A DNA stretch of 64,000 bases from Telmatactis stephensoni (taxonomy: Eukaryota > Cnidaria > Anthozoa > Actiniaria > Isophelliidae), in NCBI GenBank assembly GCA_029948255.1, contig JALIZF010001460.1:62001-126000 (forward strand). The letters run 5' to 3'. This document shows positions 1 to 64,000 of this stretch, piece by piece (positions within the stretch are counted from its first letter, which is position 1; each line of letters begins with the position of its first letter). The notes under the pieces are model-generated. The model did no database searches, had not been told where the DNA came from, and worked only from the letters and a program-made list of their open reading frames with translations. The position numbers and the translations under genes are program-made.

Positions 1-1044
1 TCAACTGAAATATAATCCAGTGTACTAAGAGTGCTGTCAATACACCTGTGAACTATGTGTAACATTTTAGTTGGGTGTACATGTACATATATTGTCTGTT
101 AAATTGGTGTGCCAACAAGCATTAAAATATATGTACATGTATTTCCCCATTTTCCTAGGTTTATTGAAAGCACTTGGATTCAGACAAGCTTATTTAATGT
201 AACATGATTTTGCTCTAACAAGTTGTAATGTAAATTTGGGTTTTAGGACTCCCCCAGGCAAATTTTAACTGAAATTTGGACATTTTTTATAAAGTTTTGA
301 CAAATCTCCCCATTTTTGAAAACTGTCATTTATTAGTTCTTCCATGTTTGCTAAAACATGATCATTATATAAAAACTATATATTTTGTTGGATACATTTT
401 CTTTACAATTTGAGCCTAGTACACTCAATTACCCCAACAATCTGAAAACAGCTATATATAATTCCAGATAAAATCACTTCAAATTATTGTAGGCAACGAA
501 AACAAAGAAATCTCAAGAAGTAACCCTTTTTAAAAATTATAATCAATGAAGATTAATTTGCAAGGAAAAAATATGTTATCATAATTTGAATTTGTTAGAG
601 TTAAAATAAACACCCAATTTACAGTTGTTCTCATCTCCAATCTGTGGATAAATATGCTATGAATTGATGATATATGTTTAAGGGTAGGGTCTGGGTAGTT
701 TTTACAACACAGTATAGAGTCAAAAACTAAAATCAGGAGCAAGTCTTTGTACACATCCTGTAATGGAAACAATTACAAACTTCCCAAACTCTGGTAGAGC
801 CGGCCATATGTTCAATGGAATACAAGAAGGAAAGGGAAATGGCTGCCAGAATATTACATTCTTCTTGTAAAATTTTTGATTGTCTGTTTGGGGATGGTTG
901 ATCCAACTGACTGGTGCACAAATTCTTGGAAACAAGTATCGTATAAACGGTTGTATTCACTTGTACATATTATCTGCGGTGTATATTAAAGTTTCGGCTG
1001 GCTCACACAAGCTGGTTGGTTCCTTTTCTCTGTGTCCTTGACTC
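1..1044. other. Intergenic, no gene seen
   Basis: AT-rich sequence with stop codons throughout all frames. The short open stretches have no recognisable domain and no convincing splice context. I see no RNA gene. Confidence 0.6.
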
Positions 1045-1306
1045 TTAGGGAGCATTCATTTTTTAGAAGGGGGGGGGGGGGGGGGGGGTGGGCTGGAGGA
1101 ATTGAGGGGTGGGCCAAAAGAAATTTACTCTATGAAAGGGGGTGGGTCATGTTTTTCTGAAAGTTAAACCAGGTCAAGGGACCCTATTTTCATATTTTGA
1201 AGTGGGGTGGGTCATCAATATAGTTCAATTCCTTACCATGGGGGCTTGCATTTTTTTGTATTTGATTCCTGCAATTCCCCCCTCCTAAAAAATGAACGCT
1301 CCCTTA
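1045..1306. mobile_element. MITE with TTA target duplication (PIF/Harbinger-like)
   Basis: A 256-bp element (1048-1303) has ends GGGAGCATTCATTTTTTAG and, inverted, CTAAAAAATGAACGCTCCC. It is flanked by TTA on both sides (1045-1047 and 1304-1306). It has no coding capacity and carries a long G run at about 1070-1088. A 3-bp TTA duplication is typical of PIF/Harbinger-type DNA transposons; the family assignment is an inference from that. Confidence 0.65.
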
Positions 1307-2568
1307 AATGATTTAAAATGAAGCCTATTTACTTTTTGGATCACTTGGCATCTTATATGCTGGGGAAATAGGATCGCTATGCATAGTTCAGTAAGTTATA
1401 TAAATCGAAAACTTTCATAAACAAACCCTTTCAAATTAGTTAGCGCAAAACCTTGAAGGCGTAGGTATGCAATATATAGTTGAGTCGTACATCTCCAAAT
1501 AACAACTAAGTTTATTCTATAGAAACAACAAAAGTTACAGAGTAATACTGTTTAATTCCATACAATTTATGTGAACTTACAGCTGAGGAGCCCTGATAAT
1601 GAATTCTTTCATATCTCTTGCCTTTAATACCATCTTCGGCGATAACTAACTTGACTTAGAACTCCTTGCTAGAAAAAAAAACACCATAAACCAAAAGCCA
1701 CTGAAGCATTTGGCTATTATATGCGTACCTACAACGCTTTGGTTCTCTGTCAAGTTGAAAAATGGCCATCCGAACTTCAAAGTAAGGGCACAAAGACGTT
1801 TCCCCATCCTAGCCTTGATTCCCCTTCAGAGCCGCCATATTGAATTCTCTATGATGGCCGAGTGGAATTTAGAAGGAGCCTAGGTTCGAATGTTTTGAAT
1901 CATGACGTATTTCTATTGTTTCAACTTCTTCCCGAAAAGGCAATATCCCGAACTGTTATTAGGGCAATTCAATTTCGTGTATTGGCAAGGTATATCAGAA
2001 TATCCACATCTAGGATATTTTGGAAAATAGGCGGTTTGTTAGCATTTTTGCCAAGAGGCTTCGCGCTTTATGTTCGAAACTGATCTAGCTATATGTAATA
2101 CTGACGTAAGAGAAACATTCCAATTGAAACAACTAAAAAACAGTGGTACGAAATTTTCTTCCTTTTACGCCCTTCTTGGAAATATCGACTTATTTCACGT
2201 TGTAGTGACCAGCCAATAACTAAATTAAATTTCTTCGTAAACGATCGACAGCAGCTCAAATTCAGTCTGGCTTTGATATTTACCAATATTGGTCTTACTT
2301 CTTTATTGACCTGTTATATTTCTTTCTAGCTTTCTTTCTATGTTTCTTTCCTTCCTTCCTTTATTAATTTTTTCCTTATTTCTTTTCAGTTCATTTTTTG
2401 TTTCCTTCCTTTTCTTGGAAAATTAAAAAAGCGGATTTAAAGAAATAAAGTGAATTGTAAGTCGGTTGCTGAAACCCTTTTTACCTTTGAAAGGCCTATC
2501 GTCTTTCGACTACAGACTTTGCAATTTTCTATAGTTTAACCATCTTCATTGCTTTCCTAGTTTACAAA
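1307..2568. other. Intergenic / upstream region of the ABC transporter gene
   Basis: No supported coding sequence. There is a pyrimidine-rich TTTC/TTCC tract at about 2318-2415. Just before the transporter ATG the sequence CTTTCCTAG (about 2552-2560) could be a 3' splice site joining a 5' UTR exon to the coding exon. No promoter element can be assigned with confidence. Confidence 0.5.
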
Positions 2569-5500
2569 ATGGCGAAAGACTGCTTTGACGATCCATCTTA
2601 TGACAACCCAAAGGAAGAGGCAGGATTCTTGTCTCTTTTGTCAATTTCGTGGCTAAACAGACTTCTAAAAACTGGATATGAGCGTCCATTGCAAAACGAT
2701 GACTTGTATAGTCTATCCAGCGAAAATATGGCAGAGAATATTGCAGAGCAGATAACAGATGCTTGGGAGAAGGAGCTCAAAGCTGCAAACAAGCAAAAAC
2801 GTCAGCCTCGACTTTGGAAAGCATTGGTTCGAATTGTTTCCTGCCAACAGTGTGTGCTCATCCTTTTCCTAAAACTTTTTGCAGAATCAATGGAAATTTT
2901 AATCGCAATTACACTCTGGTTTTACTTGAAGATGCTTAGCGATGAAACCTATCAAGTTCACCACGCAGCATTAGTTGTGTCAGTATTTTCCTTTGGGATG
3001 CTGACATTTCTTCTGTCATTCAGGCACCATAGGTATCAGTCACAAATAACTGGAATGCGCATTAGGATAGCCCTGATAGAGTGTGTTTATCATAAGGTAT
3101 GTCTATTTCAGTTAGTTGAATATATACATGGATTGGTTGTAGCTAAACCTTGGACTATTGTGCGAGCACAATTTTTGACATGGCTGGAAACAACAAGCAG
3201 CCAGCCAGCCAGCCCCTTTACGAAGTTAGCCCTCCCCTTCGAGTGAGTGTCACGTACGGCTAACATGTAAGTACTTGGTGTATGCAACACCAAGTGGATC
3301 GATAGATGATACGTCCATTTGCTGTTTCGTACACCAATAATGATGTACTTACCATCCGCCATATGCTCATGACCCATTATTCAAGATAAGTCGGAACCCA
3401 AGTCAACAGCTGATTGGTTGATGATTTTGATTTTTGATTGATCCAAATCACACAAAGAGGGGTTTGAATCTGGCTAGGGAGAGGGTTTTCATTTTCATTA
3501 ATGTCGAAGCACAAAAACAAAAGAAGAAAAAACTGTTTTTCTTCAACTGCCTAGCACGCGAGCCTTTTTTGACACTTCCGATGTACTGCGAGTCTTATAA
3601 ATCAATTAACCTCCTTAAAAAGACATCAGTTGCGTGATAAGGTTATTATACTAATAAATGTTTACTCGACGTACCTAGGCGTTGACTTCGGAAGGCTTTT
3701 GGAAGGGTAGGGTTTGTGCTGGATTTCTTCCAGAATCCTCAAAGCCTGGGTCTAACCGGCGCGACACGTGCTGCTGCCATGTGCCCAAATCTGCACACAG
3801 CACTGATGCCAGGTTTTCTTTTTCTATTTATAAAAATACAAAATTGCTTTTGAGCACATTCAGTGTTCATTTACATGCACTGATCAAATGTTTCCAAAAG
3901 TGCGCGCGTGTATTGTGTACACGTTTGCAGTGCGTATACGCGTTCTTCGACCAAAGTGGGTGTTGTATATTGGTCACTTGTTAAAATCGTATATATCATA
4001 TTCCCCTTTATATAACCCTTAGATTATAAAAACAAGACGATACATCCTCTCAGATGTTAAATTTGGACATATACAAAATCTGGTGTCCAACGATGTGGAC
4101 AAAGTTCAAGATCTGGTCCTCAAGTTCACAAATCTGATAGCAGCACCATTTGTCATTGTTGCTTGCGTTATGTCTTTGTGGTTATTGGTTGGTTGGCAGT
4201 CACTCGCTGGCATCAGTTTTGCTGTAGTTCCTTTAGCAGCTACTATACTTGTGGCCGGACCTTTTACAAAATTGCGAAAAGACCAGGCTCGGTTAACAGA
4301 TACACGACTCGGTATTGTTCACGAGATAATCTCAGGTATACGAGCTGTCAAGGCGTTTGCTTGGGAAGGAGATTACATAAATAAAGTGAAAACTGTCAGA
4401 GGGTAAGCCAAGCCTAAAACTGATTTAAACGCTGATATCAAAGACTGTTTAAGTAAATATATATCCTATTAATAATTTCACCATTCTACAGCACAGTAAA
4501 ATAATATCGGAAAAAATATCGGTTGTTGCTACCATTGCATGGAATCCCTTTGTTATTTCAAGTTTCTTTTGATCTTACAGCTGGTTGTGTTTTATTAATA
4601 CTCTTTCAACTAATATGATGAATCTCATTTCCAACTTTTCAGCAAGGAAACAAGAGTGGTATTTCTCAAAAGCATGTTTTACTCCATCAATACTACACTT
4701 GCCATATGCGCAGAAGCTGTAACTACGCTGATATCAATTATAGCCATGATTTATGCTGATTTCCAACAATTATCTCCTGTTGATATTTTTACAACCTCAA
4801 TCATAGCAGGTATATTGAACAACGCCATGATTGGGTACGTGAATTTTGGATACAGAGTGGTTCAAGAGGCAATTGTATCATTTGATAGAATTGAACGGTT
4901 TCTACAATCTGGTTGTGACTCTTCCTATTTTTCAAATGGACGAGCCCCTAAAGTACAACCGTTAGCGATTATTGATCACCAGAAAAAAATAGATTCTAGA
5001 AAGGAGGACAGTTTCATCAGCTTACAATATCTATCAGCAACTTGGAATAACTGTAAATCAAGTATCCTTCACGACATTTGTCTGGAAATAAAACAAAATG
5101 AGTTGGTCATCGTCAATGGACCTGTTGGTAGCGGCAAAACGTCACTGCTAATGGCCATTCAGAGTGAAATTCCCGTTGCCAGAGGCAGTATATCCACTAA
5201 AGGTCAAATTGCTTACGTTTCTCAAATTTCATGGATATTCTCGGGAACCATTCGTGATAACATCGTGTTTGGTAAGCTATATGATGAAAAGAGGTACCAA
5301 AGGATTCTGGATGTGTGCGACCTTCTGGAAGATATCAAAATGTTTCCAAAAGGAGATCTTAGTGCCATTGGGCAACGAGGCATCACTTTGAGTGGAGGTC
5401 AACGTGCACGTTTAAGTTTAGCAAGAGCAGTATACGCAGATGCCGACATCTTTCTATTTGATGACCCACTAAGTGCAGTCGATGCAAAGGTTGGAGAGTG

Positions 5501-8500
5501 CATTTTTAAGAAGTGTATTTGTGACGAATTGTCGAGCAAACTACGAATTCTAGTCACACACCGACTAAAATACCTTCCTAATGCTGACTGTATAGTTATA
5601 ATGAAAAACGGCTATGTTGACTTCCAAGGATCGTACCAGGACATGAGAGATGAAGATTTAATGCAACTGAAAGTTTCTGTAGATGTTACCAGCAGAAAGA
5701 GTGTCCTTGTTGATGATCTTAAATCGGAAAATAAATATTTGCTGGACGATGACGATCAGGAAGCTAAAGATTTCGCAGAAGAAAAAGAGGAAAAATCAGC
5801 TGGTCGTGTGACATGGCAATTGTATTGCTTGTTCTTCAAAGCTGGTTCGCAAGCCACTATCTTGCTCTTGTTTGTCATATATTACTTGGTTGTGGAAGGT
5901 AGGATTAGTGTATAATAATGTCAGTTGTAAATGACCAAAAGCGTTTCCTCGATTTTTGAATACCACCCTCCCCCGGCTGCTATAAGGTCCCTCTCCCATT
6001 CCCTTAAGTTCAGTTTATGAGACCATAACCTACATTAGCTCACACTACAGGGCGTTGTGAACTCTCAAAAATGTAATACTCTGAACTGCAGTCCACAAAT
6101 CAGTATTGCATACTATGCTATTTAACAATTAGACCTCGAGGGCGAATGGATTATGAGGCAGTAACCCATGAGGCTGTGTAGGCCGACAATTGGCTAATGA
6201 ATCGTAATGAGGCCGAGAGGTCTAATTGTTTTCGTATAAACCTACTAATCAGGTCAAATAAATGGGTAAAGTAAATGGATATGTAAATTTTATATTCAGT
6301 TGAAATCATTTATTTTTCTCAAAACCGGCACTTCTCGCTACTAGTGTACATGTACTGTCACGAATAGACCTCTAGTAGAGTAGCCAATCAGATCGAATGC
6401 AGGATTGGAGAAAGACCGTTTATATACTACTAAAATGATGTAGTTGTGCAGTATTTCATTCTTTTTTCGAATCCGGATCAGTTTTAAATAATCCCCCCTG
6501 CTGAAATGAGCTTTTCAATAAATTCCCCGAGGCTTATCTTATTCGGCCGTTTAAGCTAATTAAAATAAAACTCATAAAAAACAGTCTTGCTGATTTCCAG
6601 TCGTCAAATAATAATTTTAATTTATTTCATACATATGAATTTGATTGGTGGAAACCACCACAATAACGAACTGTTAATGAACCAGGCAAATCATAAATTC
6701 TTGTGATTGAGTAGTATGTGATGCCGATTAACATTTGTTCTCTTTCTAGCATTTCTGTATTCTCCAAACTTGTTTCAGTCACGACTGGCACACATGTCCC
6801 ACGAGCAACAAAGTCGTCCTAGAATCATTGGTACCTACGTCGGGTTGGTCATAGGTGCAGTGCTCTTGTGCGGAATTCGAGATCTTCTTGTGCATTATTT
6901 GGTAATCAGATCGTCAAGAAATCTTCACGCTAAAATGACAGAGGCTGTGATAAAATCGCCAGTGCTTTTCTTTGACACAAACCCACTTGGTCGAATCATG
7001 AACCGCTTTTCAAGTGACACAGGAAATCTGGATGATATGCTTCCAGCTTTTATGGACACTGCGTTATCTCATGGCATGAAAATATTTTCAGTTACATTTG
7101 TAGCAGTATACGTAAATGTCTGGTTTATATTAGTTCTAGTTCCGTTAACCATTTTGCTATTTTACTACACTCGCTACGTTATCAAAAACTCGCGTGAAAT
7201 ATATCGTCTGGAAGCTATAAGTCGCAGTCCTGTTTACGCACATATTTCAGAAACAGAAAGAGGTTTGGAGGTGATTCGATCATTACAATCAGTCGACGAG
7301 TTTACAGAAAAGTTTCACAGGTGAATATCATTGTTAATTGTTCTTTTTATTGGGTATTACGTGAGGACCCAGTCATATTTCTCAGTTTATCATTTATACA
7401 CCTCACAACGTTATCGAACGTTTACCATCGTTTGCATAATTATGTGTCTTGCCAGACTAAAGTCTTGACTGGGAATTGGTCCATAGGACATCTAGACAGA
7501 AGCGGGGTATTCACCACAAACACTTTCTTGGATTCACGCTAGCCTATCGACGAATATACTTTTGTCCGCCATTTTGAATTGGGGCAAACGTGACAAGATC
7601 TATAGAAATCTGGACCACTTTGACTCCCATAACTCGGCTCAATTTGGAAGTTGGAATTTTAAAAATTAAACTTTTAATAATCAGCAGACATGCATACCAT
7701 TTGTGGGACAGAAAATACGACCAATGTAGGTAATTTAACTACCTTTTACAAGGCGATCTTTTTACAAATGATCTTCTAATTTCAAGCTAATTTGCACATT
7801 TACTTACTGAACTTTTTATTTTAAAAACAAAAATCGTATTTTGTCAATTTCCAGCCTTTCAGTAGTTATTATATTAACAGTCATAAATAACAAAGAAAAT
7901 ATCTTTTAAAAAGTGCAAGTTTCTGAGTTACGGAAAGTTATAGTGATCCTGCGGATTTATATAGATTTTGCCGCGTTTTTCCAAATTCGAAATGGTGGAT
8001 GAATTCTTATTAACAGTCTAGACTTTAGGCGTAATTATGCAAATGGTAGTAAGAACCCATTGGCCTCTTTTACGAGATGGTGGCCGTCGTGTCAATTAAC
8101 TTGTAGGACTGCATGTAGCCAAAGGTATCAGAAGTCATAGCATGACAAAAATTCACATTGCTGCTCTTCACTTACTCGTTGTACGTGCTCGTTCCCATTC
8201 CCTGCGAGCAGAGGCAATCTTCCCCACACTTCTACGAGAAGAACCTACGACTGAGTAGCGTGAGGAAACGATTGCTTCAGTGCGCGCAGGGTATCTTTCC
8301 CATATAAGTACCTCACTTTCATACTATTCGACCCAGATCTAGATCTAATATAAAAATTAGGTACTACCTAATAGCGGAGCTCCCATTTCTATGTTCTTGA
8401 TTCAAATGAATTGGGATTCCTGTGTTAATTGCCCCAATTGTAAAGGTCTTGAAAGATGAAAAAGTTGAAATGAAGATTATGAAAATGAAAATTAAGGCAT

Positions 8501-11500
8501 TTGCTTTGGTTTGTATATACTCTCTCCCTTTGGTCTCCTGTGAATTGTATGGGCTTGTAAGCTTGAAGTGACCTTTATTATAGTATATTTCAATATTCAG
8601 ATACACTGTTGAGATTTCATAATTGACTTTGTAGTGGTTCATAATTCTCAGGAATAGAAAGCAAAAATCTCCAAAACCTCATTTCATTGATAGAAATAAT
8701 TAACCCTTTTCAACATCCTGGATATTGCAGAACTACATCTCTTGATTTGCTTGTTTTCACTATATTGTGACATCTTGTTTTTTTTTTTTTTTTGTGGTTT
8801 AGTGTTGTTGTTGTTGTTGTTGTTTTGTTTTGTATTTTTAATGACACACTAGGTGAATACTTGTCTCTTCCAGATTACACTGATAATACAATTTAAAGTG
8901 ATGATAAAAACAGCTACTTGACACAACAAGAAAACAAGGAATTACTGAAGTATTTTCAATTTGCATTTACTAGTAAGGTCTCATATGGGCTCAAGGAGCA
9001 ACTTCATGCTCAATGGTAAAACAACTCTATTTTGCATGCAAATTCTTTCCTTTTTCCTGTCATTAGTCAATCAGTTTCATTAAATTCCAGACCGTTCCAA
9101 ACTTGAACTGTATATACACATTATCCGTGTTGAAATGAGTTCAAAATCAATTTTTTATAAATTTTATTATTAAAAGTAGTGCAAAAAGTTCACTGTAAAA
9201 CAATGTCATTATACATTTATTACTTGAGGGTTTGTCTAAACTTAGCCACAGTTCAACATGCATAAGCGTCTATTTTTTCAAAGTCATCAGTCCCAAATAA
9301 AAGATAAATGATCAAATATAGGTACAACGGACTTTTTGACATCAGATTTTTTTCTCTCAGGGTCTTTACCTTGAAGTGCTTTCCTTGTTGTCTTTCGAAG
9401 CGTAGTCCTCAGTCCTTGTTTCACACTCGATGCAGACGATTCTTAATTTTCAACTTTGGCTAGATTTTTAAGCAGCTTTACTGAAGGCATCTTCACGAAA
9501 CGAAGAATACACAATCCTCAATGACTCATTCCTTATGAGAAGTTTTTTGAAGCTACGAATCCAACTAAAAAGTCGTCCAGTTTTGTAAATGTTCTCTGTG
9601 TCCTTCGTCTTTCGAGCAGTTTTTGAAACGACACCGGGCCCGAAAAAAATTCAAACGTACGGGTTTTTTTTTTGCTTTAACTCGTCAAGATTAGCACCGA
9701 TTAATGATCATGAAAATCGCTAAATTTTTACGAGGTTTTCAGAATGATATTTTTAAGTTTTGCAAGTTTAAAACAGCAAGGAAACTTGTAAATTTTCAGT
9801 TTTCAAAGTGTCAGCGCGCGTCAAGTTGGCGCCAAAAAGCAATCAGCCAATCAGCATCGCGATGTACAGGGACGTATGTATGTACGTACGGACACTGGGC
9901 TTCCTGTGTCGGTCCATGAAAAATCAACTGGATGGGTTACCATTTTTTCTTAGGTATGGTGCTCCGCTCGCGCGGGCCTTCGGCCCGCGCGGGAGCTCCG
10001 CTAATAATTGAGGGAGCAGCATGATAAATTGGTCTAGGCATTGTTCTCGTAATCACGAGATCCAGCATTCGAGTCTAACCTCCATCTCTAGCCCCTCCGG
10101 GCTGGAGTTGATTCTGGACTGAGTTCGACTTCAGCTTCATCACTAGATCATGCTTGTTATGATATATAGCAAACTGGTTTACCACGTTCCATATAGAGAT
10201 TTTCATTAGTTATGTTTGATTCAGAGTTTTTCATTACGATTAACTTTGCAGCGCAAGCTAGTTGCACTAAGCTAGTGCATTTCAACCACAAATCAAACAT
10301 CTGCATTACGATATATTGAATTGCTATATATTTTGATAATTTCAGACTTTTAGATGATAACACCAAAGTTGTGTTCATTCGTATATCTCTACTCCAGTGG
10401 TTTTCTCTCCGCACTGACCTCATTTGTACCTTGTTTGGTATTACCGTAGCTATTCTTGGTGTACTAGTTATTGAGGATGAAGGTAAATATATAGTAACAT
10501 TTCTAACCTAATACAACTTGCGTAGTATCCACCTAAAACATTGGCTGTGATTAAAAAAAACAATTTGCAAATACCCATGCACCACACCGCTGAAAGATCG
10601 CTGACGCGCACTGAAAGTTAGAACCATCTGTAGGCTCTCAACGAATTAGAATACAAATACGAGTATATATAATGTATAATAACAATAGCAGTCATCTCGC
10701 CGTTAACAATGGTTATTAACATGCATGGTAACCATTTAGGTGTTGCGTTTCATCTACGTTAGATTAATTTAATAATCCAAGCTTTCGAGCCAGTCTCCAA
10801 TATATACTGCTTCGCAGTCACCACACGGAATATATAATTATTGGAGAGTATATATTGGAGAGACTGGTCGTTCGCTGGGGACTAGACAAGAAAGAAAACG
10901 AAGCTAGTGTCAGGCTTGGGAAGACCGAAACATCAGCGCTGTCACAACATGTGCTATCTAAAACCCATGAGATCTCTTGGACTGGAACAAAGATAGTGGA
11001 AAGTGAGAACTGCCCCATGCGAAGGAGATGGAAGGAGGCATGGTGTATTGCAAAAAATAAAAACGCTCTATGCAACGGAGACCCTGGCAGGAATCTCCCT
11101 GCTTATTACCTTCCACTATTGAGAAAATAAATTCAGAAACATGTTTTTAGAGCGGAGAGGAACGGTTAAGGGAGGAGGGAGAAATAGCCCCAAAAAAGTT
11201 CTGTAGGAAGGAGGGAGAAAAGAGGCAGAAAAATCGGTTTGGGAGGAGGGAGGAAAACAATTATGAGACGTAGTGAAGGAGAAATGGCCGAAAAAATTAG
11301 AGAGGAGGGAGAAAAATGGCATTAAAATGAGGAGGAAGGATATTGAAATGCCTGTTCCTCTCCGCTCTTTTTATGTAGAGCGCGCGCGGTGTAATTACAT
11401 GCTATGTTTATTCATTTGCTCGAGCTCCATCTATGCGCCTTTAATTTCAAAACGTAAGCAAATTGACCGAATCGAAATATGGCGGCAAATTTGAATAACT

Positions 11501-12638
11501 ATTGTTCTGGACTGACAATCGCTAGCCTCGTGTTCACGTGGAAACACAAAAGCGTTTTCACATGAATGAGAGGCTAGTCAGTATAAAACAATAGTTATTC
11601 AAATTTGCCGCCATGTTTCGATTCGGTGTATGGTTAAAACTCAAATTTCCTGAATGAAGTTAGAGGCCACTGAGCACTTTTTGATTTTGATTTACTTGAC
11701 TTTCAGCTTTAACTGGAATGTTGCTGGCAATTGGATTAAGTGTGATTAAGTTGATAAACTTAGGGGCTCGTAAGGCGTGTGATCTAGAAAACACCATGAC
11801 TTCTGCAGAGCGTATCACAACTTACAGTTCTCTACCCTCAGAGCCAGGCTATAGCAGACAAAAACAACCACCAGACACATGGCCTGACCATGGTATGGTC
11901 AGTATGCAGAATGTGTCTCTACAATATATCCAAGATGGTGTTACTGTACTTAGAAATGTCAACTTGGAAATCCAACCTTGTGAAAAGATTGGAATTGTCG
12001 GTCGTACTGGAGCTGGCAAGTCATCGCTTTTAGCCGCCATTTTACGCATGCCTGAACCTCAAGGCCAGATTCTTATTGATGGGCTCGATCTGAGTACTAT
12101 TAACATCCAGGCCACTCGGAGGGCCATGGCCGTGATACCCCAGGATCCAGTCGTCTTTGCTGGAACTCTCAGGAAAAGCCTCGACCCGTTCCTGCGGTTT
12201 ACGGACGACGAAATTTGGGTAGCGTTAAAACAGGTTCAACTATGTGACAAAATTGCCAGTCTACCAAAACAGCTGGAATGTCAAATAGGAGCATGCGGAG
12301 CTGGCTTTAGCATGGGTGAGCGTCAACTGCTATGTTTGGCCCGAGCATTGCTTCAAAGGTGTCGAATTCTGCTTATGGACGAAGCAACGGCCAACGTTGA
12401 CCTGTATACAGACCAACGAGTTCAGGATGCAATCCGCCACTCGTTTTCTAACTGTACCGTGCTGACTGTAGCACATCGTCTCGATACTATCATGGATTAT
12501 GACAGGGTGGTGGTGATGGATCAAGGCCACGTGGCCGAAGAAGGTGTGCCTATTGTACTCGCAGGAAAAGAAGGAGGATATCTAAATGAACTGTTACAAC
12601 GGAGCACTAATGCTGACTCGAACCTCCAAGAAAAATGA
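2569..12638 (+). CDS. abcc4-like: ABCC4/MRP4-like ABC transporter, 6 exons, 1267 aa
   Basis: Exons 2569-3096, 4023-4402, 4643-5898, 6750-7320, 10346-10482 and 11707-12638 all have GT-AG borders and agree in phase (3804 nt with stop). The product is a full-length plasma-membrane-type ABC exporter of the C family without TMD0: TMD1, NBD1, TMD2, NBD2. NBD1 has Walker A GPVGSGKT (about 462-469), signature LSGGQ (552-556) and Walker B ending FLFDD, with Asp where the catalytic Glu normally sits; this is usual for ABCC NBD1. NBD2 has Walker A GRTGAGKS (about 1056-1063), a variant signature FSMGE (1158-1162) and a normal LLMDE. The start residues (WLNRLLKTGYERPL) match the short-MRP pattern. Exon 2 begins IIKTRRYILSDVKFGHI, which has the length expected before SNDV in MRP4. 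Exon 5 encodes the TMD2 stretch QWFSLRTDLICTLFG. Substrates of this family are organic anions and conjugates; the exact substrate here is unknown. The length is close to that of vertebrate ABCC4. Confidence 0.93.
6124..6230. mobile_element. Small foldback element in ABCC intron 3
   Basis: The ends AACAATTAGACCT (6124-6136) and AGGTCTAATTGTT (6218-6230) are perfect inverted complements over 13 bp and enclose about 80 bp of non-coding sequence. It looks like a MITE. Target duplication is not clear. Confidence 0.45.
9964..10140 (+). repeat. GC hairpin followed by tRNA-derived SINE-like sequence
   Basis: A very GC-rich hairpin with a TTCG loop (about 9966-9996) is followed by a tRNA-like stretch. 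That stretch has an A-box-like TGGTCTAGGC (10030-10039) and a B-box-like CATTCGAGTCT (10067-10077) with spacing typical of pol III promoters. It does not fold into a clean tRNA, so a tRNA-derived SINE is the better reading. It lies in ABCC intron 4. Confidence 0.45.
10793..11130 (+). pseudogene. Penelope-like element 3' remnant (GIY-YIG endonuclease)
   Basis: Reading from 10851 gives YIGETGRSLGTRQERKR, a typical GIY-YIG core. An open frame (10855-11130) then continues with SALSQHVLSKTHEISW and RRRWKEAWCI, resembling the C-terminal part of Penelope-like reverse transcriptase/GIY-YIG proteins, and ends in PLLRK. The two parts are in different frames, so the element is dead. An inverted repeat (about 10793-10810 against 10850-10870) precedes it. 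It sits in ABCC intron 5. The reverse-transcriptase part is absent, as is common for 5'-truncated copies. Confidence 0.6.
11149..11368. mobile_element. Purine-rich MITE with 15-bp terminal inverted repeats
   Basis: AGAGCGGAGAGGAAC (11149-11163) is the perfect inverted complement of GTTCCTCTCCGCTCT (11354-11368). The interior is a purine-rich series of GGAGGGAGAAA-type repeats. It has no coding capacity and lies in ABCC intron 5. Confidence 0.55.
11466..11627. mobile_element. MITE with about 41-bp terminal inverted repeats
   Basis: The left arm starts ACCGAATCGAAATATGGCGG (11466) and runs to about 11506. The right arm (11587-11627) is its inverted complement with one visible mismatch. The centre has a second inverted pair, CTAGCCTC and GAGGCTAG. 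It sits about 80 bp before the last ABCC exon. Confidence 0.65.
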
Positions 12639-12742
12639 AAAATGTTCAATCAAAAAATTAATGTAAGATTCGAGTTTCCTAGAGGAGTAGTAAAATGCCA
12701 ATTTATTAATTATTCCTCAGTCAGAAGTATAAAGTTCTGATA

Positions 12743-12748
12743 AATAAA
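12743..12748 (+). terminator. Poly(A) signal AATAAA of the ABC transporter gene
   Basis: A canonical AATAAA lies about 105 bp after the ABC transporter stop codon and is the first such hexamer downstream. Confidence 0.5.
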
Positions 12749-12868
12749 CATGTAGATATGCATATATTACAAATAATATAAGAGGAGATTTTTTTCAAGT
12801 TCAAGCATTGAGCAACCAAAAATGATTCAGCTGAAGAATAACTATTGTACAAAGCTAAGGTTATTACT

Positions 12869-13023
12869 TTCAGAAAGTTCAGGTTGTTTGTAAGTGGTAA
12901 AATGAAAATATGAATCGAAAATGAATTTTAGGCCTTCTTTCGCTCAATTGCCATATGATTCTTTACAATGGCAGCTTGAAAGTTGCCAAATTTACCACTT
13001 ACAAACAACCTGAACTTTCTGAA
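12869..13023. mobile_element. Foldback element with perfect 33-bp arms
   Basis: The 33 bases at 12869-12901 (beginning TTCAGAAAGTTCAGGTTGTT) are the exact inverted complement of 12991-13023. The loop is 89 bp and non-coding. This is a MITE or a recent foldback, 230 bp after the ABC transporter stop. Confidence 0.65.
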
Positions 13024-13918
13024 TGTGAATAAAACTACAGGAAAACAAGTTTGTACAATCCAAAAGACTGTTTTAAACAGGCACTGTATCTTAGTAAATC
13101 AATTCCTAACTGATAAAAATGTAATTTGAGTGTTAATTCCAAAACGAAACTTGAAAGAAGGGCTAGTTTTTGGCGCTTTTAATTAGCCATTATTATTCGA
13201 TATTGAAAAATATCTCCTCATAAACTAATTGCAATACCGCAAAATATTGAAGGCTAGTTGGGAGAAGATATCCGCGTATTGCATGGGCGCCCACCAACGA
13301 AGCCTAATAGATGAATAAATTTTCGTCGTCAATATTTTGTAGTATTGCCGTGTCAAAATCATCATTAGTTTTGTATCATGATTCTAAAGACTTTTTTGAA
13401 AGAGAACGTTAACTAGGAAAAACTCATCCTTTTTTGTTGATTATTAAAAACAAAATTGTCCTTAATTCAAAAAGCGCGCGCTCTGACCGAATCATCACGT
13501 CACCAAGCAAGCGCTCATAAGTTTTTCTTTAGATATTTCCTTCAAAAGCTCCTCGCCTTTCTATTCCTTTTTGAATAAATATCACTTGATAAGGTTGTCA
13601 AATTTTGTTAACTGTCAATTAACAATTGGATGAATGACAATAAGGAGAAAACATTTTTCACGGTCATTTTAAAGCGTCAATACATAAAATACTGACGTTT
13701 ATTATACAATTGTGACGTAAATTTACCAAATAAGGTATCGTTCGAGGGCCAATATGGGACGGTAATACCCTCTAGAAAACCGGTTTGCGTATTCGGCCCT
13801 GCATGACGTCAAGGCTTCAAATCGGTTTCTTTTTCCCGCGCGCGCGCGCGCTGGTTTTCAAAAAGGACTGTTTCGATGATAAAAATACTGTAAAAAACAA
13901 AGCAAAAATAATAGATCC

Positions 13919-14054
13919 TTTATTAGATATTTTATTGTGTATTACGGGCTGACATTTTACTCATCGCTCGCATTTTGTCTCTCCTAAAGGCTCGGCAAAA
14001 TACATACGCGACTCGTAAAATATCAGCCCGGATACATAAGAAAATATCTAATAA
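13919..14054. mobile_element. MITE with about 40-bp inverted arms
   Basis: The left arm starts TTATTAGATATTTTATTGTG (13919). The right arm (about 14015-14054) is its imperfect inverted complement, sharing the GGGCTGA / TCAGCCC core and ending AATATCTAATAA. No coding capacity. Confidence 0.55.
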
Positions 14055-14254
14055 GTGGTATTTATTATATGGATAATAGTGTTTTACCGGAAACTAAAAC
14101 GCTGGTATTTTCCAAATTTTCACTAGTGAAAATATGAAAAAGTTTTATGTACCAATCTCCCCAAATGTACGCGCGCGTCTAAGAGAAATTTCCCGCCAGT
14201 TTAAAATTAAACTTATGTTTTTATTTTAGTTTGCCTCAGTTTGTCCCATATAAT

Positions 14255-14370
14255 AAAAGAACATTACACGTTGGCTTGAAGATATGAAATTTTCTTTTTG
14301 TGTTAAAAACAACATGAATTTTATTCGCTTGCGAAAATTCATATCTTCGCGCCACCGTGTAATATTCTTT
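14255..14370. mobile_element. MITE, family A copy 1
   Basis: The left end reads AAAGAACATTACACGTTGGC and the inverted right end AAAGAATATTACACGGTGGC, with arms extending through GAAGATATGAA. A related element with ATTACATG ends lies at 32835-32996. Confidence 0.55.
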
Positions 14371-15345
14371 ATGTATTGAGTTAATCTATATTTCTGTACT
14401 TTTTCAGATGTTTTCCTGTATTAGTCGTCGAACGCTATAAAGAAATAATCACCTCGCCGGAATACTTGCCCAATGCACTTGAATAATTGCCTCAATTCGA
14501 GGCTATCGGATCAAAAGTACAAGAAATGTGCCGAAACGTGCCCAATGGCTTCGAGCTGAAACCTTTGAATGTTCAGAATCACTGGAGTATATCTTCGATA
14601 AGAGCTATTGCCTCGTTTTTTAACATCGAAAAAGAAACTACCTGCTCATTCGAAGAAATATTGCAGGCCCCACGATAACAAACAATTGCATGGGTACCAT
14701 CCATGAAGAAGAGTTGTCTTCCTCTTTTTGTTAGAGTCCTTAGAGAAAAGGAAACAGAAAAGTCACCAGGGACAACTCGCCTTAATATAGACAGTCCCTT
14801 AGTATTGATGGCAGGATAACGGATTTAATAATGATGCGTGCCCCTAAGATTTTCGCATAAAAGTTATTATGTTCAAAAGCTTTTCAAAGATCGATGGGGC
14901 GGCAGTTTTAGTCATTTCCCGTCATTAGTAATATTTACCAAGTGTTCTATGTGGCATTCAATTATTTCCAGCAAACACTGGTGCTGACACTTGCTCCTTC
15001 AGAGGAATGACACCTATTGGTGGTTCTTTGTGTACTTAGTGTCCATAATTCCCCATGGCTAATGAAATGAAAATAATAAAAAATCCAAATCTTAAAAAAA
15101 TAATCACTGTTCGACTCATATAACTCATAGATTAAAAAATTGTTGCTGAATTTTCATTAGAAACACCTCGAATGCATTAAAGACTGTATAAACAAATTTC
15201 TTTAAAAGATCCGGATTTAATTAGTTTCGGGGCAAAGGATATGCCAATAGTTTAAACTGGCAAGCAGATGTCAGGTGGGAAAGGGTCAGTAATGTAGTTT
15301 ACGAACACAGATCGGACTGATGTAAACCGTAGGTGCAGTCTAACG

Positions 15346-15631
15346 ATGCTGCTTCTCCAGATTTTTCTCATCACTTTGATACTGTCATCGGTTTATACTT
15401 TGTGTCAATATTCTGCATCATCCACAGCTCTAAAAGGCTTCACATTCATATCTTACAAAGAGAAGTCTATTTTCGATTGCTTGCAATCGTGTAAGCAAAA
15501 GTCGTCTTGTCAGAGTCTGAATTATTATGTCACAAGATATTTGTGCGAGCTCAACAATCGAACTGCACAGCACAAATCATGGCATGTCGTGGTAGACAGC
15601 GAATCGACGTATTTTGAAAACCCACACAAAT
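15346..15631 (+). CDS. First exon: signal peptide plus PAN/Apple domain (secreted lectin-like protein)
   Basis: It starts at an ATG followed by a hydrophobic signal peptide (MLLLQIFLITLILSSVYTLC). A PAN/Apple-type segment follows: GFTFISYKEKSIFDCLQSC, then KQKSSCQSLNYY and RYLCELNNRTA. This gives the usual C-x3-C-x5-C and a later C, plus one N-glycosylation sequon. The exon ends at a strong donor (T|GTAAGT, 15632) in phase 1. PAN domains bind protein or carbohydrate in secreted or membrane proteins. It is the only PAN exon in the window. Acceptors in compatible phase occur at 16224, 23791 and 30904, so this exon probably starts the FReD-type gene(s) described below. The splicing is inferred. 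Confidence 0.8.
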
Positions 15632-16029
15632 GTAAGTATGGGACATTTATATTAATATTGGACGCAGAAATTATGAAAATATAGGGATGGCTTGGATATA
15701 GCTAGCGCACGCGCCTTATTCACTGCAGGAAGCTCTCAGTTGTCTCAGTGCTTAGCTTGAGATGAATCATTCTAAACTGACCAAGATGCTGGCTAGCTAA
15801 GCCTGCTTAGAGACTAGCTGAGCTTAATTAAGTGTCTTCAGTGTTAAAAGTCTTTGTCGAAGAAGACCTGATGGTCAAACTGTTGGTAAAAGTGGAGTTT
15901 TCCGAATGGGACTCGAACCTGTTAGTGAACTTTACGTAGGGTAGGGAAGAGGCTACATCCGTTCCCCATCACAGATGAATTTGAAAAGTGATTTGTACCT
16001 TGTGCAGTTGTATTTCTATGAACGTTTTG

Positions 16030-16195
16030 CATGTCTAACTGTCTGTCTTTCAGTCTGTCTTTCAGTCTGTCTGCCTGTCTTTCAGTCTGCCTCTCTTTCT
16101 CCATGCCTGCTAAACTATCTAGTCTGCCTGCCTTCCTGCCTGTCTCAGTGCCTCTGTCTGTCCTTCCGTCTACCTGTCCGTCTATCGATTTTTCC
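16030..16195 (+). repeat. TCTG/CCTG pyrimidine-rich simple repeat
   Basis: Degenerate repeats of TCTGTCTTTCAG, CTGCCTG and similar words continue almost up to the splice acceptor at 16221-16223. The tract keeps some frames open by chance and could act as an extended polypyrimidine tract. Confidence 0.7.
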
Positions 16196-16223
16196 TTGTT
16201 AGTTAACATCATATATCTTTCAG

Positions 16224-16364
16224 TACCGATAGGTTTATCAGAATCAGTGCCAGGCAAATCTTGCCTTGAAATCAAGAACATTTCATCCAGTGCCTCAGAT
16301 GGATATTACTGGATCACTAATGGCGCAAAATCGCATCGAGTTTACTGTTCTATGAGTTTAATTA
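16224..16364 (+). CDS. Second exon: N-terminal part of a fibrinogen-related (FReD-like) domain
   Basis: It is preceded by a CTTTCAG acceptor and followed by a GTGAGT donor (16365). Read in phase with the PAN exon it gives GKSCLEIKNISSSASDGYYW and AKSHRVYCSM. This resembles the start of cnidarian fibrinogen-related domains (SC.EI....GDGYYWI...VYCDM). Both borders are phase 1, so the exon is symmetric and could be included or skipped. The rest of its own FReD is not found nearby. The matching C-terminal half lies in the duplicated exons at 24373 and 31487, which start again with VYCDS. A weaker alternative donor after SHR would join VYC without repetition. Confidence 0.65.
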
Positions 16365-17164
16365 GTGAGTGAATACATTAGGCTACTATAAGGGACTGTT
16401 CTAAATATGGAGACGATTTGTTCCTGGAGGCCGGGATAACTTCTTTTGTTTTCTTTTTCTGGAGACACTATCCCGACCACGAGGACAACTTGCCTTCATA
16501 TAAACAGTTCCTAATTCCACACTCACTTTAACAACTTTAAAAATGCACTATTTTTTTCTAGTGGTTAAATCTTACGTCCACAGCAAAGCGTTTATAATAT
16601 AATTCATTAAAATTTATCAGTAGCCTTCGTTGAGCATTCAATCACATCTGCCAAAGCAAGACAAATATTTAGTTTATTAATTATATAGCTGCCTCTAAAT
16701 CAAATATTGTCAACAGATGGATTTTTCTTTAAATTTCGTCAACTGTCCAATTTTTCTTAAATTGGACACTAGCTAGTTGAAATTGAACAGTTTACCAAAA
16801 AGTAAAGATAAGTGCTGATAATATTGGGTTTAAGGCAACTATATAATTAATAAGTAACAGGACTCCATTCTTGTCCAATTTGAAAATAATTGAACTCAAA
16901 AAATTCCTCTGACTGCCAAATTGGACTTGGTCTGCGGCCCCAACCATTTTTGGCAGTCCTCAGAATTTTCTTCGTCCATTTTTTTAATTGGACAGCATGG
17001 AGTCCTATTGCATATACAAATATGTCAAAATACTGTTTCAATAAGGCAAAGACAAGCCATTATATTTTTACGAGTGTTTACATTTGTGTATTTTCATTAC
17101 CTAAAACAATCATTGCTTTTTAAACCTTCGTCGATCTTTCAAATGAAATGCGTGTCATATTCGT

Positions 17165-18660
17165 TTATTGATAATAATGTCCGTCAATTGATGGCTTTTT
17201 GTTCTACATTGTTTATTAATTTTTGCAAAACAATATATACCCATTTACACATTGGTACAAATCACAAACTGAGAGACATAAAACAAATTAAAAAAAGAGA
17301 AAAGTTAATTAACAAAGGTCTTGAATGGAAAACGTTGTTTGGTTGTTTGTTTCTTCTTCTTCTAACTTTTCATACACATTTTCTTTCGTAGATTTTAAAC
17401 GTAAATGAAGCGACATGAAATAGATCATGTTTATGCTATGACTCCTATATAACGCGCGCTCTGATTGGTCAAAGGACACGTGTGATAGGTGCTCTTTTAA
17501 AACACAATATACGCGCACATACTCAAATATTCAACCTTTTTACAGCAAGCGAATATATAGGAACAGAATAAGCTTGTCTAAAACAGCTAATTATTGGTGT
17601 GCTTTTTTATCAAAGAAATACAAAATTAGTGTTATGTTGAGTTAATTAAGACTTGGCGAAAAATGTGAAGAAGCACTCGACTAAACGTTATGCTTTTCCA
17701 ACACTTCTCGAGTTTTCTTCACAAAATTCCCGCGTATATGTTTATACTAATATACTATTTCATAATAAACATTGTCAATATCACGCCTACGCGACTCACC
17801 CGAAAGGGAGTATGGGAAGAAACCACTAAAGTTATAAAACCAGAAAAATTCCGAACGATTACTCAAATTCAGCTTGCTCTGACCTTATATACTAAAGAAC
17901 TTACTTATTGATGCTAAAGTCAATACCAAAGCGGAAAAGGAAGTAAAGTTTTGCTACTTCCCATACACCTTTTCGGTCTAGTCGGGTGGGCTTGTGAGAG
18001 CTGTACGACATCCTTTTTTGAAATAGGTGTAAATTGGCATATCACATTGATTCGATACGAAACGATTCGATAAGACTACAATAAAAATAGTAGAATCTTA
18101 CTCCCAAACAATGCAAATGCAATTAAAAAATGCACCGATTTAAAATATTTTGACTGTAAAATTAGATTCTCATAAAAATCGCAATTCATAAAATAAAACT
18201 AAAAGTCATAAAAATCAGAGACTAAGAGATTAAGCGAGGATATGGTTGACGAATTGGGACCTGAAAATTAAAGATGGGATTTGTTACTCCAGAACTCTAC
18301 ATTCAGTCTTTAATATGTTATGGCTTGTGGTATGGAATATTTAAAGACCTTGGGGTTATTAGGAAAGACTTTGTAGAAATAAGCTTTCAAGTACCTTGGA
18401 CTGAGTTAGGTTTAGGTTGAGCATCAGGGAAGACTTTGTAGAAATAAGCTTTCAAGTACCTTGCACTGGGGTTAAGGTTAGGTTGAGTATAAGGGAAGAC
18501 TTCGTATAAATAAGCTTTCAAATACCAAGTACGTACTGGGGAAGATTTCTACAAATATGAGACTTTGTACAAAGCCTTCTGTAACACTCAACCTAAATTA
18601 AACCAATCCCAATATATTTTAAAAAAGTATTTCACACTACCAACCACAACATATACCTTG
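17165..18660. repeat. Tandem unit 1, 3' flank of NLR copy 1
   Basis: Homologous to 25609-26640 and 33513-35100. It contains AT-rich non-coding sequence, a roughly 180-bp inverted-repeat element (arms near 17800 and 17979, sharing CTTCCCATAC) and three imperfect copies of a roughly 66-bp direct repeat (GAAGACTTTGTAGAAATAAG type) at about 18362-18530. A 69-codon open frame on the - strand (17309-17518) recurs in unit 2 but is frameshifted in unit 3, so I do not call it a gene. Confidence 0.6.
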
Positions 18661-18675
18661 TGTTGTATAGACGCA

Positions 18676-19630
18676 TCAGTAAAGCTTGAGATTATAACGA
18701 CCGTTAACAAGGTCCAACTCCGTGAGTTGACAATTTTTGTGTTCTAGTCCTTCACACAAGCTTCACACAAGCATGACACATCTATTTTTTGGATAATTGA
18801 TCTTCCACGGCCTAGAACTCTTTAAGTTTACAGTTTCCATGTTTTAGGACTTCGCACAGGTATAATCTACCTGTTTCTGTTATGTTAGCCTCAAGGATCA
18901 GCATAGTAAGTTGACAATTTTCATGTTTTAAGGCTTCACACAGGAATGATATACTGGTTTCACATGATACCTCCTCACCATATAGATCGATTTCACTGAC
19001 GTCATCGAGAAAAATAAAGTCGGTTTCAGAGCATCAAATAAAATAAAAATACTTGTACCTCAAAGAACAACTAAATCTTTGCAACTCTAGAAAATATTGA
19101 GTCAAAAGAGCTTTTCACCACGAAGATACGAATGTTTGAATGTGGGCTTGTTGTTGGTAAGAATGTATGGGGCCGCCATATTGGTGTACACCAATATGTA
19201 CACCAATATGGCGACCATAAATACCAAGCATCGAAATGATATTAAAAATACATTTATTTGTTCATTTTATTGATTATATATATAGAAAATGACAATTAAG
19301 TTCAATACCAAAGCAAGTGAGGTGAAATTTGTCGCAAATTGATGTGTTCTTACGCCGTTTGAAAATGCGTGACTGCATGGCGTGACACAATTTTGGTGCC
19401 GATAATTTGCCAAGCGATGAACAGAATCAGACCAAATTTCCAGAGACGACTTCTTTTCATGATACATACAAAATACCAGGCAATCAACTTTCTCCGAGTT
19501 TTAGTTTAGATTTTAGTTCTCTCGTGACGTCACGTGAAATCGATCTATAGGCACAACACAGTAAGTTGACAGTCCTTGTGTTTGAGTTTTTCATACAAGT
19601 CCTTTATACCTTGCCCTGTTGTCTCCAGTT
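18676..19630 (-). pseudogene. LRR-only fragment of a fourth NLR copy, interrupted by a MITE
   Basis: On the - strand, 18676-18980 encodes LRR units ending HKNCQLTELDLVNGRYNLKL and a stop. This is the same C-terminal pattern as NLR copy 2 (LDLVHCCYHLKRY, stop). The array continues at 19550-19630 after a 561-bp insertion. The fragment has no NACHT or membrane part. Its upstream end is joined directly to the 3' end of NLR copy 1, whose stop codon (19631-19633) lies in this fragment's sequence. It is probably left from unequal exchange between NLR copies. Confidence 0.7.
18981..19549. mobile_element. 561-bp MITE with TATA target duplication, inserted in LRR repeats
   Basis: The ends GATCGATTTCAC (18985) and GTGAAATCGATC (ending 19545) are inverted and flanked by TATA on both sides (18981-18984 and 19546-19549). 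Removing it restores the LRR sequence found intact in copies 1 and 2 (CTCACCATATAG|GCACAACAC). The interior has a palindrome around TTGGTGTACACCAA (about 19180-19212) and no transposase. Confidence 0.7.
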
Positions 19631-22600
19631 CTAAACCGATAACAATAGAATTCTGCCCGATGAAAGCATGAGATGATAACAACAGTGAAGAAGATCCAAC
19701 TTAGTGAGTCGACAATTTTTGTGTTTTAGTCCACCTTCACACAAGCTTGGCACATACATTTCTTCGATTATTTCTTCTTCGATCATTGATCTTCCACGGC
19801 CTAGAATCAGCATTGTAAGTTTACAGGTTTCATGTTTTAGGACTTCGCACAGGCATAGTCTACCTGTTTCTGTTATGTTAGCCTTAAGGCTCAGCTTAGT
19901 AAGTTGACAGTTTTTATGCCTTAGGGCTTCACACAGGAATGATATACTGGTTTCATATGATACCTCCTCACCACATAGGCGTAACACAGTCAGTTGACAG
20001 TTCTTGTTTTTGAGTGCTTCACACAAGTCTTTAATACCTTGCTCTGTTGTCTCCAGTTCTAAGTCGGTAAGTTGACAGTTTTTGTTTTTGAGTGCTTTAC
20101 ACAGTTCTGCTACACCTCGATGTGTTATCTTATTACCTCCAAGGAACAAAGATGTAAGACCACAAGGTTTTTCCCAGTCAATTCTTCCAAGTAAAGCTTT
20201 GATACCATAATCTGATATGTTGCATGACCTCAATTTTAAACTGATTTGGGGGCTTCTTTTCTTGCGTAACAGGATCAGCTGTGACCATCCACCGTCACCA
20301 AGTGAATAATTACTATCCAAGTCCAATTGCACTAGTGGATCATGATCGTTCAGGTGTTGCAAATAGTATACAATGCAGGTGCAATCAAGAGGCGTAACAT
20401 CACATCCAGAAAAATCTAAATATCGTTTTTCAAGTTTAGGAGCAGTTTGTTTCATAACTTTTTTATCGTGGAGTTCATATAAATTTCTCAACATCAGCAA
20501 AGCCAACCTCTTCCTGTCAATCGAGTAATATCTTAGGCCGTCATCAAGTGTCGCAATAAAGTAATCTGTGACCCTACCAACATCCTTGCGACCATGGAGT
20601 AACCCCGCTATGAAGTGAATAACAAGGTGCCAGTCTGCAGAAGTATCTTGGATCTTTTTCTTAATGAAATTTACTATTTGCTTAGAATTCATCGTTCTAA
20701 CAATGTGTCTTGCAGCAAGAAATTCTTGTAGTGTGAGATGAAGAAAGCAATATTGAGATGCTCGTGCGATTCCAAAAAGTGGAGCTACTTTGCTGGGCAT
20801 GCTGTTTAGTAAACCACATTTTTCAACTCTGTCGTCAACTTCTTTCTTTTCAAATATCAATCGCTTTTCATGTATTCCTTGCTTTGCTAGAGATCCTAGC
20901 TTTGATAAGTCATTTTCCACAGACTCAGAAAAGACCTGTCCGTCCTCAAGAAAGTCTCTTTCTTGATAATGTGGATGATGTCGAAACAGAAACATTCTTA
21001 GCGCTCCTTTGTAGACATCTGTGAGAGTAGTTGGTAAGGTCACTGATTGGGCCGACTTAACTTGCAATTTGATGTTATACTTTAACAAAGAACAAACAAT
21101 GTTACAAGTGGCAGGAATATAACACAAATACAACAAATTCATGTTAGATTCTATATGAGACCATATCGTGTGTGCTGCGTCAGGATAATCTGTGCAGACT
21201 TTGTTGACATATGACTCAATCTTCTCAGGTGTAAATCCTAAGATTTCTACAACTCTATCAAACCGTACCCCTATAAGACGTTTTACATTATCCGCAGCAT
21301 GGGGTCTTGACGTTGTCACAATTGTCGTCCCAGAAAGTAGTTTCTTTTGTAATAATTTCACGTAGAGTGCAGAAACCGGAATTTTATCAGCTGCAACATT
21401 GAATGCTCTGACTTTTGATTCATCCCATGATAAGTTTTCAAGGTGTTTATACTCATCTAAGCCATCAAATATTATAAGAACCTCCTCAGGCTTATCGACA
21501 ATAGACTGAAAAACAATATCGTCTATTCTTCCTACCGAGTGTTCTGCTCTACTGAGAAACTCCTTGAGCGACATTTGAGACATTGCTTCAGAATTCAAAA
21601 ACCTGAATCGAAATAAAAACAGATACTTGAATGTTTTTGTTGTGTTTTGAAACAGCTTTCCTTGGCTCCATTCACGTACAATTTTAGTGCATAGCAATGA
21701 CTTTCCAATACCTGGACGGCCAATGACAAGAATTCTATTATATGACTTTTGAGCAGAGAGAAACAGCTCTTCTCGACTGCTAATTATAATCGACGTTTCT
21801 GGTGGCTTATGGTATGCGCACAATAGGTCATGTCTGTTTTCCTTAGGGTCGAGTACATGTGTGATTCGTCCAATGCATATAATAAGTTCGATGTATATAT
21901 TGTCGATCGACAGTTGTTCACGGCTGTCACTGTCTTCTGAGGGCGAAGTAGACGTCGGTAGCAATTCCACGATTTCCGTGTTCTCAAGCATTTGTCTTTG
22001 GAGACGTGCTCTATATTGGTTTATCTTTTTAACGGCCATTTTGTTGAAAAAATGTAGTTTGCAAAATTTGGAGTCAAACGTGAAGGTTTTGTCTCGACAG
22101 GCTCTAGCAATCAGGTAGAATATTTCGAGGAACACAAGACATGCAAAAACTATATTCAAACTCCATGCAGCTTTTGCGAAAACATATTTATCTCTAGCGG
22201 CGCCATTTTGGCAGTCGATCAGCATAGATGAATTGGATGAGTGGTGCGTTGTATTTGAATTTAGACTAATTGTACTGTGTTTGGAGCTGAAAATCCACTG
22301 ACAATGAAATTGTGATGGATAATCTAGAAGGTGCCATTTTTGGACGATTGTAAATAAACATCCCAGCACAAACCGAACCAGCAAATGGATCAAGTAGCAA
22401 GAGTACACGCAACAACTTCTTATTTCAAGTGTAGGTTGTGGGTTTTCAGGGTCAGGCATAAGATCTCGTTCGATTTGATCCACTCGAGATTTGATACACA
22501 ACGAATAAATGATACAAACGACAACAAGCGAGGAAAATATCGCAATAATAAACCCATATAATGGAAGAGGTGAGTTATATTTTTCATCATATTGGTCAAG

Positions 22601-22915
22601 ACACCTTGTTTTCAGAAATTCTTTGTCAACTTTGCCATGGCTTTCGCAGCGAAATTTCCTTTGCTCGGAATTTCTTAATTCTGACGTGAGTCCAATAATA
22701 ACTATTCCAGCAAATCCACATCTTAATTCTGACGTGAGTCCAATAATAACTATTCCAGCAAATCCACATATTATCGCAACAACATAACCGTATACACTGA
22801 ACCGTTTAGGTATTATCAGCTCTCCTTGAAACACGTTTCCATTACACTCGTGATCTAGTGAGCATGTTGTGGAGGCACAGGCAGGAGCAAAAAGCTCCCA
22901 TACCTGCAAAACCAC
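19631..22915 (-). CDS. NLR copy 1: 4-TM channel-like N terminus + NACHT + LRR, about 1094 aa
   Basis: Single-exon gene. In order: a four-TM N-terminal module with cysteine-bearing extracellular loops (see copy 2); a linker ending in QRQMLENTEIVELLP; a NACHT NTPase with Walker A GRPGIGKS and Walker B VLIIFDGLDE; a NACHT-associated helical region; then ribonuclease-inhibitor-type LRRs (LCEALKNKNCQLTDLELETT pattern). The expected product is a membrane-anchored cytosolic nucleotide-binding innate receptor. Two oddities sit at the 5' end. A 2-nt insertion (about 22820-22825) puts the ATG conserved in copies 2 and 3 (here at 22842) out of frame, so the open frame needs an upstream ATG at 22915, next to a CAG|GTATGG donor-like site. 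A 48-bp tandem duplication doubles 16 residues of TM1. The C terminus (after CCYHL) differs because it runs into the LRR fragment. Reading frame otherwise intact. Confidence 0.88.
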   Translation of the reverse strand: MVLQVWELFAPACASTTCSLDHECNGNVFQGELIIPKRFSVYGYVVAIICGFAGIVIIGLTSELRCGFAGIVIIGLTSELRNSEQRKFRCESHGKVDKEFLKTRCLDQYDEKYNSPLPLYGFIIAIFSSLVVVCIIYSLCIKSRVDQIERDLMPDPENPQPTLEIRSCCVYSCYLIHLLVRFVLGCLFTIVQKWHLLDYPSQFHCQWIFSSKHSTISLNSNTTHHSSNSSMLIDCQNGAARDKYVFAKAAWSLNIVFACLVFLEIFYLIARACRDKTFTFDSKFCKLHFFNKMAVKKINQYRARLQRQMLENTEIVELLPTSTSPSEDSDSREQLSIDNIYIELIICIGRITHVLDPKENRHDLLCAYHKPPETSIIISSREELFLSAQKSYNRILVIGRPGIGKSLLCTKIVREWSQGKLFQNTTKTFKYLFLFRFRFLNSEAMSQMSLKEFLSRAEHSVGRIDDIVFQSIVDKPEEVLIIFDGLDEYKHLENLSWDESKVRAFNVAADKIPVSALYVKLLQKKLLSGTTIVTTSRPHAADNVKRLIGVRFDRVVEILGFTPEKIESYVNKVCTDYPDAAHTIWSHIESNMNLLYLCYIPATCNIVCSLLKYNIKLQVKSAQSVTLPTTLTDVYKGALRMFLFRHHPHYQERDFLEDGQVFSESVENDLSKLGSLAKQGIHEKRLIFEKKEVDDRVEKCGLLNSMPSKVAPLFGIARASQYCFLHLTLQEFLAARHIVRTMNSKQIVNFIKKKIQDTSADWHLVIHFIAGLLHGRKDVGRVTDYFIATLDDGLRYYSIDRKRLALLMLRNLYELHDKKVMKQTAPKLEKRYLDFSGCDVTPLDCTCIVYYLQHLNDHDPLVQLDLDSNYSLGDGGWSQLILLRKKRSPQISLKLRSCNISDYGIKALLGRIDWEKPCGLTSLFLGGNKITHRGVAELCKALKNKNCQLTDLELETTEQGIKDLCEALKNKNCQLTVLRLCGEEVSYETSISFLCEALRHKNCQLTKLSLKANITETGRLCLCEVLKHETCKLTMLILGRGRSMIEEEIIEEMYVPSLCEGGLKHKNCRLTKLDLLHCCYHLMLSSGRILLLSV
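22674..22769 (-). repeat. Exact 48-bp in-frame tandem duplication in TM1 of NLR copy 1
   Basis: 22674-22721 and 22722-22769 are identical. Each encodes CGFAGIVIIGLTSELR, so the first transmembrane segment and the start of loop 1 are repeated. Copies 2 and 3 have a single unit. Confidence 0.9.
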
Positions 22916-23790
22916 CCTGCTAAAGCACGGTTTCCTTTGTCAACTTATTTATGCATTTCCTTCCTTCACGGAACTGCAGCTGTACAGAAATGGGTGGATA
23001 TCCAGTAGAAACCGGTTTTGAAGTTGAGCCAATGCATGCCTCTCCAGGGAGTCTTCACGCTTCTTAAGTATATCAAACATTTGTTCCGCTCAATGTAAGT
23101 TGGGATTTTTTTTCTTTTCCATTCAATACCATTGCAGTAGATATTTGGAATATACAGTTTTGACCAAAGTGATACAATGGCTTACGGGAGATGGTCGCTT
23201 ACGAGAGTGCATGGTCGTTCAAAGCCGGAGAGTCAACTGTACTTCGTGCAACAAAGAAAATGAGTTATGCGCGGAGTGATAATACAAGGAACATTTGCTC
23301 TGCAACTTGCAGCAGTACAATGTCTTGCATGCACCTAATTATCTTTACTTAAAAATATAATCTGCCGCAGAACGGGTTTTTTTTCATCATCTACCTTTTA
23401 AACTTCTTCCGAGGCAAGTTCTGTCTAGACTTTCGGCTCTTTTCGGGCAGACTATACAGTAAAATATTTGTTTAATATCCACATTTTGGTCACACGGCAT
23501 TCATAAAAAACAGGGTTTTTGTTACATTTGTTTCATATTTTTTGTTAGATTTTTTTCTGTTACTTCAATAGTAGTATATAGATACATAAACAGATTATTA
23601 ATTTAATTGGTATTTGGTCTTATATATTTTTAGCAGTCAATTGTACTATTTGTATTTAGGTTTCCTAATGGATTTTCACCTTGTGTAAACAAATACAATG
23701 TATATTTTATGATAAATTGCACTATTTTATTGTCTTAATTTTTGTATTTTGATTTCGGCGAAATAAATATTCCTTTTGTTCGATTCGCAG

Positions 23791-23861
23791 ATGCATCGTG
23801 TAAGCTTAAAGGACAAGGGATCGTTTCCCTTACCATTCCACCACCACAAAATACCACAAAG
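23791..23861 (+). CDS. Linker exon of FReD-type gene, copy 1
   Basis: It has an acceptor TTCGATTCGCAG and a donor AAAG|GTAACG. In phase with the PAN exon it gives ASCKLKGQGIVSLTIPPPQ then NTTK. The pattern is a cysteine followed by a proline/threonine-rich linker. It is nearly identical to 30904-30974, which supports an exon. The open frame also continues past the donor in both copies (to 24074 and about 31376), with an in-frame 9-nt length difference, so a longer exon form is possible. Start phase 1, end phase 0. Confidence 0.6.
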
Positions 23862-24372
23862 GTAACGTATCGACCAACTATACCACAGCAACTATACAAC
23901 TATAGCACAACTGACTGCCTTGAAACAAATTTAGGGCCAATCAGTCCAATCATACTCAACTTTTCTCCCGTTGTGCGCAGGAGTAGTTTCACCGTAAATG
24001 TCCATCCCTGCAACAGATTCGCGCAACATGGCAAAAAAATTGCAAAGTGTTTCCAGGTCTTTGGGGGAACGTAACGCAATAAAAATTTCATTTGCTTAAT
24101 AATTGGCGTATTACTCGCGCCCTGATTGGTCGATGAACATGTATGATCTGTTTATCAAACAGATTCAATTTTATATGCGTCTGTACTCTAAGTGTTGCAC
24201 AGATGACTTCAAAATGTGGCAAGAACAAAAATTACACCTCGAGACGAAGTCGGGCTGTTGACATATCAAGAAATGTCATATAAAAATGTGCTCATTTGGA
24301 CGTCATTTGTGCATGTTTTTTGAAAATGAATGTTTGTCTAACAAGTCACCCCAAAATGTTATTGTTCCACAG

Positions 24373-25017
24373 GTGTATTGTGATTCTCAAGGATGGACTT
24401 TGATCGCTAGATTTTCTAACAAAGACACGGCAAACTGGATGCGTGACGATGCTGCTTGGTGGTACAACGTCCTGACGGCTCAGGGTAACATTACCAATCC
24501 CTCTCTCAATCAGGACATGATAAGCCCCGCCTTCTGGTTGCTCCATGGCAACGACATCAAAATAACACGCTCCGATGACCCTACCCATACTGCACTGCTG
24601 CATACAACGTCAAATTGCTTACGATCGCAGACGTTTCGTCAAATGATAACAAGCTTTGGCAATTTTAAAAACGATACAGTATGGGCGTCTAATCGGTGCC
24701 TTGGGCGTTGTCCTGTGGTTTATGGGGGTGCATACAGGACTACCGATGGATTTAACCAAAGTCACTGTAGTGGTAGCATACAGGCAAAGGATTACATAGG
24801 GTTTTGGTGTCACTGGGATTTTGGAGACGGAGCGGTCATGATGGTCGGTGGAGGAGGAAATGCTTGTAAACGTGCCGATCATGGAATTGCAATTACTGAG
24901 AGGAACGCCGCGGCGTTCGCTGATCATAATAAGGGTGAATGTGATTATGGAAGTGATGCCAAGAAAGCTAAGCCACACTGTTTACAGTCTTATGCTCTTA
25001 ACTTGTGGATCAAGTGA
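24373..25017 (+). CDS. Terminal exon: fibrinogen-related / intelectin-like domain, copy 1
   Basis: A CCACAG acceptor is followed by 215 codons to a TGA. It starts VYCDSQGWTLIARFSNKD, then WWYNVLTAQG, ISPAFWLLHG, IGFWCHWDFGDGA and MMVGGGGNACKRADHGIAIT, and ends SYALNLWIK. This is the C-terminal part of the fibrinogen-related (FReD/intelectin-like) domain common in corals, which binds glycans or other extracellular ligands. It has many cysteines and N-glycosylation sequons, consistent with secretion. There is no start codon or signal peptide of its own, so it must be spliced from upstream; phase 0 fits the linker exon at 23791. Almost identical to the exon at 31487-32131. Confidence 0.85.
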   Translation: MYCDSQGWTLIARFSNKDTANWMRDDAAWWYNVLTAQGNITNPSLNQDMISPAFWLLHGNDIKITRSDDPTHTALLHTTSNCLRSQTFRQMITSFGNFKNDTVWASNRCLGRCPVVYGGAYRTTDGFNQSHCSGSIQAKDYIGFWCHWDFGDGAVMMVGGGGNACKRADHGIAITERNAAAFADHNKGECDYGSDAKKAKPHCLQSYALNLWIK

Positions 25018-26650
25018 TGGAACTAATGCTGCGTCTTCACTAATCTGGATAAACTTAAAAACAAATCGTTTTTCCTCTGTTTTCACACCTTTGACAAAAG
25101 AAAAACGACGTTTTAGTATGGACTGACATGGTCACAGCACGGTGCAGTCCGTTTCACACTCATACGAAAACTGCTCTATGAACTTTTGCTGACACTGGCC
25201 TCCCTCACCTGACCATAGTCGTTTGAAGATCCGACTACTTTTAATGTTCATTGATTCATAAAAAGTTCAAAAGAGGTACAAGTAGATAAAATGTAATATA
25301 GAAACAAGATGTTCATATACGGCCATTCACTCTGCGAATTGCAGAGCTATATGCCTGCCTAGTAACAAACTAGTAACTGATAACTAATAAAAAGTGAATC
25401 TCGCTGGTGTGTGTGTGGGGGGGGGGGCAGATTTGCTGTTCCTAGTCAATTTCAAAGGGATTAGAGAACAGGAAACCTCGATTTAGAACAACTCGCCAGA
25501 ACTCAATAAATTCACTCGGCGGGTTGAACATCTATGTCAGCCGAGTAACAAAGTAGCAACAATAAAACTTAAATCAGAGTACGATCGATTTGTTTTAGCT
25601 CTCCGGTTTGATAATAATGTCCGTCAATTGATGTTTTTTGTTTTGTTTTACATTGTTTATTAATTTTTGCAACGATCACATTTACACATGTACAAATCAT
25701 ACACTGAGACGGAAAACCAATTAAAAAAGAGAAAAGTTAATTAACAAAGGTCTTGAATGGAAAACGTTGTTTGGTTGTTTGTTTCTTCTTCTTCTAACTT
25801 TTCATACACATTTTCTTTCGTAATTTTTAAACGTAAATGAAGTGACATGAAATAGATCATGTTTATGCAATAACTCCTATATAACGCGCGCTCTGATTGG
25901 TCAAAGGACACGTGTGATACATACAAATATTACATCAACCGTTTTGTATAGCACATTGATTCGATACGAAACGATTCGATAAAACTACAATAAAAATATT
26001 AGAATCTTACTCCCAAACAATGCAAATGCTATTAACAATTGCACCGATTTAAAATATTTTGACTGCATGTAAAACTAGATTCTCATAAAAACTGATCTCA
26101 ATTCATAAAATAAAACTAGAAGTCATAAAAATCAGAGACTAAGAGATTAAGCGAGGATATGGTTGACGAATTGGGACCTGAAATGGTGGGATTTGTTACT
26201 CCAGGGCCCGGTTGTACGAAGGTTGGATAAAGTTATCCACCGGATAAGAATTATCCACTGTATAGATTTTGTATAGATTTTATTCGCTGGATAAGGATTT
26301 ATCCGCTGGATAGCGCTATTCACCCTTCGTACAACCGGCTCCAGAACTCTACATTCAGCCTTTAATATGTTGTGGCTTGTGGTATGAAATATTTGAAGAC
26401 CTTGGGGTTATTAGGAAAGACTGTAGACTGACTATAAGCTTTCAAGTACCTTGGGGTTAGGTTTAGGTTGAGTATCAGGGAAGACTTTGTAGAAATAAGC
26501 TTTCAAATACCTAGTACTATGGAAGATTTCTACAAATGAGACTTTGTACAAAGCCTTCTCTAACACTCAACCTAAAACCAATCCCAAGGTATTTCAAAAA
26601 AGTATTTCACACTAGCAACCACAACATATATCTTGTGTAGTGTAGACGCA
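25018..26650. repeat. FReD copy 1 3' region and unit 2 flank of NLR copy 2
   Basis: An AATAAA at 25386-25391 could be the poly(A) signal of FReD copy 1. A GT/G run lies at about 25410-25428. From 25609 the sequence is homologous to 17167 onward and 33514 onward. Relative to units 1 and 3, about 480 bp is missing near 25940, at a shared TAGCA word. No gene seen. Confidence 0.6.
26199..26344. mobile_element. 134-bp MITE present only in unit 2, CTCCAG duplication
   Basis: Between two copies of CTCCAG (26199-26204 and 26339-26344) lies an element with inverted ends (CCGGTTGTACGAAGG / CCTTCGTACAACCGG) and internal GGATAA / TTATCC repeats. Units 1 and 3 have the empty site (TTACTCCAGAACTC), so the insertion came after the duplication. 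Confidence 0.8.
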
Positions 26651-29600
26651 TCAGTAACGCTTGAGATGATAACAACAGTGAACAAGGTCCAACTCAGTGA
26701 GTTCACAATTTTTGTATTTTTGTCCTTCACACAAGCATGACACATTCTTTCTTAGGATCAGTGATCTTTTATGGCCTAGAATCAGCCCAGTAAGTTTGCA
26801 GTTTTCATGATTTAGGACTTCGCACAGGTATAATCTACCTGTTTCTGTTATGTTAGCCTCAAGGCTCAGCTCAGTAAGTTGACAATTTTCATGTCTTAAG
26901 GCTTCACACAGGAATGATATACTGGTTTCATGTGATACCTCCTCACCACATAGGCGTAACACGATAAGTTGACAGTCTTTGTGTTTGAGTGCTTCACACA
27001 AGTATTTTATACCTTGCCCTGTTGTCTCCAGTTCTAACTCAGTAAGTTGACAGTTTTTGTTTTTGAGTGCTTTACACAGGTCTGCTACACCTTGATGTGT
27101 TATCTTATTACCTCCAAGGCACAAAGATGTAAGACCACAAGGTTTCTCCCAGTCAATTTTTCCAAGTAAAGCTTTGATACCATAATCTGATATGTTACAT
27201 GAACTCAAATGTAAAATTTGGGGGCTTCTTTCTTTGAGTAGCAGAGCCAGCTGTGCACATCCCTCGTCACCAAGTGAATAATTATTATCCAAGTCCAATT
27301 GCGCTAGTGGATAATCCATGTGTTGCCAATAGTATACAATGCAGGTGCAATCAAGAGGCGTGATATCACAACCACCAAAAACCGGATATTGTTTTTCAAA
27401 TTTAGAAGCAGCTTGTGTCATAACTTCATCATCGTGGAGTTCATACAAGTTTCTCAACATATTCAGCGAAACCACCGTCCTCCTGTAAAACGAGTCCGAT
27501 TTTAGGCATTCATCAAGGGTTGCAATAAAGTAATCTGTGACTCTACCGACACCCGTGCCACCATGGAGTAATCCCGCTATGAAGTGAATAACAAGGTGCC
27601 AGTCTGTAGAAGTATCGTTGATCTTTTCCCCAATGAAATTCACTATTTGCTCAGAATTCATCGATCTAACAATGTGTCTTGCAGCAAGAAATTCTTGTAG
27701 TGTGAGATGAAGAAAGCAATATTGAGATGTTCGTTCGATTCCAAAAAGTGGAGCTTCTTTGCTGGGCATGCTGTTTAGTAAACCACATTTTTCAACTGTT
27801 TTGCCAACTTCTTCCTCTTCAAATATCAATCGCTTTTCATGGATTCCTTGCTCTGCTAGACATCCTAGCTTTGATAAGTCATTTTCCACAGGTTTAGGAA
27901 AGATCTGTCTGTACTTAAGAAAGCCGGGTCTTTCTTGATAATGTGGATGATGTCGAAACAGGAAAATTGTTAGCGCTCCTTTGTAGACATCTGTGAGAGT
28001 AGTTGGTAAGGTCATTGGTTTGGCCGAATTAACTTGCAATTTGATGTTATACTTTAACAAAGAACAAACAATGTTACAAGTGGCCGGAATATAACACAAA
28101 TACAACAAATTTATGTTAGATTCTATATGAGACCATATCGTGTGTGCTGCGTCAGGATAATTTGTGCAGACTTTGTTGACATATGACTCAATCTTCTCAG
28201 GTGTAAATCCCAAGATTTCTACAACTCTATCAAACTCTACTCCTTTAAGACATTTTACATTGTGCGCAGCATGGGGTCTTGACGTTGTCACAACTGTCGT
28301 CCCAGAAAGTAGTTTGTTTCGTAATAATTTCACGTAGAGTGCAGAAACCGGAATTTTATCAGTTACATCATTGATTCCACTGACTTCTGATTCATCCCTT
28401 GATAAGTTTTCAAGGTGTTTATACTCATCCAAGCCATCAAATATTATAAGAACCTCCTCAGGCTTATCGACAATAGACTGAAAAACAATATCGTCTATTC
28501 TTCCTACCGAGTGTTCTGCTCTACTGAGAAACTCCTTTAGCGACATTTGAGACATTGCTTCAGAATTCAAAAACCTAAAGCGAAATAAAAACAGATAATT
28601 GAATGTTTTTGTTGTATTTTGAAGAAGCTTTCCTTGGCTCCATTCACGTACAATTTTAGTGCATAGCAATGACTTTCCAACACCTGGACGACCAATGACA
28701 AGAATGTTATTGTATGACTTTTGAACAGAGAGAAACAGCTCTTCTCGACTGCAAATTATAATCGACGTTTCTGGTGGCTTATGGTATGCCCGCAATAGCT
28801 CGTGTCTGTTTTCATTAGGGTCGAGTTCATATGTGATTTGTCCAGTACATATAATAAGTTCGATGTATATCTTGTCTATCGGCAGTTGTTCACGGCCGTC
28901 ATGGACCCCGTCATGATCACTGTCTTCTGAGGGCGAAGTAGACGGTAGCAATTCCACGATTTCCGTGTTCTCAAGCATTTGTCTTTGGAGACGTGCTCTA
29001 TAATGGTCTGTTTCAACGGTCATTTTATTGAAAAAATATAGTTTGTAAAATTTGGAGTCAAACGTGAAGGTTTTGTCTTGACAGGCTCTAGCAATCAGGT
29101 AGAATATTTCGAGGAACACAAGACATGCAAAAAATATATTCAAACTCCATGCAGCTTTTGCGAAAACATATTTATCTCTAGCGGCGCCATTTTGGCAGTC
29201 GATCAGCATAGATGAATTGGATGAGTGGTGCGTTGTATTTGAATTTAGACTAATTGTACTGTGTTTGGAGCTGAAAATCCACTGACAATGAAATTGTGAT
29301 GGATAATCTAGAAGGTGCCATTTTTGGAAGATTGCAAAGAAAATTCCCAACACAAATCGAACCAGCAAATGGTTCAGGTAGAACCAGTAAACACGACGAG
29401 TTCTGACTTCTGGTGTAGGTTGTGGGTTTTCAGGGTCAGGCGTAAGAGCTTGCCCGATTTGGTCCACTCGAGATTTAATACACAAGGAATAAATGATGCA
29501 AACAGCAACAGGCAATAAGAATGTCGCGATAATAAACCCATATAATGGTAGAGGTGAGTTATACTTTTCATCATATTGGTCAAGACACCTTGTTTTCAGG

Positions 29601-29776
29601 AAGTCTTTGTCAACTTTGCCATGGCTTTCGCAGCGAAATTTCCTTTGCTCGGAATTTCTTAAATCTGACGTAAGTCCAATAATGATTGCTCCAGCGAGCC
29701 CACATATTATAGCAACAACATAACCGTATACACTGAACCGTTTAGGTATTAACAGCTCCTTGAAACACGTTTCCAT
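26651..29776 (-). CDS. NLR copy 2 (intact): 4-TM channel-like N terminus + NACHT + LRR, 1041 aa
   Basis: Single exon; start METCFKELLIPKRF. TM1 is about residues 16-36. Loop 1 has Cys49 and Cys64 (EQRKFRC, TRCLDQYDEKY). TM2 is about 78-99 and TM3 about 133-151. Loop 2 has Cys164 and Cys194 (DYPSQFHCQW, LIDCQNGAARDK) with two N-glycosylation sequons at N180 and N187. TM4 is about 207-229 (LNIFFACLVFLEIFYLIARA). This topology places both termini in the cytosol and resembles connexin/innexin/pannexin-type channels. NACHT follows, with Walker A GRPGVGKS (362-369) and Walker B VLIIFDGLDE (442-451), then ribonuclease-inhibitor-type LRRs from about 830 to the end. NACHT-LRR proteins are ATP/GTP-driven sensors that oligomerise. 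The channel likeness is my inference from motifs and needs a profile search. This is the reference copy: no frameshift, conserved start. Confidence 0.93.
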   Translation of the reverse strand: METCFKELLIPKRFSVYGYVVAIICGLAGAIIIGLTSDLRNSEQRKFRCESHGKVDKDFLKTRCLDQYDEKYNSPLPLYGFIIATFLLPVAVCIIYSLCIKSRVDQIGQALTPDPENPQPTPEVRTRRVYWFYLNHLLVRFVLGIFFAIFQKWHLLDYPSQFHCQWIFSSKHSTISLNSNTTHHSSNSSMLIDCQNGAARDKYVFAKAAWSLNIFFACLVFLEIFYLIARACQDKTFTFDSKFYKLYFFNKMTVETDHYRARLQRQMLENTEIVELLPSTSPSEDSDHDGVHDGREQLPIDKIYIELIICTGQITYELDPNENRHELLRAYHKPPETSIIICSREELFLSVQKSYNNILVIGRPGVGKSLLCTKIVREWSQGKLLQNTTKTFNYLFLFRFRFLNSEAMSQMSLKEFLSRAEHSVGRIDDIVFQSIVDKPEEVLIIFDGLDEYKHLENLSRDESEVSGINDVTDKIPVSALYVKLLRNKLLSGTTVVTTSRPHAAHNVKCLKGVEFDRVVEILGFTPEKIESYVNKVCTNYPDAAHTIWSHIESNINLLYLCYIPATCNIVCSLLKYNIKLQVNSAKPMTLPTTLTDVYKGALTIFLFRHHPHYQERPGFLKYRQIFPKPVENDLSKLGCLAEQGIHEKRLIFEEEEVGKTVEKCGLLNSMPSKEAPLFGIERTSQYCFLHLTLQEFLAARHIVRSMNSEQIVNFIGEKINDTSTDWHLVIHFIAGLLHGGTGVGRVTDYFIATLDECLKSDSFYRRTVVSLNMLRNLYELHDDEVMTQAASKFEKQYPVFGGCDITPLDCTCIVYYWQHMDYPLAQLDLDNNYSLGDEGCAQLALLLKERSPQILHLSSCNISDYGIKALLGKIDWEKPCGLTSLCLGGNKITHQGVADLCKALKNKNCQLTELELETTGQGIKYLCEALKHKDCQLIVLRLCGEEVSHETSISFLCEALRHENCQLTELSLEANITETGRLYLCEVLNHENCKLTGLILGHKRSLILRKNVSCLCEGQKYKNCELTELDLVHCCYHLKRY

Positions 29777-30903
29777 TACACTCGTGATCTAGTGAGCATA
29801 TTGTGGAGGCACAGGCAGGAGCAGAAGGCTCCCATACCTGTGAGTCCACCGTACCCTGATAAAACTTTGCCAACTGATTTATGTATTTCCTCCCTTCAGA
29901 GCTGCAGCTTTACAGAAATGGTTGGATAACTGGTTTATCCAGTTTAAACTGGTTTTGAAGTTGAGCCCACGCCTCTCCAGAGAGTCTTCACTCTTTTTGA
30001 ATATATCAAACATTTGTTCTCAGTATAGGTTTGGATGTTTTGTTCTCTTCTCCATTCAAAACCATTGCTAGTAGATATTTTGAATAAACAGTTTTGACCA
30101 AAGTGATACAATGGCTTACGGCGGATGGTCGCTTACGAGTGAGAGTGGTCGTTCAAAGATAGTCAACTGTAATTCAATTAATAATCAGTCGTGCAACAAA
30201 GAAAATGTGTTCTGCGCGGAGTGGTAATATGAGCAACATTTGCTCTGCAACTTGCAGCAGTACAATGTCTTGCACCTAATATAATTATCTTAAAACTTTT
30301 AACTTGTTTAAACTTTTAAGACAACTCGATAGCTCATTTGCATATTCGGCTAGGTTGGTCACGTTGATTAACCTAAAAAAAAAATTCCAAAGAAGGTCAC
30401 TTTTGGAGATTTTGGTGCAACCATAAACTTGATACGAAATATAATTCACAGAACCTTTTTTTACATCATCTACCTGTTGAACGTCTTCGGGCAAGTCCTC
30501 TAAGGACTCTCGGCTCTTTTCGGGAAGACTACACAGTAAAATATTTCTTTCATACTACATTTTGATCACACGGCATTCATGAAAAACAAGGTTTTCGTTA
30601 GATTTGTTTCATATTTGTTGTTAGATCTTTTCATTTTAATTCAATAGTAGTATATAGATACATAAACCGATAGATTATTAATTTAATTGTTATTTAGTCA
30701 TATATATTTTTAGCAGTCAATTGTATTATATTATTTGTATTTATAAGTTCCATTTTAATGGAATTTCACTGTGTATAAATACATATATGTATGTATGTGT
30801 ATATTTGTATGTTTTATGATAACTTGCACCATTTTGTTGTCCTAATTTTTGCATTTTGATTTCTGCACACGAGAAATAAATATTCTTTTTGTTCGATTCG
30901 CAG

Positions 30904-30974
30904 GTGCATCGTGTAAGCTTAAAAGACAAGGAATCGTTTCCCTTACCATTCCACCACCACAAAGTACCACAAAG
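30904..30974 (+). CDS. Linker exon of FReD-type gene, copy 2
   Basis: It has acceptor TTCGATTCGCAG and donor AAAG|GTAACG, giving ASCKLKRQGIVSLTIPPPQ then STTK in phase with the PAN exon. It differs from the 23791 copy at few positions. The frame stays open beyond the donor to about 31376 (with VHPCNRFPQHCRKNAECF, a faintly EGF-like cysteine pattern), so an extended or retained form cannot be excluded. Confidence 0.6.
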
Positions 30975-31486
30975 GTAACGTATCGACCAACTATACCACA
31001 GCAACTATACAACTATAGCACAACTGACTGTCTTGAAACAACTTTAGGACCGGACACACTCAACGTTTCTTACGTTGTGCGCAGGAGTAGTTTCACCGTA
31101 AATGTCCATCCCTGCAACAGATTCCCGCAACATTGCAGAAAAAATGCAGAGTGTTTCCAGGCCTTCGGGGGAACGCAACACAACCAAAATTTCATTTGCT
31201 TATTATATAATAACTGGCGTATTACACGCGCCCTGATTGGTAGATGGAAATGTATGATCTGTTTATCAAACAGATTCCATTCTGTGTGCATCTGTACTCG
31301 AAGTGTTGCACAGATGACGTCAAAATGTGGCAAGAACAAAAATTACACCTCGAGACAATTACAGTCGGGCTGTTGACATATCAAGAAATGTCTTATGAAA
31401 ATATGCACATTTTGACGTCATTTGTGCATGTTTTGTAGAATTGGATTTTTATTTAACAAGTCACCCCAAAAGTTATTATCTCATAG

Positions 31487-32131
31487 GTGTATTGTGATTC
31501 TCAAGGATGGACTTTGATCGCTAGATTTTCTAACAAAGACACGGCAAACTGGATGCGTGACGATGCTGCTTGGTGGTACAACGTCCTGACGGCTCAGGGT
31601 GACACTACCAATCCCTCTCTCAATCAGGACATGATAAGCCCCGCCTTCTGGTTGCTCCATGGCAACGACATCAAAATAACACGCTCTGATGACCCTACTC
31701 ATACTGCACTGCTGCATACAACGTCAAATTGCTTACGATCGCAGACGTTTCGTCAAATGATAACAAGCTTTGGCAATTTTAGAAACGATACAGTATGGGC
31801 ATCTAATCGGTGCCTTGGGCGTTGTCCTGTGGTTTATGGGGGTGCATACAGGACTACCGATGGATTTAATCAAAGTCACTGTAGTGGTAACATACAGGCA
31901 AAGGATTACATAGGGTTTTGGTGTCACTGGGATTCTGGAGACGGAGCAGTCATGATGGTCGGTGGTGGAGGAAGTGCTTGTAAACGTGCCGATCATGGAA
32001 TTGCAATTACTGAGAGGAACGCCGCGGCGTTCGCTGATCGAAATCAGGGTGAATGTGATTATGGAAGTGATGCCAAGAAAACTAAGCCACACTGTTTACA
32101 GTCTTATGCTCTTAACTTGTGGATCAAGTGA
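31487..32131 (+). CDS. Terminal exon: fibrinogen-related / intelectin-like domain, copy 2
   Basis: A CTCATAG acceptor is followed by 215 codons: VYCDSQGWTLIARFSNKD through MMVGGGGSACKRADHGIAIT to SYALNLWIK and a TGA. It has the same length as copy 1 and only scattered substitutions (for example DTTNPS for NITNPS), and no frameshift. The role is as for copy 1: an extracellular ligand-binding domain lacking its own start. No second PAN exon is found between 25 and 31 kb. The copy is therefore either an alternative 3' end of the gene starting at 15346 or an orphan duplicate. An AATAAA follows at 32443-32448. Confidence 0.85.
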   Translation: MYCDSQGWTLIARFSNKDTANWMRDDAAWWYNVLTAQGDTTNPSLNQDMISPAFWLLHGNDIKITRSDDPTHTALLHTTSNCLRSQTFRQMITSFGNFRNDTVWASNRCLGRCPVVYGGAYRTTDGFNQSHCSGNIQAKDYIGFWCHWDSGDGAVMMVGGGGSACKRADHGIAITERNAAAFADRNQGECDYGSDAKKTKPHCLQSYALNLWIK

Positions 32132-32834
32132 GGGAAAAGAGTAATGCTGCGTCCTCACTCATTCTGGATAAACTTAAAACACATCTTTTTTCCTCTGTTT
32201 TCACACCTTTGACAAAAGAAAAACGTTGTTTTAGTATGGACGACGATGACTCGTAAGATGCGGTTTTATATTTAGGATTAGTCTGGACGTAGACTAAGGA
32301 TTAATCGCCAAAGCCTATATCGTGAGTACGCTCGGTAACGAGTTACCTTGGTATACCTTCACTTTAATGACAAACTCGAAGTCAAATTAAACTGGAAGCT
32401 ATTTTAGTTATGATCAAAATTCAATTCTTGGACAAATTAATCAATAAATAATAAATAATAACTGTTTATTTAAGTGTCCGAGTCTTCTAGCGCTTGCGCA
32501 CTAATTGGGGGACACTGTACTCTCTCACACACTACCTGTACATTAAGTATTTTGCAAATAATCACTCGACTTACATGTTGGTTGAAACTGAAAACTATAA
32601 CTACAATGTACATGACAATTGAGAGAATCAGGTTCTCCAGTGATGTTTAATATGTAGCTTTATCACATAATTATTTATAAAATACCTATATTTCTTAATT
32701 TCGAAAACTTGTTCTTTTCACTAGTGAAAATAACATGTTCTTTTCACTAGTGAAAAGATCGTTACCATGGTTAATTGAGCGCATTTACTCTAAAGATAGT
32801 TTGTTGTCTCTTGATTTGATAATTATATGATAAA

Positions 32835-32996
32835 TAGAATATTACATGTTCGCTTGGAGATACGGTTTTATCTTCTCTTGTTGAAAAGATCTCTCACTCG
32901 TTCGCTGCGCTCACTCGTGAGAGATCTTTTCAACACTCGAAGATAAAATCCGTACTGATCTCCGCGCGCCCATGTAATATCCTCTATGTATATTTA
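32835..32996. mobile_element. MITE, family A copy 2, with internal palindrome
   Basis: The left end has ATTACATGTTCGCTTGGAGAT; the right end, inverted, has ATTACATGGGCGCGCGGAGAT. The centre is a long palindrome with GAAAAGATCTCTCACTCG and its inverted partner around GTTCGCTGCGCTCAC. It is related by its ends to the element at 14255-14370. Confidence 0.55.
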
Positions 32997-34378
32997 AAGC
33001 GAGTTTAGTATAACTGCATGTGAAAACAGCACTGACACGCGCGGTTACAGCACGGTGCAGTCCGCTTCACACTCATACGAAAACTGCTCTATAAACTTTT
33101 CGGCTGACACCCGCCTCCCTTACCTGACCATAGTCGTCCGAATATCCGACTACTTTTAATGTTCATTGATTCATAAAAAGTTCAAAAGAGGTACAGGTAG
33201 ATAAAATGTAAAATAGAAACAAGATGTTCATATACGGCCATTCACTCTGCGAATTGCAGAGCTATGCCTGCCTAGTAACCAACTAGTAACTGATAACTAA
33301 TAAAAGGTGAATCTCGCTGGTGTGTGTGTGGGGGGGGGGGCAGATTTGCTGTTCCTAGTCAATTTCAAAGGGATTAGAGAACAAGAAACCTCTAGAACAA
33401 CTCGCCAGAACTCAATAAATTTACTCGGCGGGTTGGACATCTACACCAGCCGAGTAACAAAGTAGGAACGATAAAAAGTAAATCAGAGTACGATCGATTT
33501 GTTTTCTCCGATTTGATAATAATGTCCGCCAATTGATGGTTTTTTGTTTTACATTATTTATTAATTTTTGCAACGATATATACCCATTTACACATGTACA
33601 AATCATACACTGAGAGACGGAAAACCAATTAAAAAAGAGAAAAGTTAATTAACAAAGGTCTTGAATGGAAAACGTTTGTTTGGTTGTTTGTTTCTTCTTC
33701 TTCTAACTTTTATACACATTTTCTTTCGTAATTTTTAAACGTAAATGAAGTGACATGAAATAGAGCATGTTTATGCAATAACTCCTATATAACGCGCGCT
33801 CTGATTGGTCAGAGGACACGTGTGATACATACAAATATTATATCAACCGTTTTGTGTAGCAAGCGAATATGTAGGAACAGAATAAGCTTGTCTAAAACAG
33901 TTTATTATTAGTATGTGTTTTTATCAAAGAAATACAAAATTTGTGTTATGTTGAGTTAATTAAGACTTGGGAAAAAATGTGAAGAAACACCCGACTAAAC
34001 GTCATGCTTTTCTAACACTTCTCGAGTCTTCTACACAGATTATACACCTATTTCATAATAAACATTGTCGGTATCAAGCCTACGCGGTACGCGACTCACC
34101 CGAAAGGGAGTATGGGAAGAAATTACTAATGTTATATAGCCACAAAACATTCCATATTATTACTCAAATTCAGCTTGCTCTGACCTTATATACTAAAGAA
34201 CTTCACTTATTGATGTTAAAGTCAATACCGAAGCGGAAAAGGAAATAATGTTTTGCTACTTCCCATACACCTTTTCGGTCTAGTCGGGTGGGCTTGATGA
34301 GAGCTCTTGTACGACATGCAACCTTTTATGAAATAAGTGTAAATTGGCATAGCACATTGATTCGATACGAAACGATTC

Positions 34379-34912
34379 GATAAAACTACAATAAAAATAT
34401 TAGAATCTTACTCCCTAACAATGCAAATGCTATTAACAATTACACCGATTTAGAATATTTTGACTGTAAAATTAGATTCTCATAAAAACTGATCTCAATT
34501 CATAAAATAAAACTAAAAGTCATAAAAATCAGAGACTAAGAGATTAAGCGAGGATATGGTTGACGAATTGGGACCTGAAATGATGGGATTTGTTACTCCA
34601 GAACTCTACATTCAGCCTTTAATATGTTGTGGCTTGTGGTATGATGATAAAACTACAATAAAAATATTACAATCTTACTCCCTAACAATGCAAATGCTAT
34701 TAACAATTGCACCGATGTAGAATATTTTGACTGTAAAATTAGATTCTTATAAAAACTGATCTCAATTCATAAAATAAAACTAGAAGTCATAAAAATCAGA
34801 GACTAAGAGATTAAGCGAGGATATGGTTGACGAATTGGGACCTGAAATGATGGGATTTGTTACTCCAGAACTCTACATTCAGCCTTTAATATGTTGTGGC
34901 TTGTGGTATGAA
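34379..34912. repeat. 267-bp tandem duplication in unit 3
   Basis: 34379-34645 and 34646-34912 are near-identical (both start GATAAAACTACAATAAAAAT and end in the GTTGTGGCTTGTGGTATG region). Units 1 and 2 have one copy. Confidence 0.8.
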
Positions 34913-35145
34913 ATATTTAAAGACCTTGGGGTATTAGGAAAGACTGTAGACTGACTATAAGCTTTCAAGTACCTTGGGGTTAGGTTTAGGTTGAGTATCA
35001 GGGAAGACTTTGTAGAAATAAGCTTTCATGTACCTAGTACTATGGAAGATTTCTTAAATGAGACTTTCAGTACAAAGCCCTCTCTGACACTCAACCTAAA
35101 ACCAACCCCAAGGTATTTTGAAAATGCTCATTAAGTTTACAGTTT

Positions 35146-38100
35146 TCATGTTATGACTTCGCACAGGTATAATCTACCTGTAACTGTTATGTTAGCCTTA
35201 AGGCCCAACTCAGTAAGTTGACAATTTGTATGCCTTAAGGCTTCGCACAGGAATGATAAACCGGTTTCATATGATACTTCCTTGCCATATAGGCCTAACA
35301 TAGTAAGTTGACAGTCCTCGTGTTTGAGTGTTTCACACAAGTCCTTTATACCGTGCCCTGTTGTCTCCAGTTCTAACCAAGTAAGTCGACAGTTACTTGT
35401 GTTTGAGTGTTTGAAACAAGTCTAATTACACCTTGCCCTGTTGTATTCGCAGTAAGTTGACAGTTTTTGTTTGTGAGTGCTTTACACAGGTCTGCTACAC
35501 CTTGATCTGTTATCTTATTACCTCCAAGGAACAAGTATGTAAGTCGGCAAGGTTTTTCCCAGTCAATTCTTCCAAGTAAAGCTTTGATACCATAATCTGA
35601 TATGTTACATGACCTCAATTCTAAAATTTTGGGACATCTTTCTTTGAGAAGCAGGGCCAGCTGTGCACATCCACCGTCACCAAGTGAATGATTATTATCC
35701 AAGACCAATTTCTCTAGTGGATGATTCAAGTGTTGCAAATAGTATACAATGCAGGTGCAATCAAGAGGCGTGATATCACATCCAAGAATAGTTAAATGTT
35801 GTCTTTTAAATTTAGAAGCAACTTGTCTCATAACTTCTTTATCGTGGAGTTCATACAAGTTTCTCAACATCAGCAAAACCAACCTGTTCCCGTCAGTTGT
35901 GTAATATGTTAAGCAGTCATCAAGGGCCGCAATAAAGTATTCTGTGACTCTACCGACATCCTTGCGACCATGACCATGGAGTAATCCCGCTATGAAGTGA
36001 ATAACAAGGTGCCAGTCTGTAGAAGTATCGTTGATCTTTTTCTTAATGAAATTTACTATTTGCTCAGAATTCATCGCTCTAACAATGTGTCTTGCAGCAA
36101 GAAATTCTTGTAGTGTGAGATGAAGAAAGCAATATTGAGTTGCTCGTGCGCTTGCAAAAAGTGGAGCTTCTTTGCTGGGCATGCTGTTTAGTAAACCACA
36201 TTTTTCAACTCTTTTGCCAACTTCTTTCTTTTCAAATATCAATCGCTTTTCATGTATTCCTTGCTCTGCTAGATATCCTAGCTTTGATAAGTCATTTTCC
36301 ACAGATTCAGCAAAGATCTGTCCGTCCTCAAGAAAGTCTCTTTCTTGATAATGTGGATGATGTCGAAACAGAAACATTCTTAGCGCTCCTTTGTAGACAT
36401 CTGTGAGAGTAGTTGGCAAGGTCATTGATTGGGCCAAATTAACTTGCAATTTGATGTTATACTTTAACAAAGAACAAACAATGTTACAAGTGGCTGGGAT
36501 ATAACACAAATACAACAAATTTATGTTAGATTCTATATGACACCATATCGTGTGTGCTGCGTCAGGATAATCTGTGCAGACTTTGCTGACATATGACTCA
36601 ATCTTCTCAGGTGTAAATCCTAAGATTTCTACAACTCTATCAAACTCTACTCCTTTAAGACATTTGACATTGTCCGCAGCATGGGGTCTTGAAGTTGTCA
36701 CAATTGTCGTCCCAGAAAGTAGTTTGTTTCGTAATAATTTCACATAGAGTGCAGACACCGGAATTTTATCAGTTACATCATTGAATCCACTGACTTCTGA
36801 TTCATCCCTTGATAAGTTTTCAATGTGTTTATACTCATCCAAGCCATCAAATATTATAAGAACCTCCTCAGGCTTATCGACAATAGACTGAAAAACACTA
36901 TCGTCTATACTTCCTACCGAGTGTTCTGCTCTACTGAGAAACTCCTTGAGCGACATTTGAGACATTGCTTCAGAATTCAAATACCTGAATCGAAATAGGA
37001 ACAGATGATTGAATGTTTTTGTCGTGTTTTGAAACAGCTTTCCTTGGCTCCATTCACGTACAATTTTAGTGCATAGCAATGACTTTCCAATACCTGGACG
37101 ACCAATGACAAGAATGTTATTGTATGACTCTTGAGCAGAGAGAAACAGCTCTTCTCGACTGCTAATTATACTCGACGTTTCTGGTGGCTTAAGGTATGCG
37201 CGCAATAGCTCGTGTCTGTTTTCTTTAGGGTCGAGTTCATGTGTGATTCGTCCAGTACATATAATAAGTTCGATGTATATGTTGTCTACCGACAGTTGTT
37301 CACTGTCTTCTGAGTGCGAAGCAGACGGTAGCAATTCCACGGTTTCCGTGTTCTCAAGCATTTGTCTTTGGCGACGTGCTCTATAATGGTCAATCTTTTT
37401 ATCGGTCATTTTGTTGAAAAAATATAGTTTGCAAAATTGGGAGTCAAACGTGAAGGTTTTGTCTTGACAGGCTCTAGCAATCAGGTAGAATATTTCGAGG
37501 AACACCAGACATGCAAAAAATATATTCAAAATCCATGCAGCTTTTGCAATAACATCTTTATCTCTAGCGGCGCCATTTTGGCAGTCGATCAGCATAGATG
37601 AATTGGATGAGTGGTGCGTTGTATTTGAATTTACAGTAATTGTACTGTGTTTGGAGCTGAAAATCCACTGACAATAAAATTGTGATGGATAATCTAGAAG
37701 GAGCCATTTTTGGAAGATTGCAAATAAACTTCCAAACACAAATCGAACCAGCAAATGGATCAAATAGGAACAGTACACGCGATGAGTTCTTATTACTGGT
37801 GTAGGTTGTGGGTTTTCAGGGTCAGGCGTAAGATCTTGTTCGATTTGGTCCACTTGAGTTTTGATACAGAAGTAATAAGTGATACGAACAGCAACAGGAA
37901 ACGAGAATGTCGCAATAATAAACCAATTTAATGGTACAGGTGAGTTATACTTTTCATCATATTGGTCAAGACACCTTGTTTTCAGGAAGTCTTTGTCAAC
38001 TTTGCCATGGCTTTCGCAGCGAAATTTCCTTTGCTCGGAATTTCTTAAATCTGACGTAAGTCCAATAATGATTGCTCCAGCGAGCTCACATATTATAGCA

Positions 38101-38162
38101 ACAACATAACCGTATACACTGAACCGTTTAGGTATTATCAGCTCCTTTAAACACGTTTCCAT
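35146..38162 (-). pseudogene. NLR copy 3: intact TM and NACHT, frameshifted LRRs (929 aa open part)
   Basis: The start is the same as copy 2 (METCLKELIIPKRF, from 38162). The four-TM module is complete with the same loop cysteines. NACHT has Walker A GRPGIGKS and Walker B VLIIFDGLDE, and the first LRRs are present. The frame then leaves the LRR pattern after KNCQLTANTTGQGV and stops at 35373. The LRR sequence resumes in another frame (35146-35340, LCEALRHTNCQLTELGLKAN) and is broken again by a 2-nt deletion after CEV. At least two single-base insertions near 35395-35440 cause the first break. This is either a decaying gene or a functional receptor with a shortened LRR. Homology to the other units stops at about 38209, so this copy has no FReD partner. 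Confidence 0.85.
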
Positions 38163-40409
38163 TACACTCGTGATCTAGCGAGCATGTTGTGGAGGCACAG
38201 GCAGGAGCAGACAGTAAAGCCTTACTCTACGAAGCTGCTTTCTCATTGGTCGAACATTTTGTTTCCGGTAGACATTGAAGACCATTGAAGACTGTTGAAG
38301 ACAAGGTCACTCAGCCTTGCGCCTTCTTGGCCTTCACAACTAACTAGAGATTGATTCCGTTTTTTTATCTATTCATTATCAAAGCAAGTCGCTCTGAGCA
38401 TTATTCTAGGTGAGTATTAAAAACCCTTGAGAATGAAGTGGAAGATAAGCTCGATCCGAAATATCTAACTTTTTGTTGATTTCCCTGTTCCGCACTAGTC
38501 TGGTCGTTTCAACGGCATCGTTTCAACAGTTCTGCAGAGTTCTGCTGTATAAATCTACTTCAAAGAAGGTAAGCAATCAAATTTTTTAACTTAAATAACA
38601 TTAGGGACATTAGTAGTGTAATGAAATCGATGATATACTGAAAATTGCCATAATTTTCGATTAAGGCCGGCTCAAAACGATGACGCGCCATTTTTCGCAC
38701 TTCTAGCAGCGAAGCTCACATCGTATTTGTTGGCACTCGTTTGACCGAATCTAATGATAAGCTCAATGAAAATACCTTGTATGAATTGTGATGTATCTCT
38801 GTGACACAATTTTTTACGTCAAATCTCTATAGATATCTCTGAGATTTGACTTCTGTTTAAAGCCATGTAGTTCGCAAACTCTCTTGGCGATATGGCTGCA
38901 AAAGTGTCTAACGCGTTTTGTCTGTGTCTTCACCCCACAATTTTCGTCGAATAATTTTTGCTTGCAACAGAATAAAGAATTAGTCCGTTTAGTTTATATT
39001 TTAAGAAAAAGCTGGATAAATCCTATTCCTATCGAGAGTTTGGACCGGAAATACGTCACTCACGAAAATCTAGCTAATGTGAGACTAAGACTAAACTTCA
39101 GATACGCATATTGGAGCCACAGGAAAATTAAACTTCACAATATTTAGCCATTTTCAATCTTTAAAGAAATTTGAAAGATGGAAATAGCAAATAAATGCAT
39201 TAAAGTGCTACTTTGATCAAAATTATTGGTGAAATATAATTTAGCAGAAACTTGGTGAAATAAATCTTCAAGGGTCTAATTGATCACAAGTTAACTTTTT
39301 AGGTGTCAGTGACGTCATTACCCTCAACTCCATATATTTCTTGGTATTTTATAATAAAAACATCTAAGTGTAATTTTTTTTCAATTGAAAATTTCTGACC
39401 ATGTCGTTAATCCTGGACACAATAACAGTCTGCAACTTCTAAGCAAATTATTAGAGCAGAAATTATGCATGAGTCGAGTAGATGATGTCACTGACACCTA
39501 AGAAGAATGCTAAAAATCTAATACTTCTCTTTTGAATACCAATAAGATATTTTAACTGGTGATCAATAGACCTTAGAAGTTTTATAATTTGCTCGAAGTT
39601 TCTGCAGCTAAATACACTTTCACCATTTTTTGATCAAAGTAGCACTTAAACATGCAATTTCAAGTCATGACATTAAAAAGTAACATATAGCTTTCATTGC
39701 AAACGCATAGAACATTCTTTTTAAATATGTATATATATATAAGTAGTTTTTGTAAACGCATCGAGATTTTTAGATGCGTACCAAGCAAATACATTATTAT
39801 TATTATTATTATTATTATTATAACTGTGACCAATGAATTCTCCAAACTCCTGGACTAAAAAACATATCATTAAATTTGGATTACATGTTTTATTGCTGTA
39901 ATGTAAAAAAAAAGTAATATGTATAGTATAAAGAACAAGAGAGGGTGTTTTATCGGATAGAAATATATACCGAAAACACGATCTTGAATTCTTTATATGG
40001 CTTAAAAAACACGTATTTGAGTTGTTCTATAAAAGAAAATCCAAAATATATTCATTTATATTAGTAGAGAAAATCGAGGTCAAAGTTGATGTACATGTAC
40101 TAAATTGGAATGAATCTTTATGAGATATAAAGGCACTCCTCATCATCACTCATCATGGTCGCAATTTTCATTGTATTTGCCTTATGAATTATGAATTAGT
40201 TAATTAAATATATATAAATTTGTAGACTGAGATCTTATTCAGATCTATTTTAAATACTGTAAATGAAAGATATAAAATATTTTATTTATAAAATTGACAT
40301 ATAAATACATAAATATTAGATGATTAATAAAATTGACAAATTGTATACCAGTTAAATAATCTAGATTTCTATATTTTTTTATAGTCTTCCAACCAGAAAT
40401 TTACAAAAG
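38163..40409. other. Divergent intergenic region between NLR copy 3 and the KDZ-like gene
   Basis: No supported coding exon. A sequence ending CTTCAAAGAAG|GTAAGC (about 38500-38574) could be a 5' UTR exon of the downstream + strand gene; this is weak. An open frame at 38884-39147 has no domain. A large foldback (39196-39658), an ATT repeat (about 39794-39821) and AT-rich filler make up the rest. Confidence 0.5.
39196..39658. mobile_element. Large imperfect foldback element, about 460 bp
   Basis: TGCATTAAAGTGCTACTTTG (39196) pairs with the inverted end CAAAGTAGCACTTAAACATG (about 39636-39655). The inner part pairs AGGTGTCAGTGACGTCAT (39301-39318) with ATGTCACTGACACCT (about 39486-39500). The pairing therefore runs along nearly the whole element, as in a foldback transposon. 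No open frame. Confidence 0.6.
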
Positions 40410-48832
<8,423 letters not shown>

Positions 48833-50976
48833 TAAGCAGTGACCTTTAGAAAGAGCAATATTATGTTGTACTCAATCATCTCAATCGATTCAGTTGACTG
48901 GGAGTACCAGGGGCTTAGAATCTTTTTTACACAGTCAAATACATGTATGCACATGCTTACTTGTGGTGGTAAATTTGTAGATGTTTATGAATCATTTTCC
49001 ATATATTTTCGTATTGAAAGGTCATAAATTCGGACCTGCTAAAATGACCATGCTATGCCACTGAGTACATGACTTGACTGCAGGTGCTATTTTTTTATAG
49101 GAGCACAGAAAGTTACCAGTATTTATTTAGTTTCAACATTTTTTTGAGAAAATCAACATGCAATGATTGATAAAAATTATTGCCTATATTATCTGGATAA
49201 TATCCCTGATCAGAGACATCATCTTTACAATCATCATCATTACAATTTATAATTTATAAATAAATAATCGTCTTTACAAATCATTCAGTTTCTAGATAAA
49301 GAAATTGACCAAACTGTAACATAATAGAAACTGCTAAGACTTACATCTATAATCATTTCTTTCCATGCCAATAAATGTAAACGCGATGAACAATAAAAAA
49401 TCCTGTTTTATAATTAAAAAAAATCAACTATCAAGAATCTCAATGTGCTGTACACATTTGATTATAAATAAATAATAAAAAAGAAATAAATAATTATAGC
49501 AAAAGTTGCATGACATGGCTCGACCCAGTTTATTTTTCTAATAAATGATAATAAATCAATTCATTCCAATTGAAATAAGAAATATACCACAACTTCAGTC
49601 CAAACCTAAATGAAAATGAATCTGAAATTAGCTTTTTTGCCACAACACACTTTCCAAAACAATAAATAAATTGGGTTGAGCCATTTTAAGGAAATTTCAC
49701 TGTAAGAGTGGTGTTCACTAACTCATGAAACATTGCTGTAGAATGGTGTTCTTACCCATGAAACAAAGTGTAATAATTAGAATGTGAAAGACTGCCAGTG
49801 AAAGTGTTAAAATGTATTTTTTATAAGTGTTCATGGGTTAATGAAAACCAATCTCAGCGTAATTACCTGTGAAAAAGAAGTATTTTTGTCTGAACAACAA
49901 CAAATTGTTTTGACCAGTTGTTACACTTTAACAAAAATTTAACAAGCTTTTTTATCATATGCTGATACATGGTTATGTGTATGATAAGTGAGATATGCAA
50001 ACGTCTCGAGTTCCTGGCAGGAACAAAACATGGGTGTGCCAGACTAGCCATGCAATGAAAATATAATTTATAGACAAAACTTATGTTTGGGTGTCTGTGA
50101 ACATGGCACATAACCACATACTGTCCATGCATGCCTTCCAATTTGATACCAGTGTATTCCCTATAGAGCAAAACAGTTTTATTATTAATTATCAATCGTT
50201 TTCTACATAGTTGAATATTCATTGCTGCGAGCGAAGGTAGTAGCCTATTCGGAACACAGTGTCAGTTCAAGGATGTCACTAGACAAACACGCAATACATA
50301 CGATCAGCAGTACAAATCCATGATGATGTTTAGAGTCGCAATACACCATGCATTCTATAAACCCAATGGTGACCAGAGCCACAGGCAAGCCATTTTAGCA
50401 CCATAGAGGTCGGATGTGAATCTTTTAACTGACTTAATTATCAAACCCAACATTCTAATTTATTATTCTAGAATTTTTTATCTACACACTAAAAATCACA
50501 CTAAAACACGCAAAATAATTTTATGCTCAGACAATTATTTCAATCTAAAAATGGTGCAGAATACACTTTATCACATCCCACATTCAATAGAGATAATGAA
50601 AGTGTGACTAAAATGGCAAAAGGGGATTTCAGAAGTTCTGGTGGTACTGAGCAAGGTCGATGATCTGACACTTATTGAGACCTAAGTGCAATAGCCTCTA
50701 TATCACTGACATAGAGAAATGATGAATAAAACATCAGTTCTTTATCATTGATAAAGTCCTAATTGTTTATTCATTAGGTCTTTATCAGATCTGATGAACT
50801 CATGGTTTATTCATTGGTGTCTATATCGGGCTATAAAGTGCTTATACGTGACCCGATTGCAGTCTGAACTAAGATGGCTTGATTGCTAATGAGTTTGATA
50901 TATGTAAGTTACTGATGATAGATAAACGAAACTTACCAATGACCAGTGCCACCTTTCACAAGAGCGACAGTTCTCG
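48833..50976. other. Convergent 3' regions, no gene seen
   Basis: Lies between the stop codons of two convergent genes. It is AT-rich with several AATAAA/TTTATT hexamers (for example near 49260 and 50767) that could serve either gene. An open frame on the - strand (49863-50222) has no recognisable domain. There are local hairpins around TTTATTCATT words at 50700-50820. Confidence 0.5.
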
Positions 50977-53900
50977 TTAGCGTTTTTTTTGTCTTCCACC
51001 CCTTTTCTTTCCTTTCTTTGGAGCTTTGCATGTTTTATTGACTTTGCTTTGTTTTGCTGGTGGACCTAGTTTTAATAAACAAAAACCTATCAGTAAATAT
51101 ATGAATAAATAAATAAACTTTATTCAAACAGGTGAATTTGAATATGAATTAAATTTATAAAGAACAAAATCATCTACGGGTAGGCCCTAAAAAAATAAAC
51201 TACATATGGATAAATAAATAAAAGAATGTAAAAACCAATACTAGAAAAGAGTATAAAATAAAATTATCAGACAGTGCAAATTTTTACAACTTTGCAATAC
51301 AAAAACCCTCTCAGCTAAGACTTTTAGCTTAGATTTTTTTCAAAAAAAAAATTTAATGAACTTATTAAAAAATGCTGTTTCTAGCCTTAGCATTATCAAA
51401 TAAAATGTTTTTTTATTGTATTTTGTGGTGTTTTATTTTTAATTAACAGAAGTTTAATTAGTAATTTAGAAAATCTTGTCATTTTTTCAGGCTGAAATCG
51501 TTTTGTGATCGTGCTGTCATATTCCATTACCTTCATCACACTAAGAAAATTGCACCTCTCCAACAGTCACAGCGTGCATACTATCTCAAGTAATAATTTT
51601 ATTAAAACTTTTATGCATGTTGATATGACAACACTCATTCATTGACTGTTACCAATTACAAATAAATTTAATTACCTTTTGCCTTACTGACACCTACAGT
51701 TCCTTCTGCATAAGGTTGATTGAAAAGCTGACGTTTTGATCTCTGGCTCTTTCTAGTTTCTAAATTAAAGCATCAACACATCAATATCTGATAAGTTATT
51801 GTTAATTCATCATGCATAGAATATTTGTCACAATTATATTGCATGGTCTGCTCTAAATTCTGTCATCATTTATCTTTTTTTTTTAATATTGCACTAATTA
51901 GCTAGAGTGCAATGACAGTGTAGTTCTAGAAGATATCCAATGCATACTCCACCATGGAGGGAATAGGAAATTCTGGAGGAGAGGGGGCCAATGAGAAAAC
52001 AAAATTACAGAGTTTGTATGGAAGAAAAATGTAAGTTCCAGAAGATAGGGGGGTTTATTTACAAATTCCCTCCATGGTGGGAGTATGAATATTTTCTGGA
52101 ACTGCACAATATTGACATAAAAGATAGTTAACCTGTCAAATTAGACATATATACTGCATTTACTTTTTCATGTCCACACATTCCTTACCTGGCACAGGTG
52201 TTTCATCGCTGGTAGCTGCACAGACAGTTCTTTCACTAGTATCAGCTTAAGTTCATATAAAATGAGAGAGACTTTTTTTATTTCAATGTCAATAAAATCA
52301 ACTGAAATGGAATCCCAGAACTATTGGGGATTGGTAAGGGGCACAGGCAACTCATTTTCATTTCAACAACTATCTCCATTCTGTAACTCAACACATGCGG
52401 TCTTATTTTTTCTTTTTATCAATTACAATATAATTTGTTGTTGTTGTTACCTTTGAATATGCAATATAGAAAAAATTGAGAGGGGCAATTATGCCCTATT
52501 GCTAAACTACTGATTTTGATGCCTTAATTAATAATATGGATAATCGTTTTGCACAATGCACATTCATTAATAATTATAAATAAGCAACTTATTGCTAACA
52601 GTGTTTCAACTTACAAGTGCATAAATCATTTCCTTTCTTCAGTTTTGGTGCAGACTCAACACCCTGAGAACAAAACAATAGATTGTTTAAATTGATAACA
52701 CAATTAATGTACAATGGATCTGCATGCACACAGTTATGCTGACACAACTCACAACGTTAGGTTTTGATAAAATAATATAATGGTAGTTAGATAATATTTA
52801 GTAGATTTAGTAGATATTTCTTAGATTTTGTCATAAGTCAGAATTTAGCACTTATAGTCTATTGTGTGCCTGCATGCTGCATTTATTGCACATTCCAAAA
52901 AAGGATGTAACAAAAAGATAGTACTCAATTCTGTCATTTGCTTGTTTCAGTATATAGCCACTCACCATTATAAGCTTACAAATTTGTGACATACGTCATC
53001 TAACCCATGGATAAGATCTCAATCATAGCTAAAAGTTCCCTGTGCTATCTGCCATAGTATAAGAACCTTAATGTATACTCACATGTTTGAATGCCATTCT
53101 TTTCCTTGGTGTATAATTCAGCACTTGTTGTTTTGTATTTGGTGATAGTTCCTAGTAATTAGCAGACTTGGTAAATAATTTGTTAATTGTCCACAATAAA
53201 CTATTACATTATCCTTTGACAGCAAAGGGTTTACATGTACTTAATATATAATCTTCAATGAAAGCATAAGAATTAAATACAATTACCATGTGAATACTAT
53301 AATTATATAGCCGAAATGGACAAATTCTGAATTTTACCAATAAATAAATCATTACATGGCCTAATATCCAATAAAGGAAAAGAGTGTGAAAATGCCATTC
53401 CTTGTAACTTACATCTAAAAGGCTTTCGAAAGCTGTGGTGGCTGATCCTTTGGATTGGTTAACATGACCAAACTCTGTCGATCAAACAAATCACATTATA
53501 GGGTGCCATCATAACATGATTTATCATTATTATTACTATATTTGGTAATTAAGAACTTATCCTGGTCGAAACTTATGCTTCGTACCCTGGTCGAAACATC
53601 TGGATTTAACCATGCCTGATTCCAAATTTTTCAAAAAAATTGGTAAAATTTAATCATCCACATACAGTATAAGTACCGAGTATGTTTACAGAGGTGCCCA
53701 GTTCAAAGTAACTTACAGACCTCCATAGTTTACAAAATGAAAAAAAAAAACACTAAAAATGCTTTCTTACATGCATGCCCGACATGCAATATTAGCTGTA
53801 GTTATAACCGAGTGGATAATCATTGTCACATTCACAGGTTAGATACAAGTTTTTTTATGAAAGTTAAATCCCAAAATGTACAATGACATTATCAAATTAC

Positions 53901-56900
53901 CAATTAAGCATCGTAATGTATGCCAGCTACCTTTAAATTTATTTTTTGCATACTTAGCAAGTGTTTCTTTAAAACTTGCTATCATGTTGTCAAGTTCTTC
54001 AACATTTGTTGCATTCTCTGGATGATCCTCAAAGGCCAAAGGCGCATACTCCTCGGGCATCACCCCTGATTTTTCAGTAGCTATTTTAATTGAGACAAAA
54101 CAGAGCAATAAATAAAAATGTACAAATTGTAACTGAAACCTTGATTATGGTTAAATATTGCATCAATAAAGACATTAACCTAAACCTAGAAGCCCCATTG
54201 AAGAGGGTTTTCAATGGAACTCCAATAAGGTGGCCATGAATGATTCTAAAAGTGCAGTAGCTAGGGAGAATTAGCAAGTATCTGGCAAGTTATTTTGAAT
54301 CTAACCAACAATTAACTTGTAAAAATCTGGATAATTGCACATGACAGCTTCCCACTTAGCTGTACTTAATTGCAAATTGATGGCTTTAATTCCCACATCT
54401 CAACCAAGTAGACACATTGTATAATCAATAAATAGCACAAGCAATCATGTACTTACCATACTTCACCCATTCCATGAACTCCTTACTAAAAAGGCTACTT
54501 TTCAGTTTTACTGCTCGACCTGTAGTAATCTTGTCCTTGTTTCCAGTTCTGTTGCTGATAACGCTTAATGTTGCTGCATCTGCTCCTTCCCTTACAAAGT
54601 TTGTTGTTACTTTCCAATTCGCAGCACCCGCAAGACTTTTCAGTTCCTTCAAGACAAACGTTAAAGATATAGCTACATGTAGTTTATGCAAAAAGCATTT
54701 CTTATATATTGGGTACACAATGGTTTAACAATAGAAGCTTATGACAAATCTCTATTTGGTCGGTACACTAACATGGCCGCTGCTTTTTTGAAATTTACTT
54801 ACTGTCGCTTGGACGTTGTGCATTGCATCAACAGTTGATGCCCTTATTGCAACAGCTGGCTCACCATCAACAAGAGTCCTGGGGTTTAGGAAAGTGAGGA
54901 CCTGTGACACAAATTCAATTAAAAGTGCTGGTTAAAACAAAAAAAATACAATTATTGCAATCAGCCTCATTTTACATTTAAGAGATTTCTGGTATGTTAT
55001 GATAGTTTTATGATGAAACAATAGACCCTTTCGACAAAATGGTGCATCATGGGTAATCAGGGCATTCTGTGAAGTCAGCCATATGACAGAAAAGGTCAAC
55101 ATGTCCTGTCACAAAATATTTTTGTTTTTTTGTGGAAAAAGCATGCTTAGTGAAACTTTTTACATCATACAATCTACGAAAGAATTACTAAAATCTCATC
55201 TCTGAAGACTTTTGGTGACTTTCCAGTAAAATTAGCAAATACTTTCAGTGGAAAAATTCATATCTACATACAATAAAGCTGTGCACTCAAGCGAATTGAG
55301 CGGCGAAGTGAAAACAGGTGAGCAAAACATTCAAAACAGCATGACTTTTCAATGCCATTAAAACTGCTGTGATAACAACTTGTTAGTTTTCATTCTAACT
55401 GCTCTTGTACATGCAATTAGTTTGATTTTTGAGCTTTTTCTTAACTCTTTTTGCTAAGCTACAAAGCAAAAGGTATGCCATTGTGACAACAAAAATTTTA
55501 CCATTTTGTCAAAATTTAACATTAATTGTCCCCAAGTTACAATATCCAATTTTCAAACAAACTCTTTAAAGTGAAACAACACTATTTCATGCAAATCTGC
55601 TGTCTGACCCAGGCCTTAATTACCAAGCTGTTGTTATTTTGCTGCTTGGTTCGCTTGAATGAACATTTCAGGAGTGGACTTGAATTTTTCCAAAAATCTT
55701 CGCTAATTTTACAACAAAAGTCACCAGAAGTCTTCTGTCATCTGCAATAATTCTCAAAATCACTCAAAATTAATCAAATTAATTTCTTACAATAAGCTAC
55801 ATGCACAACATGTATTATGGTTGTATGCATTACCTTGCTAGGTAGTTGGTCACCCTTGATTAGAGTGTACAAGTGTTGCTCGACCCTTTTGATTAAGGGG
55901 AATGAGAATCTTGAATTCTCTTGTGTACTTTCTTGCATATTACAGTCACTAAGATAAGTAACGGATTCATGAAGGTCCGTTTCGTAGCCTACTGTTGTAT
56001 TTATCTGGAATTAAAAGAATACTAACATCAGCATTCATGATCACATGCCCCTTCCCACACAGCTGGTTTTGCAGGATATTAATTACAGGCTACAACTGCC
56101 TGAAAATAGTTTTATTTAAAAGCCGCCATTTTCAAACCTTCAGTGCTAGCTGACAGACATATCTAAATAAGGCATGGATTGAAAATATACTAGTTAACAA
56201 GGCAAGCTATAGGTATCCATCAGTTGTCAGCATATAACATTCTAATTACATTTACCAAGCAATAGGTGAGAAGGGTTTGTGCAACGCCTTTCCACCACCG
56301 TGGGTGCTGGTGTGGAACTGCAGCCTTTATAATGGCTCTCAGTTCATGCAGCTGACTTTCACAGACACTATTCCAAAGTGACAAGTATTTCGTTGTCCAT
56401 GCAATAAGGATTCCCTACGAGATAACAAGGGACAAATTAAGAATTCGAAATTAATTTGTGTATCCTTTTAAGCAATATATGTACCTGATGGATAGCTCGA
56501 TCATTGAGATATGTAAAGATTAAAACTAATACATATTATTGAGCTTATTCTGATCTTCGTTGAGAATTCCAATCAAAACTCAAGGCAAAATTGATTTTAC
56601 AGGAAGTTTGAACTTCAAAATAATTATAAACACATTCATTTTAGTTTACGGCACACCATGTATATGCATGAACGAAATTCAATGGTATTGCATGTAAGGT
56701 ATTGCTTGAAAACTAGTTTCCATTCTTAATTAGAAGACTGAGGATTAATATCCAATCATAGTTTTGATATAAAATCATAAGTTTTTTTGCAGGAAATATG
56801 CATCCTTCTTTCTAGAATGGAATTTCATAATTTAATTTTTAAAGGAAAAATGGAAGTTTTGTGTTCCGCACTTTTCCTCACTATAATTTTAAAAAATTTC

Positions 56901-59900
56901 TGCACTATTTTCATTTTTTTCCCGCACTCTACCAGAATCTCTGAATTAAATCTGCTCTTATGAAATCCTTAGATGAAAAAGTGATATTTTACTTTTCAAA
57001 ATAATATATCAATTTATTGTTTCCATAAAAGAAAAGAAAAGCTTTCAGAAAATATGATCCATAAGATTATTCCATTTCAGTTATATTCCTATACAGTTGT
57101 ATAGTGTATACATGTATTAATAGTTAATACTTGTTTCTGTTCTATAATAATTATAACAATTGCAAATGTAAAATCACCTTTCAGTGATTACAAGTTATTG
57201 TAAGATACAGATTTATGTATAAAAACCAAAAAAACATCCTGGCTTGTAAACTTTAACAATACTTGTAATGAACCAGGTCATGTCAGTAAAGTGCGTTGAA
57301 GTATCTATCTATCTATCTATGTGTCTGTCTATTAATTAAATGACACATTCATTCCTTAACCAATAATCAATAGCTTACAGTACGTTAGTATTGACCTGTC
57401 TAAAATGTCCAATAAAATACCTTGTTTGCTTCCACTAGATCTTTAAGTTCTTGTTCGGCAGCATCATGGAGATCACTTTCAATGGCAAGGTCGTCCTTCA
57501 CGTATTCAACTCTGATTACTCTTCCATAAACTCTGTTGATTAAAGAAGCAAAAATACAAATACTGTAAAAACCTGCATATAAGAACCATGCAGAGACTAA
57601 TTTTTGAGGTCAGGCTAAATGGCCATTGTAAGCACCCACTAGATGAGAACAACTTCAGCCTGACAGATTTAGACTTGCTGGTTCTAGTTAACTTAAGGCT
57701 TTATTGGGCCTTTTTATGTTTATTGTTAGCAATTACATAAGACACCACATTAGGAACATTAATTTTGTATTATTTTGTCTTGTAAACAACCACCATTATA
57801 ATATTTAAGAACCACATCAGCCTCATTTCTTACTAGATCTAGACACCCAATATATACATTAAGAACCAATTATTCAGCCTGGTGGTTCTTATTCCACTTG
57901 TTCTTACTGTATATGAAGATTTTAATTAACTGTATATATTATGTATTATATATATATGCATTAAAAAGTGTCCATGAATCTTTCACAATTGCACACAATT
58001 TGCAGTCAAAATGTAGAATTATTAAATAATAATTATTATTACAATAAAGCAAGGGCATTGGTCATATAATCGAATGATGTTTTACCTCCTCTCTATACCA
58101 GAATCCTTTTCAAGTAGCTTTCATTTTCTAATTAAAAGTATTGTCTTTGTATTCTCAAAGGAATTTAGAATTTGAATATGAAAGGTTTTTGAAAAGGATT
58201 CTGGTATAGAGAGGGGGGTAAAAACGTCATCACGCTTTGGATCTATTTCTTCTACCTTTGAGCTTCCTTGTCATTGGCAGAAATCAGTAGACTTCCTTTT
58301 GGTGCAAGCAAACCACTACCTACAGACCCTTGGACAAGGCCACTTTGGACTTGGTTTAGGAATTCCCCAAGTTGGGTGCTGATATTGGGGTCATCAACCA
58401 TTGTGACTAAAGAAGAATTTGAAAGAGTTTCCAAGATCTTCTTGCTTCAAAAAAAAAAAAAAAAAAAAAATTCAGAATTCAAAACAAACAAACAAAAACA
58501 TGAAAAATGTATGGAAAAACTCACAGAACAAAGAAATATTTTAATTTACAATATTATAAGATATAAAATATATATGTTTAGCGGGCTCTTGATTTAGTGT
58601 GATTGAGCTTTTAGTTTTCCATTAGGTTTCCCAAGTTTCGTATTCTATTGTTTGTTTGCTTAATAGCATTTAATTAATAGATAATTTGCATGTTTTATTG
58701 AAAGTAGCACCCACAAAAAGATCAGTTTGCTGATGAAGCCTGAATGGGCAAAATGTTCGATAAAGTACTGTCTAGTAAAGAAATTCAAGTTGGTGGATTG
58801 TTCTTAATTAACTTTACAGGTCTGTTTCATGAGATCACTCTCTTCATATATTATATATACACTGTATGGAGTTTTCAAGGCTTTGAAGCGTACAGCAGTA
58901 TGGACAAAGGTCTTCAGGGAAAAGTAAGATTGGCCAGGTTAATTTGTTTCAAAATGATTAATACATGTAAGTTATCACATTAAAGCACCTGTAAAATACA
59001 CAATGTATATGTTATTACTAAAAGATTGCCATTCATATTGATCAATTGTGCCAAAAACGTTCAAAATGTACTAACTCTGAAGTCCCTGCTGTTGTCTGGT
59101 TCCCACCAGAGACAAGAAGTGGATGTTGGCGCGAAGGTACCCCTTGGGCCTTTGCCAAAATCTCCTGAGTCAGAGATTTTCCTACATTTTTCTTGTCTTT
59201 TGGACTGTATATCAGCCCAATATTGCTCTCTTCTACAAAAAAAGTTCACAAAAAAACAGCTCAGTAGAATGGAGTGAAGGCTGTTTGATTAAAGCCAATT
59301 AACCTGTGTAGTGGCCCTCCAGGGGACTGGAGAGGAGGGAAACAAGGGGAGGGGAACAGGGAAGGGAGGGCCTGCCGTCAAACCCCAGTTATTTGCCTAT
59401 ATGCCTAACTGTCAATATAATGTACTCAGTTACATATCAATGTCATGTTTGACCAATCAGAGTCAACAGGAAATTTTATCTCAAACAGCTCGTGATAAAA
59501 GGTCTGCAGGTACCAGCCAATTAAGAAAATAATAAAATGTAATAATATATTGATTTCAAAAACTCAACTATTTACCTATCCAGTATTCTACTCTTCACTA
59601 CTGGATTAAAGTCTATGAGAATCTAAATGCTTATTGTACAGAGTATTCATGAAGTGTTTAGTGTAAGTTGCTTAAGCTCATGTTTTTTTTACATTTTGAA
59701 ACCATACACTTTGTATTTCAAAATTATCTAGCTACATGTATAGCCAAAGATGCCGACATCACAATCATGTTTATACATATAGCCTCATGTAAACAAGCTC
59801 TTCAGCCAATCAGCTGAGCACGCATAGTATTTTAGTTATTATTTATAAAAAGTTTTAAAATGTATCTCTCTAACAACTTAAACTTGTCATACTAACCCCA

Positions 59901-62900
59901 AGCCTCATTGCCACATGCAGAGCGGATTAATCTTGTCACCACAAATGCCAACATTAAACGAAATGCAATAGCATTTGATAGGAACACAGAATCAGTCAAA
60001 GCAAGAAATCTGAAAAGAAATGTACTTTTTTTAAATCACAGCAAAAAAATCCAACAACACAAAATCACTGTTTAGTTGTAGATGTTAATAGGTATTTTTT
60101 TACATGCACCTGTGTCTACTAGAGTTGGGGTTAAAAAATTGAAAATGCATTTATATTAAGCACCTGGTTAAACCAGTTGTAAATCTTAATAAATCTAGTG
60201 CAATAAACCATTTTTTTGATCTGCAAATGTGATTTACATGTCTGAGTGTACTGTTTAATACAACGTTCATCCCAGAAAAGTAGCTCAAGGATATGTCAGA
60301 ATAAAGCTTACTTCATGACAAAAACTAGTCGTGACTTCAATGGTACCAATGATGACTTAAACATGACTTGTATATATAAACATAATTTAAAAGTACAATA
60401 TATTAGAACACAGAATGAAATATAGTCAATTTTTAACTTTTGTCAAAGTGGGTGAACCGTACGTTTATTGTTTTACAGGTTTGGGAGTTTGGCATCTTTT
60501 TCTTTTTTTCTGTGGAATTACTCTTTTTACTAATTATACTTTAGCTACTAGTATTTTGCTGTCATGTGACTGTGTACATAGTTTGCCCTTTTTTTACATA
60601 CTTTTTCATAGTGGCCAAGAGATACTTGTTGCTCTGTAGTTCATTATTGAACACAGTGTAGTAGCTTGCTAGGCCTGGACGTTCAAAATATTTATACTGT
60701 TCTTCAGCTAGAAGAACCCCGTCTTCAATATGTACCTGAAAGAATAAATAACACAACTTCAATTAAATTTATCCTCTCATTATCCATGGAAAGAAGGCAT
60801 AAAAAGAGATGACAGCTCCAAAGAAATTATGGGTTAATCAAAAAGGCAGGGATGCTTGTCACATACATACACCACAGTCTGAAGTCAGAAACTCTTACTA
60901 GTACGTCATGCAGATGAATGCATGCACCATTTTCTAAAACTACAGTAAGCAGTGTTTTTATAAGAAAGGTAAATTTTTTTAGCAGTCTACAATTCAAAAA
61001 GAATATACCAATTGTAAAATAAGAATAATAATTAAAAGAACAAATAAAAAGTGTCTTCCTAATGGATTTGTACAAACTGATTTTGGTACAAGTTATATAA
61101 ATTTAAACATACTTCTGGTGCAAGGATCCAGTACGTTGGATTTTGTAGTCCCAGGTGCAATGCCTGATAGCACACACGTTTAGTCACAGCTCCTTCCTCT
61201 ACGCTCTCTATATAGGCCTCTTTGAGGCATGACCAGTACTCGAGAACGATGGAGTTTGACACTTGAGCGCCAAGAGAGAATGTGCCAACACACATTGATT
61301 TCCTGAGGGCATCAAGCAACCTCTGCTTGCTGTCAAAGCAGTCATTTGACAATGCTATCTGTCTGTATGAATTAGATTACAACAAAAAGAGAAAAAATTA
61401 AACATGATCACAGGGCCTGCTCTTGATTTGTGAAAAATTAAGCAATATGATAGAACTTTTGATGATCAGAAAATCCTAAAAGGCACACATCTTGGTCTCT
61501 AGATTAAAATAATTTATTTTAAATTCTCCAATATACTGTGCTAACAAAAATTATAGCTCTTTTTCCTGTATCTGAGTCATATGACATCATGCAATGACGT
61601 CATAAAATGTTAAAGTTCCAACTACAAAAAACCGATATGACAATTTGGTGACATTAGAGCAAATTTCAAATTTCCCTAGCAATGGGTCATTTTTATATGT
61701 CAGTACACCCTTCAGCTGGAAATAAGCTTACAACAAATTCAATTTGAGTAGCTTCGAATCGCCGAACCATGGATCTTAAGATCCATGGCCGAACAAATCA
61801 AATGCATCCAAAAAAAAAAAAAAATTAATAAAATCGTTTTAGAAATGTCTAAAAGGCTGATTTGTGCTACACAATAAGGGAACCGTCTTAATGCCGATTT
61901 AATGGCTGGTGTGACTCAGGCTGTCTCATTTGTCAAACGTGGGAGGCACGACTTGTAATGTGTATCGCGACTATCAAAAGCTTACCTAGTTAAATAAGCT
62001 TGACTCTTTTCAACAGTGAAACCTCTTGTTTCAATATTTTTTAAAATTAAATCATCTGCACTTTTATCCGCTACTTAAGTGGAGTTTGCTCCTTGGATTA
62101 TTAATATTTTTGAAGCACCAGTCCGCCATTTTCTTTTCATATCCCACAATTCAATGCGCAATACGGTTTTCAACCATAGCCTGCGTAGCGGCCCTCCAGG
62201 GGATTGGGGAGGAGGGAAAGAAGGGGGAGGGGAGGGAGGGCCTGCCGCCAAACCCTGGTTATTTGCCTATTCAATTATTTGGACGTAGAATGTGATTGGC
62301 TGAAATATCTTAATCTGCCATATCATGCAACAAACGATGAAGCGATTTGTTTTTTCTACATGTCAACACCTATTGAACCGGAAACTATTAAAAAACTAGC
62401 AACGAATTCATTGTTTATAAAATTTTCTTGTATACAATAAACATTTAGATTCTCAGGGACTTTTGACCAGTGGTGAAAAATTAATAGAATACTGAATAGG
62501 TAAAAGCCGTTGAGTTTTTGAAATATATATTATTACATTTAATTGACTGGTACGTAACCTTTTATCATAAGCCGCTTCATTAGTTTCCTGTTGACTCTGA
62601 TCGGTCAAACATGACATCAATATGCAACAGAGTACATTATACTGACAGTGGGCGTATCGGCAAATAACCGGGATTTGGCGGCAGGCCCAACCAAAACCGG
62701 TTTTATAACCTGTTTGATACTATACGGGAGTGAATGGAGTAGTGAGTGCCTCGATCAGCACAATAGATTTTATTAAATCTTATCAGATAAATTGCGAACG
62801 TATTTTGGGAAAACTTGCAGACATATTTCACACGGCACATGTATTCATCTATCCAAAATGTGTTCGTAAGAGTGAATGATAAGAGATGATAAGTAAGCTT

Positions 62901-63375
62901 ATAGTAAAAGCTAAATTGACCTCAGGTCAACTAGCGTGGCCGTGATTATAAAGCTGCTGCATGTACTTCATACTGCTCAAGTTTGTTGATAAAGTAGTCG
63001 GTTCAGTAAATAATAGACATCACTGCGCTAGACCATACAAATGACTAACCTTGTAAATTTACTCGAAAAAGAATACCCACTGAAACTAAAAAGCCACTGT
63101 CCATAGTTGACGCCGGCTTGTCCCTGCAGAGACAGAGATGGGTGCACTTCGCCAATAATTTTCAAAGAGAAGTCACTAAATAGGAGAACTTTGCCCTTCA
63201 GGTTAAAATAAGTTTTTCCGTCTATCGCAAAGAATCTACCACTGGAGCTGGACGTCTCTTCAGCCTGAAAGAATAGTGTATATATAAGTGTGCGCTAAAT
63301 GGGACCTTGTAATGATCGAAATTCAATACTTACTTGAAAGTTCTCCATATCAACATCACTATCAGCATCATTCAT
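50977..63375 (-). CDS. Unrecognised 18-exon gene, 753 aa, basic C terminus
   Basis: Exons in transcription order: 63375-63334, 63264-63050, 61362-61113, 60735-60578, 60009-59893, 58444-58256, 57532-57421, 56414-56256, 56004-55834, 54901-54803, 54646-54457, 54080-53931, 53474-53413, 53151-53083, 52663-52615, 52245-52189, 51759-51676 and 51065-50977. All joins are GT-AG and in phase (2262 nt with stop), which is strong evidence for a real gene. The start is MNDADSDVDMENFQ. The body is largely helical-looking and hydrophilic, with no signal peptide; one hydrophobic stretch (FLALTDSVFLSNAIAFRLML) spans exon 5. The last five exons are low-complexity and basic (PRKRM, RKSQRSKRQLF, KAPKKGKKRGGRQKKR), suggesting a nuclear protein. 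I recognise no family. The weakest joins are exon 5/6 (donor TTA|GTATGA, split Tyr codon) and the AAG acceptor of exon 16. Confidence 0.78.
51491..51593 (+). CDS. Possible orphan terminal exon of the KDZ-like gene
   Basis: After a strong acceptor (ATTTTTTCAG), reading with one base completing a codon gives LKSFCDRAVIFHYLHHTKKI and on to RAYYLK, then TAA. The phase fits a donor at 48832 (CAATA|GTAAGC) at the end of the KDZ-like gene. However, that join forms TAG, the same stop as without splicing. It would be a 3' UTR exon in this allele, or a coding exon cut off by the stop. It lies inside an intron of the opposite-strand gene. Confidence 0.4.
51919..52105. mobile_element. MITE in intron of the unrecognised gene
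   Basis: The left arm TAGTTCTAGAAGATAT through ACTCCACCATGGAGGGA (51921-51962) pairs with the right arm TCCCTCCATGGTGGGAGTAT through TTTTCTGGAACTGCA (52067-52105). About 187 bp, non-coding. Confidence 0.6.
55204..55737. mobile_element. Foldback element, about 530 bp
   Basis: The arm GAAGACTTTTGGTGACTTTC (from 55204) pairs with the inverted arm ending CAAAAGTCACCAGAAGTCTTC (to about 55737). Pairing extends about 55 bp, including TAAAATTAGC / GCTAATTTTA. It lies in an intron of the unrecognised gene. Confidence 0.55.
58080..58223. mobile_element. MITE with about 34-bp terminal inverted repeats
   Basis: TTTTACCTCCTCTCTATACC (58080) pairs with GGTATAGAGAGGGGGGTAAAA (ending 58223). Arms are near-perfect through CAGAATCCTTTTCAA. 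It lies only 32 bp from exon 6 of the unrecognised gene (58256-58444). Confidence 0.7.
58449..58470. repeat. Poly-A run acting as a - strand polypyrimidine tract
   Basis: About 22 A residues on the + strand read as T on the - strand, just before the GAAG acceptor of exon 6 of the unrecognised gene. Confidence 0.7.
59300..59580 (+). repeat. Dispersed repeat family B, copy 1
   Basis: Contains GGCCCTCCAGGGGACTGG, a purine-rich stretch, GGGCCTGCCGTCAAACCCCA and GTTATTTGCC, then TTTGACCAATCAGAGTCAAC. The same words recur at 62170-62290 (same orientation) and 62465-62695 (inverted). It has no coding potential. Confidence 0.7.
62170..62695. repeat. Dispersed repeat family B, inverted pair
   Basis: GGCCTGCCGCCAAACCCTGG at about 62235-62258 pairs with CCGGGATTTGGCGGCAGGCC at about 62669-62690. 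The inner right part (62465-62650) is the inverted homologue of 59390-59580, while the left inner part differs. Two copies head to head, or one element with related ends. Confidence 0.6.
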
Positions 63376-64000
63376 TCTGATCTTACACTACTAAATATAC
63401 TAAACGCTGTCACTTGCAAGAGTCCGGTCCCCAATACTACATGTACTACCAAAACGAAACTGCAACCTCGTTACTCACTCGTTTACGGTGGAATGCGTTT
63501 TTCAAGCCGCACGCGTGATACCAGTAATTTGATACCAAAGTATATGCTTCATATTTTATCAACTGCCAAGGTTATTTCCGCCATTTGACACAAACCAGTT
63601 AGCGAAAATTCTTCGTCACCACTGGACAGATCGACCACCGAGAAATTTGAGAGTGACATGTCAAAAACCAGAGAAGATACAGCTCTGCAAAGTATCGAAA
63701 TTTTACAGTGAAATGTATGAGGGGGTGCAAAAGCCGAAGGCCGAGGCAGATAACACAAAACGAGGCCTTAATAATTCCACATATCCTACAAGAAAAGAAT
63801 TCAATATTATTTGTTTTTTTATTTTTTGAAAATAATTCTTACTCAGTTGTGCTTCCAGTCAGTGGCCAGACTGAGAATCGAACGTAACCACATTGATTTA
63901 AATAAATATTTTTAATTCAATCTCATTCAATAAATAATAAAACTAAAATACAAATGATTGTGCTTGCTTTATCTGACAACGGCATAAAAGCAGTTTTAAA
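63376..64000. other. Upstream region of the unrecognised gene
   Basis: Probable 5' UTR/promoter side of the - strand gene starting at 63375. No TATA element or other motif can be assigned confidently. No other gene seen. Confidence 0.45.

Follow-up and report, generated by a model that had tools for sequence, protein, structure and literature searches.

A connexin-related four-transmembrane module at the head of anthozoan NACHT-LRR proteins, and its possible role as a NACHT-opened channel

The main text of a 2016 paper describes sea anemone NLRs with three to five N-terminal transmembrane (TM) segments, which form one clade, and the words "connexin", "channel" and "gap junction" are absent from that main text (PMC5094078). 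What is the membrane part of such a receptor, and what might it do? The question arises anew from the window, the whole 64,000-nucleotide stretch of Telmatactis stephensoni DNA analysed here, which contains three tandem minus-strand genes, each encoding four TM segments, a NACHT domain and leucine-rich repeats (LRRs). Because the front end of these proteins is built like a connexin, the receptor could double as a pore in the membrane. Our preferred reading, to which we give a probability of about 0.6, is that they are anthozoan membrane NLRs in which a connexin-related subunit of a large-pore channel, opened by NACHT, acts as the N-terminal effector.

The open reading frame that the earlier note on this DNA had placed at 26651-29776 is present on the minus strand and encodes the 1041-residue main protein. 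As claimed there, a NACHT domain and then LRRs follow the membrane module (E values in Table 1), the arrangement that marks an NLR, and the motifs GRPGVGKS and IIFDGLDEY, read by eye and taken by us to be Walker A and Walker B, are intact. A domain scan at E up to 1 detected no CARD, PYD, TIR or Death domain in the window proteins. All three copies keep the loop cysteines and sequons, as the note had held, but the claim that they keep all the features fails for the copy at 19631-22915, which has a disrupted frame and a duplication within TM1. Its DNA has a 2-base insertion directly after the homologous ATG, so the frame of that ATG stops at once, and this copy is probably a damaged gene. The damaged start is what might favor an artefact in which a gene model or the assembly fused two separate genes, one connexin-like and one for an NLR. 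The uninterrupted single reading frame and the three tandem copies speak against this, and it is refuted for practical purposes by the presence of NACHT in 10/10 relatives examined and in all 120 rows listed of 189 found (precomputed PF05729 120/120, PF00029 21/120), on contigs that differ widely in length.

Table 1. Features of the three tandem genes, in window coordinates
Feature	Position	Strand	Remarks
Main gene: connexin-like module + NACHT + LRR	26651..29776	-	single uninterrupted ORF, 1041 aa
Tandem copy, 929 aa, matching architecture	35373..38162	-	LRR stops early
Tandem copy, 1094-aa reading frame opening at GTG	19631..22915	-	start region frame-disrupted relative to other copies
16-residue in-frame tandem duplication within TM1 of the 19631-22915 copy	22673..22768	-	
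Connexin-like four-TM module, residues 1-250	29027..29776	-	alignment, HHalign, model
TM1 helix, residues 16-46; short N-terminal helix 2-8 ahead	29639..29731	-	model
Extracellular loop 1, residues 47-77; C49 and C64; helix 57-72	29546..29638	-	alignment and model
TM2 helix, residues 78-111	29444..29545	-	model
TM3 helix, residues 128-154; near-invariant R140, Q151	29315..29395	-	alignment and model
Extracellular loop 2, residues 155-198; two strands; C164, C194; sequons N180, N187	29183..29314	-	
TM4 helix, residues 199-233; invariant E223	29078..29182	-	alignment and model
Post-TM4 helix, residues 240-248; D240, F243 nearly invariant; K251 just after	29033..29059	-	
NACHT domain, residues 358-538	28163..28705	-	PF05729, 3.1e-28
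NLRC4_HD2-like helical domain, residues 690-787	27416..27709	-	under curated cut-off
LRR region, about residues 800-1041	26651..27379	-	ribonuclease inhibitor (LRR protein) match, 3.5e-16

The module has the layout that the earlier note described: four TM segments (hydrophobic peaks at about residues 18-36, 82-100, 132-150 and 214-232), two cysteines in each loop at 49/64 and 164/194, the words EQRKFRC, CLDQYDEKY, IDC...RDK...F and EIFYLIARAC and, within the first 300 residues, sequons in loop 2 only. A module of this kind, 250 residues long, heads NACHT proteins across Anthozoa; the laboratory anemone Exaiptasia has the protein (P0001), and Aiptasia pallida and Exaiptasia diaphana of the 2016 paper on TM-bearing NLRs are one animal. 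We aligned 152 proteins (149 found plus the three window copies), of which 143 span the module and were counted, the nine non-spanning ones being excluded. C64, C164, C194 and E223 are present in every one of the 143 rows, C49 and R140 in 142 each, and all four TM segments pass a hydropathy test in all 143, giving the TM number of connexins. The loop-2 sequon is likewise universal (143/143), and a loop-1 sequon occurs in 4/143. These features are not due to chance, since they are kept throughout the alignment. The layout fits a topology in which the membrane separates both termini and NACHT from the cysteines and glycan sites, a sidedness that we infer from the position of the sequons in loop 2.

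Sequence comparisons point specifically to connexins. When 17 N-termini were scanned singly at E up to 10, 13 matched Pfam Connexin (PF00029; best 2.1e-5), and among 10 relatives scanned at E up to 1 the family appeared in six, including octocoral P0027 (5.6e-5), and was absent from four. Ten proteins chosen from the 21 with a precomputed PF00029 all matched, at 5.9e-5 to 1.2e-7; P0040 (32.2 bits) exceeds the curated cut-off of 31.3 and the other nine in that scan fall under it, as does the window protein's module at 16.1 bits. Profile searches of the PDB, which holds at least 34 connexin and at least 31 pannexin sequences, returned connexins as 15 of 16 hits at E up to 10 and, in a further search, 17 of 18 (best 7.5e-4). 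A reversed alignment of eight members retrieved no connexin from the PDB (two phage tail fibre rows instead) or from Pfam. Contrary to the strengthening we had expected, the octocoral-heavy profile A5, built from 15 N-termini, weakened the PDB result: connexins made up 13 of 17 hits, none significant (best connexin E 0.75), with two thymidylate synthase rows above them and two hormone-receptor rows below. Other families surfaced sporadically among the 17 N-termini and were set aside: Tetraspanin in one (E 1.5), and IL12p40_C (4/17, best 0.0083) and UPF0542 (4/17, best 0.0093) as weak matches judged to be chance; CALHM and claudin families are absent from the Pfam match lists of module N-termini.

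In profile-profile alignment the real scores were roughly double the highest score among 100 shuffles. Against five connexins, HHalign aligned the hexacoral-type set over 188 columns (94.7%, score 58.4; best shuffle 25.4) and the octocoral-type set over 174 columns (91.3%, score 50.7; best shuffle 26.6). Among single connexins, Cx50 reached only 18.8-19.8, barely over controls. In a HMMER test with 5000 shuffles each, where n excludes shuffles without a HMMER report, the real score of the hexacoral-type set was reached by 0/4946 shuffles for Cx26 and 0/4393 for Cx31.3, that of the octocoral-type set by 85/4917 and 66/4050, and that of all rows by 10/4953 and 1/4137. In HHalign the four module cysteines align with cysteines one and three of each connexin loop. 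Each extracellular loop of the module has two conserved cysteines, where connexins have three.

The predicted fold leads to the same family. A first AlphaFold2 model of the module was poor (pLDDT 63.5, pTM 0.56), and its 50 listed Foldseek rows comprised 48 connexins and two pannexin-1; the matches listed by a second aligner were connexin, LRRC8 and pannexin rows only. With a better model (pLDDT 86, pTM 0.78), all 50 listed Foldseek rows were connexins, and the matches listed by the second aligner, which leave room for other families, were connexins and LRRC8, tied for the best structural Z. The predicted structure thus has the connexin fold as well as the large-pore four-TM fold of LRRC8, and these results support a large-pore-channel fold that is specifically connexin-like. 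The earlier note's suggestion of a large-pore-channel-like module is therefore borne out by Pfam, HHalign and Foldseek, and a check of fold and topology that could have refuted it did not. That the module is connexin-related, by sequence and by fold, holds up.

The same note had read two cysteines per loop as more like innexins or pannexins. This hint was misleading, because the sequence lies near connexins, the cysteines match connexin positions, and HHalign scores to pannexin-1 (14.0-17.6) stay at the level of reversed controls (11.3-17.5). The Pfam scans, run at E up to 10 and the sole comparison with innexins, listed no Innexin, and none of the PDB pannexins was matched in the profile searches; on sequence we rejected an innexin or pannexin identity. 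Nor did the module match an LRRC8-type Pfam family in those scans.

Could the four-TM fold instead be convergent, with no ancestor shared with chordate connexins? A published search confirmed no connexin outside chordates (PMC8769644), identity to connexins is low (12-18% in listed structural alignments, 15-17% in profile alignments), and with some profiles the sequence link is weak. We nevertheless consider convergence improbable, as the signal is specific to connexins and does not extend to pannexin-1 despite its related fold, HHalign leads to connexins from both of the diverged sets, octocoral P0027 and hexacoral-type rows match Pfam Connexin separately, and the cysteine positions agree.

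The whole fusion is conserved in hexacoral-type and octocoral-type proteins alike. Compared with six octocoral-type proteins, the window protein is 28-33% identical in the module and 31-36% in the NACHT region; because the two parts diverge in step, we take the fusion to be old. Window-type proteins, with several N-terminal TM segments on an anthozoan NACHT-LRR as the main text of PMC5094078 defines the group, are probably its TMD-containing NLRs. Since NLRs with N-terminal TM segments were thus already published, what is new is the connexin identity of their module. Among the best matches in open-licence papers we found none linking TM-bearing NLRs or cnidarians to connexins, a scope that leaves absence from print unproven.

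How might such a receptor act? Channel activity and gating by NACHT are inferred; in our best reading the protein would be a hemichannel that carries glycans, does not dock and opens when NACHT assembles. Some six subunits would form a ring in the plasma membrane or another membrane, with the NACHT-LRR part hanging in the cytosol as the LRR domains do under LRRC8. Sensing of a ligand by the LRRs would switch NACHT to its ATP-bound, assembling form, and this assembly could gather subunits or, by way of the conserved post-TM4 helix, a possible coupling element to NACHT, twist the TM helices. The pore would then open, and ions would flow, ATP would be released or the cell would die. With its loop-2 glycan the protein would stay a hemichannel instead of making gap junctions.

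True gap junctions under NLR control, which the connexin fold and loop layout might suggest, are very improbable. Loop-2 sequons in all 143 rows argue against docking, given that loop glycans block it in pannexins, an objection qualified by some innexins that carry such sites and still couple cells (PMC8769644). A rather unlikely alternative, though one to keep in mind, is that the connexin-like bundle has lost its pore function and serves as a membrane anchor and assembly platform, with signaling through the NACHT-LRR part and its partners. These partners could be external, as the window proteins contain no classical effector domain (E up to 1). However, the conserved features are those of a channel fold (loop cysteines, loop strands, the TM3 arginine and TM4 glutamate), and four TM segments with two loops that contain cysteines, as retained in 143 rows, are more than a simple anchor calls for. 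Quite improbable, too, is a primary channel that the NLR part regulates, a stress- or volume-gated ATP-release channel in which NACHT is an energy or nucleotide sensor and not part of a pathogen receptor. LRRC8 chains tie the best structural score, with alignments continuing past TM4 to residues 253-262, and the order is likewise channel, then cytosolic repeats; against this stand the intact NACHT and the tandem array with varying LRR length, such arrays being typical of recognition receptors.

If a NACHT-opened channel is the right reading, a receptor that needs no adaptor because it carries a large-pore channel itself would be an immune effector of a new kind, and would bear on how non-vertebrate NLRs act. 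The connexin identity also names the unexplained "transmembrane NLRs" of anthozoans, and it bears on the origin of connexins, which PMC8769644 places de novo in chordates. Tentatively, and at somewhat less than even odds, we propose a broader history: a connexin-type domain predating the hexacoral/octocoral split was fused there to NACHT-LRR, ligand-driven NACHT assembly gates its pore without an adaptor, and chordate gap junctions share this ancestry and are not a de novo invention.

Comparison with known systems sets these proteins apart. The TMD-containing NLRs in the main text of PMC5094078 are those of Actiniaria, and the passages that describe them do not name octocorals. In vertebrates, connexin hemichannels are reported to act upstream of NLRP3, the two being distinct proteins (PMC10536814). 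Like connexins (PF00029; Cx31.3/GJC3, Cx26, Cx43, Cx46), the module has four TM segments, a short N-terminal helix, loop cysteines and a profile match; unlike them it has two and not three cysteines per loop and a loop-2 glycan site, and it is anthozoan and fused to NACHT-LRR, connexins being reported only in chordates (PMC8769644). Innexins and pannexins share the two cysteines per loop and the loop glycan sites, but the module shows no sequence signal to them in Pfam or, for pannexin-1, in HHalign. LRRC8 volume-regulated anion channels similarly place a large-pore four-TM domain before cytosolic LRRs; there a pannexin-like sequence domain is joined directly to the LRRs and NACHT is lacking, whereas in the window protein NACHT lies between module and LRRs. 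In plant resistosomes, and in bacterial NLR-like defence proteins that have TM effectors, assembly likewise probably creates or opens a pore in the membrane, but the pore-forming part is unrelated to connexins.

The product of the middle gene of a tandem array (the window protein) carries every feature that an earlier note had listed for it: four hydrophobic segments in its first 250 residues, the cysteines C49/C64 in loop 1 and C164/C194 in loop 2, two glycosylation sequons in loop 2 and, downstream of this module of four transmembrane segments (TMs) and two extracellular loops, a NACHT domain (Pfam, 3.1e-28) followed by an LRR region matching ribonuclease inhibitor, an LRR protein (3.5e-16). 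The array consists of three minus-strand open reading frames encoding copies of one protein, the flanking ones 84% and 83% identical to the middle one. The 929-residue copy stops inside its LRR. The copy whose listed frame begins at GTG has a 2-base insertion soon after the homologous ATG, leading to a stop in that frame, and a 16-residue in-frame duplication within TM1, and is probably a damaged gene. Module dN/dS among the window copies is 0.36 to 0.70 (three pairs), with too few changes to read more than mild purifying selection.

Features of the window, with strand and remarks
Feature	Position	Strand	Remarks
Main gene, object of study	26651-29776	-	single 1041-residue frame, middle copy
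TM4-NACHT stretch	~28706-29059	-	no Pfam match in scan of window proteins
Tandem copy with early LRR end	35373-38162	-	929 residues, module intact
Tandem copy, probably damaged	19631-22915	-	listed frame begins at GTG
ABC transporter exons	4656-12638	+	by layout presumably ABCC type
ABC_tran frame	4656-5915	+	2.4e-18
ABC_tran frame	11718-12638	+	6.7e-27
Cys/His-rich frame	40628-41440	+	270 residues; no Pfam match at 0.001
Long TA-type simple repeat	45077-45382		(IY)n in one frame

Using residues 1-260 as query, we identified 10 proteins of 40-50% identity, all 10 with NACHT, the named sources among them being Exaiptasia diaphana and Desmophyllum pertusum. With 12 aligned N-termini as query and an E limit of 10, a further 19 proteins, all shorter, were retrieved, including P0027 from the octocoral Paramuricea clavata. 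Querying with P0027 in turn (E limit 1) yielded 189 proteins, and the best 120 of these 189 have precomputed NACHT in 120/120 and Connexin (PF00029) in 21. We label rows octocoral-type if they resemble P0027 (121 rows) and hexacoral-type if they resemble the window protein (22 rows); as 8 of 149 relatives have an organism name, these labels are based on sequence similarity.

Across the 143 module-spanning rows of a 152-protein alignment (nine non-spanning proteins were left out), the four loop cysteines, R140 and E223 are each present in 142 or 143, four TMs in all 143, and a sequon in loop 2 of 143/143 and in loop 1 of 4/143. In two octocoral-type relatives, P0139 and P0143, loop 2 is very short at 10 residues (both cysteines counted), a spacing near that of connexins, but its sequon is retained. 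The window protein shares 28-33% identity with six octocoral-type proteins in the module and 31-36% in the NACHT region. Trees of the module and of NACHT, built from the window protein together with 17 relatives (of 18 selected, one that the Walker pattern missed was left out), give the same hexacoral-type/octocoral-type split at the midpoint root, with low support (0.243) for the octocoral-type side of the NACHT tree. We infer from these sequences that the module-NACHT fusion predates the split of the two lineages. The stretch between TM4 and NACHT is also conserved in both types, with RH invariant in a 13-row alignment and RHE nearly invariant in another, and may be a coupling element.

The earlier note had proposed a gap-junction- or large-pore-channel-like module, and profiles and structure support this channel-fold reading while narrowing it to connexin-related. 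Against the PDB (177635 sequences, with at least 34 connexins and at least 31 pannexins), a profile of 12 N-termini gave 16 matches with E no higher than 10, including 15 connexins, and a profile of 17 gave 18, of which 17 were connexins (best E 7.5e-4); neither matched a pannexin at E up to 10. The top connexin in both the PDB profile and Foldseek lists was Cx31.3, solved as a hemichannel. Individual Pfam scans of the N-termini (E limit 10) found Connexin in 13 of 17 (best 2.1e-5) and any other family at most four times. P0027 matched Connexin at 5.6e-5, and 10/10 octocoral-type proteins selected for an existing precomputed Connexin domain matched it at 5.9e-5 to 1.2e-7. A reversed alignment of eight members, used as a control, had no connexin match.

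Profile-profile comparison with five connexins scored 58.4 for the hexacoral type (188 columns, probability 94.7%; best of 100 shuffles 25.4), 50.7 for the octocoral type (174 columns, 91.3%; 26.6) and 53.9 for all rows pooled (best of 100 shuffles 28.7). In comparisons with single sequences, the scores were 18.8 to 50.2 for five connexins, 14.0 to 17.6 for pannexin-1 and 11.3 to 17.5 for reversed controls.

Other results stand against the relationship. An octocoral-weighted profile matched connexins in 13 of 17 PDB hits, none significant, with thymidylate synthase in the top two rows; in a shuffle test an octocoral-type HMMER profile was not clearly separated from shuffles for Cx26 or Cx31.3; and with an E limit of 1 Pfam Connexin was absent from 4 of 10 relatives. 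Single-sequence comparisons are therefore marginal, and the connexin case rests on family profiles and structure.

The profile alignment equates C49 and C64 with Cx43 C54 and C65, and C164 and C194 with Cx43 C187 and C198; the middle cysteine of connexins is absent from both loops. In connexin structures the middle cysteines are partners of each other, which would leave the module exactly one disulfide short. The count of two cysteines per loop is accounted for by the absence of the middle cysteines and not by the innexin/pannexin affinity it had suggested. We do not class the module as a connexin, as it lacks three-cysteine loops and the window protein falls below the curated Connexin cut-off (16.1 vs 31.3 bits); P0040, one of the 10 octocoral-type proteins scanned, lies above it.

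NLRs of Actiniaria that begin with 3-5 transmembrane domains have been described, falling in one anthozoan clade, possibly membrane-bound and with an average dN/dS of 0.32 (PMC5094078); the main text of that study does not use the words connexin, channel or gap junction. Connexin is likewise unmentioned in the main texts of a cnidarian receptor survey (PMC8260672) and of PMC10236652, and among the matches listed in open-licence literature we found no link between connexins and anthozoan NLRs. PMC8769644 places the de novo origin of connexins in early chordates, its non-chordate searches giving no connexin-like protein except one unconfirmed sea urchin transcript.

A NACHT-driven pore is plausible. 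What the analysis shows is the predicted fold, a topology consistent with NACHT in the cytosol, Walker motifs and the widespread fusion. Module subunits would assemble into a ring, LRR sensing would permit NACHT assembly, and strain passed through the post-TM4 helix would open the pore, allowing ions or ATP to pass or causing cell death. By analogy with pannexins, the glycan on loop 2 would keep the protein from docking with a neighbour; such a role is described for the pannexin loop glycan in PMC8769644, which also gives innexins that couple cells despite having such glycan sites. A vertebrate pathway links connexin hemichannels with NLRP3 as separate proteins (PMC10536814), whereas here both kinds would be one molecule.
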